DNA from: Akkermansia sp. | Lineage (GTDB): Bacteria > Verrucomicrobiota > Verrucomicrobiia > Verrucomicrobiales > Akkermansiaceae | Reading direction: 5' to 3' | Assembly: GCA_030535875.1 (NCBI GenBank) | Contig: JAUNRC010000004.1 | Span: 1 to 64,000, forward strand | Length of the DNA: 64,000 nt | In this document: one piece after another, positions 1-64,000 of the stretch | Numbering within the stretch: position 1 is the first letter of the stretch | Layout: each line of letters opens with the position of its first letter | Program-made: the position numbers and the translations under genes | Notes under the pieces: model-generated | Database searches by the model: none | Told to the model about the DNA's origin: nothing | Seen by the model: only the letters and a program-made list of their open reading frames with translations

Positions 1-25
1 GAACTTCCCTTATAGAACTTCCCTT
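1..25. repeat. Short direct repeat at window edge
   Basis: The 11-base unit GAACTTCCCTT occurs at 1-11 and again at 15-25, giving a 14-base period just upstream of the first promoter. Because it touches the window edge it may be the end of a longer array or an upstream regulatory element; nothing more can be said from here. Confidence 0.5.
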
Positions 26-30
26 TAGTG

Positions 31-59
31 TTGACAAAATGGTTATTTTGTACTATTCT
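31..59 (+). promoter_or_regulatory. Promoter of MFS transporter gene
   Basis: TTGACA at 31-36, a 17-base spacer and TATTCT at 54-59. The -10 box ends nine bases before the ATG at 69, so the transcript should be leaderless or nearly so. This argues against the alternative ATG at 39, which lies inside the promoter. Confidence 0.7.
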
Positions 60-68
60 CTCCGCTCT

Positions 69-1244
69 ATGGGAGAGAAGTTAAGAATCCGCAAGGTGAT
101 GGTGGCTATTCTGGCGGCATTGTTTCTGGCTCAGTTGGGAGCCGGAATGTATGATTTGTTGTTCAGTAATTTCCTGAGCGATGTTCTTCGATTAGATGCG
201 GGAGAGCGCGGATTTCTTGAGTTGCCTCGTGAATTACCGGGGGTACTGAGTCTGTTTGTCATGGCGGCTCTGTATTTTCTTAACGAAGTGCGATTAGCAG
301 CCGTATCGATGATTTTAGCGGCTGTCGGCTCTTTTTTCATGATGAATCTCGGCGAGGGTGCTTCCATTTGGCAATTAAGTCTTTGTGTGGTAACAGCCAG
401 TTTGGGATTACACATTCTCATGGGTACGGTCGATTCTGTCGTCATGCACACAGCCCGTCCGGAAAATCGCAGTCTGCGCCTTGGTCAAATGAGAGCGCTC
501 GGTACGGCTGCCACTCTGCTCGGTGCGTTGTTTATTTGGCTGAAGTGGAAGTTTAACAATAACTTTCATTTTGACTATGCTATCATCATTACCATTTTCC
601 TTTTGGCAGCAGGGCTGATGTTCTGTGTGCGTGTGCCGCAGTTCCCGCAGCGCCGTAACCTGAAAGATAATTTTATTCTCCGCAGGGAATATGCCGTGTA
701 TTATGGAATCGAGACGCTCCACGGTATTCGTAAACTACTTTGTTTCACTTTTGGTTATTGGCTGTTGGTCAATAGTTTGGGCCAATCTCCGGGACGCATT
801 GGCCTCATAATGCTTTGCGCCGGAATAATCGGCTTGTTTACACAGCCGCTCATTGGTAAGAGCATCAAGATTTACGGGGAGCGTCGCGTAACGATATTTG
901 ATAGTATCGCTCTTTCATTGTTGTGCCTTGCTTACGCGTTTGCTCCGGAGTTGCTGCCTGCTCAATGGGCTGTGGCCGTAATAGCTTGTTGCTTTGTGCT
1001 GGATAAGTTACTGTTTGACTTAGGAATGGCTCGCACGACTTATATTACACGCATTTGCGGCGAGCGACGCAGTGACATCACGCCTTGTATCTACACCGGC
1101 ATTGCTATCAATCATGTGGCTTCCGTTGTCTATGGCATTATCGGTGGGTTGATATGGACTTATTCCGGCGGCCCGCAAGCTGTATTCCTGACAGGTGGTC
1201 TGGCAGTAGCCGGAGCCGGATTGCTTGCCCGCAGGATGAAGTAA
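69..1244 (+). CDS. MFS transporter
   Basis: A 391-residue, strongly hydrophobic protein with about twelve predicted membrane segments in two halves, the pattern of the major facilitator superfamily. It would act in the inner membrane as a secondary transporter; the substrate cannot be read from the sequence. A hydrophilic central stretch around residues 195-215 (PQFPQRRNLKDN) separates the halves. I chose the ATG at 69 because an earlier in-frame ATG at 39 lies within a strong promoter. The gene stands alone and converges with recF: the two stop codons abut at 1244/1245. Confidence 0.8.
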   Translation: MGEKLRIRKVMVAILAALFLAQLGAGMYDLLFSNFLSDVLRLDAGERGFLELPRELPGVLSLFVMAALYFLNEVRLAAVSMILAAVGSFFMMNLGEGASIWQLSLCVVTASLGLHILMGTVDSVVMHTARPENRSLRLGQMRALGTAATLLGALFIWLKWKFNNNFHFDYAIIITIFLLAAGLMFCVRVPQFPQRRNLKDNFILRREYAVYYGIETLHGIRKLLCFTFGYWLLVNSLGQSPGRIGLIMLCAGIIGLFTQPLIGKSIKIYGERRVTIFDSIALSLLCLAYAFAPELLPAQWAVAVIACCFVLDKLLFDLGMARTTYITRICGERRSDITPCIYTGIAINHVASVVYGIIGGLIWTYSGGPQAVFLTGGLAVAGAGLLARRMK

Positions 1245-2300
1245 TCAGTCCTGAACAATGTGCCCCTCGTCTATGGTCAACACGGGTAGGGGGGATGGCA
1301 TGTCACCCAGCCAGTCCAAATGGGTTGTGGTGATGAAAATCTGTGAATCTTCCGGTAACATGGACAAAAGGGCTTTACGGCGAGACGGATCAAGTTCTCC
1401 GAATATATCATCAATCAGCAGAGTCGGAGCGTGACCGGTTTCTACTTGCAGCACGCAAGCCTGCGCCAGCACCATTGCCGTGGCCAGAGTACGTTGTTGT
1501 CCCTCAGATGCATATTCCGCAGCCGCTGCCCCGGCTATATCAAGGTCAAAATCATCACGGTGCGGGCCGACTGTTGTAAATCCCGCCCGTTCATCGTTGG
1601 CGACTGAGGCTGCAAGGGCCTCTGAAAGCGAGCCCTGAACGGAGGGACGATAAGTGAGAGTTATGTCTTCTCCTTTCGATGATATATTGCTGTGAAAGTG
1701 GCGTATGTGCGGTTGCAGCAAAGCAAGTAATTGATGCCGTAAGCTCATGAGCACCTCACCATGGCGACTGAGTAGCTCGGCATAGCTGCGAAGGGTTGCT
1801 GGTGTGTGGCGGGGGTTGCGCAACAAAAGATTACGTCCTTTCAGAACTTTGCGATATTCGCGCAGGGCAGTGCGATATGCGGGGTGCCATTGTGTGCCGA
1901 GAAAATCAAGGTAGCGCCGTCTATCTTCCGCACCTCCCGTAACGAGGGATATATCCTCATTACCCAGCCAGACAACGGGCGGTGCCCCCGTCAGATAATC
2001 GCCGTAGTCGCGGCAAGGATGACCATCCGTTGACAAGGTGAGCCGTCGCTGCTGCCACAGCACCTTGCGAGTGCCGGAGTCCGTACTCAGGGATATGCCG
2101 AACTCACTACTGCCGTGCGTGGCCAGATGTTCAAGTTTTCCCGTTCGGGGGGTGTGCAGGCTCAAGGCAAAACAAAGTGCCTCCAGAAGACTGGTCTTTC
2201 CCTGTGCATTGCGCCCGAGCAGAAGAGCGCCCTCAGCCGGAATTTGCCAGTTGAGGGCTTTGTAACACCTGAAATTCTTTAGGCGCAATGCATGAAGCAT
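1245..2300 (-). CDS. recF: DNA replication and repair protein RecF
   Basis: A 351-residue SMC-like ATPase that loads RecA with RecO and RecR at single-strand gaps. The Walker A motif GRNAQGKT is at residues 29-36, the family motif TVGPHRDD at 243-250, the ABC signature SEGQQR at 265-270 and Walker B LLIDDIFGELD at 294-304, all in the expected order. Length is typical. It is the last gene of a cmk-plsC-recF operon, starting 17 bases after plsC, rather than lying beside dnaN and gyrB as in many bacteria. Confidence 0.95.
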   Translation of the reverse strand: MLHALRLKNFRCYKALNWQIPAEGALLLGRNAQGKTSLLEALCFALSLHTPRTGKLEHLATHGSSEFGISLSTDSGTRKVLWQQRRLTLSTDGHPCRDYGDYLTGAPPVVWLGNEDISLVTGGAEDRRRYLDFLGTQWHPAYRTALREYRKVLKGRNLLLRNPRHTPATLRSYAELLSRHGEVLMSLRHQLLALLQPHIRHFHSNISSKGEDITLTYRPSVQGSLSEALAASVANDERAGFTTVGPHRDDFDLDIAGAAAAEYASEGQQRTLATAMVLAQACVLQVETGHAPTLLIDDIFGELDPSRRKALLSMLPEDSQIFITTTHLDWLGDMPSPLPVLTIDEGHIVQD

Positions 2301-2317
2301 GGCAGCAACGAAATGCG

Positions 2318-2950
2318 TCAGGGCTGCAGGGGCAGGGCCTTGATGGCATCCATAATCTTGCGACCGATTGCCAACTGACCTTCGCGCCCGCGGGCTTTGA
2401 GCTCTTCGGCGGTGAAAGGAATCGGGTCACCAACACTCAGCGTAATGGGTCTGAGTTTGATGGTAGAGCGGTGCGGCGGCAGGCAATCGTATGCACCCTC
2501 TATTCGGATGGGCTGCACCGGAATGTCGGCCAGTCGACCGAGAATGAGCCCGATACCGGGCATGGCATCATGCATTTGCCCGTCTTCGCAGCGTGAACCT
2601 TCCGGGAAAATCACGATACTCTTTCCCTGACGTACCGTGCGCAGGACTTTGAGAATGCTACCCGGGTCGGGGCGTTCCTGATCAATCGGAATAACATTGA
2701 GACGAGGCAGGGCATACTCCATGACAGGATGATTCATGAGAGTCTTTCGAGCCAGGAAGTATACATCATCCTCAAAGAGCTGCCCGATAAGAGGCGGATC
2801 CAAAAAACTCTGGTGGTTAGCTACATAGATGCAGGTTTTGTTCTGAATGAGTTTATCCTTATTGATAACCTTCGTATGGAAAATTGCCTTGGTTACAGCC
2901 TTGGCCAGTGTAATGACCAAGAAGTAAACGGGATGCATTTTATAGTTCAT
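2318..2950 (-). CDS. plsC: 1-acyl-sn-glycerol-3-phosphate acyltransferase
   Basis: A 210-residue PlsC-family acyltransferase that would transfer an acyl chain to lysophosphatidic acid at the inner membrane. The catalytic HX4D motif is NHQSFLD at residues 45-51 and the substrate-binding motif is FPEGSR at 115-120. A hydrophobic N-terminal segment (about 8-25) probably anchors it. The start is either the ATG at 2950 or the one four codons later. It begins 21 bases after cmk on the same strand, a cmk-plsC linkage found in many bacteria. Confidence 0.9.
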   Translation of the reverse strand: MNYKMHPVYFLVITLAKAVTKAIFHTKVINKDKLIQNKTCIYVANHQSFLDPPLIGQLFEDDVYFLARKTLMNHPVMEYALPRLNVIPIDQERPDPGSILKVLRTVRQGKSIVIFPEGSRCEDGQMHDAMPGIGLILGRLADIPVQPIRIEGAYDCLPPHRSTIKLRPITLSVGDPIPFTAEELKARGREGQLAIGRKIMDAIKALPLQP

Positions 2951-2971
2951 GAGAGTAACGGTTTTCGGCGT

Positions 2972-3607
2972 TTAGAGCTTTTTCTTAATATCCTCCACAA
3001 CGGTAGCCACCACCTGTTCGATGGTCAGCTCAGAGGTGTCGACAAGCGTAGCATCGGCGGCCATGGTAAGGGGAGCGCATGCACGGGCGGAATCCTTGCG
3101 GTCGCGCTCGGCAATGGAATCCGTCAAGCCCTGAGCTGCACGACGGGCTGCCCGAACTTCTTCCGAAGCTGTTACGAAATACTTGAACGGCGTGTTCGGG
3201 AAAACAACGGTGCCGATATCGCGCCCCTCCATGACGACGGGTTCGCTCAGATTATACTCACGCTGCTTATCAACCAACAGAGCTCGTACTTCAGGAATGG
3301 CGGCAATGGTCGACACATTGTCATTGACAATCTGTTCCGTCAGTTCTGCACCCAGTACTTTCCCCTCGCACATGACGGTGGAATTGGCTCCGTCTTTACC
3401 GAAAGAAAGAGGAATACCGGGAAGAAGAGCCTTCACGGCCTCGGTATCTGCCGGGCTGACTCCCTTTTGGAGCGTGTACCACGTTACGGCACGATACATG
3501 GCACCGGTATTGATGAACGTATAGCCCAGTTCACGGGCAATCAATTTGGCGACAGTAGATTTTCCTGAGGCGGCGGGGCCGTCTATGGCAATGGCAGGCG
3601 GATTCAT
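2972..3607 (-). CDS. cmk: Cytidylate kinase
   Basis: A 211-residue nucleoside monophosphate kinase that phosphorylates CMP and dCMP. The P-loop GPAASGKST is at residues 10-18; GRDIGTVVFP and the lid-region arginines (RAARRAAQG, RDRKDS) are characteristic of Cmk. First gene of the cmk-plsC-recF operon. Its start is fixed by a promoter whose -10 box ends eight bases upstream of the ATG. Confidence 0.94.
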   Translation of the reverse strand: MNPPAIAIDGPAASGKSTVAKLIARELGYTFINTGAMYRAVTWYTLQKGVSPADTEAVKALLPGIPLSFGKDGANSTVMCEGKVLGAELTEQIVNDNVSTIAAIPEVRALLVDKQREYNLSEPVVMEGRDIGTVVFPNTPFKYFVTASEEVRAARRAAQGLTDSIAERDRKDSARACAPLTMAADATLVDTSELTIEQVVATVVEDIKKKL

Positions 3608-3615
3608 ACACGGGT

Positions 3616-3644
3616 ATTCTACCTGTGCATTGCGCCAAAAGCAA
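3616..3644 (-). promoter_or_regulatory. Promoter of cmk-plsC-recF
   Basis: On the minus strand: TTGCTT (3644-3639), 17 bases, TAGAAT (3621-3616), then eight bases to the cmk ATG at 3607. Near-leaderless arrangement. Confidence 0.65.
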
Positions 3645-3733
3645 GCATATTTTTCATCTCTTACACTCGTTCTGTCGCCTCTTGTTTTTCAGACATATAT
3701 ATTTATGTGAACACAATTCAACTAAATTTGGGA

Positions 3734-3762
3734 TGGACAACAGGCTGATGTGTGCTTATAAT
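3734..3762 (+). promoter_or_regulatory. Promoter of GTPase gene
   Basis: TGGACA at 3734-3739, 17 bases, a perfect TATAAT at 3757-3762, then ten bases to the ATG at 3773. An in-frame ATG at 3761 overlaps the -10 box and so cannot be the start. Confidence 0.7.
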
Positions 3763-3772
3763 GGGCGCGGAT

Positions 3773-5416
3773 ATGCTGAGCCGTAGTTTCAGGGTTGAAG
3801 AAAGCCGTGCGCGCTTCTGGGCGCAAAAGGCTGTTGAATTGTGCTCAGAGATTGAGGATGAATCCCTCACGGAATATATTCAACCGATATTAGATGCAGA
3901 CAAGGCGCTCGAACGGGACCGCCGCATTATATTCATCGGTGCCGCAGGAAGCGGCAAATCCGCTCTTCTTGCCGGCATAGCAGAGTGCCCGCTGATGGCG
4001 CGCATACCCATCGAGGATGACTATGTTTGCTGGCGCTACCGCAGTAAGGATGGGGATGCCACCTGTTCCCGCTTTATTCCTCATGAAGAACTTGAAGGAC
4101 TGGAGCTGGTCGATACGCGTGATTGTGCAGATGAAAGGGTGGCAGCGACTGTTCGGACGTTGCTTAAAGGTGCTGATGTTGTCGTAGCTGTAATTGACGG
4201 GCGCACGCCTGAGACTTCACCGATATGGCCTTTAATAGCGGAGCTGAACGAAAAACAGCGTGCTGCCTGTTTGTTGGCCATAACATATACGGATACGTTG
4301 GCCGCAGAAAGTACGCTCAAACTCAAAGAGAGCCTGCGTGATTTCTGCCGAGAACGAGTAGGTATCCCCCTGCCGCTCTACTGCGTCAGTCCGACATCGG
4401 GGACAGATAGCCTCGGCACGTTCCGCGACAGAATACAAAGTGCCCTCGGTGAGCCTGTCGGTGTGCGCTCAGCCATCCGCCGATTGGTTGAAGCAGCTAA
4501 GGAATTAACCCGAAAGCAAGCAACGGTACTCGGAGCACGAGATCGTGTAGCCAGAACAGACAGTGGGTTCCTTGCCGGTATTGAGCAGGAAATCGATTAC
4601 TTCCTGGACCGCCAACGTGACCGCCTGAACAGTTGCCGTGAGGCTTACGCCGAGGCTGCCATGCGAGCACTGCCGACAACTGTCGATAAATTGCAACGTA
4701 CGCTCGGCTGGTTTCTTTCACCTGTCACCTTATTACGCATGGAACTTCTCGGCACCGGTACAGAGAAGTTCTATTACCGAACATTGCGTACGGAAGTGCT
4801 TACGCAGCAGGAGTCCAGCGATGATAATTTCATGCTTTCCTGCATGAAGCATTGGGCCAGTGTACGCCCGCGCATGAAAAAAACTTTGGAATGCGAAATC
4901 GGGGAGTTCCCCGCCGACGAGCTCATGCGGGACTTGGAGGAGCAACGTATACGCATGGGACGAGAGTTGTACAAGCCTTTTGCCAAACTGCAACTTCGCA
5001 GTACATTCAACAGAGAGTTCAATGCTCATGTAGGCTGGATGAGTGCCTGCTGTGCCGCCATGTGTCTGTTCTTCTTTATGGCCGGTATACTCGGACTGCT
5101 TGATCAGATGGTGCCTGCCATGATGGCTCTGATGGTAGTCGCCCTTATTTGGATAGGCGGGTCACTTGCACATTATCTGACAGTACGGCATCTTTGCCGC
5201 GAGATAGTTCAACTTTCTCTTAACTTGCAGGAAGAGCTGAAATCTTCTATCGGTACGGCGATTGAAGCATTGCTGGTATCGCGAGTGGCGGCATACCGTC
5301 GATTATATACGGCACCTCGGGAAAAAGTTGCCCGACACGATGCCAGCCTCAAGCCACTGCAGCAAAAGCAGAAGGACATCAATATGCAGCTCAACGCCGC
5401 CGCTCCGCGTATGTAA
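3773..5416 (+). CDS. Membrane-anchored dynamin/YcjX-like P-loop GTPase
   Basis: A 547-residue protein with an N-terminal TRAFAC-type GTPase domain: G1 GAAGSGKS at residues 56-63, a G3-like DTRD at 114-117 in place of the usual DxxG, and a G4-like TYTD at 171-174 where N/TKxD is expected. A long helical region follows, then two hydrophobic segments at about 425-443 and 447-468, and a C-terminal helical tail. This layout recalls bacterial dynamin-like or membrane-remodelling GTPases, with the hairpin in the inner membrane and both ends cytosolic. The specific role is unknown. The next gene has its own promoter. Confidence 0.65.
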   Translation: MLSRSFRVEESRARFWAQKAVELCSEIEDESLTEYIQPILDADKALERDRRIIFIGAAGSGKSALLAGIAECPLMARIPIEDDYVCWRYRSKDGDATCSRFIPHEELEGLELVDTRDCADERVAATVRTLLKGADVVVAVIDGRTPETSPIWPLIAELNEKQRAACLLAITYTDTLAAESTLKLKESLRDFCRERVGIPLPLYCVSPTSGTDSLGTFRDRIQSALGEPVGVRSAIRRLVEAAKELTRKQATVLGARDRVARTDSGFLAGIEQEIDYFLDRQRDRLNSCREAYAEAAMRALPTTVDKLQRTLGWFLSPVTLLRMELLGTGTEKFYYRTLRTEVLTQQESSDDNFMLSCMKHWASVRPRMKKTLECEIGEFPADELMRDLEEQRIRMGRELYKPFAKLQLRSTFNREFNAHVGWMSACCAAMCLFFFMAGILGLLDQMVPAMMALMVVALIWIGGSLAHYLTVRHLCREIVQLSLNLQEELKSSIGTAIEALLVSRVAAYRRLYTAPREKVARHDASLKPLQQKQKDINMQLNAAAPRM

Positions 5417-5462
5417 TCCGCTTCTTTTTGCCGAGTCGGCGCATGGGCAAGCTCTTTACTGC

Positions 5463-5491
5463 TTGCTATTACAACGAAATTGTGCTATAAA
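5463..5491 (+). promoter_or_regulatory. Promoter of acidic membrane protein gene
   Basis: TTGCTA at 5463-5468, 17 bases, TATAAA at 5486-5491, then 12 bases to the ATG at 5504. It excludes the upstream in-frame start at 5480. Confidence 0.6.
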
Positions 5492-5503
5492 CGAGCCATA
5501 ATC

Positions 5504-6184
5504 ATGGCCGCACATCGTCAACAAAAATCATCGCAATTTGCATCGTCACGGGTTCGCAGGAAGGCGGAGTCGACAAAACGGCGTTTAATAGCAGGGGGAT
5601 TGCTTGTGCTGATAATTGTCGGCATAGGTTATGCTTTCACCCTCCGGAACACGCAGCAACTTCCCGGGATGTCTGAGCCGGCACCCACGATTGCAGAACA
5701 GTCGGAAGCCACACCGGCACCGGAGCAAGCTGTTGCTGAGCCGCCGGTTCCCGATGTAACTCCTCAACCGGCACCGGAGCCCGAGACTGAGCCGGAGCAA
5801 GAACCGCAGCAAGCCATAGAACCTGAGCCCGAGCAGGATGAAGAACCGAAGCAGGAAACTCTTTCAAATATTGCCTATGAAGATGAGTATGTAACGGAAG
5901 TCGCTCATGATGACGGTGAGGAAGAACCCCTGGAGGAAAAACCGTCACCCATTGATGATAATATCCCAGATAGAAACTCCGACAATGGCTCGATGACAAC
6001 AATGGAAGAAGAGGGCGAGGAAATTGAAATTGATGTAGATTCCCGTACTTTACTCTTTTCTTCCGACCCGGCTAAGAATGATGCCAATTTGGCTGACTAT
6101 CTCGAAAAGATAAGCGACACCTATAAAGGCGTTGATAAAGACGAAGATGCTGCCGGCTCCGATGAAAATAAGGTTGTAAAATAA
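5504..6184 (+). CDS. Acidic Pro/Glu-rich single-span membrane protein
   Basis: A 226-residue protein with a basic N-terminus, one membrane segment at about residues 31-49 (LLVLIIVGIGYAF), then a long Pro/Glu/Ala repeat region (EPEPEQ-type) and a very acidic C-terminus. The low-complexity part would be extended and probably periplasmic, like the spacer of TonB-type proteins, but no TonB C-terminal domain is present. I do not recognise a family. It lies between the GTPase gene and the ankyrin gene and may serve the same envelope process; that is inference from position only. Confidence 0.6.
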   Translation: MAAHRQQKSSQFASSRVRRKAESTKRRLIAGGLLVLIIVGIGYAFTLRNTQQLPGMSEPAPTIAEQSEATPAPEQAVAEPPVPDVTPQPAPEPETEPEQEPQQAIEPEPEQDEEPKQETLSNIAYEDEYVTEVAHDDGEEEPLEEKPSPIDDNIPDRNSDNGSMTTMEEEGEEIEIDVDSRTLLFSSDPAKNDANLADYLEKISDTYKGVDKDEDAAGSDENKVVK

Positions 6185-6217
6185 TCGCGATTTCAGAGTC
6201 TGCATAAGCTCAGGATA

Positions 6218-7384
6218 ATGGAAAATATCTTTGACAATTTACGTCCGCTGCGGTTGTTCCTTTGTACAACGGCTTATGCTCTCATGGCGTCATTTACAAT
6301 CATTTTTCTGGTTGTAGGAGGGATGATATTATGCCATGTAGGAGGATGTTACGGATGGCTGCTGCGAGGTAATATGGAGTTTTCCTCCGAATGGACATCG
6401 CAGCAACGGGATGTCCTGAATCGGTTTGAGCGTGCTTTGCGCTTTGATAACGGAAATCTTCTTAATTATGTGCACTTAGTTGCGGACTGCGCCGAATTAG
6501 ATAAACCTTTGCCGGATCAAGGTAGTTTCACCTTCGCACGCATGGCAGATGAACAAATTATGCCTCGGGCTCGTCGGCTTAATGATTTGTTGCGGGATTT
6601 TACGCAGGATAATCAATCGACGGATGCTATGCAAACTGCCATGTTGGCACAGGCCGCAGCGGAAATGGGACATGGCGAAGCCCTGCGTCTCATTGTCGGG
6701 CAGGGGGATAAAAACTGCTTCAAACAATCGAAGGAAAACATTCTTGAAGCAGTTTTCATCAATAGAGCAAAATTACCGATTGAGGAGGTGTTTGAACAGG
6801 CAGATTGGCTGGTGGAAAACGGGGCTGATTGCGAGCCTTGTGATAGTTTGTTGGATGCCATTACATACTCCGATGACAGTAAGAGAACGCTTGATTGGCT
6901 GCTCTCTAAAGGCATGCCGCTTACAATCTGGAGCGATGATTCGTCTAAACGGCTTCCGTTAGATAGCGTTATTCTGAGAATTTCTGACATAAAACTTCTT
7001 GACGAGCTCGTAAAAGAAAGTAAAATTAATCTCAATTCCCGCGAGGCCGAGTACACCTATCTGCAGTCGGCTGTGGAACATAGTGCAGACCCGGCCGTAG
7101 TGGAATATCTTTTACAGGCCGGAGCTCAACCGGATTTATTACCGCTGGCCGGCGAGAATAAAACTCCGGCGGCTATGCTCATAGCACAACTGACAGAATT
7201 TACTGATTGCGAGACATGTTTCAATGAGCTGACTATATTGGAACTACTGTTGGAACATGGTGCCGTTGCTCCTGTTCTGCCGGAGGAATGGTGTTCGCAG
7301 GAAGTTCGCCATAGTGTCGAACATGTTTATCGGAACTGCGGACATACAGTCTCTCATCACTCAACTTCAACATCGACAACATGA
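6218..7384 (+). CDS. Ankyrin-repeat protein with N-terminal membrane anchor
   Basis: A 388-residue protein with one N-terminal hydrophobic segment (about 14-45), then helical repeats of which several are ankyrin-like: an ALRLIVGQGD-type turn near 150, ADWLVENGADCEP near 195, VEYLLQAGAQPDLLPLAG near 300 and ILELLLEHGAVAP near 345. Ankyrin arrays bind proteins, so this is probably a periplasm-facing scaffold. It follows the acidic membrane protein gene by 33 bases with no convincing promoter between them. Its stop overlaps the next start (ATGA), so the two are co-translated. Confidence 0.65.
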   Translation: MENIFDNLRPLRLFLCTTAYALMASFTIIFLVVGGMILCHVGGCYGWLLRGNMEFSSEWTSQQRDVLNRFERALRFDNGNLLNYVHLVADCAELDKPLPDQGSFTFARMADEQIMPRARRLNDLLRDFTQDNQSTDAMQTAMLAQAAAEMGHGEALRLIVGQGDKNCFKQSKENILEAVFINRAKLPIEEVFEQADWLVENGADCEPCDSLLDAITYSDDSKRTLDWLLSKGMPLTIWSDDSSKRLPLDSVILRISDIKLLDELVKESKINLNSREAEYTYLQSAVEHSADPAVVEYLLQAGAQPDLLPLAGENKTPAAMLIAQLTEFTDCETCFNELTILELLLEHGAVAPVLPEEWCSQEVRHSVEHVYRNCGHTVSHHSTSTSTT

Positions 7385-8373
7385 AAAAAACACTCCTCAC
7401 TCTTTCCTTTTCCGCTCTTGCCGCAATGGCGCAGGAGCCTGCCACACCACCTCCGACGCAAGGCTCTCTTTCGCCTATTCTCATGTATGTAGCCGATCGT
7501 AGCAGTGCTGACAAGGCCGCTGTTCAGGTGAATGAGCTCATTAAACAGCTTGGAACGGATAAGATTAAAGCGGACCCATACGATCTCATGCTCTTGCGGG
7601 CCGGTTCCTGCTTCGGTTCAACTGCGCTTCAACAGGCTATGGCTCCTTTTTTACCCGCAATTCAAGCGGACGAGGCGGCTGAAATAGAGCCTTATCTCGC
7701 AACTTTGAATGAAATATGGCAGGCAATGGATGATATGAGCGCCACTCTCAATGGGATTACGGACGCTCGCACAGCTCACGACGCAGCAGAAACACTCGAA
7801 AACTTTGTCCCCTTCATGAGTTCCTGTGCTGAAAAAATCTGCACTTTCTCTACCCCGGAACAAATCGCAGCCCGTCGGGAACTTAACATCGTCTACAAAG
7901 TAGGCAATCGCGTGCGAGTGGCCCGCTTTTTGCAAGCATGGGGGCACCTTATTACTCGCTCCGAAAATTATTATGACTCCGAGCGTTTGATTGAGTCTCT
8001 GCTGGGAGTGCGAGATGTCTTTGAAAACATGGGCATGCAGATAGATCCGCATGCCATTCCTGCTGTGATGAAGGTGGCCGACGAACTGAAAGGACTCATG
8101 CAGCAATGGGTCAAACAGATAACGTTGGTAAACAGCTACACAAGCGCGCAACAGGCAGCCCCCCACCTGCAGTCTGTAAAAGACAAGATAAAAACTGTCT
8201 CGATAACAGCCGGTCTTAATAAGAGCCACGAAGAAGACCTCTTCCTTTATTCCCCTGAACTTGAGTTGCTTGCTCATGTAATGGACCGTATATCCCATTA
8301 TCTGCAAGAAGAGGTCAACCCTCCGTTTTATGGGTCGGCTGACCTTCAATCCGTACTGGAACATGAGGACTGA
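7381..8373 (+). CDS. Secreted helical protein of unknown function
   Basis: A 330-residue protein starting with a signal peptide (MKKTLLTLSFSALAAMAQ, cleavage likely after AMA). The mature part looks mostly alpha-helical with no motif I recognise. Its ATG overlaps the ankyrin gene stop by four bases, so it probably works with that protein in the periplasm. A conserved-hypothetical label is all the sequence supports. Confidence 0.6.
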   Translation: MKKTLLTLSFSALAAMAQEPATPPPTQGSLSPILMYVADRSSADKAAVQVNELIKQLGTDKIKADPYDLMLLRAGSCFGSTALQQAMAPFLPAIQADEAAEIEPYLATLNEIWQAMDDMSATLNGITDARTAHDAAETLENFVPFMSSCAEKICTFSTPEQIAARRELNIVYKVGNRVRVARFLQAWGHLITRSENYYDSERLIESLLGVRDVFENMGMQIDPHAIPAVMKVADELKGLMQQWVKQITLVNSYTSAQQAAPHLQSVKDKIKTVSITAGLNKSHEEDLFLYSPELELLAHVMDRISHYLQEEVNPPFYGSADLQSVLEHED

Positions 8374-8408
8374 GTAGGTACCGCAGAGATATCTCGGGCA
8401 GTTTAGAC

Positions 8409-8437
8409 TTGCACGAACTTGCAAAACATAGTAATAT
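8409..8437 (+). promoter_or_regulatory. Promoter of cdaA
   Basis: TTGCAC at 8409-8414, 17 bases, TAATAT at 8432-8437, seven bases, then the ATG at 8445. Predicted leaderless. It rules out the in-frame ATG at 8409, which lies in the -35 box. Confidence 0.65.
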
Positions 8438-8444
8438 CTCCGCC

Positions 8445-9239
8445 ATGGATGTTCCGTATGTACTGAGAGCCGTCTTTGAGATTTTTGTGCTCTGGCTGAT
8501 TTTTTACCAGCTTTACAGAGCATTCAAAGATTCTCGAGCTGCGGCCATTCTGGCCGGCCTCGCGCTCATCATCGGTCTTGCAACAGTACTGCTTGAACTG
8601 ACACACGCAGCCGTGCTACAACAAATTGCAGGCTCTTTCCTCGGACCGGGTACATTGCTGCTCATTCTCTTTATTCTGTTCCACCCGGAATTACGAACAG
8701 CTCTTGCAAAGCTTGGTGCACACCGCGTGCTGGGTAAACTCTGGTCACGCGAACAGAATGAGGACTTCGTCTCCTGTGTGTGTGAATCCGTCTCCTTTTT
8801 GGTCAGCAAGCGCTATGGTGCCCTTATCGCCATCTGCCGCAACAATAAACTTTCAGAGTTCGTAAAAACCGGCACAGAACTCGACGCTCTCTATTCTCGC
8901 GAGCTTATCGGCACCATCTTCATGCCCAAGACCATGCTGCATGACGGAGCTGTTATCATCAATAATGAGCGAATTGTTGCAGCAGCTTGCATTCTTCCCG
9001 TATCAAACAGAGAGTTGAAAGACCGTTCTCTGGGATTGCGTCACCGCGCCGGTATTGGTTTGGCCGAAACATCCGATGCCGTTGTCATCATCGTCTCCGA
9101 AGAAACCGGCACAGTATCTCTGGTAGTCGGTAACGTCGTCCAGCGCGATATTTCGGTACAAATGCTCGGCACTCGCTTGAGTGAATTGATTTACAGCCAT
9201 GTCTCTACTGAACAAAATCCGACATCTTCTCAATCCTGA
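8445..9239 (+). CDS. cdaA: Diadenylate cyclase CdaA (DisA_N domain)
   Basis: A 264-residue inner-membrane enzyme making cyclic di-AMP from two ATP. Three membrane helices (about 7-26, 33-50, 64-80) precede the DisA_N domain, in which the catalytic DGA (167-169) and RHR (199-201) motifs are intact. This is the CdaA/DacA architecture best known from Firmicutes. In those bacteria the partners are CdaR (YbbR) and GlmM; here only a tiny CdaR-like peptide follows, overlapping by 41 bases, and glmM is not adjacent. Confidence 0.9.
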   Translation: MDVPYVLRAVFEIFVLWLIFYQLYRAFKDSRAAAILAGLALIIGLATVLLELTHAAVLQQIAGSFLGPGTLLLILFILFHPELRTALAKLGAHRVLGKLWSREQNEDFVSCVCESVSFLVSKRYGALIAICRNNKLSEFVKTGTELDALYSRELIGTIFMPKTMLHDGAVIINNERIVAAACILPVSNRELKDRSLGLRHRAGIGLAETSDAVVIIVSEETGTVSLVVGNVVQRDISVQMLGTRLSELIYSHVSTEQNPTSSQS

Positions 9240-9396
9240 GAAGCGCAGTTTCAAGTCACGCCTCGTAGAAAACTGGAAGGCTAAGCTGGTATGCCTGATA
9301 TTGGCCATACTGGTCTGGTTGTGGGTAGAAACGCGCTATGTCGAGGGGAGCAGTGAATGGGGGCTTGACGAAATCAGACTTTCCATACCCGAGTAA
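9199..9396 (+). CDS. Miniature CdaR/YbbR-like membrane peptide
   Basis: A 65-residue protein: a basic N-terminus, one membrane helix (about 28-45) preceded by NWKAK and followed by WVETRYVEG, then about 20 residues and a stop. The NW-x-K-L helix ending in W-V-E resembles the N-terminal anchor of YbbR/CdaR proteins, but none of the YbbR repeats are present. It overlaps the cdaA 3' end by 41 bases in another frame, so it is translationally linked to it. Inference: a minimal membrane partner of CdaA, or a decayed remnant. Confidence 0.65.
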   Translation: MSLLNKIRHLLNPEKRSFKSRLVENWKAKLVCLILAILVWLWVETRYVEGSSEWGLDEIRLSIPE

Positions 9397-9409
9397 ACAT
9401 TATTGCACT

Positions 9410-10045
9410 ATGCCCAATTATTTTATAGCCGGTTCGGACTGTGGTGTCGGGAAAACGTTTGTGACCTGCGCGCTGCTCAAAGATTTGCGGGCGCGAGGGC
9501 TCAATGCCATTGCTTACAAACCGGTTGCATGCGGAGAACGCTCTGAGGCGCGCAACATCCGCGAGGCCGTCGAACAACCCACACTCAGTCTGGAACTGAT
9601 TAACCCCGTTTACTTGCGAACACAGGCTGAGCCGGTGATGGCTGCCGAGCTGGAACGAACGAGCATTGAATTGGCGACTCTCGTAACCGGTTACGATAAA
9701 CTTGCCGCACAACATGATATCGTTCTCGTGGAGGGCTGCGGCGGCTGGGAGACCCCTCTTGCTCCCGGTTTAACCATGGCTGATGTAGCCGAGGCCATCG
9801 GCATGCCCGTGATTATCGTTATCAACAATCGCGAGGGGGCTGCCTCTTTGGCAAAATTGACCTTACAGGCCATTAAGGACCGGGGACTTGAGTGCAAGGG
9901 GATTGTTCTCAACCACATAGGCGAGGAATGGAGCACCGCCTCCGTGACGAATGCGCGGGTCATCAGCGAATTGACCGGATTGCCCATACTGGCAGAGCTG
10001 ATTCACGGTCAGGATTATATCGACTCGGAAGAGGTTCTCGGTTAA
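9410..10045 (+). CDS. bioD: ATP-dependent dethiobiotin synthetase
   Basis: A 211-residue P-loop enzyme converting 7,8-diaminopelargonate, CO2 and ATP to dethiobiotin. Motifs: GSDCGVGKT at residues 8-16, KPVACG near 40 (usually KPVxSG) and EGCGGWETPL near 109 (family EGAGGxxxPL). It starts at the ATG at 9410, 13 bases after the mini-CdaR gene, probably in the cdaA transcript. No other biotin gene is in the window. Confidence 0.88.
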   Translation: MPNYFIAGSDCGVGKTFVTCALLKDLRARGLNAIAYKPVACGERSEARNIREAVEQPTLSLELINPVYLRTQAEPVMAAELERTSIELATLVTGYDKLAAQHDIVLVEGCGGWETPLAPGLTMADVAEAIGMPVIIVINNREGAASLAKLTLQAIKDRGLECKGIVLNHIGEEWSTASVTNARVISELTGLPILAELIHGQDYIDSEEVLG

Positions 10046-10046
10046 T

Positions 10047-10086
10047 TATAAAAGCGGAGACTGCTCCGATAGAGCAAATCTCCGCT
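10047..10086 (-). terminator. Terminator of ankyrin gene (convergent with bioD)
   Basis: AGCGGAGA (10053-10060) pairs with TCTCCGCT (10079-10086), and inside it TGCTC pairs with GAGCA. On the minus strand the stem is followed by TTTTATAATT, so it ends the minus-strand ankyrin transcript. Confidence 0.7.
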
Positions 10087-10114
10087 GATGTCAGAATCTG
10101 CACATGCGGTACTC

Positions 10115-10579
10115 TTAACGAGCGCCTGCAGCACGCAATACGGCTTCTGTATCGCGGTGCCCTTCGTGAAGGGCTTTTCGGAGGGCCGTCTCTCCATCCT
10201 CATCCGTTGCATTGATGTCAGCACCGGCTGAAAGCAGCGCCTTCACAACTTCAGTATGACCTTCATCCGCAGCCTTCATAAGCGCGGTTTCGGCATCTTC
10301 ATCACTTTGGTTGACATTGGCACCGGCCGCAATCAGGGTTTTGACGGCATGTAAGTTACCCTTGTCCGCAGCTTTCATCAGAGCAGTCTCGGCATCTTCA
10401 TCCACAGTGTTGATATCTACACCGGAATCCAACACCTTGCGAAGTTGTTCAGGTCCGGCTACGGCTGCTCGATAGACTGATTTCATCGGTGATTGATGAT
10501 TGTCTGCAAAAGCGACGGGGGCACCGAGTGTACATGCCAGCAAAAGGGCTACAAGATATGTTGAGGTTGTGTTTTTCAT
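10115..10579 (-). CDS. Secreted ankyrin-repeat protein
   Basis: A 154-residue protein with a signal peptide (cleavage likely at AFA-D) and three ankyrin repeats so alike that the repeats are visible in the DNA: each has a DEDAETALMKAADKG-like core followed by a helix ending in AGAxxN. The repeat copies are probably recent duplications. Expected location is the periplasm, for protein binding. An upstream Shine-Dalgarno-like AAAGGAG ten bases before the ATG makes it one of the few genes here with a clear ribosome site. Confidence 0.8.
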   Translation of the reverse strand: MKNTTSTYLVALLLACTLGAPVAFADNHQSPMKSVYRAAVAGPEQLRKVLDSGVDINTVDEDAETALMKAADKGNLHAVKTLIAAGANVNQSDEDAETALMKAADEGHTEVVKALLSAGADINATDEDGETALRKALHEGHRDTEAVLRAAGAR

Positions 10580-10615
10580 GATTCGGATTCTCCTTTCGGG
10601 TTATGTCGTGCCATT

Positions 10616-10644
10616 CTTTTACGTCAATTTCGACCTCATGTCAA
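10616..10644 (-). promoter_or_regulatory. Promoter of secreted ankyrin gene
   Basis: Minus strand: TTGACA (10644-10639), 17 bases, TAAAAG (10621-10616). Unlike most promoters in this window, a leader of about 30 bases and an AAAGGAG ribosome site follow. Confidence 0.55.
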
Positions 10645-10683
10645 GCATAACATATCAAAAAGATAGGAATAACATCATTTAAT

Positions 10684-12993
10684 TTATTTTTCGTTGTAGG
10701 GAGCAAAATCAATAAATCGTGAAACGGAGTCAACCTGCACCGGGATAACATCAATTGATTGACCGGGAAGATAAAATCTTCCGTCAGTAGAGGACCAACG
10801 GCGGGTATGGGGTTCGAAGAACCAGCGGGCACCGAAAACATCGCTGAGCTCAGCACCGGAAATAAAGCCCTGCATTTGTAACTGCGGAACTTCGACAGCC
10901 ATGCCTTGCGGATAACAATCGGAGATGACGGCAGCCCATGGTCGAGGGTGTTCTTTTTCACACTCATCTGCGAGGAACTGAGCGAGTTTTGTCTGCTGAG
11001 CTTCGTGTTCCGCAGCAGCGGAATTACGCTCTGTTTCGGATATATGTTCTGCGATTTCAGCCAGTCGGGCAGGGGGCGGGAGAGAGACTTTCGCGTGTTT
11101 ACCTTGCGTCAATTTAGTGAATGAGCGATGGATGATTAAATCGGCGTAGCGCCGTATAGGGCTGGTAAAATGGCAGTAATCCCCCTTAGCCAGACCGAAG
11201 TGGCCGAGAGCGCGTGTAGCATATCGAGCTCGCATCATTGAGCGAAGGAGGGCACTTGTCAGAATATGACTATCCTGATGTTCTTTAATTTTCTCCACCA
11301 CATGAGAAAGCGCGGCTCGAGATTGAAGATTGCCGGTATGAAGTCCGTAACCGGCTGCTGTATGGGCAAAGCTTTGAAGTTTTGCAGGGTCGGGCTCTTC
11401 ATGCACACGGTAAATCGCAGGAACGAGGGCGGCCTTGAGGGCGCGGGCTACGGCTTCATTTGCCGCAAGCATAAACTCTTCAATCATGTGGTGAGCATCG
11501 TCCCCGGTTTCAATCGAAACGTCATAGGGGCGACCTTTTTCATCGAGCAGGACATGCAGCTCGGGAATCTCCAAATCCAGAGCACCTTGTTCCAGCCGGC
11601 GCTTGCGCAGAAGTTGAGCTGCACGATGACCTAACTGTAACATTCGGTCAATTTCCGGCGAACCGGAAGAAGCGCGCCGTTCTATTACCTCAAGAGCTTG
11701 TTCATAGCTCAAACGGGCTCGGGAACGAATAACGGCATCAGCAAACCGGCTATGGAATACTTCACCCTTACGATTAAGCTTCATCACACAAAGGCGTGTA
11801 AGCCTATCTTCACCCGGTCGCAACGAGCACAAATCATCGCACAAGCGCGGCGGCAACATCGGCAATACACGATCCGGAAGATAAGTGGAGTTGCCACGCA
11901 AGGCCGCCTCGGTATCGAGCGCGCTGCCGGGGCGAACATAATAACTTACGTCAGCAATATGAACGGCCAGTTCAATGCTCCCATCCGATAATTCCCGCAA
12001 AGAGATGGCATCATCAAAGTCTCTGGCCGTTGCGGGGTCAATAGTTATCACACATGCACTTCGCCAATCCTCACGCTCGGCCAATACCTGCTGCGGGATA
12101 TTTTCGCTCAGAGCTGTCGCCTCGGCAAGAACGGCAGGAGGGAAAGAATCTCTCAGAGCGTAGCGATACATAATCGTCGTAATGTCAACCCCTCTATCAT
12201 CCGGCCAACCCAATACTTCCGCAATGTGCGCACGAGCAGGCATTTTCCCTCGCGGATATTCATCCACCTGCGCCGTTATCGCCATGCCGGCCAAAAGCTC
12301 AGGCGGCGGCGGGGTTGTCAGGAAAACCTGTTCAGGTGCCGTTTTCCCGTCACCCACTAAGATACCGAACCTGCCACCGGGGCGATAAATGCCTACCCAA
12401 CTATCGTGACGACGTTCCAACAGTTCATCCACACGAACTTCCAATACCAATTGCTCAGGCTCGGGCCGTTGCCGACCTCTGCGCCGGCGATGATAAGACT
12501 GCGGACAACTTCGGCGTAAGCTGACTGCTACAAGGTCGCCATCCATTGCGCCGCCGTCACGATGAGGCATAACCGGCAATTCAATAATACCGGCACCTTC
12601 ATCATGAGTCATGGAACGTAGCAACTCCTGTCCGGCGGAATCTGCTACAAAAAGGAACTTGCCGGGTTTTATCCGCCGAATGCGCCCGCGGAGCTGTTCT
12701 TCCGCCGGTTTACGGAGCACAAACCGAGCTTTGCTCAGACGAACGATTTTACCCTCCAGCTCCCATTGTCGCAACAGCTCTCGCAGGGCAGCACGTTCTC
12801 GGGAGTCCACCCCCATACCTCGCGCGATGGCGGATACATCCTGCGCGATATACCCCGGAGCTTTCAGGTAATTTAAAAGTTGTTCTGCCGGATACTCCGG
12901 TTGTTTATGCTCACATTTCATCCTTTTTATTTTTTCTCGAGAGCAGGGAACTACTCCCTCTTCTACGAGCAAATTTAGCAGTTTCTGCTCCAT
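10684..12993 (-). CDS. rnr: Ribonuclease R
   Basis: A 769-residue 3'-5' exoribonuclease of the RNB family that degrades structured RNA. An N-terminal winged-helix region (about 1-100) and cold-shock domains are followed by the RNB catalytic domain, with IDPATARDFDDAIS around residues 310-324 carrying the metal-binding aspartates, and a short C-terminal S1 domain. E. coli RNase R is 813 residues; the shorter C-terminus here lacks the long basic tail. The ATG at 12993 is preferred to a TTG two codons upstream. It is divergent from the L25 gene. Confidence 0.93.
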   Translation of the reverse strand: MEQKLLNLLVEEGVVPCSREKIKRMKCEHKQPEYPAEQLLNYLKAPGYIAQDVSAIARGMGVDSRERAALRELLRQWELEGKIVRLSKARFVLRKPAEEQLRGRIRRIKPGKFLFVADSAGQELLRSMTHDEGAGIIELPVMPHRDGGAMDGDLVAVSLRRSCPQSYHRRRRGRQRPEPEQLVLEVRVDELLERRHDSWVGIYRPGGRFGILVGDGKTAPEQVFLTTPPPPELLAGMAITAQVDEYPRGKMPARAHIAEVLGWPDDRGVDITTIMYRYALRDSFPPAVLAEATALSENIPQQVLAEREDWRSACVITIDPATARDFDDAISLRELSDGSIELAVHIADVSYYVRPGSALDTEAALRGNSTYLPDRVLPMLPPRLCDDLCSLRPGEDRLTRLCVMKLNRKGEVFHSRFADAVIRSRARLSYEQALEVIERRASSGSPEIDRMLQLGHRAAQLLRKRRLEQGALDLEIPELHVLLDEKGRPYDVSIETGDDAHHMIEEFMLAANEAVARALKAALVPAIYRVHEEPDPAKLQSFAHTAAGYGLHTGNLQSRAALSHVVEKIKEHQDSHILTSALLRSMMRARYATRALGHFGLAKGDYCHFTSPIRRYADLIIHRSFTKLTQGKHAKVSLPPPARLAEIAEHISETERNSAAAEHEAQQTKLAQFLADECEKEHPRPWAAVISDCYPQGMAVEVPQLQMQGFISGAELSDVFGARWFFEPHTRRWSSTDGRFYLPGQSIDVIPVQVDSVSRFIDFAPYNEK

Positions 12994-13019
12994 TTTCAAG
13001 GCAAAATGCTAAATTTCTC

Positions 13020-13048
13020 TTGACTTTTCAGTATTTTAGTGGCATTCT
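13020..13048 (+). promoter_or_regulatory. Possible promoter of the L25 gene
   Basis: TTGACT at 13020-13025, 17 bases, CATTCT at 13043-13048. The -10 box is poor. If used, transcription would start inside the first stem of the structured leader described next, so a start slightly upstream is also possible. Confidence 0.4.
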
Positions 13049-13120
13049 GTGCGCCCACTCCTGCCTTGTGGCGGAGTGAGACAATCCCGGCGGGTGACAA
13101 CAACCGCGCACCGACGTCGG
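13049..13120 (+). promoter_or_regulatory. Structured 5' leader of the L25 mRNA
   Basis: The roughly 115-base leader contains nested complementary segments: GTGCGC (13049-13054) with GCGCAC (13106-13111) as a closing stem; inside it CACTCC-GCC (13056-13065) with GGC-GGAGTG (13070-13078) around a TTGT loop, and CCC/GGG at 13086-13094. A perfect 10-base palindrome, CCGACGTCGG, follows at 13111-13120. This is unusual here, where most mRNAs seem to have no leader. It may be an autoregulatory ribosomal-protein leader; no known riboswitch class was recognised. Confidence 0.5.
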
Positions 13121-13164
13121 AAGAACTCCAAACAAAACTCAATTTCAACATCATTTCTACGACA

Positions 13165-13719
13165 ATGACCAATCTTACTCTTAAGGCCAGCAAGCGCGAG
13201 GTTCGCGGCACCGGTAAGCTCAACGCCCTGCGTGCTCAGGGTTTCATGCCCGGCGTCGTTTACGGTCCCGCTGTTAAGGAAAATATCAACATTCAGGTAA
13301 AGACTGCTGACGTTCGCGCTCTGCTCAACAGTGTTGACAGCGACAGCTTCCTTGTTAACCTTGACCTGGATGGCACCACCATCCTTGCCATGGTGAAGGA
13401 TGTACAGCGCAACTTCCTTACCGACAGCACCAATCACATGGACTTCGAGGCCGTAACGCCCGATACCGTGGTAAAGACCCGCGTGGAAGTTAAGCTCAAC
13501 GGCACCCCCGTGGGTGTGGGCATGGGTGGTGTAGTACACCAGATCGTTTACGAAGTGCCCGTTAAGTGCGCTGTAAAGGACATCCCCTGCTGCATCGAGG
13601 GCGACATCACCGCTATCAAGCTTGGTGAGTCTTTCCGTCTGGCTCAGGTTGAGATGCCTGCCAACGTCACCACTCCCTTCAACGGTACCGTGGTGCTGGC
13701 TTCCGTTGTGAAGCCCTAA
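13165..13719 (+). CDS. rplY: 50S ribosomal protein L25 (CTC/TL5 type)
   Basis: A 184-residue two-domain L25 of the general-stress CTC/TL5 type that binds 5S rRNA. The N-terminal L25 domain (about 1-90) includes KREVRGTGKLNALRAQG and MPGVVYG; the beta-rich C-terminal TL5 domain follows. The ATG at 13165 matches family N-termini, whereas an in-frame start at 13039 would translate the structured leader. Codon choice is more uniform than in neighbours (many AAG, CTC, CGC), as expected for a highly expressed gene. A strong terminator follows. Confidence 0.92.
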   Translation: MTNLTLKASKREVRGTGKLNALRAQGFMPGVVYGPAVKENINIQVKTADVRALLNSVDSDSFLVNLDLDGTTILAMVKDVQRNFLTDSTNHMDFEAVTPDTVVKTRVEVKLNGTPVGVGMGGVVHQIVYEVPVKCAVKDIPCCIEGDITAIKLGESFRLAQVEMPANVTTPFNGTVVLASVVKP

Positions 13720-13755
13720 GTCATCGACTTAGCATTGTTTTATTTGAAAAAAAAG

Positions 13756-13785
13756 CTTCCGAACTTATCGTTCGGAAGTTTTTTT
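13756..13785 (+). terminator. Rho-independent terminator after L25
   Basis: CTTCCGAAC (13756-13764) pairs with GTTCGGAAG (13770-13778) around a five-base loop, followed by seven T. An A-run just upstream makes it potentially bidirectional. Confidence 0.92.
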
Positions 13786-13798
13786 GTAGACTATCATC

Positions 13799-13827
13799 TT
13801 GCTAACAAAGTAAGATAGGGACAAAAT
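13799..13827 (+). promoter_or_regulatory. Promoter of small lipoprotein gene 1
   Basis: TTGCTA at 13799-13804, 17 bases, CAAAAT at 13822-13827, eight bases to the ATG at 13836. Confidence 0.5.
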
Positions 13828-13835
13828 AATGGCTT

Positions 13836-13967
13836 ATGAAAATGAAAATAATCATTCTGACGACGGTAAGCCTACTGCTTTTTGTTTCCTGTAACAGTTC
13901 ATCCTCCCCGGTTAATGAAAACGAGTATAGTGAAGTATATGACCCGGAGCAACCCTGGCGCATGTAA
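13836..13967 (+). CDS. Small lipoprotein 1 (43 aa)
   Basis: A 43-codon reading frame: basic start (MKMK), hydrophobic stretch, a lipobox LFVSC with the acylated Cys at position 19, a serine run, then a short acidic tail ending DPEQPWRM. It would be exported, lipidated and anchored in the inner or outer membrane. A well-placed promoter supports it as a real gene. No family was recognised; size and layout are like entericidin-type small lipoproteins, without clear sequence similarity. Confidence 0.6.
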   Translation: MKMKIIILTTVSLLLFVSCNSSSSPVNENEYSEVYDPEQPWRM

Positions 13968-13995
13968 GCGACAGATAACGTATGGACTGATTTTC

Positions 13996-14024
13996 TTGAC
14001 CTGAACGAATGGTAGAGCTACGAT
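13996..14024 (+). promoter_or_regulatory. Promoter of small lipoprotein gene 2
   Basis: TTGACC at 13996-14001, 17 bases, TACGAT at 14019-14024, nine bases to the ATG at 14034. Confidence 0.6.
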
Positions 14025-14033
14025 GAAAGAACT

Positions 14034-14162
14034 ATGAGCAAGACTCTTACCGTAACCGCCATGGTCGTTGCTGTTCTTGTATGCCTGAGCTCCTGCAAGA
14101 CATCGTTTGACAGCAGTTTCTCGACCACGTCACTTGAACCTCAGCAAAATAATCAATGCTGA
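14034..14162 (+). CDS. Small lipoprotein 2 (42 aa)
   Basis: A 42-codon reading frame: MSKTL start, hydrophobic segment, lipobox CLSSC with the acylated Cys at position 21, then a polar Ser/Thr/Gln/Asn-rich tail of 21 residues. It has its own near-leaderless promoter and a terminator directly downstream, so the unit looks like a complete single-gene transcript. Function unknown; together with the preceding gene it forms a tandem pair of lipoprotein genes. Confidence 0.62.
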   Translation: MSKTLTVTAMVVAVLVCLSSCKTSFDSSFSTTSLEPQQNNQC

Positions 14163-14170
14163 AAATCAGC

Positions 14171-14206
14171 GGGGCTGTTCGAGAAAAATCGGACAGCCCC
14201 ACTTTT
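14171..14206 (+). terminator. Terminator after small lipoprotein 2
   Basis: GGGGCTGTTCGA (14171-14182) pairs with TCGGACAGCCCC (14189-14200), one G-U pair, six-base loop GAAAAA, then ACTTTT. It also separates this gene from the convergent lptF-like gene. Confidence 0.85.
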
Positions 14207-14226
14207 GTGAAATAATCGGATGTAAC

Positions 14227-15465
14227 TTATCCTCTGTATTTTGCTTTGGCGTGCTGCCAGATGGCGAAAGCTGCACAGAATACATTGGGCAACCAAAGAA
14301 CAATATACGGCGTAATTCCCGAGGATTTACGTGACAATTCGCAGAATACCAGCGCTACGAAGTATACGGCAGCTACCAAAATCCCCAGAGCGAAGCCGGT
14401 CGAGGTATCCTTACGGCGAGCTGTAATAGCCAACGGTACGCCAATCAAAGAGAATACAAAACAAGCGCAGGCAAATGAAGCTCTTTGTATACCTTCCGTT
14501 TGGAAGGCCAGTACTTCTTTCTTACGCATACCGGACTGATAATACTGAGTGTCACTCTTCGTTGCTTCCCACAAATTATTGGCACAAGGGAATACCGGGG
14601 AGGCTGTTTCTGCGGTTTTAGCCAACTTTACTATGGAATTGTAGCTGACATTTTTTACAATATCCCAATGTTCAAGCGTTTCGGCAATTTCCATATTGGT
14701 AAAGCGGTTAGGCTTCAGTTTGCGGCGCGTACGCATCGGAATATGAACCTGCATAGGTAATTCTTCAAAAGAGGGCATATTGGTGGCATCACCATCCGCA
14801 TGTTCAATCGTTGCATGATGAAGCACTAAACTCAGCATGCGCGTGCGCAGGTCAAACTCACCCACATCGGCCGTTTGGGCATGCATGGCAGCAAAGCCCT
14901 TCATGCCGGTCTTGGCAGCTCCTTCTTCATCAACAGGGTAAATATGTACACCGAAAAGGCGGTCTCCATCACGCCCCTCCACATACAGGCGCACGCCGTC
15001 AAGTTTTGTCTCACCGCCACCGGCAGTCAACAGATTGCGGGGATTATCCATGGCTGCCTTCATGACAAGATCACTCATGGCATTTTTTCCTTTGGGAGCC
15101 ACCTCAATGTTGATGTAATAGCACAGCAGCGAAAGAGCCAAGCCCATGCCGATAGCCGGCATACTCAACCGCCACAGACTCAGTCCGGCCATACGCATGG
15201 AAGTCAACTCATTATCTGCTGCTAAACGACCGTAAACCAGCAGCACAGCCGTCAGGAAGCCCCACGGAACCGAGAATGTCAGAGAGAAAGGGATAACCTG
15301 AATAATGAAATCAAAAACAATCGTGGGCGGGGCACCACTTTCCACAAGAAGGGAGTGTAGCTCTTTGAACAACTGACCGAGTAACATCAGCAAGGTGAGA
15401 GAAAGCACACCGAGAAATGTTACGGCGATAAGTTGACGGAGAATATAACGGTCTATGGTTTTCAC
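14227..15465 (-). CDS. LptF/LptG family lipopolysaccharide export permease
   Basis: A 412-residue YjgP/YjgQ-family protein. An N-terminal membrane bundle begins IDRYILRQLIAVTFLGVLSL, which matches the family's first helix; a large beta-type periplasmic domain (about 130-300) and three more C-terminal helices follow. It would pair with LptB and a second permease to extract lipopolysaccharide from the inner membrane. F versus G cannot be decided here. It starts six bases after hisH, so an envelope gene rides on a histidine operon. Confidence 0.88.
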   Translation of the reverse strand: MKTIDRYILRQLIAVTFLGVLSLTLLMLLGQLFKELHSLLVESGAPPTIVFDFIIQVIPFSLTFSVPWGFLTAVLLVYGRLAADNELTSMRMAGLSLWRLSMPAIGMGLALSLLCYYINIEVAPKGKNAMSDLVMKAAMDNPRNLLTAGGGETKLDGVRLYVEGRDGDRLFGVHIYPVDEEGAAKTGMKGFAAMHAQTADVGEFDLRTRMLSLVLHHATIEHADGDATNMPSFEELPMQVHIPMRTRRKLKPNRFTNMEIAETLEHWDIVKNVSYNSIVKLAKTAETASPVFPCANNLWEATKSDTQYYQSGMRKKEVLAFQTEGIQRASFACACFVFSLIGVPLAITARRKDTSTGFALGILVAAVYFVALVFCELSRKSSGITPYIVLWLPNVFCAAFAIWQHAKAKYRG

Positions 15466-15471
15466 GGTAAA

Positions 15472-16089
15472 TCAGAGAGTCAGGAAGTTCTGTAAAAGTC
15501 GAAGTCCGAGAAGCTGGCTTTTTTCAGGATGAAATTGAGTGGCAACGAGGCGACCTTTCTGCACGGCAGCGGCAAACTCTACGCCATACGTGCTTTTTGC
15601 CGCAATGATATCGCAGTTATTCGGCTCAGGGTAATAGGAGTGAACGTAATAAAAATAGGGCTCTTCACCCATTCCGGACCAAAGAGGGGAGTGCGGATGA
15701 CTGGGGTAAACCTTGTTCCATCCCATGTGCGGGACTTTCAGCTCACTATTCGGAAACTTTCTTACCTTGCCGGCCAAAACTCCCAATCCGGGCACTCCGG
15801 GGCTCTCTTCGCCGCTCTCGAATAAAACCTGATAGCCCACACAAATCCCGAGAAAAGGCTTATCTTGCTCAATCCATTGACGAATAACGGATGAGAGGCC
15901 CTGTTGTTCGAGTGCTTGGGAACAATCACCGAAAGTTCCCACTCCGGGCAGCACCAGATGAGTCAAATTGCCAAGCTCTTCAGGCTTCCGTACCAATGTA
16001 GCCTGAACCCCGACTGCGGTAAAAGAATTACAAACGCTCGACAAATTGCCGGCGCCGTAATCGATGATACCGAGCGAACAGGTTGACAT
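15472..16089 (-). CDS. hisH: Imidazole glycerol phosphate synthase, glutaminase subunit
   Basis: A 205-residue class I glutamine amidotransferase that supplies ammonia to HisF in histidine synthesis. It starts with IIDYGAGNLSSV, has the nucleophile Cys83 in GICVGYQ (family GICLGMQ), and the His/Glu pair in FHPEKS near residue 187. Middle gene of hisB-hisH-lptF, 17 bases after hisB. Confidence 0.95.
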   Translation of the reverse strand: MSTCSLGIIDYGAGNLSSVCNSFTAVGVQATLVRKPEELGNLTHLVLPGVGTFGDCSQALEQQGLSSVIRQWIEQDKPFLGICVGYQVLFESGEESPGVPGLGVLAGKVRKFPNSELKVPHMGWNKVYPSHPHSPLWSGMGEEPYFYYVHSYYPEPNNCDIIAAKSTYGVEFAAAVQKGRLVATQFHPEKSQLLGLRLLQNFLTL

Positions 16090-16106
16090 AACCGGAGGAA
16101 TAAAAT

Positions 16107-16694
16107 TTAAAGTGTGCCTTTAGTCGAGGGAATGGAGCCAATCGTGCGGGGGTCGATTTCCACAGCTTGTTTCAGAGCATGCGCCAAGCTCTTAAAAACA
16201 GCCTCTGCTACATGATGTCCGTCCATACCGTAGAACACCTCAACATGAAGATTGCAGCGAAGATTATTGACAATGGCACGAAGAAACTCAACGGTGAGAG
16301 AAAGGGGCATATTAGGCGCATCCGGCGTACCATCAGGAGCGCGGAACTCCAAATATGGGCGATTGGAAAGATCTATCACGCAACGGCACAAAGTCTCATC
16401 CATCGGTACATAAGCACACCCATAACGGCGAATGCCGCGTTTATCACCCAGAGCTTTGAGAATAGAATCCCCCAGAACGATGCCGGTATCTTCGATGGTG
16501 TGGTGAGCATCAACTTCCAAATCACCGCGAACGGAGAGCTGCATATCCATCAGACTATGCCGCCCCAACAGGTTCAGCATGTGGTCAAAAAAGGCGTGAC
16601 CGGTGCATACTCGGACGCACCCGCTTCCATCAAGATTCAGGTTAAGCTCTATATCCGTCTCGCCTGTGGTTCGTTTGCAATCAGCCGTTCTCAT
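16107..16694 (-). CDS. hisB: Imidazoleglycerol-phosphate dehydratase
   Basis: A 195-residue monofunctional HisB catalysing the sixth step of histidine synthesis. Metal-binding motifs HHTIEDTG and DGHHVAEAVFK are present, with FFDHML near residue 45. The ATG at 16694 is chosen because a -10 box ends eight bases before it; the upstream in-frame start at 16712 would overlap the promoter. First gene of its operon. Confidence 0.95.
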   Translation of the reverse strand: MRTADCKRTTGETDIELNLNLDGSGCVRVCTGHAFFDHMLNLLGRHSLMDMQLSVRGDLEVDAHHTIEDTGIVLGDSILKALGDKRGIRRYGCAYVPMDETLCRCVIDLSNRPYLEFRAPDGTPDAPNMPLSLTVEFLRAIVNNLRCNLHVEVFYGMDGHHVAEAVFKSLAHALKQAVEIDPRTIGSIPSTKGTL

Positions 16695-16702
16695 GTGCAG
16701 CC

Positions 16703-16732
16703 ATTTTAGCACATTTATTTAACCTTGACCAA
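16703..16732 (-). promoter_or_regulatory. Promoter of hisB-hisH-lptF
   Basis: Minus strand: TAAAAT (16708-16703) eight bases before the ATG; the -35 is weak, either TTGGTC with 18-base or TGGTCA with 17-base spacing. The 16695-16828 gap has no other clear element. Confidence 0.5.
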
Positions 16733-16828
16733 CAGAAAATGCAGAATTGTGGCTTGATGTGTGGAAAAATATCGGCAGAATGTGACTGAGAGAATCTTTT
16801 TATCTGCCAAAATGGATTTTATACCCCT

Positions 16829-17350
16829 TTAGTCCGGGAATGGCCGGTGCTGCCGAGTGTAATGTAATTCACGAAGATCGAAGCCTCGTCGTATAGCCTC
16901 GCGTCTCAACTCTTCAAATGCCTCCGGCGCTGCGACCGGATGACGCCCGAGAAACCATAGGCAGGAGCCGCTATCATTCGAAACGAGCGCATAGCGATAA
17001 TCTTCATCAACCCGCAGGATATTATAAGGAGTGGACAAAAAGCGCAACAACGGAATGAAAGACACTCGCAATCGACCGTTACTTGTAGGATAAGCAATGG
17101 CATGTGCCTCGCGGTAGCGTTCATCGTTACCCATGCCGACATTGGTAACACTGATTTCTCCGCCTGACTTAGCCCGATATTCCGTATATACCTCTTCCAT
17201 ATCCTTCTCAAAGGGAGTGTCGAATCTCGCCAGTTCGTACCATCGCCCGAGATATCGGCTCAAATCAATATCGGGGGCAGGGCGCGTATCCGCTTTCTGT
17301 TCTGATTTCGGTCGACAAAAATAGTAGCGCAGAGCATCAAGAATCATCAT
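16829..17350 (-). CDS. Lipocalin family protein (Blc-like)
   Basis: A 173-residue lipocalin. The first-strand signature is GRWYELARFDTPFE, followed by the eight-stranded barrel regions including YRYALVSNDSGSCLWFLGR. Bacterial Blc proteins bind lipids at the outer membrane; here no clear signal peptide or lipobox precedes the domain, only a short hydrophobic start (MMILDALRYYFC), so the location is uncertain. A GTG 17 codons upstream is an alternative start. Divergent from tdh. Confidence 0.82.
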   Translation of the reverse strand: MMILDALRYYFCRPKSEQKADTRPAPDIDLSRYLGRWYELARFDTPFEKDMEEVYTEYRAKSGGEISVTNVGMGNDERYREAHAIAYPTSNGRLRVSFIPLLRFLSTPYNILRVDEDYRYALVSNDSGSCLWFLGRHPVAAPEAFEELRREAIRRGFDLRELHYTRQHRPFPD

Positions 17351-17403
17351 GCACGATGAGATGAATTTTGTCTGTTCTCGGTTCAATAGCTGTTGCAGCA
17401 CAT

Positions 17404-17432
17404 TTTTATCTACTCATGACAATAATTGTCAA
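17404..17432 (-). promoter_or_regulatory. Possible promoter of lipocalin gene
   Basis: Minus strand TTGACA (17432-17427) with an AT-rich -10 (ATAAAA or TAAAAA at 17 or 18 bases). It overlaps the palindrome at 17417-17431. Confidence 0.4.
17417..17431. promoter_or_regulatory. Palindromic operator candidate between lipocalin and tdh
   Basis: TGACAATAATTGTCA is a perfect palindrome of seven-base arms around one base. It covers the lipocalin -35 region and lies ten bases upstream of the tdh -35, the position expected for a dimeric repressor controlling both genes. Confidence 0.5.
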
Positions 17433-17440
17433 GATTGGAC

Positions 17441-17469
17441 TTGTCAATTTCGCATGAAAGGCGTAAACT
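17441..17469 (+). promoter_or_regulatory. Promoter of tdh
   Basis: TTGTCA at 17441-17446, 17 bases, TAAACT at 17464-17469, eight bases to the ATG at 17478. Fixes the tdh start. Confidence 0.65.
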
Positions 17470-17477
17470 TTCCGTCC

Positions 17478-18509
17478 ATGAAAGCGCTTGTCAAGACCAA
17501 AGCTGATAAGGGACTCGAACTGATGGATGTTCCGATGCCTGAAGTCGGCCCTAACGATGTTCTCATAAAGATTTATAAAACAGCCATCTGCGGTACTGAC
17601 CTTCATATCTGGAACTGGGACCCTTGGGCACAACAGACTATCCCGGTCGGTATGCACGTCGGCCATGAGTTCTGCGGTGTGATTGAAAAAGTAGGCTCAG
17701 CCGTTACAGAGTTCCGTCCCGGCGAAGTTGTCAGCGGTGAAGGTCATATTGTTTGCGGTCATTGCCGCAATTGCCGTCGCGGCGCTTTCCACCTTTGCCC
17801 CAACACGAAGGGGGTCGGCGTTAATCGTCACGGATGTTTTGCCGAGTACCTTTCTATTCCACAGAGCAACGTCATTCGCATCCACAAGGATATGTCCATG
17901 GAAATTGCCTCCATCCTCGACCCTTTGGGCAACGCTACGCATACGGCACTCTCCTGGGACTTGGTAGGTGAGGATGTGCTCATCACCGGCGCAGGACTCA
18001 TCGGCTCCATGGCTGCAGCCGTTTGTAAGAAAGCCGGGGCCCGAACCGTTACCATTACGGACGTGAGTGACTACAAGCTCAGTTTGGCAGCCAAATTAGG
18101 TGCTGATCGCACGGTGAATGTTATCGGCGGTGACAGCATCGCTGCAGCTCGCGAAGATCTCGGCATTGATGAAGGCTACGGCGTGTGTCTGGAAATGAGC
18201 GGTGCTCCTGCCTGCCTGAAGGATATTATCAATCACTCCGCCTATGGCGCCAACATCTCCTTGCTGGGTATTCAACCCGGCGGCTCCGGCATTGATTGGA
18301 ACACCTTCGTATGGAAGGGGCTAAAGATGAAAGGTATCTATGGTCGCGAGATGTTTGCGACCTGGCAGAAGATGGATGCCATGCTCCGCAGCGGTCTGGA
18401 TGTTTCCGCCATCATTACGCACCGCATGCCCTATACGGATTTCGCAGAGGGATTCAATGTCATGAACTCCGGCAAATCAGGTAAGGTTGTCCTTACCTGG
18501 GCTGAGTAA
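17478..18509 (+). CDS. tdh: L-threonine 3-dehydrogenase
   Basis: A 343-residue zinc alcohol dehydrogenase family enzyme oxidising threonine to 2-amino-3-ketobutyrate with NAD. Catalytic zinc ligands Cys38 (CGTDLHIW) and His63/Glu64 (GHEF) and the structural zinc cysteines 93, 96, 99 and 107 are all present. The CGTDLHIWNWD motif is specific to threonine dehydrogenases. Length matches the E. coli enzyme. Its usual partner kbl is absent; a terminator follows directly. Confidence 0.93.
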   Translation: MKALVKTKADKGLELMDVPMPEVGPNDVLIKIYKTAICGTDLHIWNWDPWAQQTIPVGMHVGHEFCGVIEKVGSAVTEFRPGEVVSGEGHIVCGHCRNCRRGAFHLCPNTKGVGVNRHGCFAEYLSIPQSNVIRIHKDMSMEIASILDPLGNATHTALSWDLVGEDVLITGAGLIGSMAAAVCKKAGARTVTITDVSDYKLSLAAKLGADRTVNVIGGDSIAAAREDLGIDEGYGVCLEMSGAPACLKDIINHSAYGANISLLGIQPGGSGIDWNTFVWKGLKMKGIYGREMFATWQKMDAMLRSGLDVSAIITHRMPYTDFAEGFNVMNSGKSGKVVLTWAE

Positions 18510-18528
18510 AAGCGCTTTTACCTATCAG

Positions 18529-18566
18529 AAAAGCCCCCGCAGCAATTTCTGCTTCGGGGGCTTTTT
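18529..18566. terminator. Terminator between tdh and the DUF4173-like gene
   Basis: GCCCCCG and CGGGGGC arms, with an inner AGCA/TGCT pairing, flanked by AAAA and TTTTT, so it can work in both directions. A 12-base palindrome AAAAGCGCTTTT also overlaps the tdh stop codon. Confidence 0.88.
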
Positions 18567-18587
18567 GTTAAATAAACGAAGTAATAA

Positions 18588-20180
18588 TTAGTCCTCGCTT
18601 TCCACTAATTTGATGGTGATGGGCTTACCGAGGATTCGCTCAGCAGCGGGGATATCCTCGTGAAAATTGAGGTTATAGTTCAACCATGAGCCTGCGGCGG
18701 CGCGTTCCTCAATTTTATGTGCAGCGTAATGAAGTTTCTTTTCCGTCAACGCCCCGAAGGAGTTCTCATCCGCAAGTTTACCTTCAGCCTTGGCTTTGTT
18801 AAAGACATACTCGGCAAACGCAAGGTTTTCCTTTTCATCAAAGCGTCCTATGGAAAAATCATCCACGCTGAAGTTCCAATGAGGATGGCTGTTGACATAC
18901 ATCAGGTTAAGGTTGCCGGCAAGACGTGCCGGACTGTAGGAAACGAATACAATCAACATCAACACCATCACCCCCAGACAAATCTTGGCATATTGCCAAA
19001 ATCCTCCGTTACAGCACATATAAAAGACCAGCACCACAAGGCCGGCAAGCCCCATCAACATAGCTTCCGCAGCCTGTAAACGGCGCACGGTAAAGCCGAA
19101 ATCTTCTATTTGATGGTACAGTCTCATATAGACACTCACGGCCAACAGAGCCGTCTGTGCGACAAGAATATACCCGAATAAACGGCTTACCTTACCCCGA
19201 CGGGCAACACCATTGCGGCGGAACAAAAGAACCAGCAAAGCGGCGGCCAGAACGGCGGCCCAAGTAATGGATGTTGCGCCTTCATGGAGATATGCAGTCT
19301 GCGAAATTCCCTCGGGCACTTTGCCGAACCAGAGGAAAGCAATATCCGTCGATGTCGCGATGGCGAACGCCGCATTCACCCCTAACAGCACACAAAGCGG
19401 TAAGTATGGAAGAATGGTGCTACCGGTGCTCTTACTCGTTTCCGCAGACGGAATATTCGGCAATTTTACAATGGCCGGGCGCATGAAGCAGTAAAAACCA
19501 AACCAAATGAAACCGATAATCCAGTATACGACATGCAGCCAGAAGTCCCAGCTAAGATGGAGGAAGTTCAGCAATTTATTCCACCAGTCGGCGATAATAT
19601 CGAAGATTTGCTCCACAAGGGGGTTACCCGTGGCGAAGATAACAAGGAACGTAAGAAAGCAACAAACGCCGATAACAATGCAGATAAGAAGCGGCAGAAG
19701 CGAACGCAAGACGGCAAAGCGTCCGGCTTGCGCACCGTTTGAACGTTTAGCCACCCAGAAGGTCCACCAGTTGCGATAACGAACCGACTTCTCGGCATAA
19801 TTGCACGTAGTCGGCAACATGACAACGATAAAGGGAAGAATAAGACAGGTGAACCAATTGATGAAATGACCGCTGCAAAAAAGCGCTAACATGTTGACAC
19901 AGGCCAGCCCTTGCAAGAACCAGTACTCCCCTTTGCTGAAATCGCGCCGCAAAAGAAGCAGGGCATTGATGGCAAGAAAACATCCCAGAGCCGCACCGAG
20001 GCCTATACCTTCGCTGCGAGGCCAAGCTAAATCAACGGCTGCCACAACCATGACAAGCACGAGTAACGGCACACTGCCGCCGCGCCACCATGCAGGGTCT
20101 TTTACAATCACTTCCGGCACCTTTTTCTGCGATGTAGTGGCAGGAGGTGCATTTTCAACGAGAGGAGATGTGCTTTCCAT
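18588..20180 (-). CDS. Multi-span membrane protein, DUF4173/DUF4153-like
   Basis: A 530-residue protein with roughly twelve membrane segments after a 35-residue cytosolic start. The C-terminal part (NLNLMYVNS, ENLAFAEYV, then a soluble region near 460-525) resembles the DUF4173/DUF4153 family, whose members often carry N-terminal membrane bundles and a short C-terminal soluble stretch. Biochemical function is unknown. It stands alone between two convergent or divergent neighbours. Confidence 0.6.
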   Translation of the reverse strand: MESTSPLVENAPPATTSQKKVPEVIVKDPAWWRGGSVPLLVLVMVVAAVDLAWPRSEGIGLGAALGCFLAINALLLLRRDFSKGEYWFLQGLACVNMLALFCSGHFINWFTCLILPFIVVMLPTTCNYAEKSVRYRNWWTFWVAKRSNGAQAGRFAVLRSLLPLLICIVIGVCCFLTFLVIFATGNPLVEQIFDIIADWWNKLLNFLHLSWDFWLHVVYWIIGFIWFGFYCFMRPAIVKLPNIPSAETSKSTGSTILPYLPLCVLLGVNAAFAIATSTDIAFLWFGKVPEGISQTAYLHEGATSITWAAVLAAALLVLLFRRNGVARRGKVSRLFGYILVAQTALLAVSVYMRLYHQIEDFGFTVRRLQAAEAMLMGLAGLVVLVFYMCCNGGFWQYAKICLGVMVLMLIVFVSYSPARLAGNLNLMYVNSHPHWNFSVDDFSIGRFDEKENLAFAEYVFNKAKAEGKLADENSFGALTEKKLHYAAHKIEERAAAGSWLNYNLNFHEDIPAAERILGKPITIKLVESED

Positions 20181-20222
20181 ACAATATGTTGGACTGAGTT
20201 AAATGATTAGACGTTCAAAATA

Positions 20223-21167
20223 TTAAGATAATTTTCCCTCAACGTAGTCACTTGCCATCAAACCGGCCCCGATTAAGCCGGAATCAGCCCCGAAATGAGC
20301 AGGTAGCAACTGTAAGGCAGCGTAATGCACCGGGAACAAAGAAGCCTTTAAAGCTCGTTCCAGCGGCTCAAACAACAAATCACCTGCTCGGGCCACCCCA
20401 CCGCCGATAATGACTGCCTCCGGGACAAAGGCATACATCAGGTTCATGATGAGAGTCGCTAATTTTTCAGCAAAATCAATGTACAAGCCTTGCGCAATCG
20501 GACAACCGCTCCGAGCGGCTTTCTCCAATATATGCGGCGCGCAGTCCTCTGTACGGCGTCGGATTCCGGCTTTCCGATAAGCAGCAACGGCCGCCGCGGC
20601 AAACTCATTGTTGCCGATATATTCTTCAATGGCTCCCTTATTTCCGAATGGACCGGGACGACCTTTCCAATAGATACTGGTTTGCCCCAGTTCCGCGGCA
20701 GATACCGTCAACCCTCTCAGCATTCTGTCATGAATGATAATTCCGCCGCCAATTCCGGTTCCCAAGGTCAGGCAGGCCAAACTTTGCTTACCGATGCCCG
20801 CTCCCGCCTTCCATTCCGCGTAGGCCATACAGTTTGCATCATTATCCAGTACAACGGGCAAGCCCAGTTCCTGCTGCATGATGTCGCGAACGGGAACTTC
20901 ATGGTCCCAGACCGCAACATTGGTCAGTTGATATAGCACGCCTCTGTGAAAATCCGTCCATCCGGGCATGCCCAGACCTACGGCTGCCGCCTGAGGGCAC
21001 TGCTGCAAAAGCTCACGAGCCGTTGCACACATTGCCTGAATGATAGCAGACGGGCTATCGTATGCAGCCGTGGGCAGGGGAGCGGCTTTCTTAAGAATCG
21101 TCGTCCCCTGAGTGACCCCCATCTTTATGCTTGTGCCGCCGAAATCAACTGCAATGGCCGCTTTCAT
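20223..21167 (-). CDS. ROK family sugar kinase (glucokinase-like)
   Basis: A 314-residue ROK-fold kinase with the phosphate motif DFGGTSIKMG at residues 8-17, the catalytic-region NDANCMAYAEW, and LGTGIGGGII. The usual ROK zinc-binding cluster (CxCGxxGCxE) is replaced by FGNKGAIEEYIG, so no zinc site is expected. Substrate is probably glucose or an amino sugar. It begins one base after the stop of the metzincin gene (TGATATG), so the two are tightly coupled. A paralogue lies at 28195. Confidence 0.85.
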   Translation of the reverse strand: MKAAIAVDFGGTSIKMGVTQGTTILKKAAPLPTAAYDSPSAIIQAMCATARELLQQCPQAAAVGLGMPGWTDFHRGVLYQLTNVAVWDHEVPVRDIMQQELGLPVVLDNDANCMAYAEWKAGAGIGKQSLACLTLGTGIGGGIIIHDRMLRGLTVSAAELGQTSIYWKGRPGPFGNKGAIEEYIGNNEFAAAAVAAYRKAGIRRRTEDCAPHILEKAARSGCPIAQGLYIDFAEKLATLIMNLMYAFVPEAVIIGGGVARAGDLLFEPLERALKASLFPVHYAALQLLPAHFGADSGLIGAGLMASDYVEGKLS

Positions 21168-21168
21168 A

Positions 21169-22374
21169 TCAATATCCCCGCCAAATGACCGGCTTACCCA
21201 TATCAATGGAGCTGTCAGCCGGCGCGTTGTTCAAATCAAATGGCACGCGCCAACGGAAGCGACTGCCTTCATTGGTCTGCATGAGGATATCCAATGCCAT
21301 CTCACCTCCCTTGACATTTTTCAATTCTGCAAGCTCAGCAAGCGGAATATTTACTTCGGCAGTAGTGTTACCATTTGCTGCTTTACCCATATCGCAGGCA
21401 AAAGCCACGGCATCGTAGTCCCGATTTACAATAAAAGGAGGATCTTGCACATAGGCATTCACATTAACAACCTCCGGCGACAGCTCTAATTTGAGCACAA
21501 GGGTATCTTCACCGGAGCGGCTGAATGAAGCTGAGCTGATGGTCGGCTCCTGATTATTGGAATAAAACTTTATCGTCGACCCGACAGGCGCAAAAATCTC
21601 AGAGTTTGCCAGAATGCGGCAACTGGCCAAAGTCATATAAGTCGGCTTAAAGCCGAAGGTGTAGTTGCCGGCTTCCATCAACGGGGTGCCGAGTGCAGCG
21701 TTTTGACTGGCCGTGCCGTCATTGTGAGGGAGATTCAGGCCATGTCCCAGCTCATGAGCAAAACCTCCGTACCATTTCGTCAACAGGCGCCCTTCCTTCG
21801 TATTTTGCCCGAGGTGCTTAATATCAAAGTGAGCATAATCGAGAGCAAAGCAGTTAGTTCCCAAGCCGTAGAACGGAACGCCACCCGGGTTAAGATCATT
21901 GTACTGCTCATCATAATGAGTCGGCATGATGACGAAGGAATGCTGACTTGTACGCAATTCCGGATGTTCATCAAAATAGCGGTTCACCTCCTCCAAACAG
22001 GCATTGTGTCCGCTACCGTAAGCATAATGAGTGTGTACTTCCTTCCCCTTGATAAGTATAATGTTTACTTCGCCGTTTTCCTTAATGGTCAGTCCGAAAG
22101 AGCGATTACCCTGACCATTGCGCGCCATTTCACGCCCATAGTACTGTTGAAGATAGAGCAACAGTTCGCTCAGTCGGCGCTCATAATCTGCAATAGGCTC
22201 ACGGTCACTGCCGACAAAATAAATAACATTCACCTGATGTTCGCAAGGTTCCAAAGCAATGCTATCGGCCAACAATTCCTTGGCTCTCTGTTGAAAATGA
22301 GCAGGTATGTCAGCAGCCGTAACGACATTCATTCCGAAAGCACACAATAAGGCGGATAAAAAACATCTGTTCAT
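21169..22374 (-). CDS. Secreted metzincin-type zinc metallopeptidase
   Basis: A 401-residue exported protein with a signal peptide (cleavage near TAA-D). The zinc site HELGHGLNLPH spans residues 207-217 (His207, Glu208, His211, His217), followed by a plausible Met-turn at Met233 (PLMEAGNY). The metzincin glycine at position 8 is replaced by Asn. A beta-rich C-terminal domain (about 260-400) is likely. Substrate is unknown; in a gut bacterium mucin or host proteins are possible (inference). First gene of an operon with the ROK kinase. Confidence 0.8.
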   Translation of the reverse strand: MNRCFLSALLCAFGMNVVTAADIPAHFQQRAKELLADSIALEPCEHQVNVIYFVGSDREPIADYERRLSELLLYLQQYYGREMARNGQGNRSFGLTIKENGEVNIILIKGKEVHTHYAYGSGHNACLEEVNRYFDEHPELRTSQHSFVIMPTHYDEQYNDLNPGGVPFYGLGTNCFALDYAHFDIKHLGQNTKEGRLLTKWYGGFAHELGHGLNLPHNDGTASQNAALGTPLMEAGNYTFGFKPTYMTLASCRILANSEIFAPVGSTIKFYSNNQEPTISSASFSRSGEDTLVLKLELSPEVVNVNAYVQDPPFIVNRDYDAVAFACDMGKAANGNTTAEVNIPLAELAELKNVKGGEMALDILMQTNEGSRFRWRVPFDLNNAPADSSIDMGKPVIWRGY

Positions 22375-22384
22375 ACTCCAATCG

Positions 22385-22412
22385 ATTCTATCGAAAATTA
22401 TTATTTTGTCAA
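22385..22412 (-). promoter_or_regulatory. Promoter of metzincin-ROK kinase operon
   Basis: Minus strand: TTGACA (22412-22407), 16 bases, TAGAAT (22390-22385), ten bases to the ATG at 22374. The -35 box lies within the last codons of the upstream regulator gene. Confidence 0.7.
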
Positions 22413-23279
22413 TCTTATTATGGCTGAAGTCGTTGCCCGGGAGAGCAGATTGTGGCTCATGTGCTCAAAACTCAATTCAGGCAGATATTCTTTCATTTTT
22501 GTTGCCGCCGTATAGCGTATACGCTCCGTCAGACGACTGCTCCAAAGCGGCGTGTACAACTTGATTCGAGCCGGAGTCAGCATGCAGGCAACTATCTGGA
22601 TATATCGCGCCGTCATCTCTGCTACCAACGAACGATCTTTATAATCAAGTGTTTGCCAAAGCTCAGGCAAAGGCAGAAGGTGCAGGGGGCCGCTGCGCTC
22701 CACTCGCCCCCGGCGCTTGAAGGCGCAGCTCGGCGCACCACCCTCAGGCAAATATAATACGGCAGTCTCGTTCGGTACGGCGGCGGCAAGTAATTCCGCT
22801 ACATCAGGAATCGCTACCTCGCAATGATAAATCTCAGCCAAATGTTCCGGCAGCCCCGCCGGTATGAGCTCCGGCGCCGCCGGTATAGTTATGCTGCGCA
22901 CGCGATTTCGACGCACCGCTTCAGCCATCACTCCATCCAGGCTTTCCTTTTCAAGGTAAGTGAAGTTCACCCGACGTCCCGACTTCTTGTTGCCGTGCAG
23001 ATCAAGTACACTCAACTCGCAGTTTAACCGTTGACCTTCTCGTGTAACTTCCGTTACCACATGCACGGCATAGGACGTATTGTACCGATACAATTGCACG
23101 GGGCGCCCTCCGCCCGACGGAATTTCTCCCACCATTTGCAACTCACCCCGAAGGCACAATTCATTTACGGCCTTGCCTACACTGACAAGACTCAAGCCCG
23201 TAGCTGTCGCTAACTGAGGGCGGGTGGCTTCCCCTCGCTCATGCATCGCTATGCGTACTGCTTGAATGGCTCGTGACAT
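22401..23279 (-). CDS. ROK-type transcriptional regulator with degenerate ROK domain
   Basis: A 292-residue protein with an N-terminal winged helix (ARPQLATATGLSLVSVGKAVNEL-like, residues about 15-60) and a wing GEIPSGGGRPVQLYRYN typical of ROK repressors. The rest follows the ROK fold but has lost the ATP and zinc motifs. It probably senses a sugar and controls the adjacent metzincin-kinase operon, whose promoter overlaps its 3' end. The ATG at 23279 is favoured because two earlier in-frame starts lie in or before the promoter. Confidence 0.75.
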   Translation of the reverse strand: MSRAIQAVRIAMHERGEATRPQLATATGLSLVSVGKAVNELCLRGELQMVGEIPSGGGRPVQLYRYNTSYAVHVVTEVTREGQRLNCELSVLDLHGNKKSGRRVNFTYLEKESLDGVMAEAVRRNRVRSITIPAAPELIPAGLPEHLAEIYHCEVAIPDVAELLAAAVPNETAVLYLPEGGAPSCAFKRRGRVERSGPLHLLPLPELWQTLDYKDRSLVAEMTARYIQIVACMLTPARIKLYTPLWSSRLTERIRYTAATKMKEYLPELSFEHMSHNLLSRATTSAIIRLTK

Positions 23280-23305
23280 CAGAACTTTATAAATCAGGTT
23301 AATTA

Positions 23306-23334
23306 AGTCTACCATTTTTCCTTTGTTTATGCAA
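23306..23334 (-). promoter_or_regulatory. Promoter of ROK regulator gene
   Basis: Minus strand: TTGCAT (23334-23329), 17 bases, TAGACT (23311-23306), about 26 bases to the ATG at 23279. Confidence 0.5.
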
Positions 23335-23424
23335 GAAATAAAATTAAGCATTGATGTTCAACAGAATAAAACAAACACAAATAAAAGAAAGCGTATAAAT
23401 CAAGGTATTTCGATATTCAACGGC

Positions 23425-23453
23425 TCGACAGTTGACATAACATCTGGTAGGAT
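23425..23453 (+). promoter_or_regulatory. Promoter of pyrG
   Basis: TCGACA at 23425-23430, 17 bases, TAGGAT at 23448-23453. The leader is about 29 bases, longer than most here. An overlapping TTGACA at 23432 has wrong spacing to this -10. Confidence 0.5.
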
Positions 23454-23488
23454 GAGGGCAGCAGAGAACATCTTAACTTATCGACATT

Positions 23489-25102
23489 ATGAAATATATC
23501 TTTGTAACCGGCGGCGTTGTATCCTCCCTTGGTAAAGGACTTGCAGCAGCATCTATCGGCACATTGCTTGAACATTGCGGCCTTGAAGTGACCATGCAGA
23601 AGTTCGATCCCTACCTGAATATTGACCCCGGCACCATGAGTCCGTACCAGCATGGTGAGGTATATGTTCTCAATGACGGAGCCGAGACGGACTTGGACCT
23701 CGGTCACTATGAGCGCTTTATCCACTGCCAGCTTTCGCGCCTGAACAACCTTACGAGCGGCAAGGTGTTTGAGCATGTGCTGGAGAAGGAGCGCCGCGGT
23801 GACTACCTCGGCAAGACAGTGCAGTACATTCCGCATGTAACGGACGAAATTAAGCAGCGACTCTATGATTTGACGGAGGCCAACCGCGAATGCGATGTCA
23901 TCATCACCGAAATCGGCGGTACGGTTGGTGATATTGAAGGCTATCTTTTCCTGGAAGCTCTGCGCCAATTTGCACTGGAAGTCGGTCGTCAGAACTGCTG
24001 CTTTATCCACGTCACGCTGTTGCCATACATCAAGGCCGCAGGCGAAACCAAGACCAAACCCACGCAGCAAAGCGTTGCCAAATTGCGTGAAATCGGCATT
24101 CAGCCCGACATTATCGTATGCCGTACAGAAATGGACAATCTCACGGAGGAAGAAAAGCGCAAGATTGGTATGTTCTGTAACGTACCGCCGCGCAATGTGG
24201 TTGCCTTCTGTGACGTGAAGCACAGCATTTACGAATGTCCGCTTGATCTCGGTCGTGACCGCGTAGACCGCATTGTGACAGAGGTGCTCGGTATCACCGT
24301 TCCCAAGCCCAAGATGGATGAGTGGCAGAAGTTCGTGGGCAGGGTCATTCATCCTTCTCACAGTGTGCGCATAGCCGTAGTGGGCAAGTACATCTCGTTG
24401 CAGGATGCCTACAAGTCCATTTATGAGAGCTTCACCCACGCAGGGGCCGCCAATGACTGCCGCGTGGAAATTGTGCGAGTGGATGCCGAGGCTCTCGAGA
24501 GCAGCACCTGCGCCGAACTGATTGGTGAGGTGGACGGCATATTGGTGCCGGGCGGTTTCGGTGAGCGCGGTGTGGAGGGTAAAATTAAGGCAGTGCAGTA
24601 CGCTCGCGAGAACAACATTCCTTTCTTTGGTATATGTCTGGGCATGCAGGTGGCCGTTATCGAGTTTGCTCGTAACGTTCTCGGTCTGAAAGACGCGAAC
24701 TCCACCGAGTTCAACCGCAGCACCGACAGCCCCGTCATCTGCCTGCAGGAAGAACAAAAGACTATTACCAATATGGGGGCCACCATGCGTCTGGGTGCCT
24801 ATCCGGCTCACATTCAGCCCGACAGCCTGTGCAGCAAGCTCTATGGCGGTGCAGAAATCATTTCGGAACGTCATCGTCACCGTTATGAGTTCAACGCTGA
24901 CTTCCGCGAAGCCTGTGAAAAAGCCGGTCTGGTTATTTCAGCCGTTAACGATGAACACGGCTTGGTAGAGGTCGTAGAGTTGCCCTCTCACCCCTACTTC
25001 ATCGCCTGCCAGTACCACCCGGAGTTCCAAAGCCGCCCGACGGCACCGCATCCTCTCTTCAACGGACTTGTTGCGGCAGCCCTTGAGAAAAAGCAGGCTT
25101 AA
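23489..25102 (+). CDS. pyrG: CTP synthase
   Basis: A 537-residue amidotransferase converting UTP to CTP. The N-terminal synthase domain starts [16 protein letters not shown]; the class I glutaminase domain has its nucleophile Cys in FGICLGMQ and the His/Glu pair in QYHPEF near the C-terminus. Length and motifs are standard. A large open frame on the opposite strand is only a codon-bias shadow. The gene is followed by an inverted repeat that may end transcription. Confidence 0.97.
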
Positions 25103-25121
25103 TCGACCATTAAACATCTCG

Positions 25122-25175
25122 GCGAAGTACAAGGTTGCCCGTCAGTGAAACGCGCTTCTTTGTACTTCGCTTTTC
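25122..25175 (+). terminator. Long-loop inverted repeat after pyrG
   Basis: GCGAAGTACAA (25122-25132) is perfectly complementary to TTGTACTTCGC (25160-25170), with a 27-base loop and TTTTC following. Either a weak terminator for pyrG or a regulatory hairpin just before the symporter start at 25186. Confidence 0.5.
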
Positions 25176-25185
25176 TTCATTTATC

Positions 25186-26805
25186 ATGATAGACGCACTT
25201 GTTGTAGTCGCTTACTTCATCGCTATTTTCAGCATCGGCCTCTATGCCGGTCGCAAACAGGATAGCTTGGAAGATTACGCTCTGGGTAACAGAAGTCTGC
25301 CTTGGTGGGCTATCCTTGCCTCCATCATCGCAGCGGAAATCAGCGCTGCGACCTTCCTGGGCACCCCCGGTGAAGGCTTTGTGCTTCGCAATTTTGCCTA
25401 TGCTCAGTTGGGAATAGGTGCCATTCTCGGACGAATCATTGTCGGTAAACTTTTCCTGAAACCTTACTACGACTATAAGGTCGTCTCCATTTACGAATAC
25501 TTAGAGAAGCGCTTCGGTATCACTACCCGCCGCTGGGCAAGTGTAACCTTCCTCATCAGCCGTGTACTGGCAAGCGGAGTGCGCCTGTACTTTGCGGGCA
25601 TTTTGCTGGTGATTGCCTATATGTTCATCATCGGTCAGGAGAGCGCCAGTCCCCTTGAGACAGTTCTCATATATATCGGAGCTCTGACCTTTATCACCGT
25701 TGTTACCTCAATCTATACCACTCTGGGTGGGCTGAAGGCTGTTGTGTGGACAGATGTTCTACAGGCGAGCATCCTTATCATAGCCGTTGCCACCACCATT
25801 CTGCTGCTTTTCTTCAGCATAAAAGGCGAAAGTTCATTCGTTGATACTTTCCACAACATCTGCAATATCATCGGCGACACGACCAACAATCCCTGCGGTG
25901 TGAATAATCTGCAACCCGGTAAGGTGTTTGACTTCGGCATCAGCGGAGAGGGTTTCATCACCGACCTCCGTAACATCCTTAGCAGCGAGTATACCCTCTG
26001 GACTGCATTCCTCGGTGCCACCTTCCTTGCTATGGCCACTCACGGTACCGACCAAGACATGGTACAGCGCATGCTTGCCGCCAAAGACAGCAAGACCGGT
26101 ACCCGAGCCGTTATTCTTTCGGGCATAGTAGACATTCCCGTCGTGCTTATTTTCCTTGTGTGCGGTATGCTCGTGTTTGTCTATTATTCCACTGACGGCA
26201 TGGAACTGCCCAGAAACGCAGCGGGGCAGGTGGAACAGATGAAAATTTTCCCCTACTTTATCATTCATCATCTACCCTCCGGTATTCGCGGTCTGCTTGT
26301 CGCAGCGCTGTTGGCAACAGCCATGGGCTCCCTCTCCACAGCCCTCAACGCGCTGGCCACAACCGCTACCCGCGACTGGTACCGTGATGTGTTCAATCCC
26401 GCAGCAAGCGAGCAACAACTTCTGCGCGCCGTTCGTTGGCTGACTGTGGCCTTTGCCGTACTGCTGATAGTTGTGGGAGCTATCTCAGCATGGTACGTGG
26501 TGATGAATCCGGGAGCACGTATTCTTCCGATTGCTCTGGGTATATTCGGTTATACATACGGCTCGCTTCTCGGCGTATTCCTGCTGGGTATGCTGACGCG
26601 TGGCCGAGGCAATGATTTCGGCAATGTGTTGGCGATGCTGGCCGGCTTTGCCGCTGTCATTACGCTGGAAATACTCGGCAGCAAAGAGATGATTACCCCC
26701 ATTGCTTTCCCGTGGCGCGTGACTATCGGCACCATTGTCACCTTCGCCGTCGGAAGTTGCTTTGCAACACCGAAAGAATGTATCGCACGACGCGCTGAAC
26801 ATTAA
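25186..26805 (+). CDS. Sodium:solute symporter (SSS family)
   Basis: A 539-residue inner-membrane protein with about 13-14 helices. The start MIDALVVVAYFIAIFSIGLYAG and the following SLEDYALGNRSLPWW and AAEISAATFLGTPGEGF are classic SSS motifs for sodium-coupled uptake. The transported solute cannot be deduced; SSS members near ROK kinases often carry sugars or sialic acid (family knowledge, weak). The ATG at 25186 fits the family N-terminus better than an in-frame start at 25135. Confidence 0.9.
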   Translation: MIDALVVVAYFIAIFSIGLYAGRKQDSLEDYALGNRSLPWWAILASIIAAEISAATFLGTPGEGFVLRNFAYAQLGIGAILGRIIVGKLFLKPYYDYKVVSIYEYLEKRFGITTRRWASVTFLISRVLASGVRLYFAGILLVIAYMFIIGQESASPLETVLIYIGALTFITVVTSIYTTLGGLKAVVWTDVLQASILIIAVATTILLLFFSIKGESSFVDTFHNICNIIGDTTNNPCGVNNLQPGKVFDFGISGEGFITDLRNILSSEYTLWTAFLGATFLAMATHGTDQDMVQRMLAAKDSKTGTRAVILSGIVDIPVVLIFLVCGMLVFVYYSTDGMELPRNAAGQVEQMKIFPYFIIHHLPSGIRGLLVAALLATAMGSLSTALNALATTATRDWYRDVFNPAASEQQLLRAVRWLTVAFAVLLIVVGAISAWYVVMNPGARILPIALGIFGYTYGSLLGVFLLGMLTRGRGNDFGNVLAMLAGFAAVITLEILGSKEMITPIAFPWRVTIGTIVTFAVGSCFATPKECIARRAEH

Positions 26806-26809
26806 ATGC

Positions 26810-26838
26810 TTGCCAGTGAACCAAAAAATCAGTAGAAT
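26810..26838 (+). promoter_or_regulatory. Promoter of C39-like protease gene 1
   Basis: TTGCCA at 26810-26815, 17 bases, TAGAAT at 26833-26838, six bases to the ATG at 26845. Predicted leaderless; the same geometry is seen at the paralogue near 52650. Confidence 0.7.
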
Positions 26839-26844
26839 ACAGCT

Positions 26845-28074
26845 ATGAAGATTTTGCGCTCCATCCAATTAGCAGCATCCTTACTCTCCGTGATGGCAAT
26901 ACCGGCCGTAGCCGGAGATTTGACTGACGGATTGCGCGATGGCTCAATCTGGGAGAAGGACAGGCCAACCATTTGTTCCTCCGATTTTGTGGGACTGCGC
27001 TACAGACCTGTTGACAATCACAGCATCTGCCTGATGCCGCGCCTGAGCATAACCTCCTGTGAAGTATGCCCTCGGAAAGTCAAGAAAATTGACCTCAAGG
27101 ACAGTAAGCTCGGCATGGGAAATCTCAAGTTCGGCGAAACCATCGTCTATTGGGATGATGAAAACAAGACCAAACGCATAGACGCTTGGATATACACCCG
27201 AAGTGACGACGGTGACCGAGAGAAAGGGGAGTTCAACACCATCATTAAAGATTCTTTTCGACAATTAACCGCTATCACAAAAGGTTTGCCGGAACTGAGA
27301 GCTGATGTAAGTGAGGCCGATATTGACCATGTCGGTGTGGATGGCATGCGCCAATGGTACTGGGAATGGGACGGAGGCGTCATTCTGATGGAAGCCTCAT
27401 CATCCGATACAGCAGATGACGGCAGCCCCTTCAAAGCGGAGTTCATTCGTCTGAAAATCGGACGAGACAGAGATGCTATCGCCACCGGCGGAGCGGACAA
27501 CATCAGTAAAAAGAAAGACATCAAAAAGAATGTCAAGGATGACCCTCGTTCCCGTGACCGCTGGATTGCCGGCATTCCCATGATTGATCAGGGAACGAAA
27601 GGATACTGTGTGCCGGCGACAACGGCTCGCGTATTCGCCTACTATGGTATGGATGCCGTTGACATGCACACCATGGCTCAGATGTTCGACTCTCACGGGC
27701 GCGAAGGTACCAGCCTTTGCAAAATGGTACAAGGTCTTTCGGAAATCAGCGAGAAGTTCAAATATGAACTGAGATGTCCCATAGCGATAACCGGGGCTCG
27801 TTCTGCCCGCAACGATTGGTACAAGGAAGTGCGCAGCCACATCGACGACGGCATACCGCTTCTGTGGTGCGTGGAACTCGGCATTGCTGATGAGGCCGGC
27901 ATTCCCAAAGGATATGAAGGTTCGCACATGCGACTGATTATCGGCTACAACAAACGTACCCGCTCCATCATCTTTACCGACTCCTGGGGTGAAGGGCACG
28001 AGTTCAAATACCTAAAGCTCGATGATGCCTACAAAATCACGTCGGATATGCGCGTGATTGTTCCGAAAAAATAA
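26845..28074 (+). CDS. Secreted C39-like cysteine protease, paralogue 1
   Basis: A 409-residue exported protein: a signal peptide (cleavage near VAG-D at 22-25), an uncharacterised domain of about 200 residues opening with DLTDGLRDGSIWE, and a C-terminal papain-fold domain of Peptidase_C39_2 type. The likely catalytic set is Gln249 (DQG), Cys255 (GYCVPA), His361 (GSHMRLIIGYN) and Asp379 (FTDSWG). Substrate unknown. Its paralogue at 51394-52647 has the same order of parts and promoter design. Monocistronic, with a terminator downstream. Confidence 0.82.
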   Translation: MKILRSIQLAASLLSVMAIPAVAGDLTDGLRDGSIWEKDRPTICSSDFVGLRYRPVDNHSICLMPRLSITSCEVCPRKVKKIDLKDSKLGMGNLKFGETIVYWDDENKTKRIDAWIYTRSDDGDREKGEFNTIIKDSFRQLTAITKGLPELRADVSEADIDHVGVDGMRQWYWEWDGGVILMEASSSDTADDGSPFKAEFIRLKIGRDRDAIATGGADNISKKKDIKKNVKDDPRSRDRWIAGIPMIDQGTKGYCVPATTARVFAYYGMDAVDMHTMAQMFDSHGREGTSLCKMVQGLSEISEKFKYELRCPIAITGARSARNDWYKEVRSHIDDGIPLLWCVELGIADEAGIPKGYEGSHMRLIIGYNKRTRSIIFTDSWGEGHEFKYLKLDDAYKITSDMRVIVPKK

Positions 28075-28099
28075 GGAATGCTCCATCTTATTTCATCCG

Positions 28100-28133
28100 A
28101 CGCTGCGGTAATATCTGCCGCAGCGTTTTTTTT
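28100..28133 (+). terminator. Terminator after C39-like protease 1
   Basis: ACGCTGCGG (28100-28108) pairs with CCGCAGCGT (28118-28126), followed by eight T. Confidence 0.92.
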
Positions 28134-28156
28134 CATGTATTGACCTGATATTTCGC

Positions 28157-28185
28157 TTTTCCTCGGGGAAGGCTTGTGATAGAAT
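28157..28185 (+). promoter_or_regulatory. Promoter of second ROK kinase gene
   Basis: TAGAAT at 28180-28185, nine bases before the ATG at 28195. The -35 (TTTTCC at 28157) is poor, so expression may need an activator or be low. Confidence 0.5.
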
Positions 28186-28194
28186 ATTCGACGT

Positions 28195-29145
28195 ATGGCA
28201 GCAGAAGAACTTTCCATCGGCGTCGACATGGGCGGCACTACCATCAAATTTGCCGTAGTGCAGGGGACAGAAATCATTTATAAGGGACAGCCCATGCAAA
28301 CAGGAGATTACGCTTCGCCTGACTGCATTGTTGAAGAAATCGGCAATCGTTTGCGGGGGATTATGGATTTGTACCCTGCTGTAAAAGCCGTCGGAATGGG
28401 CTTACCCGGTTTTGTTGACCACAAGGCAGGCATAGTTGACTCTCTGACCAATGTACCCGGTTGGTACGACATTCACATTCGCGATATTCTGAGTGAAGCC
28501 ACAGGATTGCCTGCTGCCGTCGATAACGATGCCAACTGCATGGCCTACGCAGAATGGAAGCTCGGTGCCGGTCGCGGCATGAATGACCTCGTTTGCCTGA
28601 CGCTTGGTACGGGAATCGGTTCCGGCGTGATTGCCGGCGGACATTTTGTTCGCGGCCACCTGAGCGCAGCCGGTGAATTGGGACAGATGACGATTGATTA
28701 CAAGGGCCGCATCGGTTACTATGGCAATCAAGGTGCCATCGAGGACTATATCGGCCATCGCGAAATTACGGCCGAAGCGCAGGCCGCCTACGCTGCCAAC
28801 GGACAGCCGAAATCTTTGAACGAATGCGGACCGATGGAACTCGAACTGGCTGCAAAAGCCGGCTGTCCCATCGCTCTCGGGATATGGGAGGACATCGGTC
28901 GTAAGCTCGCTGCATGTCTGATGAATTGCCACTACATCCTCAACCCCGAGGCTTTCATCATCGGCGGAGGCGTGGCAAAAGCCGGAGATTTACTCTTCGG
29001 GCCGGTACGCCGCCACCTCAAAGCTCAATTATATCCGCCGCACTACGAGAAGATTAAGATTCTTCCCGCCATGTTCAGTAACGATGCCGGCATCATCGGT
29101 GCAGCGCGACTGGCACTGAGCGTAGCCAATAACGAAGAGTCCTGA
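28195..29145 (+). CDS. ROK family sugar kinase (glucokinase-like), second copy
   Basis: A 316-residue paralogue of the kinase at 20223-21167. It has VDMGGTTIKFAVVQG near the N-terminus, the NDANCMAYAEWKLGAG segment, LGTGIGSGVI, and AFIIGGGVAKAGD near residue 260. As in the other copy, the zinc cluster of typical ROK proteins is missing (YGNQGAIEDYIG). Probably phosphorylates glucose or a related sugar in the cytosol. Followed closely by an RNA methyltransferase gene. Confidence 0.87.
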   Translation: MAAEELSIGVDMGGTTIKFAVVQGTEIIYKGQPMQTGDYASPDCIVEEIGNRLRGIMDLYPAVKAVGMGLPGFVDHKAGIVDSLTNVPGWYDIHIRDILSEATGLPAAVDNDANCMAYAEWKLGAGRGMNDLVCLTLGTGIGSGVIAGGHFVRGHLSAAGELGQMTIDYKGRIGYYGNQGAIEDYIGHREITAEAQAAYAANGQPKSLNECGPMELELAAKAGCPIALGIWEDIGRKLAACLMNCHYILNPEAFIIGGGVAKAGDLLFGPVRRHLKAQLYPPHYEKIKILPAMFSNDAGIIGAARLALSVANNEES

Positions 29146-29153
29146 CGCAATCC

Positions 29154-30065
29154 GTGCAAGTATCTGAAATCAGCAAAGCCGAGCAACGTCTCTGCACCCG
29201 TCTGCAATTGGATGAGGCGTCAGCAAGCCGCCTCATCTCCGCGATGCGTGCAGGAACATCTTCCCGCCCGGCCATTGTTCTGACCCCTTTGGCTCCCGCC
29301 GATTATGTCCCTCCCTTTGATTGCCTGAATACTGAGGGCATCGAATGGCTGCCGCCGAGAGTCTATATCCCCAAAGAAGGAGAGCGCCCCACCTCACATC
29401 CTGATTATAAGGCAGGTCTGTACTACGCACTTGACCTCTCATCCTGCTGGGAGAGCGCACCTCTTGCCGTTGTGCAGACTCCGATTCGCAGTCTGGACCT
29501 CTGTGCGGCCCCCGGTGGTAAAACCATGCTCATGACAGCTCGCTATGGTCTTGTACCACACCATACGGCAAACGAAGTCAATGCTTCGCGCCGGGGAATT
29601 CTTCGCCAGAATATCACTCAATGCGGACTGAGCAATACTGAGGTAACAGGCTTACGCCCCGACCAATGGGCCTCGCAAGGCTCCGGCTTTGATTTATTGC
29701 TGGCAGATGCTCCGTGCAGCGGACAATCGCTGCTGTGCAAAGGTATACGCAATCCCGGCTGTCTGGGAGCTCAGATGGTGAACGGCAATGCTAAACGCCA
29801 AAAAGGAATATTACTGGCAGCCGTTCAAAGTATGAACCCTGGAGGTCATATTCTTTACTCCACCTGTACATACGACCCGGATGAAAACGAAAAGGTGATG
29901 AGCTATATATTGCGTCGCGTGGAGGGGTGGAGTGCCGTCGAAGTTCCGGCGCTGACCGCTTTCCGGTCTGCACTGGCAGACTTTCCCTGTTACCGCCTGT
30001 TACCGCACCACGGCTATGGAGCAGGGGGCTTTTGTTGCCTACTCAGAAAGTCTAATGAAAATTGA
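29154..30065 (+). CDS. RNA cytosine-5 methyltransferase (RsmB/RsmF/NSUN family)
   Basis: A 303-residue SAM-dependent enzyme methylating C5 of cytosine in rRNA or tRNA. The SAM motif is LDLCAAPGGKT; the two catalytic cysteines are in DAPCSGQSLL and STCTYDPDENE, the latter being the nucleophile. The most plausible start is the GTG at 29154, eight bases after the kinase stop. It lacks the N-terminal NusB-like domain of RsmB and the C-terminal extension of RsmF, so the target is undefined. Confidence 0.88.
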   Translation: MQVSEISKAEQRLCTRLQLDEASASRLISAMRAGTSSRPAIVLTPLAPADYVPPFDCLNTEGIEWLPPRVYIPKEGERPTSHPDYKAGLYYALDLSSCWESAPLAVVQTPIRSLDLCAAPGGKTMLMTARYGLVPHHTANEVNASRRGILRQNITQCGLSNTEVTGLRPDQWASQGSGFDLLLADAPCSGQSLLCKGIRNPGCLGAQMVNGNAKRQKGILLAAVQSMNPGGHILYSTCTYDPDENEKVMSYILRRVEGWSAVEVPALTAFRSALADFPCYRLLPHHGYGAGGFCCLLRKSNEN

Positions 30066-30110
30066 ACATTTATTATAGAAAAAAAGTCTTACAACCAACC
30101 AAACAAAATC

Positions 30111-30635
30111 ATGAACAATCATTACCTCAGCTTAGCCCTTGGAATGATAGGAGCTTCAGCACTTTTCGCCGCCCCCATGCCTGAAAAAGCCGAATTGCTT
30201 GCCAGCAACACCGTCGTCGCTCAGTACATGGGCACGCAGGAACGCCCCTGCTACTTCCGTACAGCTCTCTGCCCGGACCGTTGTGATCATGCCGCCAAGG
30301 TAGCTAATTTCGTCGTGCTGGTAAATGAAAACTACAGCAAACCCGGCAAGTACGGCGATGATAAAGCCGAGGTCGGCTCCGTTATCATGATTGACATGAA
30401 AAACGACATTCCCGGTCAGGATGAAGCCGTCAATAAACTTATTGAAACCCTGCAACCCGGCGATACGGTGCGTCTGACGCAAAACCACTACTATGGTGAA
30501 ATCGGCTGCTGCATGACCCCGTTCCGTCCCGTTACTAAGATGGAAAAAGCCGAAAAACCGGACAATGCCCCGGAAGTGCCTGCGGAACAAGCTGAGCAAC
30601 ATCCGGTCATGCCCATCATGCCTCGTGTTCGCTAA
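30111..30635 (+). CDS. Secreted protein of unknown function
   Basis: A 174-residue protein with a signal peptide (cleavage near LFA-AP) and a compact domain with seven cysteines, including CYFRTALCPDRCDH and a CC pair in EIGCCMTPFRP, which may bind metal or form disulfides. The C-terminus is Glu/Pro-rich and probably disordered. No family recognised. Its end overlaps the next gene, so the pair is likely co-expressed. Confidence 0.6.
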   Translation: MNNHYLSLALGMIGASALFAAPMPEKAELLASNTVVAQYMGTQERPCYFRTALCPDRCDHAAKVANFVVLVNENYSKPGKYGDDKAEVGSVIMIDMKNDIPGQDEAVNKLIETLQPGDTVRLTQNHYYGEIGCCMTPFRPVTKMEKAEKPDNAPEVPAEQAEQHPVMPIMPRVR

Positions 30636-31422
30636 ACTTCAATATCTAGCCTCGCTGTTGCTTATCGGCTGTCCGCTCATTTGGGCCGGACAGCCGACGC
30701 TGCATGTAGCGGCTCCGCAACTGCGACAACCCATTCCCCAGCAGGAGCTCCATGCACAGGGGCAAGGGACGGCTGTTATTTTCATCGGTGGCTTTGGTGA
30801 TGAAATCAGCGGCATCATTCCGCACATGCTCCGATATCTACCACCCTTGAGCAAGAGGGAATGCCGAGCATATTATCATTGGCATGCCGGCTGCCCGCAA
30901 TCCGTTGATGACGGAGCAACGACGCTGGCCCGTCACATCGAAGATTATCGCCGTTATAACCCTGCGGCAGATGTCGTCATTATCGGCCATAGCATGGGGG
31001 CAAGCATGGCACTGAGAACTGCCCATTTGCTCCGACGGGAAGATGGACGACTTTTCCTCATTACACTTGATCCGGCAGACCGCAGCTACACGCCTCAGCG
31101 TCCGCCTGCCGTAATCTGGTGGGGCAACGCTTATGTGGTCAACTCTCAATCAAATCATGATTATATCGCTCAATTGGGAGGTCGTTGGAATAAATGTCAA
31201 GGAGCGGATAACAACATTCGATTTGACGGCAGAGATGCAGATGAAGCGGGGCTCCTCTACATTCACGACAACGCCTTCTCTCTCATGATGAGCAGGGGAC
31301 TCGGTCGACACCCCTCCCTGAATGACTTGCTCAAACAGCAGCTCAGAAAGGAAGGGCAAGATAGCCCAGAAGATGCAAAGTCCACGCCGAAATTGCCACC
31401 AAGGCCAATAAATACCAGGTAA
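30625..31422 (+). CDS. Exported alpha/beta-hydrolase-like protein
   Basis: A protein of about 265 residues if started at the GTG at 30625, which gives a clean signal sequence (FAKLQYLASLLLIGC) with a possible lipobox Cys at 15. The hydrolase nucleophile elbow is GHSMGAS near residue 122, preceded by an oxyanion-type strand VIFIGGFGDE. It could be a secreted lipase or esterase. The start overlaps the upstream gene by 11 bases; an ATG at 30565 is possible but gives no export signal. Its last 80 bases overlap a small gene on the other strand. Confidence 0.68.
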   Translation: MFAKLQYLASLLLIGCPLIWAGQPTLHVAAPQLRQPIPQQELHAQGQGTAVIFIGGFGDEISGIIPHMLRYLPPLSKRECRAYYHWHAGCPQSVDDGATTLARHIEDYRRYNPAADVVIIGHSMGASMALRTAHLLRREDGRLFLITLDPADRSYTPQRPPAVIWWGNAYVVNSQSNHDYIAQLGGRWNKCQGADNNIRFDGRDADEAGLLYIHDNAFSLMMSRGLGRHPSLNDLLKQQLRKEGQDSPEDAKSTPKLPPRPINTR

Positions 31423-31534
31423 TAACCCAACCGGGACGAACGCGACGACGGAGAGAATTGCCCAAATGATTCATGACCTTCGCGGTCTGTTGGACAATAA
31501 TAACATCTTCATTCTTGGGAATTTCCTCTCTCAT
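31343..31534 (-). CDS. Small single-span membrane protein (63 aa)
   Basis: A 63-residue reading frame with a basic central part (SLRRRVRPGW) and a C-terminal membrane helix of about 20 residues ending at the stop. It is supported by a well-formed promoter (TTGAAA, 17 bases, TACACT) 11 bases before the ATG, which an overlooked frame would not need. Its 3' end overlaps the convergent hydrolase gene by 80 bases. Function unknown; a C-terminal tail anchor is likely. Confidence 0.6.
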   Translation of the reverse strand: MREEIPKNEDVIIVQQTAKVMNHLGNSLRRRVRPGWVITWYLLALVAISAWTLHLLGYLALPF

Positions 31535-31545
31535 GGCTCGGCGGT

Positions 31546-31574
31546 AGTGTAGCACAAGCGAGCACGGATTTCAA
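31546..31574 (-). promoter_or_regulatory. Promoter of small membrane protein gene
   Basis: Minus strand: TTGAAA (31574-31569), 17 bases, TACACT (31551-31546), 11 bases to the ATG at 31534. It is back to back with the aroK promoter. Confidence 0.6.
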
Positions 31575-31585
31575 GCAATACACTC

Positions 31586-31614
31586 TTGTCAAGTCACAAA
31601 AAATCTGCTAAAAT
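31586..31614 (+). promoter_or_regulatory. Promoter of aroK
   Basis: TTGTCA at 31586-31591, 17 bases, TAAAAT at 31609-31614, 11 bases to the ATG at 31626. Confidence 0.7.
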
Positions 31615-31625
31615 CACCCGCGCTT

Positions 31626-32186
31626 ATGGAACCCTGTCTGCCAATCGATACAAAAGGCCGCCCTATCATTCTGATAGGGCTGATGGGCTGTGGTAAGACA
31701 ACGATTGGTAAGGAGCTCAGCAGGATGACCGGCATGCCGTTAATTGACATGGATGCCATCATCGAAGAACAAATCGGCAAGAGCATCTCCAACATTTTCA
31801 AAGATGAGGGAGAAGCACATTTCCGTGCGCTCGAGACGGCGCTTCTTCGTTACATAGAAGGGACAATCGGTACCCCCAAAGGCTCCGTTATCATATCCAC
31901 CGGCGGAGGAGTTGTACTCAAAGCCGTCAATAGAGAAATACTTAAACGCATGGGCTTTACCGTCTGGTTTAATGTGGACGTGCCCACTCTTTTGGAACGC
32001 ACCTCACGCAGCAGTAACCGCCCCTTACTGCAATCACCCAATCGAGTGGCCATTATGGAAAGGCTCTATCGAGAGCGTGGGCCGCTTTATGCCGAGACTG
32101 CGCACATGGCACTCGAGTCATCTCACATCAGCGTGCAGGATACCGCCCCCATCGTGCACGCTGAGGCCCTGAAGTTCTTTGCTTAA
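31626..32186 (+). CDS. aroK: Shikimate kinase
   Basis: A 186-residue kinase phosphorylating shikimate in the chorismate pathway. The P-loop GLMGCGKTT is at residues 18-26, the shikimate-binding DMD at about 39-41, and STGGGVVLK near 98. The arginine RPLLQ in the lid is present. Single-gene transcript converging on tlyA. Confidence 0.95.
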   Translation: MEPCLPIDTKGRPIILIGLMGCGKTTIGKELSRMTGMPLIDMDAIIEEQIGKSISNIFKDEGEAHFRALETALLRYIEGTIGTPKGSVIISTGGGVVLKAVNREILKRMGFTVWFNVDVPTLLERTSRSSNRPLLQSPNRVAIMERLYRERGPLYAETAHMALESSHISVQDTAPIVHAEALKFFA

Positions 32187-32205
32187 TCGCGGAAGAAGTC
32201 AATCC

Positions 32206-32934
32206 TCAGCGCAACCAGGCAAGGAACTCTTTATTACCTTCCATGCCGGTGATAGGAGAGTCCGCCACCCCCATCCATTCCCGGTGCAATTCTTCCGTCA
32301 CAAAGTGACGGATTTTATCAACTGCGCGTTGGTGCAAAGCCGCGTCACGCACAATCCCTCCCGGACCGATATCTTCCGGTTGCAACTCAAATTGAGGCTT
32401 TATCAGCACCAACAAATCGCCGCCTTCCTGTAAACAATTATAGGCAGCCGGGAGAATCTTCGTCAGAGAGATAAAAGATACATCGCTCACAATCAGCTCC
32501 ACCTTTTCTCCCAAATCATCAGGGGTCATGTAGCGGGCGTTAAACTGCTCGCGCACGATAACGCGAGGGTCATTGCGCAATTTCCACACCAGTTGGTTGG
32601 TGCCGACATCAACCGCATGTACACGCAAGGCACCATTCTGAAGCAAACAATCGGTAAAGCCCCCGGTTGAAGAACCGATATCCAAACATACTTTACCCTC
32701 AGCCTTAACGGGAAAGGCTCTTAAAGCACCTTCCAGTTTAAGGCCACCGCGACTGACATACTTCGGTTTATTCTTAACCGTAACAGGTAAGGAATCGTCA
32801 ACCTTTGTGCCGGGCTTCGTGATAACCTGCCCCTTTACCATCACCTCACCGGCAATAATGAGGCGCTGGGCCTGTTCGCGAGAATCGCTCAGGCCCAGCG
32901 ATGCAACAAGTACGTCCAGTCGCTGTTTAGGCAT
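32206..32934 (-). CDS. tlyA: TlyA family rRNA 2'-O-methyltransferase
   Basis: A 242-residue protein with an N-terminal S4 RNA-binding domain (RLDVLVASLGLSDSREQAQRL) and an FtsJ/RrmJ-type methyltransferase domain with DIGSSTGGFTDCLLQNGA. Members methylate ribose in 16S and/or 23S rRNA; some are annotated as hemolysins. Last gene of the osmC-to-tlyA operon, 12 bases after the proline-rich lipoprotein gene. Confidence 0.9.
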   Translation of the reverse strand: MPKQRLDVLVASLGLSDSREQAQRLIIAGEVMVKGQVITKPGTKVDDSLPVTVKNKPKYVSRGGLKLEGALRAFPVKAEGKVCLDIGSSTGGFTDCLLQNGALRVHAVDVGTNQLVWKLRNDPRVIVREQFNARYMTPDDLGEKVELIVSDVSFISLTKILPAAYNCLQEGGDLLVLIKPQFELQPEDIGPGGIVRDAALHQRAVDKIRHFVTEELHREWMGVADSPITGMEGNKEFLAWLR

Positions 32935-32946
32935 AAAGGAAAGAGA

Positions 32947-33594
32947 TTAATAATAATCACCGCGCATCTTCTGTGCACGATGCTGACCGGGCATGACAGG
33001 ATATTTCTTTTTCTGCTCAGGAGTCATGACCGGACGAGCCACCGGACGCGTAACAGGTTGCTGCATGACCGGCATAGGCTTCGGAGCCAATTTCTGAGCA
33101 ACGGGACGAGGTGCGGGTTTCTTCACCACCGGAGCAGCGGCAGGAGCCGGAGCAGGGGACTGAGGTATAACAGTCTCGGGCTGAGGTTGATTCTGGGAGA
33201 AAGCACCCGGCTGTGCCGGAGTCGGCTCTGCAATCAACGACGGATCCAGCGCCGGTTCCGTTGCAGTTGCCGGAGCCACAGGCTTGGCTACCGGTGCAGG
33301 TTTTGCCACAGCTTGCTTCGTTACCTTCTTCGGACGAGGTGCCGGAGCAGGGGGCGGCTCCGGTGCAGGAGGAAGAGGTGCAGGTATATCCGCTACAACA
33401 GGAGCCGTTACTACCGGCTCAGGAGCCGGAGCGGGAGCTGCAATGGGCTCGGGTGCCGGGGTCGGAGCGGGAGCAGGAGCCATGACCGGCTCACGGCCGA
33501 TAATGCGGGGCTTTGCCCAGCCATCATCACTGGAACAAGAAGTCATGGCAGCAGCTACTGCCACATACGAGATCAAGGTTATTGTCTTTTTCAT
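32947..33594 (-). CDS. Pro/Ala-rich lipoprotein
   Basis: A 215-residue protein with a signal sequence and lipobox AMTSC (acylated Cys at 19), then an almost continuous Ala-Pro-rich region with repeats such as APEP and PAPAPA, ending in a basic tail (KKYPVMPGQHRAQKMRG). Such a chain would be extended and could span the periplasm or reach peptidoglycan. GC-rich codon use differs from neighbours only because of the Ala/Pro content. Starts five bases after the upstream gene. Confidence 0.7.
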   Translation of the reverse strand: MKKTITLISYVAVAAAMTSCSSDDGWAKPRIIGREPVMAPAPAPTPAPEPIAAPAPAPEPVVTAPVVADIPAPLPPAPEPPPAPAPRPKKVTKQAVAKPAPVAKPVAPATATEPALDPSLIAEPTPAQPGAFSQNQPQPETVIPQSPAPAPAAAPVVKKPAPRPVAQKLAPKPMPVMQQPVTRPVARPVMTPEQKKKYPVMPGQHRAQKMRGDYY

Positions 33595-33599
33595 ATAAT

Positions 33600-34058
33600 T
33601 TATTGAAGATAAAAGAGTTGATTAGCAAAGGATGACATCGTTGCAAAGGAATAGGCAACGGTTAAGATACTCATGAGAATAAAGGTGCGGTCTTTTGCCA
33701 CCCGTTCGCGATGCTCATCAGCACGACCGGGGCGCAGGCTGATAATCATAATGATGGCAAAAACGAGCCACGACAAGCCAAACATATTCTGCCAGTTCGG
33801 ATCCGTAAACAGCCGCGATTGAAAAAAGGTCGCCAAATAATACGCAGAATGCGGCAATACGCCCAATATAGCAAACTCGGGTCGCAAGCGGCCGCCGGTA
33901 AATAAGCGCATCCACACCACACCCCATGTGACAATAATTAAGGTAAATGCCACAACAAGCATCAATACGCCGTTGCCAAGCAGCCCGGTCAACAACGAAC
34001 CGCAACTCAGCAATACATAGAGCGGCACAGCCCAGTAGATGTAGTTCAAGCGCTTCAT
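33600..34058 (-). CDS. Small multi-span membrane protein
   Basis: A 152-residue protein with about five hydrophobic segments and a basic loop RPGRADEHRERVAKDR between the last two. No family recognised. The ATG at 34058 is preferred; a TTG at 34082 overlapping the osmC stop would add eight residues. Part of the osmC operon. Confidence 0.6.
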   Translation of the reverse strand: MKRLNYIYWAVPLYVLLSCGSLLTGLLGNGVLMLVVAFTLIIVTWGVVWMRLFTGGRLRPEFAILGVLPHSAYYLATFFQSRLFTDPNWQNMFGLSWLVFAIIMIISLRPGRADEHRERVAKDRTFILMSILTVAYSFATMSSFANQLFYLQ

Positions 34059-34069
34059 GCCATGCTTAA

Positions 34070-34477
34070 TCAGCCAATCCAATTCCAGGTAATGGGAACT
34101 TCGATGTCGGGGTGCAAACTACGCATGGCAGGACTACCCAGCACACATTCCTCAAGTGCAGCCTTGTGAGGCGTATCTGCCGGCAACGGAAGAGTGATAA
34201 TCGTACCGATGCGCGCTATACGACGAGGATTTGCGCTCATCTCCTTACTGACTTCGATGGTCAAGCCCTCGAGATTCAAATTTTCTTTTTCCGCATATAT
34301 CCCCATGATGGTGGCCATACAGGCAGCCATGGCTGAACACATCAAATCCGTCGGTGAGAACGATTCTCCTTTGCCGTGATTGTCAACGGGAGCATCCGTA
34401 CTGACTGTGGCTCCGCTCGGACCATGCTGCAATTCACAATGCAGACCGCCAACATACTTCATCGTGCACTTTACCAT
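34070..34477 (-). CDS. OsmC family peroxiredoxin-like protein
   Basis: A 135-residue OsmC/Ohr-fold protein. The family segment FSPTDLMCSAMAACMATIMG contains the conserved reactive-type Cys, and a second Cys is in LEECVLGSPA. OsmC proteins detoxify organic hydroperoxides in the cytosol; this YhfA-like variant may have another role. First gene of an operon with a membrane protein, a lipoprotein and tlyA. Confidence 0.88.
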   Translation of the reverse strand: MVKCTMKYVGGLHCELQHGPSGATVSTDAPVDNHGKGESFSPTDLMCSAMAACMATIMGIYAEKENLNLEGLTIEVSKEMSANPRRIARIGTIITLPLPADTPHKAALEECVLGSPAMRSLHPDIEVPITWNWIG

Positions 34478-34483
34478 GTCAGC

Positions 34484-34511
34484 ATTCTACACTTCGTTCG
34501 CTCGCTGTCAA
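34484..34511 (-). promoter_or_regulatory. Promoter of the osmC operon
   Basis: Minus strand: TTGACA (34511-34506), 16 bases, TAGAAT (34489-34484), six bases to the ATG at 34477. The AT-rich gap 34512-34639 toward the ABC genes holds no other clear element. Confidence 0.7.
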
Positions 34512-34639
34512 GTTATATTTAGCTCGCAGTACACGAAAATCTCACTCAAAAGGGAAAAGTTACAACTTCGCATAATACATGTAATGCAAAATTATATTTG
34601 CCTAGAATGACAGCAAGTCAGCGATATCACACTTTCAAC

Positions 34640-34667
34640 TTGAAAACACGCGAAAAGCTGGTAGAAT
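34640..34667 (+). promoter_or_regulatory. Promoter of gliding-type ABC operon
   Basis: TTGAAA at 34640-34645, 16 bases, TAGAAT at 34662-34667, 11 bases to the ATG at 34679. Confidence 0.65.
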
Positions 34668-34678
34668 AGTTTGCGCGT

Positions 34679-35617
34679 ATGAGCATGGTGACAGCAGAAC
34701 ATTTACACAAGACGTTCGGTCGGTTCACGGCTGTGAAAGATGCGAGCTTCTCGATTGACAAAGGCGAAATCGTGGGTTTTCTCGGTCCGAATGGTGCCGG
34801 CAAAACGACCACGATGAAAATGCTGACCGGCTATCTGCCGCCGACAGCCGGTACGGCAAGCATAGCCGGTTACGACATTCTGACGCACCCACTCGATGCG
34901 CGCCGTCATCTGGGCTACATGCCGGAGAACGTCCCGCTGTATGATGAAATGCGAGTGTATGAATATCTTGATTATCGTGCACGTCTCAAAGGCATCTGCG
35001 GAAAGTCCGTACGCATGCAAATCGGCGAAGTGATTGAAAAATGCGGACTCACCCCCAAACGCAAAAATCTTATCAACACGCTCTCCAAGGGATTCCGTCA
35101 ACGCGTGGGACTGGCGGATGCACTTCTCGGCAATCCCGATCTCCTCATCCTAGATGAACCGACCAATGGTTTGGACCCCAACCAGATTCGTCAAATTCGC
35201 GAACTCATCCGCGCTCTCGCCGAAAATCACACCGTCATCCTCTCCACCCACATCCTCAGCGAAGTGGAAATGATATGCAATAAGGTAATCATCATCGATC
35301 AAGGTGAAATCAAAGCTGCCGATACCCCTGAGAACCTCACTCGCGGTCTGCGAGCAGCCGGACGCGTATCGTTAGAGTTCAAGGGTGACCTTGACGCAGT
35401 TGTGGCTGAACTCGAGGCTTTTGCTCCCGTTAAAAAAGTAATCATCGAAGAACCTCAGGATGGCTGGCACCGCCTATTGGTGCGAGCTGAGCCCGGGACG
35501 GATACCCGAGAGAAAGCCGCAGCCATCATCACCTCGCACGGCTGCATCCTGCGCCATATTTACCGCCACATCCCCAGTCTGGAGGACGTCTTCGTCGAGA
35601 TGACCCGCCGAGACTAA
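34679..35617 (+). CDS. ABC transporter ATP-binding protein (GldA-like)
   Basis: A 312-residue ABC ATPase with Walker A GPNGAGKTT near residue 39, a signature region LSKGFRQRVGLADAL and Walker B LLILDEPTNGLDP. The C-terminal 90 residues form an accessory domain as in GldA and other ABC-2 exporters. With the next three genes it forms a four-gene unit: ATPase, permease, GldG-like subunit, DUF4340 protein. Exported substrate is unknown; the organism need not glide. Confidence 0.88.
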   Translation: MSMVTAEHLHKTFGRFTAVKDASFSIDKGEIVGFLGPNGAGKTTTMKMLTGYLPPTAGTASIAGYDILTHPLDARRHLGYMPENVPLYDEMRVYEYLDYRARLKGICGKSVRMQIGEVIEKCGLTPKRKNLINTLSKGFRQRVGLADALLGNPDLLILDEPTNGLDPNQIRQIRELIRALAENHTVILSTHILSEVEMICNKVIIIDQGEIKAADTPENLTRGLRAAGRVSLEFKGDLDAVVAELEAFAPVKKVIIEEPQDGWHRLLVRAEPGTDTREKAAAIITSHGCILRHIYRHIPSLEDVFVEMTRRD

Positions 35618-35664
35618 TCATCACCCCCTGCTCGCCTCGAATCGTAATTTTTACAATATCAACA

Positions 35665-36486
35665 ATGTCAAGCGATAATACTACAATCCGGCGCACGACC
35701 AGTTACTTTTCAACCTTGCGAACGATTTACGCCAAGGAATTGCGCGGCTACCTGTGCGTTCCTTTCGGCTGGGTCGTGCTAGGCTGCACGATGGCTCTGC
35801 AAGGCTTTATTCTTCAAGCTGTTCTTCAAATTATGAGCCATGCGACGGGCAACGGTGTACTTTACCACATGCTCGACAACCTCAACTTTTGGTTTTATTT
35901 TATCTTCATCTTCCCGCTCATCACCATGCGTTGTTTAGCGGAAGAAGAACGTCAGGGTACACTCGAGGGGCTGTTGACCGCCCCTGTTACGACTACTCAA
36001 ATTGTTCTGGGTAAATACTTTGCAGCTTACACCTTCTATCTCATTCTCTGGTTACCCATGCTGCTTTATCCCAGTGTGAGCCGACTGGGTAATTTATACA
36101 CAGAGTTGCGCTACGGCATACAACCTGAGGGCACAATAACCTACATGATTGCCGACTGGGTAGGCCCCTTCACCATTTTGGCTCTTACGGGTGCATTCTT
36201 CGTAGCCTTAGGCATATTGTGCTCCGCCATGTCCCGCAGCCAGATTATTTCGGCCATTCTGAGTACCTGCCTCATGATTATGTATTATTTCATGGGACGT
36301 GTTACGGAATTGTGGGGAGAGTTCCCGGCTGCTCCCATTTTCCATTACCTCTCCTGCACGGAACAGGTTAAGTCCTTTGCCAGCGGCGTTATCGACACAC
36401 GCCCCTTCGTTCTCTACATTTCTCTGACCATCTTTACCTTAGCCCTTACTAAACGCGTTGTGGATTATCGACGCTGGACACGATAA
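35665..36486 (+). CDS. ABC-2 permease subunit (GldF-like)
   Basis: A 273-residue membrane protein with six predicted helices and a first cytosolic stretch IYAKELRGYLCVPFGWV typical of ABC-2 permeases. The EEERQGTLEGLLTAPVTTTQIVLGKY loop is a strong family match. It pairs with the upstream ATPase in the inner membrane. Confidence 0.87.
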   Translation: MSSDNTTIRRTTSYFSTLRTIYAKELRGYLCVPFGWVVLGCTMALQGFILQAVLQIMSHATGNGVLYHMLDNLNFWFYFIFIFPLITMRCLAEEERQGTLEGLLTAPVTTTQIVLGKYFAAYTFYLILWLPMLLYPSVSRLGNLYTELRYGIQPEGTITYMIADWVGPFTILALTGAFFVALGILCSAMSRSQIISAILSTCLMIMYYFMGRVTELWGEFPAAPIFHYLSCTEQVKSFASGVIDTRPFVLYISLTIFTLALTKRVVDYRRWTR

Positions 36487-36523
36487 ACCGACCACCCGAA
36501 ACCTTTAAGACTCGTACCACTCC

Positions 36524-38047
36524 ATGAGAAAGAAAGAATTTACCGGCCATCCTGATGCCAAAAAGCCCAAGGGTAATCCTCTGGCTTGGCTCAATCTGCT
36601 GTTGCTTTCCATCTTCGTACTGGCATGCAATTACATCGGTTGCCGAGAATATGCCCGAGCTGACCTCTCCGAGCAAGAGAGTTACTCTATCTCCGAACGT
36701 ACTCTCAACGTCCTTTCCAGCGACCGCATCCAAAAGCGAGAAACGCCCATCCGAATCATCTTCGCATTCCAACGTACAGCCACAGGCTATGCCCGTATGT
36801 ACTCCCTTCTGGAAGAATACAAACGCCACGGCAAGGGTAAAATCATCATTGATTGCTTCGACCCCCTCCGTGAGCCCAACAGAGCACGCGAAATTTCGCA
36901 GATATACGGCGTGAGCTTCGATCAGAACCTCTGCGTGGTAGATGCCCGAGAAGACCATACAGTCTCCCTCAAAACCTTTGAAGAAGACCGCAGCGACCGC
37001 AAGCATGTCCGTATTCGTCCGGGCGCTTCATTCATGAAATATGAAGTACTGCCGGATGAAACCAAGCGAATTGTCGCACTCATGATGGATGAGGTACTTT
37101 GCTCCGCCGTTACCGAGGCTGTTGAGGGCGACATGCGCCGCATGTATGTAGTGGAAGGCAAAGGCGGAGTATCGCGCGATGACCAATCTCTGCTCGAGAC
37201 ACTCGGCCTCATCACCGGCTCCCTTAATATTCAGCTCTCATGGGTTAATCTCAACGAGGCGGAGGTTCTCCCGGCAGATGCCGAAGGCCTCATTATCGTT
37301 TCGCCGCAAACTGATTTCACTGAAAATGAAATGAGAGTCATTCGTGAGTTCTGGGAGCGCGAAGGCCGCCATGCTGTCTTCATTGCCCTCGACCCGACCA
37401 ATACCAAGCTCCCCATGCTCTATCGCTTCCTGCGCGAACAGGGAGTGCGCCCCAACGCTGACCGCGTGTTGCTGCGCAATCGCAAGCGCGCTTACTACGA
37501 TATTTCGGCGGTCATGCCCAAGGGACTCAACTGCACCAAAGCCTTCTGGAACAACACAACCCAAATTGAAGGACAATCCATGTCACTCACACTCGAACAC
37601 GGAGATGAGAACATGGCCGCTATCCGCAAGCTCACCACCTATCCGTTGCTCATGAGTACAGCCGAATATTATGGTGAGACGAGCCGCGATTTGGAGCCGT
37701 CCTTCCATCCGCAGGAAGATAAGGAAGGCCCCCTGTGCCTGCAAGCGGCCGTCACCAGAGGTAGCAACAATGACCCCAATAACCTCAGCACCATGATTGT
37801 CACCGGCAACATCGATATGTTGACCCGCGAAAATGCTCGCAAAGAGCAGACAGATTACATGCGTTCGCTCTGGGCTTGGATGATGCACCGCCCCGAATAT
37901 GCCGGTAAGAGTTCCAATCAGGACCTCACCATGAAGATTGACCTCAATCGGCATACGCGCAGCGCCGTTGAACACATTACGCTTATTATCATGCCGTTGC
38001 TGGCTCTTCTGATGGCACTTGCCATTTGGAACACTCGTCGTCATTGA
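36524..38047 (+). CDS. GldG-like ABC auxiliary protein
   Basis: A 507-residue protein with an N-terminal membrane helix (about 22-42), a large periplasmic ABC_transp_aux/GldG domain and a C-terminal helix (about 486-503). Features such as LSEQESYSISERTLNVL after the first helix and the VVSPQTDFTENE-type region fit the family. Forms a complex with the permease; role in gliding-type exporters is poorly known. Confidence 0.83.
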   Translation: MRKKEFTGHPDAKKPKGNPLAWLNLLLLSIFVLACNYIGCREYARADLSEQESYSISERTLNVLSSDRIQKRETPIRIIFAFQRTATGYARMYSLLEEYKRHGKGKIIIDCFDPLREPNRAREISQIYGVSFDQNLCVVDAREDHTVSLKTFEEDRSDRKHVRIRPGASFMKYEVLPDETKRIVALMMDEVLCSAVTEAVEGDMRRMYVVEGKGGVSRDDQSLLETLGLITGSLNIQLSWVNLNEAEVLPADAEGLIIVSPQTDFTENEMRVIREFWEREGRHAVFIALDPTNTKLPMLYRFLREQGVRPNADRVLLRNRKRAYYDISAVMPKGLNCTKAFWNNTTQIEGQSMSLTLEHGDENMAAIRKLTTYPLLMSTAEYYGETSRDLEPSFHPQEDKEGPLCLQAAVTRGSNNDPNNLSTMIVTGNIDMLTRENARKEQTDYMRSLWAWMMHRPEYAGKSSNQDLTMKIDLNRHTRSAVEHITLIIMPLLALLMALAIWNTRRH

Positions 38048-38061
38048 TTTCATTACTTCAC

Positions 38062-40323
38062 ATGAGAATCATTACCACAGTTTTTCTGGCCCTTCTGGCT
38101 ATCCTGAGTGTCACGGCCTCCGTCTTTCTGACCATTGACGGAAACTTGGCACGACTGACAGGTTGGTACAGCTTTAAGCCGGGCATGTCTCTCTTCTCAA
38201 CTGAAAACACGACCAGACTTTCTGACGTTTGTTGGATGCGAATTCGCGACCTGCACGACACTATCGAATGTTCCAAAGCAGAAGACGGTACATGGTGGAT
38301 TAATAAACCTTTCCGCGACAGATTAAACCCGACAGTAGCTGCCGCCATCCTTACTTTCACAGAAAAAGCTCGCGTCGTTGATACCTTGCCACTCAACAAG
38401 CACACAAGAAGTCGCTTGCGTGAATACGGAGTACAATCCAACCCTCATACCATTACGCTGAAAGTCAAAGACTCGCAAGAAGATTTAACCACCATTGCAC
38501 GTTACACTTTAGGTAATGTCTCGCCTTGGTTGGCAGATGCCGGAGACGGAGAAAGCGTCATGCCGACTTCCTACCTGAGAACTGATTTTTATGGCAAAGA
38601 TAAACGCATACACGTAGTCAGCGGCAACATTCTCAACATCTTCAAAGATGGGTTGTCTGCTCTCCGAGACCCCCGCCCCCTGCTCTTCACCCCGGATTCC
38701 ATCCGCGAGATTAAGATAACTCACACAGGAGAAAAAGCCCCCCTGCTCATCAAACGAGCCAGCGCCGAGGCACCATGGAACATCACTTCACCTTGCATCA
38801 CCTCAGCAGATCAGGATAAGGTAAATAACCTAATCGCTTCTTTTGCTCAAATTTCTGCCGCTAAGGTTGAAGATGCCGCAGATTGCACAATCAACGGCAA
38901 TCCCTCATCTACCATTGAAATCAAATCAATAACTCAGGATGAGCCCATTAAGCTCACCCTTTACGACAGCTTTGCCTCCCCTACGGATGGCCAGCAACTC
39001 TGCCATGCCACAGTTAGTAACAGACCCGTCGTCTTCACCTTGCAGGCTCAGCCTCGCGTAAGTCGCAAAGGCAGCTATTCCCGCATTGTCAACAGCATTT
39101 GCAATCTGCCTGTACTGCCGACCAAAGCCATGGCTCAGCTACGTTCCGGTAATGAAACGATATATACCTCAGATCTGCCCCTGTCACTTGATGAACTGCG
39201 GTCTTTAAAATTCACCGACATCATCGACAAAGACGTTGAAAGAGTGGTCCTCAAGGCTCGTGACAGTGCGGATTCCCTGCGACTTCTGCTTATTCCCGGC
39301 GATAAGGAAAGTGAAGTGAGCGATATATGGATGTACTCCGTCGGCAAAGCTCCATTCGAGGCAGCGGAAGAGTTGATAGTACGCCGCTTTATCAACGGAT
39401 TGGGGAGCATTCCCGTGCGCGGGGTGGAAGCAGACCTGCAACCGGGTGAAGACCGCCGCAGCTTCATGGCCCGTTACGGCTTGGATAAGCCCTACTACAG
39501 CCTCTACATCCGTCCGAAATCCTGTCTTTACAGAGCAACTCTTTTCGGCATTGATTTGCCTTTGGTAAAAGATCGCGACGCTCGCATCTTCTACATAGCC
39601 CGTTACCGCGACCCCGTGACAGGCAAAGGAAAATGGGTAGGCATGGAGCGCAATGGAAACTCCGTTTTCTGGCTCAGCACAAGATTGACGCGTACCTTTT
39701 CTCTTTCGCCCAACAAATGGCGAGCCCGCAACCTCGTCAATTTCCCCATATCGGCACTTCGTAAGCTGACTCTCGGGTTCCAACAAGCTCCCTTACAACT
39801 CGATTATGACTATATCGGTGAAACCTGGTCAGGCAAACTCGGAGATGAAGACGTCACACCCCGAATTAACCCCCATCGTGCAGAATATTACATCCGCCAA
39901 CTCCAAAAACTCAAAGCTTCGGAATGGCTCGACAAAGACGATGAATATGCTCTGGAAGCGCTCCGCACACCTGCTTTCAGCGTACGTCTCGACTTGGAGA
40001 TAACAGATTATTCCGATGCCGATGTTGTCGTGATGGATGTTAACGACCTGGACCACGAAAGCCTTGCTCCCTCCATGGGAGATTCCCGCACCGATAAAGC
40101 CCGGGAAGCACTGGAGGAAAACACAGCAACCGATGCCGCCCTCAGAGCCCTCGCGCTGCAGGAACGCAAGACACACGCAAGCTCCATCACCATCGAAGTA
40201 GCTCCATCTGACCAAACATCCGATAAGCCTTTCTTCTACGGCCGAATCAAAGAAACCGGCGAGCTGTTCATGCTCCCCTTTGCGGAGGCACAGGGATTAG
40301 CAGGCAACATTCTTGATATGTAA
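38062..40323 (+). CDS. DUF4340 domain-containing protein
   Basis: A 753-residue protein with one N-terminal membrane helix (about 3-22) and a large extracytoplasmic beta-rich part made of repeated DUF4340-like units (segments such as RLREYGVQSNPHTITLKV and a similar one around residue 470, ARYGLDKPYYSLYI). DUF4340 genes regularly follow gldF/gldG homologues. The C-terminus is acidic and helical. The ATG at 38062 gives a proper signal anchor; an earlier in-frame start overlaps the gldG-like gene. Confidence 0.78.
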   Translation: MRIITTVFLALLAILSVTASVFLTIDGNLARLTGWYSFKPGMSLFSTENTTRLSDVCWMRIRDLHDTIECSKAEDGTWWINKPFRDRLNPTVAAAILTFTEKARVVDTLPLNKHTRSRLREYGVQSNPHTITLKVKDSQEDLTTIARYTLGNVSPWLADAGDGESVMPTSYLRTDFYGKDKRIHVVSGNILNIFKDGLSALRDPRPLLFTPDSIREIKITHTGEKAPLLIKRASAEAPWNITSPCITSADQDKVNNLIASFAQISAAKVEDAADCTINGNPSSTIEIKSITQDEPIKLTLYDSFASPTDGQQLCHATVSNRPVVFTLQAQPRVSRKGSYSRIVNSICNLPVLPTKAMAQLRSGNETIYTSDLPLSLDELRSLKFTDIIDKDVERVVLKARDSADSLRLLLIPGDKESEVSDIWMYSVGKAPFEAAEELIVRRFINGLGSIPVRGVEADLQPGEDRRSFMARYGLDKPYYSLYIRPKSCLYRATLFGIDLPLVKDRDARIFYIARYRDPVTGKGKWVGMERNGNSVFWLSTRLTRTFSLSPNKWRARNLVNFPISALRKLTLGFQQAPLQLDYDYIGETWSGKLGDEDVTPRINPHRAEYYIRQLQKLKASEWLDKDDEYALEALRTPAFSVRLDLEITDYSDADVVVMDVNDLDHESLAPSMGDSRTDKAREALEENTATDAALRALALQERKTHASSITIEVAPSDQTSDKPFFYGRIKETGELFMLPFAEAQGLAGNILDM

Positions 40324-40359
40324 TCACCGCTACATTTACCATTAAACCGCTTACACATC

Positions 40360-41208
40360 ATGTGGCTTTGGAAAAAAACGATTGCAAAAAGTAACGAAGA
40401 AGAATGGCAGCAACGCGTTGGTAATCTCCCCGGAGCTGTCTTCAGTGAAGGATTTCAGGCTGAACGGCTCAACATAGATGTCTATACCGAGAAAGAAGAA
40501 GAAGCGCTGATACTCGAAGCCTGTTATGGCGGCCATTCAGAACAAATCAACACCATCGACTGGGTTGCAGCAACCGCCCCCGAGAACACCCCTCCCCTCA
40601 TTATCCGTAATCGTTTGGTCATCTCTGCAAGCGATGAGCCTGACGTTCTCGAACAGCTCCGCCGGCAATATCCCGGACGTATCATCCTGACTTTCCCTGC
40701 CGAACGGGCATTCGGTACCGGCAATCATGCCACCACCTCAACATGTCTGCGCATGTTGTGCGATGAAATCAAAGGGCGACAATCAGAATGGACCCTCACC
40801 GACATCGGTTGCGGTACGGGCGTGCTTGCTTTGGCAGGCCTGCGACTGGGAGCAAAGCAGGCAATCAGTTTCGATTTCGACCCCATTGCCGTCGAAGTGG
40901 CACAACGCAATATCGATCGTAACGGTGGAGCCGATAATCTGGAACTCTTCCAGGCTGATGTGTTCGAATGGACCCCTGCCCCCGGCGAACAAGCCGACAT
41001 CGTTCTGGCTAATCTCTTCTCGACAGTCTTGCAGAAAGCCTTTCCCCGCCTGATTGCAGCCATGAAACAAGATGGAGTTCTCATCATCTCCGGCATTCTT
41101 AACAGCCAAAAAGACGAGACTCTACATGCTGCCGAGGCAGCCGGCCTTAAAGTAATAAAAGTCGTCTCGCGTGGTAAGTGGACCACAGCCAAACTCACCC
41201 TTGCATGA
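40360..41208 (+). CDS. prmA: Ribosomal protein L11 methyltransferase
   Basis: A 282-residue SAM-dependent enzyme trimethylating lysines of L11. Family motifs: AFGTGNHATTSTCL near residue 119, DIGCGTGVLALAGLRLGA, and a catalytic-region DIVLANLFSTVL in place of the NILA motif. Its stop overlaps the tsaB start (ATGA), opening a four-gene overlapping set. Confidence 0.92.
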   Translation: MWLWKKTIAKSNEEEWQQRVGNLPGAVFSEGFQAERLNIDVYTEKEEEALILEACYGGHSEQINTIDWVAATAPENTPPLIIRNRLVISASDEPDVLEQLRRQYPGRIILTFPAERAFGTGNHATTSTCLRMLCDEIKGRQSEWTLTDIGCGTGVLALAGLRLGAKQAISFDFDPIAVEVAQRNIDRNGGADNLELFQADVFEWTPAPGEQADIVLANLFSTVLQKAFPRLIAAMKQDGVLIISGILNSQKDETLHAAEAAGLKVIKVVSRGKWTTAKLTLA

Positions 41209-41852
41209 ATATCCTAGCCATAGAATGTTCACAGGCTCATGCCTCCGTCTGCCTTTCCAAGAATGGCGAGAGCGTATTTTGCTCAGACTGGACAGCCGCC
41301 AGAAATCATGATGAGCACCTCTTCCCCGCTCTTGCACAAGCTCTGGAGAAATTGGCAACAGAACCGCTACACCTCATTCTTGTAGGAGCCGGTCCCGGTA
41401 GCTATGGAGGAGTGCGAGTTGCATTGGCCGCAGCCGTAGGACTTTCCACTGTCAAACATTCCCGTATGGTTGCAATTGGCTCATGGGACGACCTTGCAGC
41501 CGACAATGGTGCCTGCATCGTGGCAGACGCTCGCCGCGGAGGCTGGACTCTGCGCCGACCTGACGGAAATATCTCCGTTGTCACAAGTTCAGAATTACAA
41601 CAGGAGGCAGCAAATGGAGCTCTCCTTTTCAGCACAGAGTCCGAACAAGCCATGCTTTCCGCCGGAATATCAGCAGCTCGCTGCAATGTCACCCCGACGG
41701 CTGAAGGGCTGATTCGTAGCTGGCTGGCACTTTCAACGTCTCAACAGGAAGAACTTGCGGCAAAGCCGGCCGAGCCGATTTACGTACGACCGCCCCACAT
41801 TACGGAGGCCAAGCACAAGCCTTGGGAAATCAAGAAACAACCGAAGGCATGA
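41205..41852 (+). CDS. tsaB: tRNA threonylcarbamoyladenosine protein TsaB
   Basis: A 215-residue ASKHA-fold protein that partners TsaD and TsaE in making t6A on tRNA. It begins ILAIECSQAHASVCL (family ILaIDTST) and has the GAGPGSYGGVRVAL motif near 64. The usual Asp-Thr of the first motif is Glu-Cys, a mild deviation. Starts within the prmA stop (ATGA) and ends within the next start. Confidence 0.88.
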   Translation: MNILAIECSQAHASVCLSKNGESVFCSDWTAARNHDEHLFPALAQALEKLATEPLHLILVGAGPGSYGGVRVALAAAVGLSTVKHSRMVAIGSWDDLAADNGACIVADARRGGWTLRRPDGNISVVTSSELQQEAANGALLFSTESEQAMLSAGISAARCNVTPTAEGLIRSWLALSTSQQEELAAKPAEPIYVRPPHITEAKHKPWEIKKQPKA

Positions 41853-42202
41853 GTACAAACGACGGCACAATCGTTCACACATGTCAGCGCTGCGGAGCCT
41901 GCTGTCGCTGGGAAGGCGATGTTTGTCTGACGGAGGATGACATTACAGCTATTGCCGCTTATCTCAATATGAGCGAAGAGGCCTTCATCGAGCAATATTG
42001 TCGATTACAGCGCAACCGCCGAGGCCTTTCCCTTATCGATGCCGACAATGGTAACGGTCCATGTTGCATGCTCACCGATGAAGGCTGCCGCATACAACCC
42101 GTCAAACCGCAACAATGTAAGGATTTCCCCTACAAATGGAACTTCCCCGGCTGGGAGCAGCGCTGCCCCGGCGCAGGAAAAACATCCTATGAGCCTACAT
42201 GA
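41849..42202 (+). CDS. YkgJ family cysteine-cluster protein
   Basis: A 117-residue protein of the CxxCxxCC family (zinc- or iron-chelating cluster): CQRCGACCRW near residue 12, then GPCCML, GCRIQ and QCKDFPY, giving about ten cysteines in the expected spacing. Function of the family is not established. Overlaps both neighbours by four bases (ATGA). Confidence 0.85.
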   Translation: MSTNDGTIVHTCQRCGACCRWEGDVCLTEDDITAIAAYLNMSEEAFIEQYCRLQRNRRGLSLIDADNGNGPCCMLTDEGCRIQPVKPQQCKDFPYKWNFPGWEQRCPGAGKTSYEPT

Positions 42203-45200
42203 TAAATAAATTAACAAGGCTTGCAGATTCTTTTAAACTCAAATTACTGCGACAATTCGTCGCTGTACGAAGTTACTTAGCCGCTATATTTCATCACTCA
42301 CCGCAACGTATAGCCGCGCGTGAAGAATCCCGCCGCGGTCACGCCGGCGTTGTCGTTGACCTTTTTGCCTCTATCATGGCAAGGGTGGATGGCATCGGCA
42401 TAGACGACATGGACACCACCATGGACATGTTGCGCTATGATTTTCCGAATGTTGAGCACAGTTGGTTAGCTGCTCGGTTCCAACACGCTTACCAAGCACG
42501 CTATACGCTGGATGACACCCTCACGCTCGCCGCAGCTCAGCGTACAGAGGAAGAGAGAATGGCACTCTCTCTCGAAATCCTTGCCATGCTCTACCGCGTA
42601 GGCGGTGACTTGACCGACCCCACTCTCTTCAACCGAGTTACAAACGGACTCAATCTTCCGGGCCTCGCGCCCCGCTTGGAGGAAGTCATTCGCACTCCGG
42701 GGTCGGAAGCTCCGCACCCCATCCAAAGCCTCTGTTTCTCAGACCGTCAGGAAGAAGGCAATATCACCCTCTCCCGAGAAGACGAAGGAATGGAGTTCCG
42801 AGCTCTGCACTGCGTACATGTTCTGCTCATCATCAACGACTCCCGCAAACCCATCACTATCGGCGGGCGTGTGCTGCACCGGGGAGATATGCAACTTCTT
42901 TCCCCCGGCCAGCATGTTGAGCTGACAGAATGGGCTCTGAGTTACAGCACCATACGCTCCCTTATTCAAAACCGTTATAGCGGTGTGAGCTATGTCGGCT
43001 ACCTGTACAGTGATGATGATGAGCTCAACATCGTACGCCAACGCCCCCGAAATGCCTTGGCTCGCGTACGCTTCAGTCTGCATGTTGAGCTGGAAATTCT
43101 CAGCAAGGAGGCAGAGTTCCTTCTTGATGGACAAGCGCTTGCACCGGGAAAGACATTCCGCACAACTTATTATACCCCTTTCTCGGTCAAAGGATTGGGC
43201 CCTTACCGCTTTGCGGAGTTGCACAATGTCGAAGCCCCCGGTCGCTCTTACCAACTCGCCCCGGATTCCCGTAAAATCCTTGTCACGAATCTCCCGTACC
43301 TCAACAGCCCGGCAGCACTCATGCTCACCCCGGGGCTTGCTCCGGCTATTGTTTTTGAAGTCAGTTATTCACGCACGGATAATACCGGTACCCTCTCCAT
43401 TATTGAAGGCTCCAACACCCTGACTGTTAACGGCAAGTTAGTAAAAGGAAAAACAACTCTCAATGACGGAGATTTAATCGGACTGAGTACCATTCAATAT
43501 CTTCGTTGCCGTTTCTCTTCCGGTGTGCTGGATGAAGAGTCATCTCTCATTCACACGCTGCGGGTACAGGGACTCACCCGAGACTTTGTACGCAGCGGAC
43601 GCGTGGTGGACAACATCGACTTTACCCTGAGAAGAGGTGAAATGGCCTGTATACTAGGCCCCAGCGGTTCCGGCAAGAGCACCTTGCTGAGCATGCTGGC
43701 CGGTCATCTGGAACCTTCATTCGGCAGCATCCATTATAACCAAAAACGCCTTTCACCCACCACCACGGATTTACGCCGTCATATAGCCTATATCCCCCGC
43801 GAAGACATTTTGGACGAGGCCATGACGGTCGGTGAGCATATTTACCACGCATCCATCGCACGCCGCCCCCTGCTTAACGAAACAGATCGCCGCCGCCGCG
43901 TTCTTTCCATCCTCAATTACGTTGGCTTGGGAGCGCTCGCCAATCGTAACGTTGGACGAGCCGGAGAGCGAACCATATCCGATGGTGAGCGTACACGCTT
44001 AAACCTTGGTCTGGACCTCACCGGCACAGCAGAAGTATTCCTCATTGACGAGCCCATCAGCGGCCTTTCTTCCGGCGATGCGGAGCGCGTCATCGACACC
44101 TTGGAGAATATGGCCGTCAGTCGTATTCTCCTTTGCACCCTGCACCGCCCGGCGCAAGTCATCCTCAATCGCTTCAAAAAAGTCATGGTCCTCAATGCTA
44201 ACGGACAAATGGCCTTCTGGGGAACTCCGGATGAAATGGTTAAATATTTCCGCAAAGCCGCTAATGAAATGGGACTGAAAGTCTCGCGCGAGGCAACGCT
44301 TGCAGGCGGCGCGGATTATGTCTTTGAAGTTCTCGAGGCTCCTTACAGCCGCCTGGGTAACAGCCAAAAACCCAAACCCGGCATGTGGCAGGAGAGGTTT
44401 GAGAATTATTACTACCGCAAAAAAGATACCCCGCAGCAGGAACATCCCGAGCGAGAGTACCGCAATATCCCTCGCATGCCTCGCCGCAGTCCTCTGGAAC
44501 TTTGGCGTCTTTTCCATCTGTGGATGACCCGCACCTTCTTGAGTCGCGTGCGCAGCCGCATGGGACTATACGCCGTTCTGATGGAAGGCCCGGTTCTTGC
44601 TCTGCTGATAGCCGGCACCTTGAGAGCAGCCAGCGATGTACCCTATACCTTCTACAAATCACTACATATCAATGAGTACCTCTTCCTGTCACTCGTGCTG
44701 GCCATGTTCTTCGGGCTGACAGACTCGGCCTGTGAAATATTACGAGACAGACCACTTCTGAGGCGCGAAAGTAACTACAAGCTCTTCATTTCAGGCTATT
44801 TGCTCTCCAAAGTTCTCGTACTCACCGGCATAGCAGCTCTCCAATGTGCCCTCTACCTCTGGGTAGGCAATGCCATTCTCGGTATTAAGCACATGTTCTG
44901 GCAACACATGGGAGTCATGACCCTGACTGCCTTCGTCGGCATTTCGCTCTCTCTGATGGTATCAGCCCTCGTACGTTCGGAGCGTACAGCTCTCAACATC
45001 GTGCCGCTGCTGCTTGTGCCGCAAATCCTACTGGCCGGAGCTCTGGTACGCTTCGAAGAAATGAATGAGTTCAGTCCGGATATAGCGGGAATCCTTCCGC
45101 CTAAAATCGAAAAACGCCTTTCCAGCCTGCGCCATCGAGTGGCATATCAGGATGAAACCACCCACAATATCACCTCCAAACCGGTACCCTTCATCGCAGA

Positions 45201-45765
45201 GTTTTGTCCCCTGCGCTACGCTTTTGAAATGATGTTCGTCACCCAAACGGAAGGTAATCTGTGGGAAATAGAAAGCGGACGAGTCAACAAACGGCGTGAT
45301 TACCTGAAAAAACACGGCGATTTAGACCAACTTCGCTTCATTCAGCGCGCGGCACTCATGCTCAATTCCACTGCACGCAACGTGGATGAGGCCGATGATA
45401 TCCTTCGTCGCGTACGCAAGGCCGCACTGCATCAGGACGAAGACTTCCTCGACCGCCTCACCGATGAACTGGAAGAACGTCCGATAAGCGACAAGGAACA
45501 ACCCGTCGAGTTCTTCTTCGCTAATCGCAAGCTCAACGTCATCAAAGAAGGCGTAAAGACAGCCCGAAAAGACGGTCGAAAAAATGAACATCAGGGCTAC
45601 TTCCTTTCCCCACGACAGGCCCAACTCTTCGGAGCCATTGATCAGGAGACCGATAAAGGCTCAGTCTCCACCATCAAGCGCAATGCCGTCTACCTACTCA
45701 TCATGGGGATTTGTCCCATTTTCGTTGCGGCCTTCCGCCTACGTTCCATCTGCCGCGGAAAATAG
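42199..45765 (+). CDS. Large ABCG-type transporter with TerB-like and FHA-like regions
   Basis: An 1188-residue fusion. Residues about 40-170 form a helical TerB-like domain; 180-460 hold beta-rich regions, the last with an FHA-like end (LTVNGKLVKG, TTLNDGDLIGL). An ABCG-type ATPase follows: Walker A GPSGSGKS near 487, signature SDGERTRL near 593 and Walker B FLIDEPISGL near 613. An ABC-2 membrane domain lies at about 800-1000, then a long soluble segment and a final helix near 1165-1182. The order resembles FHA-ABC exporters such as Rv1747, with a TerB-like addition. FHA parts usually bind phosphothreonine, but no kinase gene is nearby. Overlaps ykgJ by four bases. Confidence 0.75.
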   Translation: MINKLTRLADSFKLKLLRQFVAVRSYLAAIFHHSPQRIAAREESRRGHAGVVVDLFASIMARVDGIGIDDMDTTMDMLRYDFPNVEHSWLAARFQHAYQARYTLDDTLTLAAAQRTEEERMALSLEILAMLYRVGGDLTDPTLFNRVTNGLNLPGLAPRLEEVIRTPGSEAPHPIQSLCFSDRQEEGNITLSREDEGMEFRALHCVHVLLIINDSRKPITIGGRVLHRGDMQLLSPGQHVELTEWALSYSTIRSLIQNRYSGVSYVGYLYSDDDELNIVRQRPRNALARVRFSLHVELEILSKEAEFLLDGQALAPGKTFRTTYYTPFSVKGLGPYRFAELHNVEAPGRSYQLAPDSRKILVTNLPYLNSPAALMLTPGLAPAIVFEVSYSRTDNTGTLSIIEGSNTLTVNGKLVKGKTTLNDGDLIGLSTIQYLRCRFSSGVLDEESSLIHTLRVQGLTRDFVRSGRVVDNIDFTLRRGEMACILGPSGSGKSTLLSMLAGHLEPSFGSIHYNQKRLSPTTTDLRRHIAYIPREDILDEAMTVGEHIYHASIARRPLLNETDRRRRVLSILNYVGLGALANRNVGRAGERTISDGERTRLNLGLDLTGTAEVFLIDEPISGLSSGDAERVIDTLENMAVSRILLCTLHRPAQVILNRFKKVMVLNANGQMAFWGTPDEMVKYFRKAANEMGLKVSREATLAGGADYVFEVLEAPYSRLGNSQKPKPGMWQERFENYYYRKKDTPQQEHPEREYRNIPRMPRRSPLELWRLFHLWMTRTFLSRVRSRMGLYAVLMEGPVLALLIAGTLRAASDVPYTFYKSLHINEYLFLSLVLAMFFGLTDSACEILRDRPLLRRESNYKLFISGYLLSKVLVLTGIAALQCALYLWVGNAILGIKHMFWQHMGVMTLTAFVGISLSLMVSALVRSERTALNIVPLLLVPQILLAGALVRFEEMNEFSPDIAGILPPKIEKRLSSLRHRVAYQDETTHNITSKPVPFIAEFCPLRYAFEMMFVTQTEGNLWEIESGRVNKRRDYLKKHGDLDQLRFIQRAALMLNSTARNVDEADDILRRVRKAALHQDEDFLDRLTDELEERPISDKEQPVEFFFANRKLNVIKEGVKTARKDGRKNEHQGYFLSPRQAQLFGAIDQETDKGSVSTIKRNAVYLLIMGICPIFVAAFRLRSICRGK

Positions 45766-45800
45766 ATAATGAGTATGAAACAATCGTCACAAAAAAAATC

Positions 45801-45828
45801 TTGAATGTTATAAAGCATCGATTAGGAT
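45801..45828 (+). promoter_or_regulatory. Promoter of RND efflux operon
   Basis: TTGAAT at 45801-45806, 16 bases, TAGGAT at 45823-45828, seven bases to the ATG at 45836. Confidence 0.6.
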
Positions 45829-45835
45829 ATCACAC

Positions 45836-48004
45836 ATGAAAACGTCACGACACACACTCTTACTGCTATTGCTGATGACCGGGGCAGCCTTCGGGCAAAT
45901 GCCCGGCAAAACTGAGCACGTTCAGGTTGAAAAAGTGACAGTCGGCAAGGACCGCATTACGCGCAAGAGCATAGGACACATGGAGGCCATCCGCTCCGTT
46001 GCCGTCAAATCTGCGGTGGAAGGCTTTCTGCGTCCCCCGCTTTTTCAGGAAGGTGCTATCGTCCGCGAAGGCGATGTGCTCTTTGAAATTTCCCCCATTC
46101 GCTATCAGGCTGCCGTACAACAGGCCGAAGCGGCTCTCGCTGAGATAGAAGCTCAAATCACTTACGCTGAGAAAAACCACAAACGCCTTGCCCGCCTGGT
46201 CGAAGCACAGGCCACTTCCATCGAAACAACGGAAAGTGCACTCGCTCGACTCGAACAACTCAAAGCAAGCCGAGCAGGTGCCGAAGCCGATCTGGCAAAG
46301 GCCCGCAAAGACCTCGACGATTGCACCATCAAAGCCGAAATTACCGGAAGAATCGGCCGCGTTGAGTTCTCCGCGGGCAATTACATCACCAAGGGGGAGA
46401 CGCTGGTCACCATCAAGCAGATGGACCCCATCTATGTACGCTTCCCCCTCAGTCAATCCGATGTCAACGGCATCTTCCGCGGCCCCAAGGAAATAGGCAA
46501 TATCGCAGACGTACGACTTACCACCGCCAATGGTCGCCGCTACGGCCACCCGGGGACAGTCGCCATCGTCGATAACATCCTGACCTCCGGGACAGACACT
46601 TACACCCTCTGGGCAGAATTTCCGAATAAAGACAATACCCTCACCCCGCGAGGCATCGGTGCCATGCACGTCAGCCTGACGGACACTCAGCAAGTCTGCA
46701 TGGTTCCGCTCACCGCCGTGCATTACGATACGGACGGAGCCTACATCTATGTACTGAACGATGAAAATGTCGTCTCTCGTCGCGAAGTTATCGTCGGTTC
46801 CGTACAAGGGCGCCTGCAATCTGTTTACAGCGGCATCAACGAAGGAGAAGTCATTATCACAGACGGCGCGCACAAAATTCGTGTGGGAGATACGGTCGTC
46901 CCCGTCTTTGCACAGGAAGACAGCACCATCGACAACTCCGGCAACAGTATAGCCGAAGAAGTCCCCACGAAAGTCAAACTCACCCCGGTTGTAACAATGC
47001 AGGACCCCACCAAGCTGGTTTGCCAAGGTGCCCGCGTCGAGGCAATCAACCGGGTCAACCTTCGCCCGCTTGTACAGGGAGTACTTGCTGAGCCGCACTT
47101 CACCGAAGGCGACCGGGTCAAACAGGGCGATATCCTCTTCAATATTGACCCCACTCGCTATCAAGCCGTCGTCGATGCCCGCAAAGCCTCCATCGCCCAG
47201 CTCACCGTGCAACTCAACGATGCCAAGCGCAAGTACGAACGCCAGCAAGCTCTGGCCGCGACCGATGCCACCAGTAAGGACGACCTCGAGAGCGCTCGCG
47301 CAACCTACAATGAGCTCATCGCCAAAAAGAAAAAGGCCGAGGCTGCCCTCATCATTGCAGAGGATGACCTCTCGCGCTGTACCATGCGCGCCCCGATTTC
47401 CGGCCGCATCGGGCGAGTCCTCTTCTCAAAGGGTAATTACATATCTGACATGAAGCAACCGCTGGCCAGCCTTGTGCAGATCAGCCCCATCTATGTCAGA
47501 TTCTCCCTGAGCGAAAACGCCATCCTTTCCAACTACGGAACAGATGATAAGCTCCGGGCGAACTCAGATATCACACTCGTTACGGCAAACGGCATCACCC
47601 ATAGCGAAAAAGGTGAAGTTCACTTCAGTGACAATATCATCCAAACCGCGACCGACACGCAGAACTTCTGGGCTGTCTTCCGCAATGAAAACGGCGAACT
47701 GCAACCCGGTGCTGTCGTCACCATTCACGTCACCCGCAAGTCCGATAAACTCGTCCCCGCCGTTGCAGCCGAGGCCATCCTGACCGACACCAGCGGCCGC
47801 TACGTCTACGCCATGCGCCACAATCGAGCCGTACAGGTACGCGTGCTTTGCGGCACACCCGATGAAAACGGCCTCACTCCCATCTTTGCCGGCCTGAAAG
47901 AAGGCGATCAGTGCATTACCTCCCCTCTGGCAGATATTGAAGACGGCACGCCGGTCACACCTGCGGCACAAGAGGAAGCCCCCTCAACCGATAATAACAA
48001 GTAA
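45836..48004 (+). CDS. Tandem-duplicated RND periplasmic adaptor protein
   Basis: A 722-residue exported protein (signal peptide ending near AFG-Q) containing two complete HlyD/AcrA-type adaptors in a row. Both halves have a lipoyl domain (FQEGAIVREGDVLFEI and FTEGDRVKQGDILFNI), an ISPIRYQA or IDPTRYQA hairpin entry, a coiled-coil hairpin, a second lipoyl half (AEITGRIGRVEFSAGNYI and APISGRIGRVLFSKGNYI), then PIYVRF-S and beta-barrel domains. The join is near residue 375-385. Normal adaptors are about 370-400 residues. It is followed after 12 bases by the RND pump gene. Confidence 0.9.
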   Translation: MKTSRHTLLLLLLMTGAAFGQMPGKTEHVQVEKVTVGKDRITRKSIGHMEAIRSVAVKSAVEGFLRPPLFQEGAIVREGDVLFEISPIRYQAAVQQAEAALAEIEAQITYAEKNHKRLARLVEAQATSIETTESALARLEQLKASRAGAEADLAKARKDLDDCTIKAEITGRIGRVEFSAGNYITKGETLVTIKQMDPIYVRFPLSQSDVNGIFRGPKEIGNIADVRLTTANGRRYGHPGTVAIVDNILTSGTDTYTLWAEFPNKDNTLTPRGIGAMHVSLTDTQQVCMVPLTAVHYDTDGAYIYVLNDENVVSRREVIVGSVQGRLQSVYSGINEGEVIITDGAHKIRVGDTVVPVFAQEDSTIDNSGNSIAEEVPTKVKLTPVVTMQDPTKLVCQGARVEAINRVNLRPLVQGVLAEPHFTEGDRVKQGDILFNIDPTRYQAVVDARKASIAQLTVQLNDAKRKYERQQALAATDATSKDDLESARATYNELIAKKKKAEAALIIAEDDLSRCTMRAPISGRIGRVLFSKGNYISDMKQPLASLVQISPIYVRFSLSENAILSNYGTDDKLRANSDITLVTANGITHSEKGEVHFSDNIIQTATDTQNFWAVFRNENGELQPGAVVTIHVTRKSDKLVPAVAAEAILTDTSGRYVYAMRHNRAVQVRVLCGTPDENGLTPIFAGLKEGDQCITSPLADIEDGTPVTPAAQEEAPSTDNNK

Positions 48005-48016
48005 CACCCATTTCCC

Positions 48017-51000
48017 ATGTTCTCTGAATTTTTCATTCACCGTCCCAAGTTCGCCTTCGTCGTCTCCATCGTGATGATGTTGGCCGGCTTCCTGTGCCTG
48101 AGTATGATGCCCGTGTCAGAGTACCCGGAAGTATCGCCCCCCACCATCTCGGTACGCATGAACTATGCCGGAGCCAGTGCGGAAGAACTGGCACAGGTTG
48201 TAGCAGCCCCCGTTGAGGAAAACCTCATCGGCATGGATGACTTACTCTATTTCTATTCCTCCTGCACCAACGACGGCTCCTATTCACTGACCCTCATCTT
48301 CGAGACCGGAACCAATGACGACATGGCCATGGTGAACGTCTCCAACGCCATTAAACAGGTTGAAAGCAAACTGCCGGAAGACATAAAGAAAACCGGCTAC
48401 AACGTCCGCAAGCGTTCCAGCGACATGCTCTGCTTCCTCAACTTCATGTGCGATGAGAACAAGATGAGCATTCTGGAACTCACCAACTGGTTGCGCATGA
48501 ATGTCAAAGACCCGCTCACTCAGGTGGACGGCGTGTCCGTGGCGGACATCATGCACAGCCGCAACTACTCCATGCGTGTGTGGATGAACACCACCCGCAT
48601 GAATGCTCTCAACATCACCCCGGCTGATGTCTCCTCCGCCATCTCCGCCCAGAATATTCAGGCAGCGGCCGGCTCCGTCGGCTCCCAGGACGAAGGCGCT
48701 TACGCTACATACAAGGTCACCGCAACGGGACGACTCAAAACCGTTGAGGAGTTCGGCAACATCATCGTCAAACGAGGCGAAGCCGGACATGTCACCAAGC
48801 TCAAAGACATTGCCACCATCGAGCTCGGCGCAGAGAACAACTCCGGTTACAGCCGCCTGAACGGTAAAAACGCCGTCGGCATGATGGTGCAGCGCAATAA
48901 CGATGCCAATGCGCTGGCTACCGTCGAAGCCCTCAAAGAAAAAATGAAGGAAATCGAACCCATGTTACCCGATGGCGTGACATGGACGATGGGCTATGAC
49001 CCCACCCGAGCCATTGAGGCCACCATGGAAGAAATCGGGCTCACCCTGCTGATAGCCCTCTTCCTTGTGGTGCTGGTAACTTATATTTTCCTGCAGGACT
49101 GGCGTGCCACTCTTATTCCGGCTCTGGCCATTCCCGTATCGCTGTTGGGAGCCTTCACGTTCATGTATGTCATGGGTTACAGCATTAACGTGCTGACCAT
49201 GTTCGGTCTTATTCTGGTAATCGGTTCACTGGTGGACGATGCCATTGTGGTTGTCGAGAACGTCATGCGCATTATTCAGGAAGAGAATCTCAGCCCGAAG
49301 GAGGCTACAATTAAGAGCATGAAGCAGATTACCGGAGCCATCATCGCCACCACTCTGGTCACACTTGCCGTATATGTTCCCATCGCCTTCTACGGCGGCA
49401 TGGTAGGCGTTATCTACACACAGTTCTCCTTCACCATGTGTGTAGCCCTCTGCATCTCCACCTTCAATGCCCTGACTCTCTCCCCGGCACTCTGCGCCCT
49501 CATCCTCCGTCCGGCCGGAGTCAAACAGACCAAGCTGTCCATCTATGCATTCAAACCCTTCAACTACGTCATGGAGAAGTGCCGCGGCTTCTACCTGTGG
49601 GGGGCCGGTATTCTCGTACGCAACGCATGGCTGACCATTCTTCTGCTGGCACTTGTCATCTACGGCAACTACATCTACTACGCCGGAGCTCCTCAATGGT
49701 GGAACAATATCTTCCGGCCCGCCCCCGAGCAAGGAGCCGCAGCCATGATGGCAGCTAAGGCCAAACAACAGCAAAAGAGCCAATATGACTTCCTGAGCCT
49801 TCTCGCCCCCGAAATGCTCAACAGCTCCTTCATACCCACCGAAGATAAAGGCGCCGTATTCTGCATCGTCAATCTGGAAGGCTCCGCTACCGCCAAACAG
49901 AGAACAGATAAGGTCATGCGCCAAATTGAAGAGCGCATCTCCAAGTTCGACGGCATTCAACTCGTAACATCAACGAGCGGCTTCAGCTTCGCCTCCGGTT
50001 CCGGTGAAGGCAACGGCATGGTCATCGTCATGCTCAAGCCCTGGAGCGAGCGTACCACCCCCGACCTGCATGCCTCAGCCATGGCTAAGAAAATAAGCGA
50101 GGCCTGTAAGGACATCCCCGAGGCCTCCGTTATGGCCACCACACCTCCGGCTATTCAGGGCCTCGGTCTCTACGGCGGCGTATCGATGGTACTGGAAGGT
50201 CGCGGCAATGCCACCCCCAAAGACTTGGGTGACATGGTGAAGGAAGTCCGTAACCGCTTGCAACAGCACAGCGACCTCATCATGATGGTTCGCTCGGAGT
50301 ACAATGCCGAAACTCCGCAAATCCGCCTCGAAATCAACCGAGAGAAAGCGCAGGCCCTTAACGTACCCGTCAAGACCATCTTCACTACACTTCAGAGTGT
50401 GATGGCCTCCTCCTACGTCAATGACTTCACACTCAACGGCTTTAACTTCAAGGTAAAAATTCAGGGCGATGTGAAGGATCGTCGTACGGCCGATGACATT
50501 CTCAACCAAATGGTACGCAACGAAAAGGGTGAAATGGTACCGCTCTCGGCAGTCTGCACCCTGTCCTACCGCTTGGGTCCGTCCAACTACGCTCGCTTCA
50601 ATCAGTACATGAGTGCTGATGTCACCGTCATGCCGCAGGCGGGCGTAGGCTCCGGTCAGGTCATGAAGCTGATCGAAGACACCATCGCTCAGATAAACAA
50701 GGAAGAGCGCGCGAAAGGGCTCGACCGCCAATGGGCGGTTGAATGGAAAGACCTCTCCTATCAGGAGCGTCAGAACAGCGGCAAAATCGGCTTACTCATC
50801 GGTCTGGCCATGTTGTTTGCCTACCTCTTCCTCGTTGCCCAGTACGAAAGCTGGACGACACCGGTACCCGTCATGCTCTCTGTCAGCGTAGCCACACTCG
50901 GTGCCTTCATGGGAGCACAGCTCTGCGGGCTCTCACTGTCCATCTATGTACAGTTGGGCATTCTCATGCTCATCGGTCTGTCTGCTAAGAATGCCATTCT

Positions 51001-51313
51001 CATGGTTGAGTTCAGTAAAGAAGACCATGAAGCCGGCAACAGCGTGCAGGAAGCTGCCATCAATGGTGCAAGCATGCGATTCCGCGCCGTGCTTATGACC
51101 GCCATATCCTTCATCTTCGGCGTGTTCCCCATGGTTATCGCCACAGGTTCCGGTGCCGCCAGTCGTCAGGAAATCGGCATCACCACATTCTACGGCATGG
51201 TGCTGGCGACGGCATTCGGCATCTTCATGGTACCCGGCATCTACTCCATCTTCGCCCGCATGCGCGACTGGACCGCCCGTACCATCGGTATGGATAAGAA
51301 GAAAGCATCCTAA
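48017..51313 (+). CDS. RND multidrug efflux pump, inner-membrane subunit (HAE1/AcrB-like)
   Basis: A 1098-residue proton-driven pump of the AcrB type with twelve membrane helices and two large periplasmic loops. The proton-relay pair Asp407-Asp408 is in [13 protein letters not shown] at AcrB-like numbering. After the seventh helix there is an insertion of about 45 residues ([19 protein letters not shown] and flanks) compared with AcrB, before the [11 protein letters not shown] strand. No TolC-type outer-membrane gene follows; a terminator does, so the channel must come from elsewhere. Confidence 0.94.
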
Positions 51314-51336
51314 CTACACATCCACAGTGCGACAAA

Positions 51337-51373
51337 AACGGCGGAGAGATGCCCACCTCTCCGCCGTTCTGTT
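51337..51373. terminator. Bidirectional terminator between RND and C39-like genes
   Basis: AACGGCGGAGAG (51337-51348) pairs perfectly with CTCTCCGCCGTT (51357-51368) around an eight-base loop, flanked by AAAAA upstream and CTGTTT downstream. Confidence 0.9.
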
Positions 51374-51393
51374 TAAATGAGATAAACGCTCAC

Positions 51394-52647
51394 TCAACGA
51401 GACGGTCGCAACACATAGCAAGAGAATGTCATGGCAGCGGCATGCCGCAGCGGCATAGACTTCCTCTCATGACCACTTCCCCAGGAATCCGAATAAATCA
51501 GCGTGGATTTCTCCTCATTATACCCGATAATCAAGCGCATGTGAGAGCCATCGGGCTGAGGGAGCCCCTGCTCAGGAAAAATCCCCAAAGTCACACACCA
51601 GAGCACCGGCACCCCGGCATCGATATTCTTGCGAATAGATGCGAGCCACTTCTTCACATATCGCTTATTACCTCGCGCCAGCAGCAACACCTCCCTATCA
51701 TTCGCAACTTCCGGCCAGTCCATAGGAGTAGCCTGCTGCTTACGTAATTTCTTAGCAGCTTTATTATAATCCGCGATAAAATCATAAATAATATTCGTCT
51801 CATTCTTACCGGTCAGGCAAATAACCTTCATATGGAACTTGCGACTGATGGCCTCGAGCGCAGATTTCATGTCCTGAGTCGAAGTGCCACCATTTGAACT
51901 GTCGCAAAGCTGAGCCAAGGCATGCTGATCTACCCCATCCATGCCATAATATGCAAAAATGCGAGCAGCCGAAGCCGGCACACAATATCCTTTACTACCC
52001 TGATCAACCATCGGAATGCCGTCAATATAAACATCCCCGCTCAACTCATCGATCTTAACATTGCTCTTCAAATCGCGACGATGTGCGGCATCAGCCGAGC
52101 TCCCTTTGCTGATAGAATCCTTGTCAGGACCGAGCTTCAGACGAATGAACTCTCCTTTGAAGTTCTTTCGACTACCTGTATAGGAAGCTTCAAGACGAGC
52201 CACCCCTTTCTCCGTCTCCCATTCCCATGCCTTCAACGCCACAGCACTTTCCCTGCGGGAAATCTTACACACCTTCCCCTTTGTCCCGAATATAGCATTC
52301 AATTCATGCAAGCTATCCTCAAGCAGTTCTTCATAGATATCCTTATCTGCCTCGCCATCATCCCCTTTATTATAAATCATCACCTGAATAGCTGTCAAAA
52401 TCTTCTCATCATCCCAAGTCAACAGCACTTCACCCATTCGCAAATGCCCAATAGTCAATCCTTTATCACTCGGAACCCTGACAGTATTTTCATCAACTCG
52501 CATATATCGCACTCCTGCAAATACCTGCCTATTCACATCAACCGGCTCAGACCATATATCGCCGCTACGGAGCCCATCAACCATATCTCCGGCAAATGTG
52601 GTGGCACATGCTGCACCTAAGCCCATCAAGGTAATCAACTTCTGCAT
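51394..52647 (-). CDS. Secreted C39-like cysteine protease, paralogue 2
   Basis: A 417-residue paralogue of the protein at 26845-28074 with the same layout: signal peptide (cleavage near FAG-D), an N-terminal domain opening with DMVDGLRSGDIWSE, and a papain-like domain with Gln216 (DQG), Cys222 (GYCVPA), His369 (GSHMRLIIGYN) and Asp387 (YSDSWG). It has an extra, Lys-rich insertion at about 293-330. The ATG at 52647 lies six bases after the -10 box, matching the other copy; a start 14 codons upstream would lie within the promoter. Confidence 0.82.
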   Translation of the reverse strand: MQKLITLMGLGAACATTFAGDMVDGLRSGDIWSEPVDVNRQVFAGVRYMRVDENTVRVPSDKGLTIGHLRMGEVLLTWDDEKILTAIQVMIYNKGDDGEADKDIYEELLEDSLHELNAIFGTKGKVCKISRRESAVALKAWEWETEKGVARLEASYTGSRKNFKGEFIRLKLGPDKDSISKGSSADAAHRRDLKSNVKIDELSGDVYIDGIPMVDQGSKGYCVPASAARIFAYYGMDGVDQHALAQLCDSSNGGTSTQDMKSALEAISRKFHMKVICLTGKNETNIIYDFIADYNKAAKKLRKQQATPMDWPEVANDREVLLLARGNKRYVKKWLASIRKNIDAGVPVLWCVTLGIFPEQGLPQPDGSHMRLIIGYNEEKSTLIYSDSWGSGHERKSMPLRHAAAMTFSCYVLRPSR

Positions 52648-52653
52648 GACTTC

Positions 52654-52682
52654 ATCATACAGCAAGCGCCAACCATTGACAA
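52654..52682 (-). promoter_or_regulatory. Promoter of C39-like protease gene 2
   Basis: Minus strand: TTGTCA (52682-52677), 17 bases, TATGAT (52659-52654), six bases to the ATG at 52647. Confidence 0.65.
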
Positions 52683-52700
52683 GCCACAATTTCTGTTCAC

Positions 52701-54635
52701 TTACAAAGCCTGGAACTTGCGGGTCAACTCATTGAGTGAAATAGGCACCATCGTCGGCTTGCCGGCCGGTGTGCAATACGGAATCTCGCAATTAAGCAAC
52801 TCATTCAGCAAGGGTAACGGAGCCTGTAACCACGGGCGCAAATCTTCCCTTGCCGCATACTGTTTGGCCAACTGAAGAGCGTAAGGCTCGAAAGGATTGC
52901 GATTGCGTTTAAGACGCTGCTCACCGGAGGAGAAAGTACGTATAAGTTCATGCAGAAACTCATCCACCCGTGGCAGACTGAGCATCATCGGCACGCCATC
53001 CACCCTCAATGTTCGCTGCCCGAAATGAGAAATCCGGAACCCCGCTTTCTCCAACTGAGAACTGACTTCAAGAGCCACCCCCACATCGCGAGCGTCCAAA
53101 TCCAGCATAACCGACTGCAACAGACGCTGTGAATGCAGCGGCCGCTCATGACTACTGAGCAATCGCTCAAACAAAATGCGCTCCCGTGCGGCACGTGGCG
53201 ACAGAAGTACCAACCCCTCACTGTTTTCAAACAGAAGATAACGCCCGGCACACACACCGATGTAACGGAACTTATTAGCGCGGGAATAAGGCTCAGTCGT
53301 CGGCTCCGTTGCAGCAGCCATCACCTCATCGGTCATCACCGGCTTCAGCGCCGACGTGGGCTGAGGCTCCGCAAAAGGATGAGGCTTAATCTCCTGAACA
53401 GGCTGCTGTTCCGGCAATTTCAACTCCTTCTGCACCGGCTCCAATACGGGTTTCAGTTCCAATATCGGATCAAGAACAGGCAGAATATTCTGAGGCTCCG
53501 TAATAGGGAACGAGGACGGCTCATTCACTACCTCAGGCTTACTCCCCGGCTTAGGCAAAACCGGAGCAACCTTTGCGGGAGCAACCGTGGGCAGCGGCTG
53601 AGTTGGCGATAGAGAATCATCACCCCCTCGGGCGTGCTCCGCCAATGTCGCCGATATCGCATCAATAATCGTCGTTGTGATATCGGACGGCCGCAAAAAT
53701 CTTACCTCTTTCTTTGCCGGATGGACATTAACATCCACCAAAGCCGGTTCTACTTCCAGATAAAGGAACAAGGCCGGATGAAGCCCCGTCGGAAAGCCGC
53801 CGTAACCATCGCGTATAGCACGGGCTACTACTTTATCTTCCACCGGACGGGTATTGAGGAAAACATATTGCATGCGACGGTTGCGGCGCGCCTCCGAAAG
53901 CGGCATCAGATACCCGCTCACATGCACCCCGGGTCCGAGTACGGGCTTAATGCGGAGCAGTCCCGCTGCCAATTCCCTACCGGCGAAATCCGCTATTCTC
54001 TGTCGCAAATCAGACGTTGCCGGCCAATCAAACACCAACTGCCCGTCGCGTACATAAACAAAGCGTAGCTGAGGGTAAGCCAAAGCATGCAGCTTAATTT
54101 CATGCTCTATGTGACCGGCCTCCGTCTCATTACTCTTCAGGAACTTGCGGCGGACAGGTGTATTAAAGAAAAGATTGCTCACGCAAATTTCCGTACCCGG
54201 CGCACAACCGGCACCGGCCGGCGGCATCATTTCCCCACCTCGGCAGCGTATCACCACGCCCTCCACGTCCTGCTCGCGTCGGGTTGTTATCGAAAGTTCG
54301 GCAACAGATGATATGCTGGGAAGAGCTTCGCCGCGGAAGCCGAGTTTCTCAATACAGGACAAATCCTCAAAACTCAGTAATTTACTCGTAGCATGGCGCT
54401 CCAGACACATCAGAGCATCTGCCCGGCTCATACCGCACCCATTATCCGTCACCTTAATGAGCGAGATACCGCCGCGGATAATTTCCACGCGAATCATATC
54501 AGCCCCGGCATCGATGCTGTTCTCCATCAGCTCCTTGACAACAGAGGCCGGACGTTCCACCACTTCACCGGCAGCCACTTGGCTTGCCAGCACATCACTC
54601 ATGCGGTGAATCATCTGTTCGGGGTTTTGTTCCAT
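52701..54635 (-). CDS. mutL: DNA mismatch repair protein MutL
   Basis: A 644-residue GHKL ATPase coupling MutS to downstream repair. The N-terminal domain is complete: VAAGEVVERPASVVKEL, DNGCGM, HATSK, GFRGEAL. A Pro-rich linker (about 340-440) leads to the dimerisation domain. The endonuclease motif normally DQHAxxExxxxE reads SPRAARERILFE, and the C-terminal CPHGRP motif reads CTPAGKP, so nuclease ligands seem lost. The ATG at 54635 is set by the promoter; upstream in-frame codons overlap it. Confidence 0.93.
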   Translation of the reverse strand: MEQNPEQMIHRMSDVLASQVAAGEVVERPASVVKELMENSIDAGADMIRVEIIRGGISLIKVTDNGCGMSRADALMCLERHATSKLLSFEDLSCIEKLGFRGEALPSISSVAELSITTRREQDVEGVVIRCRGGEMMPPAGAGCAPGTEICVSNLFFNTPVRRKFLKSNETEAGHIEHEIKLHALAYPQLRFVYVRDGQLVFDWPATSDLRQRIADFAGRELAAGLLRIKPVLGPGVHVSGYLMPLSEARRNRRMQYVFLNTRPVEDKVVARAIRDGYGGFPTGLHPALFLYLEVEPALVDVNVHPAKKEVRFLRPSDITTTIIDAISATLAEHARGGDDSLSPTQPLPTVAPAKVAPVLPKPGSKPEVVNEPSSFPITEPQNILPVLDPILELKPVLEPVQKELKLPEQQPVQEIKPHPFAEPQPTSALKPVMTDEVMAAATEPTTEPYSRANKFRYIGVCAGRYLLFENSEGLVLLSPRAARERILFERLLSSHERPLHSQRLLQSVMLDLDARDVGVALEVSSQLEKAGFRISHFGQRTLRVDGVPMMLSLPRVDEFLHELIRTFSSGEQRLKRNRNPFEPYALQLAKQYAAREDLRPWLQAPLPLLNELLNCEIPYCTPAGKPTMVPISLNELTRKFQAL

Positions 54636-54649
54636 GTCTGTGCAGGTGC

Positions 54650-54678
54650 ATAGTAGCACGTCTGCCGACTCAGGTCAA
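54650..54678 (-). promoter_or_regulatory. Promoter of mutL
   Basis: Minus strand: TTGACC (54678-54673), 17 bases, TACTAT (54655-54650), 14 bases to the ATG at 54635. Confidence 0.65.
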
Positions 54679-54813
54679 TCCCGCAGCATGACAAGATTCT
54701 CAGCCCGAGAGAAAAACACGGGTTCTCTCATGATTATTACCCGTTAGCTCAGACCTCTCGCAGTTATGGCGCTCAAAAGCCTGTCAGACAAGTGGACAAA
54801 TACACGGATTTTC

Positions 54814-54842
54814 TTGACGAAACAGGCGCTCTGTGCTATAAG
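54814..54842 (+). promoter_or_regulatory. Promoter of GTPase/GAP1-like cassette
   Basis: TTGACG at 54814-54819, 17 bases, TATAAG at 54837-54842. A leader of about 24 bases precedes the ATG at 54873. The 54679-54813 gap toward mutL also holds a seven-base inverted repeat, GAGAGAA/TTCTCTC, of unknown meaning. Confidence 0.55.
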
Positions 54843-54872
54843 TTGAGCAGTTCTTTACATTCTCATCGCCAA

Positions 54873-56594
54873 ATGAATTGCCAGCTCTATATCTTTGACT
54901 GTCTGACAAGCAAGTTACGCGTGTCGGACGGGGATTTTATGACTATCGGCAAAGGCGGTAAGAACACCTTCAGGGTTATCATGGCTACGGAATCAGCCGG
55001 GGCATTCGCCCAGCGTAACGGCTTCTGTCGTTTTTTTCCGAAAGTCAGCGTTAAGTCCTATTCTCTCAACAGTGCCGAGTTGACAAGCAACAGCTTGATT
55101 AAACCGAATACGCACTACCTTTTCGTGCTGGAGAGCGGATGTTTTATCGCGTGGTACGGAGAAGAAGCCAACCGACCGGACTTCAGCAGCTTCGACCCCC
55201 GCACCTGGTACGTTTACACACCGGAAAACAAGGAATGGAGCTCAGCAAAAGCTCTGCTGGAGCTGCCCCATATCCCACAAGCCCGAATGGACGGAGCTCT
55301 GGCAACGTTTGAAGGACTGGGGCACTATGCTTTCCGTCTGGCCGATGTACTCCGCGTAGCCGAGTTCGTCTCCCGCACCGATGGCGCAGTCCAGCGTGCA
55401 CACACTCAGGGCAATACCCCCAAGGGCAAACATCGTTGTCCCTCCTGCTGGGCTACATTCTTCAAAGAAGAGGCACTCTTCATCGCCACGCACCCCTCCC
55501 TCTGCGGCGATACGAAGCTGGGGCCGGAAGCCATGCAGCGCTTCCTGCCGACCCAGCTCGACGAGCATGGCTTTGCGTCCGACCCTCGCGGCTCGCGCTG
55601 CACCGAGCAGGCCTGCCCCCATTGCCACCACAAATTGCCGCCCTTCTTCTCGCAGATGACCCAGCACATCTTCTCCCTCATCGGTGTGCCGTCATCCGGT
55701 AAGTCCTACTACCTCGCATCGCTCGTCCACGAAATGGAGCGAGCCATGCCCCGCGAGTTCAGCCTGCCGTTTCGAGATGCCGACCCGAACTCCAATGCGC
55801 CGCTCAACGAAATGCGCATGAGAGTGTTCACCGCTAACTCGCCGGAAGATGCCTACCTCGGCAAACAACAGCTCCAGAAGAGCCTGCACCGCCGCGTGTG
55901 GGTCGATGGCAGCTATACCGAAATGCCGCGCCCCTTCATCTACACCCTCAACAGAGGAGCCCGCGCACACTCCATCGTTCTCTATAACAACCCCTCTGAC
56001 AACACCGCCGGTAACTCTTCCAAGTACCTGAAAGTGGCAGATGCCATCTTCTTCCTCTTCGACCCCACATCCAATGTAGCCTTCCGTTCTCTGCTCAAGC
56101 ACATTGATGCCCCCCAACTGCAACAGTGCTACACCCCGCCCGGTCGTCAAAGTCTGCTCCTGTCCGAGACGGAAATGAAACTCCGCACAGCGCTCAACCT
56201 TCCACCGGGGCAAAAAATCACCACCCCGCTTGCCATCATCATCGGCAAGAGCGATTGCTGGAAGAGCCTGTTGGGTCCCGAACCTCTGCTTCCCTGCGTA
56301 CGCAACGGACAACTCAAGCCCGAGAACATCGCCACAAACTCCGCACGTCTCCGCGAACTTCTGTTCCGCGTAAGCCCCAACATCTGTACCAACGCCGAAG
56401 CCGTCTCCGACAAAGTATGTTACTTTGCCGCCTCCTCACTCGGAGCGCCACCCGTAAAGTTCACCGACGAAATGACAGGCGAGACCCACCTGGCTCCCGG
56501 CTCAGCCAACATCCAACCTCTACGCGTGACCGACCCCCTTATCTGGGCTATCAGTTGCCTGGAGCCTTCCCTTTTCCCGGGCACCAACAGTTAA
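54873..56594 (+). CDS. P-loop GTPase with zinc-ribbon insert (DO-GTPase-like conflict-system GTPase)
   Basis: A 573-residue protein. Residues 1-110 form a beta-rich, possibly FHA-like region. Four Cys form a split zinc ribbon: CPSC at 189-192 and CPHC at 248-251, with KLPPFF after it. The GTPase core has Walker A GVPSSGKS at 271-278 and a G4-like GKSD at 458-461; the G3 position reads NNPSDN, unlike a canonical DxxG. This resembles the TRAFAC-type double-GTPase families described by Aravind's group in bacterial conflict systems (recognition by motif, not search). It starts a three-gene unit, 12 bases before the next gene. The ATG at 54873 follows the promoter; an in-frame start at 54792 precedes it. 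Confidence 0.65.
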   Translation: MNCQLYIFDCLTSKLRVSDGDFMTIGKGGKNTFRVIMATESAGAFAQRNGFCRFFPKVSVKSYSLNSAELTSNSLIKPNTHYLFVLESGCFIAWYGEEANRPDFSSFDPRTWYVYTPENKEWSSAKALLELPHIPQARMDGALATFEGLGHYAFRLADVLRVAEFVSRTDGAVQRAHTQGNTPKGKHRCPSCWATFFKEEALFIATHPSLCGDTKLGPEAMQRFLPTQLDEHGFASDPRGSRCTEQACPHCHHKLPPFFSQMTQHIFSLIGVPSSGKSYYLASLVHEMERAMPREFSLPFRDADPNSNAPLNEMRMRVFTANSPEDAYLGKQQLQKSLHRRVWVDGSYTEMPRPFIYTLNRGARAHSIVLYNNPSDNTAGNSSKYLKVADAIFFLFDPTSNVAFRSLLKHIDAPQLQQCYTPPGRQSLLLSETEMKLRTALNLPPGQKITTPLAIIIGKSDCWKSLLGPEPLLPCVRNGQLKPENIATNSARLRELLFRVSPNICTNAEAVSDKVCYFAASSLGAPPVKFTDEMTGETHLAPGSANIQPLRVTDPLIWAISCLEPSLFPGTNS

Positions 56595-56606
56595 TACACT
56601 CATTCC

Positions 56607-59516
56607 ATGTCCTACCAGTTCATCTACACCAGCACCTTGCTACCGGGCTATACTTCTCCGCGCGGAGCCATGATAGCTCGCAGTCATGCCCTGCCTCGAT
56701 TGCTGGCAGATGAACTCGTAACTCTCAGTTCTGCTCAGCCTAGATTCGACCAAAATTCGACAGGCAAAATCTTCAGCTATCGCACTATCGTATGCGGTGG
56801 CAGCACCTTTCATGTGCTGACCTGCCAACAACCCATTCCCTCCTCACAGGCGGGCGCCCCCGCATGGACGGCTCACCACATCGCGCTTACACAAGATGAA
56901 GTTCAAGCGCTGCGCCGCAATGCCTCCCGCCCCACCCCGGCCGGCATTATCATGGCGCTCAGCCATATCAATCTCTGGCGCACTCAGTGGAATGCCGACA
57001 CCATCTACATCGAAGATGAGCCCACGCTGACGGCAGCAGCCCTGCCCGACCCTTCCCTCCAACCCACTTGGAAAAAACTCACCGGCCACAAGAGCAATGC
57101 GCGCGCTTTCTTCTCCGCTCCCTATGACCGCGAATGCGCCGTCGTCATGCCCGACGACAGCAGCACGGAAGATATTCTGATGCTCTGCCATGAGAGCGAC
57201 TGGCTTTCTTCCTCCCGAGGCTGGGGAAAGACCTTCAAGACCAACGCCGTCCTGAAAGATGCCGCCGATGGCCTATCCCGTCTTTTTACCGACCGCGAAA
57301 CAGCTAAACAACTCGCCACCTCGGAAAACAAGATTCCCACCCTGTTCATCTCGGAGCGTCTGGTTCTTGATTCGTCGACAGACGGAGAATCTACCGCTCA
57401 CTCCGGCTCCGGAAGCGACGCGGCACATAACACCGCCCTTTCTTCCTCTTCACGCATACCCTACAAATTTGCAGAAACCGCAGATGAGGACACCTTTAAC
57501 GTCCTGCCGCCTCCCAACAGGATGGTGCGTTGGCTCTGCTGTTTTGCCGGTGTAGGATTGCTCTGGTGCAGCGCATCCGTTATCTCCGGCATGTTCATGG
57601 AAGAGGCCGGAGAACTTACCGGCGATATTATTTCGCGCATCAATGCGGAAGAAGACATCATGCTGCTGGCAGAGCTGGCCTCCTCCCCTTATTCTGCCAA
57701 CACAACGGAAAACAAACTGAACAAACTCGAATCTCACCTCAAGACAAAGCCCGACACCGCCACCCCGGGTAAAAAGGAAGTTCTTCTTCAGGAATGTGTC
57801 AACCTCCTTCGTCACGCACGCAACGACTCCGGCCACCCCGCCAATCTTCACCGATTGAGAGAATGCGCCGTTCAACTCAATCTTGACAGCAACAACATCT
57901 GCCGTCTCTACATGAACGAGGCCATTAACGACCGCGAAACCGATGAATGGATATTCATCACGCCGGAAGAAGACGGGCTCATGTGGCAAAAATTGCTCAA
58001 AGATTGCCCGGAGATGAAGAACTGGTTAACCCAACCTCCCTACTCCGACTACATCACTCCTTTCTTGCAACCTTCCGCAGCGCCCCAATCGGAACAGCCC
58101 TCGCAGGTACAATCCGCTCCCGAACAGCAACCCCAACCGGAGCAGCCTACCCCCGAACCGCCGCCGGCTTCAACATCGGAACCAACGGAAAACGTCCCCA
58201 CCACGGAAAATCTCCCTGCAACAGAACCCGCACCGACAACGGAACCTGTCGTTCCTGAACAACAAACATCGGAACAAATCTCGGCTCTTGCACCAACCCT
58301 TACCGTACAGGGAGCAAGCATTCCGGCACCCCTCATCGACCTCCTGAGCAAAGAGAAAATTACCGTACTCACTGATGGCGAATTCTTCGTTGCCCCCATC
58401 GGCTCAGGTAACGGTGCTTTTCAGCCACTCAAAATTGAATTGAGCAACGAAGGCTACTCTCTGGCTATCGTCCCCGAATCGGAGAATACATGGAAATTAC
58501 AGGTCTGCAAAGGAGGCACTCCTGACCCGATCATCCCCGAAACCCTGCTCCGAACAGACGGTAAAAATCTCACTGAACTGAGTTACGCCGGAGCATCGGC
58601 CGCGGTTCGACTTCATACAGTAGACGGCAAAAATCGCTACAATTCTCACTATCTTTTCAGTCAGTTAGCAATCAATCTGACCCCTGTCAGCACACCTCCC
58701 ATTCCTCCTGTCAAAGATAAAAAACTTTTCACATTAACTCCCGAAAAGCTGAATTGCTCTAAGTCGAGAAGTGTTAAAAATCCGGCAAAAATTACGCTGA
58801 AGAAAAACATCAACTTTACCTCCTTATCCGGAACAGTTGTTGTCAAACTTGATCGCCACTCACAGCTTACTTTGCCGGTATTGGGAGGTCAAAACGACCT
58901 TCATATCGACTCCCCATCATTGCCGAACCATAAGCTCAGCACATCAAAAGCCCAATCCAACCAACCCGGCATCGACAAATGGAATTGGAAATTAGAGCGA
59001 ACTTATGAGTTCGACTCCGTGATTAAAAAGTATATTGACATTGCAGCTAACTCCTACTGCTGCGGCGAGCTTGAAGGGAACGACTTCTATTCATTAGCTA
59101 CACTTTACAGCATTGCTGATGAAAACATTAAAAACGACAATCGCAATGAAATGGCGGAACGGTATTTCAATCTCTTCAAGGACAAAAAGTTTGGCGACAA
59201 ACTTCGACTGAACATTCTGATGAATGATCCGGAGTTTGTCGTGTCGGAAGAAGATATCAATGGCTCCCTTAACGATAAACGCAAAGCTAAGGAGGCTATT
59301 GAAAAAATGCTTCGTAAACCTTCTAAACGACATATAATACGTAAAAAGATTTGCGACATTCTTTCCAACACAGCCGTTCATTACTACGAGCAGGAGTATG
59401 AAAAACAAATGATGCAAGGGCAAACTCCCCTTCTGCTGCAGCTCACTAAAGTCGAAGTCGATGCTGAAAATAACCTTAAATGGTACTTCAGCCTTACCCC
59501 TCAACAGGCGAACTGA
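56607..59516 (+). CDS. GAP1-like GTPase-associated membrane protein
   Basis: A 969-residue protein. Its N-terminus (about 1-260; IYTSTLLPGYTSPRGAMIARS, AWTAHHIALTQDEV) resembles the N-terminal domain of GTPase-associated protein 1 (GAP1), found beside conflict-system GTPases. One membrane helix (about 306-330) follows, then a helical region, a Pro/Glu/Gln-rich linker (about 491-555) and a long C-terminal part of unknown fold. The N-terminal domain would face the cytosolic GTPase and the rest the periplasm. It overlaps the next gene by one base (TGATG). Confidence 0.6.
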   Translation: MSYQFIYTSTLLPGYTSPRGAMIARSHALPRLLADELVTLSSAQPRFDQNSTGKIFSYRTIVCGGSTFHVLTCQQPIPSSQAGAPAWTAHHIALTQDEVQALRRNASRPTPAGIIMALSHINLWRTQWNADTIYIEDEPTLTAAALPDPSLQPTWKKLTGHKSNARAFFSAPYDRECAVVMPDDSSTEDILMLCHESDWLSSSRGWGKTFKTNAVLKDAADGLSRLFTDRETAKQLATSENKIPTLFISERLVLDSSTDGESTAHSGSGSDAAHNTALSSSSRIPYKFAETADEDTFNVLPPPNRMVRWLCCFAGVGLLWCSASVISGMFMEEAGELTGDIISRINAEEDIMLLAELASSPYSANTTENKLNKLESHLKTKPDTATPGKKEVLLQECVNLLRHARNDSGHPANLHRLRECAVQLNLDSNNICRLYMNEAINDRETDEWIFITPEEDGLMWQKLLKDCPEMKNWLTQPPYSDYITPFLQPSAAPQSEQPSQVQSAPEQQPQPEQPTPEPPPASTSEPTENVPTTENLPATEPAPTTEPVVPEQQTSEQISALAPTLTVQGASIPAPLIDLLSKEKITVLTDGEFFVAPIGSGNGAFQPLKIELSNEGYSLAIVPESENTWKLQVCKGGTPDPIIPETLLRTDGKNLTELSYAGASAAVRLHTVDGKNRYNSHYLFSQLAINLTPVSTPPIPPVKDKKLFTLTPEKLNCSKSRSVKNPAKITLKKNINFTSLSGTVVVKLDRHSQLTLPVLGGQNDLHIDSPSLPNHKLSTSKAQSNQPGIDKWNWKLERTYEFDSVIKKYIDIAANSYCCGELEGNDFYSLATLYSIADENIKNDNRNEMAERYFNLFKDKKFGDKLRLNILMNDPEFVVSEEDINGSLNDKRKAKEAIEKMLRKPSKRHIIRKKICDILSNTAVHYYEQEYEKQMMQGQTPLLLQLTKVEVDAENNLKWYFSLTPQQAN

Positions 59517-61660
59517 TGGCGCGCCCTAAAAAACAGAACTGGGAAAGGGAATTACGACGATATGCTCTCGCCGGCAACTTGCGGGCAGCAGAGCGTACAC
59601 TGCGCCATCATTTGGAAACCAACCCGAACGACGAATCGGCTCTCGCCGAACTTCAACGCCTCAAAAACGGTGAGCCTTTACATGCAACCGAAACCACGGC
59701 CCAGCGAAAAGCTCGCGAGGTAACCGAGGCTTGCCAGGCTCTCATGAACATTATGAGAGCATATCCCGAAAATATTTTACCGACCAAAACCACGGCTCGC
59801 ATTCGAGACTTACAGAACCGCATCAAGAGCCACACTCAGGTGCTGAAAGCAGCCAAAGCGGAAGAGATTCCTGCGGTCGCGGCCTATCGCAAACTTCTCG
59901 CTGATGAATTGCGGCGAAGAGGTATCGGTCGCCTACGCCGTTCCTCCCGTTGGATAGCAGCCGGACTTCTGGCGGTAGGCTTAGTCGGAGCTGCCTTCAT
60001 CGTTTGCCAACAGAGAGCCGACAAACTATGCAACGACTTGAACGAAGCCTTAAAAGCCACGCAGATGGAGCGTGTTCAAACCATTCTCAAAGTGGCTGAT
60101 ACCGGGTTTAACCGCGCCCTGTGCTCTGAGCTTGAAGATAGCATACGCAATGCCAACCTCTGGCTCACAACAACCCGGACGCGCCATGAATGGATCGAGA
60201 AACACATCCTCCGCGTAGAGAGCGGAGCAACCTCCGTCTCGGGCATGCGAATGTCATTACGAGCTGAGATTGAAAGAGAGCTTCAAGCCATGCCCACAGA
60301 TTGCCCCGGTCTTGAAGAACGCTGGTTGCGGCTGTGCAATCGAGAAAAAGCCCAACTGGAATACCAAAAAGCCACAATAACCGAAGCTCTACTCAGCCCG
60401 CTGCCGGATGTTCCCGCCTTCACCGGAGAACCGGAAACAGATGCCGCAGCCCTTGCAGAACAGCTTAAACTGATAGAACAGCGCCAAACCCTCTTTGACG
60501 ATACTCCGAAGAGCTATGCATTGTCCGAAGACCTATTAAGTCTCACCAATAAGCGACGTGATTACATAACATCCTGCATGAAAGAAATTGCCGGATATCG
60601 TCGACTTGTCGAAAAGTTTGCGAAGATTCGCACCTATCAGCACCACCGCAAACTATTAGAAGAATATACCCCCGTTCACTATACCCCGGCGGTACAGCTC
60701 ATGCACATCCGCACCAAGCTGCCACAGGTAGAGAACGTAAAAAGCCTGATTCAAGACCCCCAGCGCAAGATTGATGACAATGAAATGAAAGCAGCCATTG
60801 TCACCTTACTGGACGGCGGACCCACGTTCACACAGGCATACCCGGCCAATCGTCGGCAGGTTCACCTGATGGAAGACCTCTTTACCGCACCGTCCCTACA
60901 CCGCCAATTACTTGAGCTGAGCAATGAAAAAGGTACAATTTGCTATACAGAAGAAGAGCCGCGCATTGACCATATTCGCCGGGTGCATTTCCGCCGTTCT
61001 GACTTAGACCCTAACGTTACGGCCCAAAATAAAGATGTGTGCTGGGATGATGCCTCATCCGTCTGGAAAATCACAATCGATGCCACACCTCTTGTAAGTA
61101 CAGCTCGGTTAGATAAGCCCACATTCTTCAGCGAACGTCAACTTCCCGAATTGCTTACTGCCGTCCTGAATTTTGAAAGACGTCAGTGCCCGGCACTTGC
61201 ACAGGCCTGCGTCTACCACAAATTGCTCAAACTCATCAAGGAGCACGACCATCCCCTCCTCACGGGCATTAACCACAGTCCCACACTCCGCAAGCACCTC
61301 AGCAGCTTTGAACAACTGGTCAGCAGCACCGGCATAGAGCTCCGTCCCGGTTGCTGGCTGGGCAAAACTCAGGCACAAATCAACGCAGAAATAGCGTTTA
61401 AACGCTGGTTTGATCAAAATCGCGGAGCAGATTACTGCCGGGAAATCAAGCAGAACTTCGGAGCTCTGGTTCGTGTGGGAGCCGCCTATTGCGGTTACGT
61501 CAACGAAAAAGGACAAGCCGCTATCTTCCGCGAGCTCCCGGCAGGAACAACAATTTGGTACATGACAGTCGAAGGCATAGTTGCCGGCCAAACCGGTTCA
61601 GAATTGGAGGCCCCGACCATCTTCTCTCCCATCTTCACCGCCGAGAAACAACGCCATTAG
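59516..61660 (+). CDS. Third cassette protein: TPR-like, single-span, unknown
   Basis: A 714-residue protein. Residues 1-60 look like tetratricopeptide helices (RRYALAGNLRAAERTLRHHL), a helical cytosolic part follows, then a membrane helix at about 146-165 and a long, mostly helical extracytoplasmic region ending in a beta-rich segment. No family recognised. The one-base overlap with the GAP1-like gene (TGATG) means coupled translation, so the three products probably form one membrane-spanning assembly. Confidence 0.6.
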   Translation: MARPKKQNWERELRRYALAGNLRAAERTLRHHLETNPNDESALAELQRLKNGEPLHATETTAQRKAREVTEACQALMNIMRAYPENILPTKTTARIRDLQNRIKSHTQVLKAAKAEEIPAVAAYRKLLADELRRRGIGRLRRSSRWIAAGLLAVGLVGAAFIVCQQRADKLCNDLNEALKATQMERVQTILKVADTGFNRALCSELEDSIRNANLWLTTTRTRHEWIEKHILRVESGATSVSGMRMSLRAEIERELQAMPTDCPGLEERWLRLCNREKAQLEYQKATITEALLSPLPDVPAFTGEPETDAAALAEQLKLIEQRQTLFDDTPKSYALSEDLLSLTNKRRDYITSCMKEIAGYRRLVEKFAKIRTYQHHRKLLEEYTPVHYTPAVQLMHIRTKLPQVENVKSLIQDPQRKIDDNEMKAAIVTLLDGGPTFTQAYPANRRQVHLMEDLFTAPSLHRQLLELSNEKGTICYTEEEPRIDHIRRVHFRRSDLDPNVTAQNKDVCWDDASSVWKITIDATPLVSTARLDKPTFFSERQLPELLTAVLNFERRQCPALAQACVYHKLLKLIKEHDHPLLTGINHSPTLRKHLSSFEQLVSSTGIELRPGCWLGKTQAQINAEIAFKRWFDQNRGADYCREIKQNFGALVRVGAAYCGYVNEKGQAAIFRELPAGTTIWYMTVEGIVAGQTGSELEAPTIFSPIFTAEKQRH

Positions 61661-61668
61661 CCTTAAAT

Positions 61669-62160
61669 ATGCTGGTAGCCATCCTCTCAGATGTCCATGA
61701 CAACACTACCAATCTGCTTGCAGCGCTGGCAGAAGCAGAGGAACAAGGGTGCCGTCACCTCCTGTTCACCGGAGATATGACCATGTTGAGCACCTTCCGA
61801 ACCTTGCGTGAAGAATGGCAATATGGTATGGATTTAGTCTTCGGTAATAACGAGTTTAACCGAGGAGATTTCTTCCGACTGGCCGAACTCATGCCCGACA
61901 CACGGCTGCACGGCGACGAGGCGGACATCACACTTGCCGACCGCAGGATATACTTGAGCCACTACCCGCACCTTGCTGCACAGGCTCTCAACAGCGGACA
62001 GTACGATGCCGTCTTTTACGGCCACACTCACACAGCCCATCGACAGCTTGTCGGCAGAACCCTACTCGCCAATCCGGGTGAAATCTGCGGCGTGCGCTCA
62101 AAACCAAGCTATGCGGTGTACAATACCGACGACAACTCCCTTCATCACTACACTCTCTGA
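61669..62160 (+). CDS. YfcE/MJ0936-type metallophosphoesterase
   Basis: A 163-residue calcineurin-like phosphodiesterase with the full metal set: SDVHDN near residue 7, TGDM near 34, GNNE near 59 (usually GNCD), SHYPH near 99 and YGHTHTAH near 119. Members hydrolyse phosphodiesters in vitro; the physiological substrate is unknown. The next gene starts in its stop codon (TGATG). Confidence 0.87.
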   Translation: MLVAILSDVHDNTTNLLAALAEAEEQGCRHLLFTGDMTMLSTFRTLREEWQYGMDLVFGNNEFNRGDFFRLAELMPDTRLHGDEADITLADRRIYLSHYPHLAAQALNSGQYDAVFYGHTHTAHRQLVGRTLLANPGEICGVRSKPSYAVYNTDDNSLHHYTL

Positions 62161-62762
62161 TGGACTTTCTCTGTTACAGATTCAGCGAACTGACTGTCGA
62201 TAGTGGTGACAAAGCCCTATTAAGCCCACTTGAGCTCGCGCAATCCGCCCGCAGAGGGCACCATTACCTTCTCTCTCGTGTCACGCTCAAAAAAGAACTG
62301 GCACGTCGCCTTGGTTGTACGGCTCAGGATATTCACTTCGTGCGCAACGAGCACGGCAAGCCGGGTTTGCCCGGTTCCGCCATTCATTTTAACATGAGTC
62401 ACTCTGAGGACATCCTCTGTCTGGCATTCCACCGGGCCCCCATCGGAGTGGATATCCAACAGCACCGCCCCTCATCTGCCTCAAGTGCTCTGGCAAAAAG
62501 AATAATGTGTCGGCAACAACTGGCAGCATGGGAACAGAGGTCGTGCCCGACCAAGGAGTTTTTCGACTGCTGGTGCGTGGCAGAAGCGCTGGTCAAACAT
62601 GCCGGCACCACCATCTGGCAAGCAACGAAATACCCCTTCCTCTACCACCCCAATGGCATAGAAGCGCTCTTTGAGACATCTTCCGCCATTCAACTTTTCT
62701 CCCCCTCAGCAGGATTCAGCGGAGCCGTCGTCTACACCGAGCTCCCGTCGGCTCATCAATAA
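62160..62762 (+). CDS. 4'-phosphopantetheinyl transferase (Sfp type)
   Basis: A 200-residue transferase that loads phosphopantetheine onto carrier proteins. The Mg-binding GVDIQQHR near 95 is intact; the second motif reads FDCWCVAEALVK where family members have W-x-x-K-E-A, so the catalytic Glu is kept but the preceding Lys is Ala. Only the Sfp class of this enzyme is visible in the window. One-base overlap with the phosphoesterase gene. Confidence 0.82.
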   Translation: MDFLCYRFSELTVDSGDKALLSPLELAQSARRGHHYLLSRVTLKKELARRLGCTAQDIHFVRNEHGKPGLPGSAIHFNMSHSEDILCLAFHRAPIGVDIQQHRPSSASSALAKRIMCRQQLAAWEQRSCPTKEFFDCWCVAEALVKHAGTTIWQATKYPFLYHPNGIEALFETSSAIQLFSPSAGFSGAVVYTELPSAHQ

Positions 62763-62784
62763 CCTCACTCAACCATCGAACAGG

Positions 62785-63612
62785 ATGATTCAATATTTCA
62801 TGCAACTGGAATTGTATGCCAAAATCAACTTCGGCATACTGCTCGGCTCCCTCGTTCTCTGTCTCCTGCTCTGGTTGTGCGGAACAACAATGAAGTACAT
62901 TCACAGCCGCGTAACAGGAGCACTCAAACTCCCGAGAATCAGCCGGTTCGGCGGCAGTTGTTTCCCTCACCTCGCCGATGAAATTTACACCCTGCTCTTC
63001 ATCATCTTCTTTGCGACATGCAGCTTGGGCGACATTCTCATCAAGACTACGGAAATGTCTGCGGCAGAGTCCTGGTCGGCGGTGTTCTTCATGCTCTTCA
63101 TATACCTGCCTATGGGTCTGCGCTATATGTCATTACCCATAGCCCAAATCGGGACTACACGGCAAAATCTTTGCAAGACTCTCATAGCCCTTTTAACTAT
63201 CTATTTTTGCATATCCGTACTCACGGTTGCCGGATATGAACAGTGGCTCACCGAACTGACTCACACTCCGGCCACTCAACAAGTGGCAGATGACATCGGC
63301 AATTCCGAAGACCCTCTCACAATTGCCGCCCTTCTCATCAGCGCCATTGTCATCGCTCCCGTCATGGAGGAGTTTGCTTTCCGAGGCTTTCTCTATAATA
63401 TATTACGCGGGAAGGTCGGCAAAATCGCCGCTATGCTTGCCTCCTCTCTCTTCTTTGCAGCCATTCACGTCTCACTCATGCAGACATTGCCGCTCTTTAT
63501 ATTTGCCTGTGTGCAATGTATACTTTATGAGAAAACCGGCTCCATCCGCTACTCTATTTTGCTGCACGCCACTTTCAACACCATCACCACGATAGTCATT
63601 TTCTTAAAATAA
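62785..63612 (+). CDS. CPBP family intramembrane metalloprotease
   Basis: A 275-residue protein with about eight membrane helices. The Abi/CPBP motifs are complete: EEFAFRGFLYN near residue 195, FAAIHVSLMQ near 230, and LLHATFNT near 262. Bacterial members are linked to prenyl-protein-like cleavage, bacteriocin self-immunity or membrane-protein processing. The ATG at 62785 starts just before the first helix. Confidence 0.85.
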   Translation: MIQYFMQLELYAKINFGILLGSLVLCLLLWLCGTTMKYIHSRVTGALKLPRISRFGGSCFPHLADEIYTLLFIIFFATCSLGDILIKTTEMSAAESWSAVFFMLFIYLPMGLRYMSLPIAQIGTTRQNLCKTLIALLTIYFCISVLTVAGYEQWLTELTHTPATQQVADDIGNSEDPLTIAALLISAIVIAPVMEEFAFRGFLYNILRGKVGKIAAMLASSLFFAAIHVSLMQTLPLFIFACVQCILYEKTGSIRYSILLHATFNTITTIVIFLK

Positions 63613-63624
63613 GCCCCATCGCCG

Positions 63625-64000
63625 ATGTCCACCCCTCTTCACCGACTGGGTGAGAATGACGTGCTACACCGCCTCCTGCGTCACCTCACCCCTCAAGCGC
63701 CCATGATAACCGGGCCCGGTGACGACTGTGCCGTTGTGCAGCGCAACGAGCAATGGGACACCCTGCTCAAAACGGATGTCATCGTCGAAGGCGTACACTT
63801 TCTCAAAGGAACACAGGCCGAACGAGTGGGCCACAAGGCACTCGCCAGAGCCGTCTCAGACATCGCCGCCATGGGCGGCATACCCGAACATGCACTCATT
63901 ACCCTCCTCATGCACCCGCAGCGTTCTGTGGAGTACGCAGAGGGTATTTACAAAGGAATGAGCAAACTGGCCACGCGCTGCGGCATCAGCATCGCCGGCG
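63625..64000 (+). CDS. thiL: Thiamine-monophosphate kinase (5' part, runs off the window)
   Basis: The first 125 codons of a ThiL/PurM-fold kinase converting thiamine phosphate to the diphosphate. Visible motifs: GPGDDCAVV near 31, TDVIVEGVHFL near 54, and KALARAVSDIAAMGG near 75, all in family order. The frame stays open to base 64000. It starts 12 bases after the CPBP gene, so probably the same transcript. Confidence 0.92.
   Translation, partial: MSTPLHRLGENDVLHRLLRHLTPQAPMITGPGDDCAVVQRNEQWDTLLKTDVIVEGVHFLKGTQAERVGHKALARAVSDIAAMGGIPEHALITLLMHPQRSVEYAEGIYKGMSKLATRCGISIAG

Follow-up and report, generated by a model that had tools for sequence, protein, structure and literature searches.

Two diverged RND pump adaptors in one open reading frame of Akkermansia

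The connector protein of an RND pump is normally used as six separate copies. Structures place six adaptors on each RND trimer in two unequal places, and most pumps fill both with the same protein, so that the role of each place cannot be separated genetically. In AcrAB-TolC, the six adaptors form a trimer built from two protomers that differ in conformation, and protomer I of AcrA contacts AcrB through its membrane-proximal (MP) domain, at PC1, far more than protomer II does (PMC5404916, in the portions available). The accessible parts of a second paper (PMC6975555) describe the AcrA beta-barrel as the domain gripping the beta-hairpins of AcrB, report that the adaptor residues used for binding are essentially the same in the two ring positions, and give for the substitution G363F, in binding box 9 of AcrA, an effect comparable to the loss of all four adaptors.

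Three described systems come closest to the arrangement reported here. TriA and TriB of the TriABC-OpmH pump of Pseudomonas aeruginosa, encoded by separate genes and 36% identical (PMC4338810, in part), are diverged and non-equivalent adaptors that work with a single RND permease. DSY0927 of Desulfitobacterium hafniense is a natural chain of two different membrane fusion proteins, but it is described as belonging to a Gram-positive organism, as serving an ABC-type transporter and as having no coiled coil in its N-terminal half (PMC4338810 and PMC4446572, both in part). Finally, an engineered tandem of two AcrA copies complements an acrA deletion (Xu et al. 2011, as cited in the available part of PMC4446572). 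Fused adaptors are thus not new in principle, given DSY0927, the artificial AcrA-AcrA chain and, as two genes, TriA/TriB. In the open-access literature that we searched, outside which much of the literature lies, no report of a natural fused RND-pump adaptor in a Gram-negative organism was found. The PDB chain 6vej_P, of 695 aa and bearing two adaptor names, we take to be an engineered TriA-TriB fusion.

The window analysed is a stretch of 64,000 nucleotides from an Akkermansia genome (G000) that measures 2.08 Mb and is 88% complete. An earlier note on this DNA had described one of its genes, S1 in what follows, as an in-frame tandem duplication of an RND adaptor with clearly diverged halves, and both descriptions are borne out. 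The frame is uninterrupted from ATG to stop over exactly the interval given in Table 1; TIGR01730 (RND_mfp) matches it in two stretches, with a total of 445.5 bits against a cut-off of 94.9 that both halves reach; two adaptor folds are predicted; and the halves are 36% identical over about 320 residues (blastp), the same value as between TriA and TriB in the source cited above. The N-terminus carries the sole signal-peptide-like hydrophobic segment of the protein, there being none in the linker, and is probably cleaved by signal peptidase I. Across 27 distinct fused sequences the linker measures 18–22 residues.

Table 1. Features of the fused adaptor locus, and of the second fused adaptor; coordinates refer to the window unless a contig is named.
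Feature	Position	Strand	Basis
Fused RND periplasmic adaptor (S1), 722 aa	45836..48004	+	One open frame; TIGR01730 twice; AlphaFold2 (AF2): two adaptor folds
Signal-peptide region, without lipobox cysteine	45836..45895	+	Hydrophobic LLLLLLMTGAAFG; pLDDT <50 for residues 1-25
N-terminal adaptor half, residues 21-358	45896..46909	+	Profile, blastp, alignment to AcrA, AF2
N-half helical hairpin with RLARLVEAQATS (RLS-type tip motif)	46097..46318	+	AF2 helices 88-123 and 129-161; motif scan
N-half membrane-proximal docking motif DGAHKIR	46862..46882	+	Aligns with AcrA G363, K366 and R368, which are binding box 9 (PMC6975555, in part)
Linker, 19 residues (359-377), hydrophilic, without signal peptide	46910..46966	+	AF2, sequence comparison
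C-terminal adaptor half, residues 378-722	46967..48001	+	Profile, blastp, alignment to AcrA, AF2
C-half helical hairpin with RQQALAATDATS (RLS-type tip motif)	47153..47374	+	AF2 helices 440-475 and 481-513; motif scan
C-half box-9 position SPLADIED, G/K/R all lost	47921..47944	+	Alignment to AcrA
AcrB-like RND permease, 1098 aa	48017..51313	+	PF00873 958 bits; TIGR00915 above cut-off
Permease insertion, 43 aa, past the position matching AcrB 557	49685..49813	+	Alignment of 13 fused- and 7 single-adaptor permeases and AcrB
Second in-frame double RND adaptor (S2), 991 aa	G000:C75:21475-24447		RND permease directly downstream

Like AcrA, MexA and MexC (TIGR01730), each half of S1 has all the domains in the usual order, an AcrA-like fold and an RLS-type motif at the tip of its hairpin, and, as in those systems, an RND permease adjoins. 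S1 differs from them in carrying two diverged copies per chain, in a C-half without box 9, and in an N-terminus without a lipobox cysteine. It shares with DSY0927 the two adaptors in one natural polypeptide; its partner, however, is an RND permease and both of its halves have a hairpin. In contrast to the engineered AcrA tandem, its copies are natural and diverged. The gene arrangement fits a TriAB-type pump, in that the two diverged adaptors may both serve the one permease, but it has one open frame instead of two genes.

The AF2 model of the full chain (mean pLDDT 79, pTM 0.66, from 10 aligned sequences) contains two complete adaptor folds, with hairpins at residues 88-161 and 440-513, separated by a low-confidence stretch at 361-373. 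In each half a lipoyl domain is predicted around the two-helix hairpin, together with a beta-barrel and an MP domain, the names being taken from the alignment with AcrA. The N-half superposes on the AcrA structure with a Z of 16.8 and an rmsd of 5.8 for 332 aligned residues, and the domain assignment of the C-half rests on sequence and on the model of the full chain. The RLS-type tip motif was found in 14 of 15 N-halves and in all 15 C-halves. In the model the two hairpins pack side by side, matching the paired hairpins of outer-membrane factors; residues 87-515 fit CusC with a Z of 16.4, a kind of score that helical bundles reach easily, and an rmsd of 2.1 Å over 153 residues. Given the pTM, the packing of the halves on each other is uncertain. 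The Foldseek and VIA matches cover chiefly one half, and 6vej_P, with just 98 residues aligned in VIA, says nothing on the geometry of two halves.

The two halves part company in the MP domain. Among sites conserved in 10 single adaptors of the genus, the N-half keeps 20 of 34 in the MP domain and the C-half 9 of 34 (p=0.014); the corresponding figures are 23/41 and 25/41 for the barrel, and 38/67 and 39/67 for hairpin and lipoyl domain together. When 11 single adaptors from the phylum are added, the MP sites kept are 16 of 21 versus 8 of 21 (p=0.028), and the other domains show no difference. At the positions of AcrA G363, K366 and R368, all 23 N-halves have G, K and R, and none of the 23 C-halves has any of the three. 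The N-halves, for their part, are altered at AcrA positions 220, 224, 290, 293 and 294, which lie within or adjacent to boxes 2 and 5, and the changes at 290, 293 and 294 are consistent and confined to N-halves. The near-identical rows L041, L010, L102 and L086 were left out of the box-9 and site counts, as five identical sequences had been earlier. Since the box-9 and N-half changes are mostly stem changes of related sequences, each site amounts to about one event. A site-by-site test of reciprocity, in which the C-half loses MP sites and the N-half barrel sites, gave p=0.035 with 15 single adaptors and 0.072 with 8 thinned ones; because this test is weak when taken alone, we place the weight on the asymmetry of the MP domain. 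By these sequence comparisons, the halves of S1 are not equivalent. Which half would sit where is a separate matter: as the same residues are reported to bind in both ring positions (PMC6975555, in part), the loss of box 9 alone names no position.

Changes are seen in the permease as well. Its gene begins 12 bases past the adaptor stop, and each of the 12 further fused loci searched likewise has a permease adjoining the adaptor. An insertion of 37–51 aa past the residue that aligns with AcrB 557, a region that we take to be the end of TM7 and the start of PC1, is present in 13 of 13 permeases beside S1 fused adaptors. It occurs in none of the seven single-adaptor orthologues, and in the alignment it is absent also from AcrB and from the S2 permease.

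We propose that an in-frame duplication within the genus doubled a single adaptor gene belonging to a multidrug-type RND pump of Akkermansia, the second copy lacking a signal peptide, and that the two copies then diverged. Three fused chains would form the usual six-hairpin ring, giving a 3:3:3 pump whose three components, permease, adaptor and outer-membrane channel, would all be internally duplicated. The N-half, with its docking motif kept, would most likely take the protomer-I place, where the MP domain contacts permease PC1 extensively; this place suits a half that retains the motif and whose permease partner is altered where PC1 has its base. The C-half, which lost the motif yet kept barrel, lipoyl domain and hairpin, would most likely take the protomer-II place, which a lost MP motif beside a kept barrel fits. 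We regard as probable this reading of a one-chain adaptor heterodimer in a 3:3:3 pump, with the two halves in the places that we infer for them. The fusion would then fix which copy sits where, and such fixed placement gains support because the docking motif is lost in the C-half only and the insertion is found only with S1 fused adaptors. Counting against the proposal are the equal conservation of the S1 barrel overall in both halves, the lack of the insertion in S2 permeases, and the want of an outer-membrane factor gene in the operon as far as seen. If the proposal is true, the two adaptor positions would be genetically addressable in nature: a large group of gut Akkermansia ties two diverged copies together and leaves each free to specialise, across many species and in two pump systems, and the fixed differences between the halves would point to residues that matter at only one of the two places.

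It is also conceivable, though rather unlikely, that the fusion secures only stoichiometry, secretion and loyalty to one pump, the halves being interchangeable and their divergence mostly drift or compensation. The linker, free in sequence and held at 18–22 residues in length, would suit such a role, as would the equal conservation of barrel, lipoyl domain and hairpin; engineered AcrA tandem fusions do function (PMC4446572, in part), and the genome's other adaptors (C36, C6 and C75) could compete. With interchangeable halves, however, the loss of G363, K366 and R368 in 23 of 23 C-halves and in no N-half would be unexpected after a genus-wide radiation, and so would the changes at AcrA 290, 293 and 294 in N-halves only. 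Somewhat less probable still is that the C-half is a spacer or sealing element held off the permease, binding only neighbouring adaptors and the outer-membrane channel. The MP domain is the least conserved part of the C-half and its docking motif is gone: mean identity in MP_N is 42% among C-halves versus 61% among N-halves, and in MP_C 55% versus 65%. Against a spacer stands the C-half barrel, the domain that in AcrA grips the permease (PMC6975555, in part), which keeps 25 of 41 conserved sites and thus no fewer than its N-half counterpart.

In two quick maximum-likelihood trees, made without bootstrap, the N-halves form one clade and the C-halves another, with support of 100 each, and both adjoin the single adaptors of the genus. 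When single adaptors from other families of the phylum are included, one group with support 92 unites both sets of halves with the single adaptors of genomes G132 and G500 (contig C10); the two S1 branches and the single branches join at one fork without branching order. The separate clades argue against gene conversion between the halves. Read from these trees, the duplication would most simply be one event within the genus, starting from a pump with one adaptor such as that of G132. The earlier note had the fusion replace two genes, as in TriAB; this is apt as an analogy, but the history differs, since the closest relatives are single-adaptor pumps, so that one gene became one double gene. 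Nei-Gojobori dN/dS in the four closest pairs, the dS of other pairs being high or saturated, is 0.04–0.06 for the N-half and 0.05–0.11 for the C-half; judged by these ratios, both halves are under purifying selection.

A match across both S1 halves was obtained in 58 of 76 Akkermansia genomes and a single adaptor alone in 17, the remaining genome, G535, having no S1 match at E<=1e-60; the 58 include G526, which matches residues 134-708 only, and G533, which shows one TAG and one TAA. Sheep, goat, water buffalo and roe deer are among the sources of the named relatives with the fusion, all of them Akkermansia MAGs, and nine of ten named relative loci have an open frame of 716–810 aa. The exception, L039 from a water-buffalo MAG (the same gene as L094, genome G523), has a single TAG within the C-half, at 2552-2557, which may reflect a pseudogene or a sequencing error. 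In L008-L011 the TAA noted inside is the terminal stop, since the fused frame of 717–769 aa is open. Halves encoded by two adjacent genes, which with a stop lost here would have pointed to another origin, were looked for and found in none of the genomes of the family (145), the genus (76) or the phylum (387, of which 24 belong to the genus). Elsewhere in the phylum, none of 363 non-genus genomes spans both halves at E<=1e-45, with 79 of the 363 matching; this search scored the two best candidates per genome, and rarer or very distant fusions may escape it. Among plasmid records 532 matched, and each of the 25 listed spans about 1 kb, as a lone adaptor hit by both halves would. In G152, an open frame of 1445 aa was considered as a fusion candidate and rejected, having proved to be a 371-aa single adaptor. 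In L043 (goat MAG, 7998-10430), the C-half of the fused adaptor holds a piece resembling an RND permease (residues 689-775, matching ACR_tran 181-262), which may be a real insertion or an assembly chimera. That the fusion itself is a MAG or assembly artefact, or a recently lost stop codon between two genes, is highly improbable: the named fused genomes are all MAGs and L039 has its TAG, but the identical in-frame join in independent MAGs excludes an assembly artefact, in line with the earlier note, which had ruled out an assembly duplication, and the 58 genomes, the 27 distinct full-length sequences with one ancestral join, and the absence of an adjacent two-gene version from the genomes searched all argue the other way.

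A second in-frame double RND adaptor, S2 (Table 1; L045 7476-10451, L051), lies in the same genome as the window. Its halves are 42–43% identical to each other and 23–31% identical to the S1 halves; the N-terminus is, by eye, of lipoprotein type (LITAC), the linker has about 100 residues, and the C-half contains a long repeat-like stretch within its membrane-proximal part. S2 was matched in 53 of the 76 genus genomes, namely G535 and 52 of the 58 with the S1 fusion, but none of the 17 whose S1 adaptor is single; some of these matches are partial, or fall in two pieces within one open frame. The N- and C-halves of S2 form clades apart from S1 (support 100 and 98), which makes S2 a fusion that arose independently within that same group of genomes. 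The reciprocity test on S2 gave p=0.49, and the S2 rows ended before box 9. A general tie between the permease insertion and adaptor fusion was considered and rejected, as none of five fused-S2 permeases carries the insertion; these five differ in length from five permeases of single type only by 7 residues near AcrB 640. The wider reading, that a clade of Akkermansia twice independently replaced six identical adaptors by three one-chain heterodimers and that in S1 the N-half would be protomer I with a co-evolved permease insertion and the C-half protomer II, we hold at about an even chance.

Several observations concern the neighbourhood. In most relatives the insertion of the S1 permease begins GxPxWWN. 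Neither the S1 operon nor the stretch beside the permease showed an outer-membrane factor gene; those of the window's genome lie on contigs C6, C58 and C69. Behind one single-adaptor S1 pump (L112, genome G500) there is a gene at 1471-2862 for a 463-aa protein that, by eye, resembles an outer-membrane factor; other loci differ, and G500 carries a second S1-type pump (L113). An RND permease at G000:C85:20231-23299 lies on a contig without an adaptor match when the window protein is the query. A MarR-type regulator stands upstream of single-adaptor S1 pumps in five of six loci (L046, L047, L111, L112 and L113) and in none of the 13 fused S1 loci searched; regulation may have changed along with the S1 fusion. 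Directly upstream of the adaptor in the window, at 42199-45765, is a gene for a 1188-aa protein in which some 460 residues precede an ABC ATPase that is joined to an ABC-2 membrane protein. The same gene lies upstream of the adaptor in 5 of the 12 other fused loci, the closest ones.

What the first reader, a model, noticed from the sequence alone, without database searches (positions are those of the whole stretch)
54873..61660. Three-gene membrane GTPase / GAP1-like cassette
A GTPase with a split zinc ribbon and a non-canonical G3 (NNPSDN), a 969-residue protein with a GAP1-like N-terminus and one membrane helix, and a 714-residue TPR-like single-span protein lie in one tightly coupled unit (12-base gap, then TGATG). 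Family knowledge links GAP1 and double-GTPases to predicted NTP-dependent conflict systems. Here the cassette lacks the vWA or kinase partners I would expect and has large periplasmic portions, suggesting a trans-envelope device, either defence or envelope maintenance.
Basis: partly seen in the sequence, partly recalled or inferred. Interest (0 to 1): 0.8.

Follow-up and report, generated by a model that had tools for sequence, protein, structure and literature searches.

The report
Motor-less remnant of GTPase envelope machine
In gut Akkermansia, three linked genes make a membrane-spanning GTPase device that descends from a larger, phylum-wide gene set in which the same proteins sit beside a proton-channel motor; the Akkermansia version has no motor genes beside it and its GTPase switch has repeatedly decayed.

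Summary
A GTPase (54873-56594), a 969-aa single-span protein (56607-59516) and a 714-aa single-span protein (59516-61660) form one unit, continuing into a phosphoesterase and a phosphopantetheinyl transferase. The genome is an Akkermansia MAG. The genes stay together across Verrucomicrobiota. New here: outside Akkermansia the same operon usually continues into a MotA/TolQ/ExbB-type channel, two TolR/MotB-like single-span proteins and a variable GYF-linked component (channel in 20 of 25 loci; 11 of 20 in a second sample). It was next to none of 39 Akkermansia loci, where the glutamate was lost at least five times. Also new: the GAP1-N2 domain model has longin topology; its best structural matches are longin/DENN regulators of small GTPases plus TagF, at borderline scores. 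Most likely a motor-less derivative of a GTPase-gated, proton-driven trans-envelope machine, now a GTP-binding envelope tether or sensor. Defence is possible but unsupported by context.

The parts
54873..56594 (+). GTPase, 573 aa: FHA-like domain (res 1-100), GYF-like stretch (101-170), split zinc ribbon, P-loop GTPase
   Evidence: DO-GTPase2 in 18/20 relatives; FHA in 5/45 relatives, best 1.6e-6, GYF_2 weak 0.058
55437..55448 (+). first half of split zinc ribbon, CPSC (res 189-192)
   Evidence: C189 and C192 invariant
55614..55625 (+). second half of split zinc ribbon, CPHC (res 248-251)
   Evidence: C248 and C251 invariant
55683..55706 (+). P-loop GVPSSGKS (res 271-278)
   Evidence: G271, G276 and K277 invariant
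55986..56003 (+). degenerate G3, NNPSDN (res 372-377); relatives have DNAGE
   Evidence: at least 5 independent changes in the Akkermansia clade
56244..56255 (+). G4-like GKSD (res 458-461)
   Evidence: K459 and D461 invariant
56607..59516 (+). GAP1-N2-type protein, 969 aa, single span
   Evidence: relatives match PF20013, best 2.7e-22
56607..57356 (+). N domain (res 1-250), predicted longin-like module followed by an alpha/beta part
   Evidence: AF2 model, pLDDT mostly about 90 or more; VIA matches to longin/DENN proteins Z 7-8
57534..57590 (+). membrane span (res 310-328), predicted N-in/C-out
   Evidence: hydropathy, helix 305-330
58077..58292 (+). Pro/Glu/Thr-rich disordered linker (res 491-562)
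   Evidence: sequence; low pLDDT
58293..59513 (+). periplasmic beta-rich and helical C-terminal part; the beta-rich half is the fastest-evolving region
   Evidence: beta-rich part 25% identical to the nearest relatives; absent in short relatives
59516..61660 (+). third protein, 714 aa: TPR-like N-terminus, one span, periplasmic helical coil, two small beta-barrel domains
   Evidence: AF2 pLDDT 91
59951..60007 (+). membrane span of third protein (res 146-164)
   Evidence: hydropathy, helix 119-181
60902..61090 (+). YgdI/YgdR-like (DUF903) SH3-like domain (res 463-525)
   Evidence: Foldseek prob up to 1.00 but E 0.35-1; VIA Z 6.1-6.7, rmsd 2.1-2.8 over about 50 residues
61478..61651 (+). second small beta-barrel (res 655-712), near the best-conserved end of the family
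   Evidence: invariant G660 and near-invariant P705
61669..62160 (+). calcineurin-like metallophosphoesterase, coupled to the cassette but also a genus-core gene
   Evidence: Metallophos_2 2.3e-27; found in 71/76 genus genomes
62160..62762 (+). 4'-phosphopantetheinyl transferase-family gene
   Evidence: ACPS 4.6e-9; adjacent in 35/39 Akkermansia loci

Best explanation
The cassette is a motor-less derivative of an operon spread across Verrucomicrobiota. In the full operon a cytosolic GTPase (FHA-like, GYF-like, zinc ribbon, GTPase) is paired with the N-terminal GAP1-N2 domain of a single-span protein, which probably has a longin-like fold and regulates the GTPase. That protein and a second single-span protein reach into the periplasm, the second carrying small SH3-like domains that probably hold the wall or outer envelope. 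Next to them are a MotA/TolQ/ExbB-type channel and two TolR/MotB-like proteins that would supply force, plus a variable GYF-linked protein. Shown: the genes, their linkage, the domains by homology, the absence of the channel genes beside Akkermansia cassettes, and the repeated loss of the G3 glutamate. Inferred: that the GAP1-N2 domain acts on the GTPase, that the channel is an energiser, and that the Akkermansia form works as a GTP-binding tether or sensor between inner membrane and periplasm with little or no regulated hydrolysis.
For: Homology by profiles, with Akkermansia members over the GAP1-N2 cut-off (48 and 42 bits, cut-off 24). Gene order kept in 80 loci. Channel gene in 20/25 non-Akkermansia and 0/39 Akkermansia loci; in 195 genomes of the family, operon-type scores (E about 1e-135) occur only in G091, G099 and G101, which also carry the cassette. 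In a second sample drawn by GAP1-N2, 11/20 loci carry the channel and both small proteins in the same neighbourhood, and L228 keeps the linkage with the order permuted. Channel named by Pfam. G3 glutamate kept in all 37 rows of the other clade, lost in 16 of 44. GTPase lost or reduced while the third protein stays in six genomes. Topology, longin arrangement and SH3-like domain from models.
Against: Longin matches have Z 7-8, the range the tool warns can be chance; the matching proteins are related to each other, so their agreement is not many independent hits. TolR/MotB likeness of the two small proteins rests on topology and a TM-side aspartate that is not fully kept; Pfam names neither. A channel encoded elsewhere could still serve Akkermansia. 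All G3 losses lie in one clade, so a link to motor loss cannot be tested. The own genome is 88% complete.
Confidence: 0.5

Rival explanations
1. It is a conflict (anti-phage or anti-competitor) system: the fast-evolving periplasmic part of the GAP1 protein senses an attacker, the GTPase sets a threshold, and the response is delivered at the membrane.
For: Kaur et al. 2020 (PMC7159879) predict this for GAP1-N2 systems. The periplasmic beta-rich part is the most divergent region (25% against 53-80% for the GTPase domains). Outside Akkermansia a variable GYF-linked component occurs (DUF4190, PrsW protease), and the channel weakly resembles ZorA of Zorya.
Against: No PADLOC hit for GTPase or third protein and only AbiEii at 0.03 for the GAP1 protein. 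No enzymatic effector in the cassette. Flanks are MutL, an RND pump and a phosphopantetheinyl transferase. Present in most species of one part of the genus, mostly at a kept site.
Confidence: 0.25
2. It is a relic: the system lost its motor and is decaying neutrally in Akkermansia.
For: Repeated loss of the G3 glutamate, shortened GAP1 proteins, an 83-aa GTPase remnant beside the third gene in G225, genomes with only part of the cassette.
Against: Long open frames kept in most of 76 species at about 45-75% GTPase identity; P-loop, G4 and zinc ligands intact in nearly all rows; high-confidence folds from the alignments.
Confidence: 0.15
3. The motor was not lost in function: the Akkermansia cassette uses a general ExbB/TolQ unit encoded elsewhere in the genome.
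For: Weak ExbB-type match in one Akkermansia genome (G136, 6e-19); the membrane components are kept.
Against: No match to the operon-type channel in the own genome or, at operon-type scores, in any sampled Akkermansia genome.
Confidence: 0.1

Closest known systems
[quoted passage not shown] 2020, eLife 9:e52696; PF20013, PF20014, PF19993)
   Same: GTPase with N-terminal zinc ribbon directly upstream of GAP1; GAP1 with a membrane span; reported in Verrucomicrobiae; GYF-containing partners reported in Planctomycetes
   Different: No FNIII, tubulin, HSP70, kinase or vWA partner found in the cassette; third partner is a TPR-like single-span protein with SH3-like domains; relatives carry a MotA/TolQ/ExbB channel, words absent from that paper's main text; window GTPase lacks the Walker B glutamate
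Zorya (ZorA/ZorB), Tol-Pal and Ton energisers
   Same: The relatives' channel belongs to the MotA/TolQ/ExbB family and hits ZorA models weakly (7.8e-6 and 2.4e-6); two small single-span proteins follow it
   Different: No ZorB, ZorC or ZorD hit; joined to a GTPase and GAP1-N2; none of it next to the window cassette
Longin/DENN regulators of small GTPases (FLCN-FNIP2, GATOR1 NPRL2/3, C9orf72-SMCR8, DENND10, Lst4)
   Same: Same order of strands and helices in the N domain; Z 7.1-8.0 over 117-120 residues, DENND10 over 217
   Different: 8-9% identity, borderline scores; bacterial; partner is a TRAFAC GTPase with a zinc ribbon; no activity shown
TagF, repressor of type VI secretion
   Same: Model aligns over 214 residues, Z 7.0; TagF binds the FHA-domain protein Fha (PMC5995506), and the window GTPase starts with an FHA-like domain
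   Different: No sequence link found: the TagF_N search rang nowhere, controls included; no type VI genes seen near the cassette

Membership tests
GAP1-N2-type GTPase-centric system | GAP1-N2 domain in the protein encoded next to the GTPase | tested here: met
   Through relatives: 30/40 N-domains match PF20013, best 2.7e-22; Akkermansia relative at 48 bits, cut-off 24. The window protein itself gives no Pfam hit.
GAP1-N2-type GTPase-centric system | TRAFAC-type DO-GTPase | tested here: met
   Through relatives: DO-GTPase2 in 18/20, best 2.2e-6. Window protein 17.1 bits to DO-GTPase1, cut-off 27, so below cut-off itself.
GAP1-N2-type GTPase-centric system | Conserved glutamate in the Walker B motif | tested here: not met
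   NNPSDN in the window; glutamate kept in 65 of 81 rows. The window copy is therefore called a derived variant, not a typical member.
GAP1-N2-type GTPase-centric system | FNIII-repeat component | tested here: not met
   Third protein has no FNIII match in Pfam and a helical plus SH3-like model.
GAP1-N2-type GTPase-centric system | GAP1-M and GAP1-C domains after GAP1-N | tested here: inconclusive
   GAP1-M in 3/40 relatives, best 5.1e-8; none in the own genome at E 0.001. GAP1-C not tested on its own.
Zorya defence system | ZorA, ZorB, ZorC and ZorD set | tested here: not met
   No Zorya hit in the window; only ZorA-type hits in relatives' channel gene.
Longin/DENN domain proteins | Longin fold in the N domain | tested here: inconclusive
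   Strand and helix order fits and leading matches agree, but Z 7-8 is in the tool's caution range and no sequence link was found.
FHA domain | FHA fold in the GTPase N-terminus | tested here: met
   Through relatives only: FHA 1.6e-6 and Yop-YscD_cpl 2e-6, five members each of 45. The usual phosphothreonine-binding residues were not seen in the alignment, so binding is not implied.

The most novel reading that the evidence does not exclude
GAP1-N2 is a bacterial longin/DENN-like regulator of a TRAFAC GTPase, and together they gate a proton-driven trans-envelope motor across Verrucomicrobiota, a GTPase-controlled counterpart of Tol/Ton/Zorya machines. Akkermansia keeps a motor-less form in which the switch has been turned into a nucleotide-binding tether.
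Probability: 0.3. Interest if true: 0.85.

Novelty: new variant of a known kind. Interest (0 to 1): 0.62.

Why it matters
GAP1-N2/double-GTPase systems have been predicted from sequence, and the one paper found on them here (Kaur et al. 2020) is computational. A kept link to a proton-channel unit gives a concrete, testable mechanism: a GTPase switch controlling force or ion flow across the envelope. If the GAP1-N2 domain is longin/DENN-like, a regulator fold best known from eukaryotic membrane traffic and nutrient signalling has a bacterial branch working on a different GTPase class. Akkermansia, a gut genus with isolates, offers a natural experiment in which the motor genes are gone and the switch decays.

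Tried and rejected
Direct Pfam, PADLOC and NCBIfam scans of the three window proteins gave nothing above cut-off; relatives were needed. Foldseek of both models found no match at E 0.001. Profile searches of solved structures gave no clear relative for the GTPase, the GAP1 protein or the GTPase N-terminus, though three of five weak hits for the N-terminus are FHA domains by my own knowledge of those entries. TagF_N searched in 145 genomes rang nowhere, not even in controls, so it shows nothing. A link between motor loss and G3 loss could not be tested: no independent pairs differ. Phosphoesterase as the effector of the system: set aside, because it is a core gene of the genus also where the cassette is absent. 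Kinase next to the third protein's paralogue: seen in two genomes only, not followed. The 14-3-3-like and nuclear-pore helical matches for the third protein were read as common helical arrangements.

Full report
Check of the observation. The unit goes on: a metallophosphoesterase starts 8 bases after the third gene and overlaps by one base an ACPS-family phosphopantetheinyl transferase. The genome is an Akkermansia: its closest relatives among named genomes are Akkermansia MAGs, mostly from ruminant, horse and rabbit gut. The GTPase is in 52 of 76 genomes of the genus, the third protein in 55, the GAP1-like protein in 57 (a few of these by its C-terminal part only), the phosphoesterase in 71. 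The larger-genome members, about 2.6-3.5 Mb and probably near A. muciniphila, mostly lack the cassette.

What the proteins are. None of the three window proteins reaches a Pfam cut-off. Their relatives do the work. DO-GTPase2 is hit by 18 of 20 GTPases (best 2.2e-6; below the curated cut-off in the members whose scores were printed), and GAP1-N2 by 30 of 40 N-domains (best 2.7e-22), among them Akkermansia relatives over the cut-off. The GTPase carries an FHA-like N-terminus, a GYF-like stretch (weak), and a zinc ribbon whose two halves lie 55 residues apart. P-loop and GKxD are kept almost throughout; the G3 motif is not.

G3 erosion. Outside the Akkermansia cassette clade, every one of 37 rows reads YDNAGEHF at G3, including second copies in Akkermansia (L148, L152, L154). 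Inside the clade 16 of 44 rows have lost the glutamate, with at least five changes on the tree. The window sequence is NNPSDN; its nearest relatives have NGNTGS and QHTEGD.

The full operon. In 80 loci from genome contigs, GAP1 follows the GTPase in 44/46 Akkermansia and 30/32 other loci, and the third gene is present in 38/42 and 26/28. In other Verrucomicrobiota the operon continues with a GYF-like variable protein (with DUF4190, a PrsW protease, or other parts), a MotA/TolQ/ExbB channel gene (Pfam 2e-5 to 7.5e-12), and two single-span coiled-coil proteins with an N-terminal span next to FQDI or LLDT. The channel gene is within 10 kb in 20/25 such loci and in 0/39 Akkermansia loci. A search of 195 genomes of the family finds the operon-type channel only in three genomes outside Akkermansia, which also have the cassette. 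A second sample taken by GAP1-N2 from the phylum gives channel plus both small proteins in 11 of 20 loci; in L228 they lie in front of the GTPase, on the same strand. Kaur et al. 2020 do not use the words MotA, ExbB or TolQ in their main text. Both samples take the best-scoring loci, so these fractions are not phylum-wide frequencies.

Structures. The third protein models well (pLDDT 91): TPR-like start, one long membrane-spanning helix, periplasmic helices, a YgdI/YgdR-like SH3 domain at 463-525 and a second small barrel at the end. The GAP1 protein (pLDDT 85) has an N domain with strands and helices in longin order, a span, a helical part, a disordered Pro/Glu linker, and a beta-rich end. 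VIA-align's leading rows for the N domain are longin or longin-DENN proteins, many of them from complexes that regulate Rag, Arf or Rab GTPases, with TagF beside them. Z is 7-8, which the tool says may be chance; I take the agreement in topology as moderate evidence. Kaur et al. do not mention longin or DENN.

Variation. Between the window and three near relatives the GTPase domains are 53-80% identical, the GAP1 N domain 38-58%, the periplasmic beta-rich part 25%. Some GAP1 proteins end near residue 300-500. Six genomes keep the third gene without the GTPase, three the reverse; G225 has an 83-aa GTPase remnant beside it.

Reading. The evidence fits a GTPase-controlled envelope machine that in Akkermansia has no motor genes beside it. 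What the remaining proteins do is open: a tether or sensor is the simplest use of two single-span proteins with periplasmic domains and a GTPase that still has its nucleotide-binding motifs. Defence is the published prediction for the wider class and is not excluded, but nothing in the surroundings points to it.

Noticed in passing
L194:5726-8419 (-) and 8515-10551 (-), own genome contig C10: A paralogue of the third protein (898 aa, E 1.2e-53) lies next to a Ser/Thr protein kinase with a zinc-ribbon-like start; the pair is also in G216.
   Followed up: partly
L091 (G002), L096 and L097 (G181, G177), L200 (G225), L202 (G224): Akkermansia genomes keep GAP1-like and third genes without the GTPase, or the third gene alone next to the phosphoesterase; in G225 a short GTPase remnant sits beside it.
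   Followed up: partly
L152:9045-10046, L154:16805-19048: Second, canonical copies of the cassette in Akkermansia are followed by repeat proteins, in L154 with Sel1 and ankyrin repeats.
   Followed up: no
L180:17799-19316, L156:10400-12037, L149:17213-17842: The GYF-like gene before the channel ends in different parts: a PrsW intramembrane protease, a transglutaminase-like stretch (by eye), or DUF4190.
   Followed up: partly
L158:14249-16231, L159:14357-16339: An extra 661-aa gene that clusters with GAP1 is inserted between GAP1 and the third gene.
   Followed up: no
window 51394-52689 (-): C39-type peptidase gene downstream of mutL (52701-54659); a relative lies about 9 kb beyond the cassette in L048; no sign of a link to it.
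   Followed up: no
window 61669-62762: Phosphoesterase and phosphopantetheinyl transferase stay with the cassette in 35 of 39 Akkermansia loci, though the phosphoesterase is a core gene with other neighbours in cassette-free species.
   Followed up: partly
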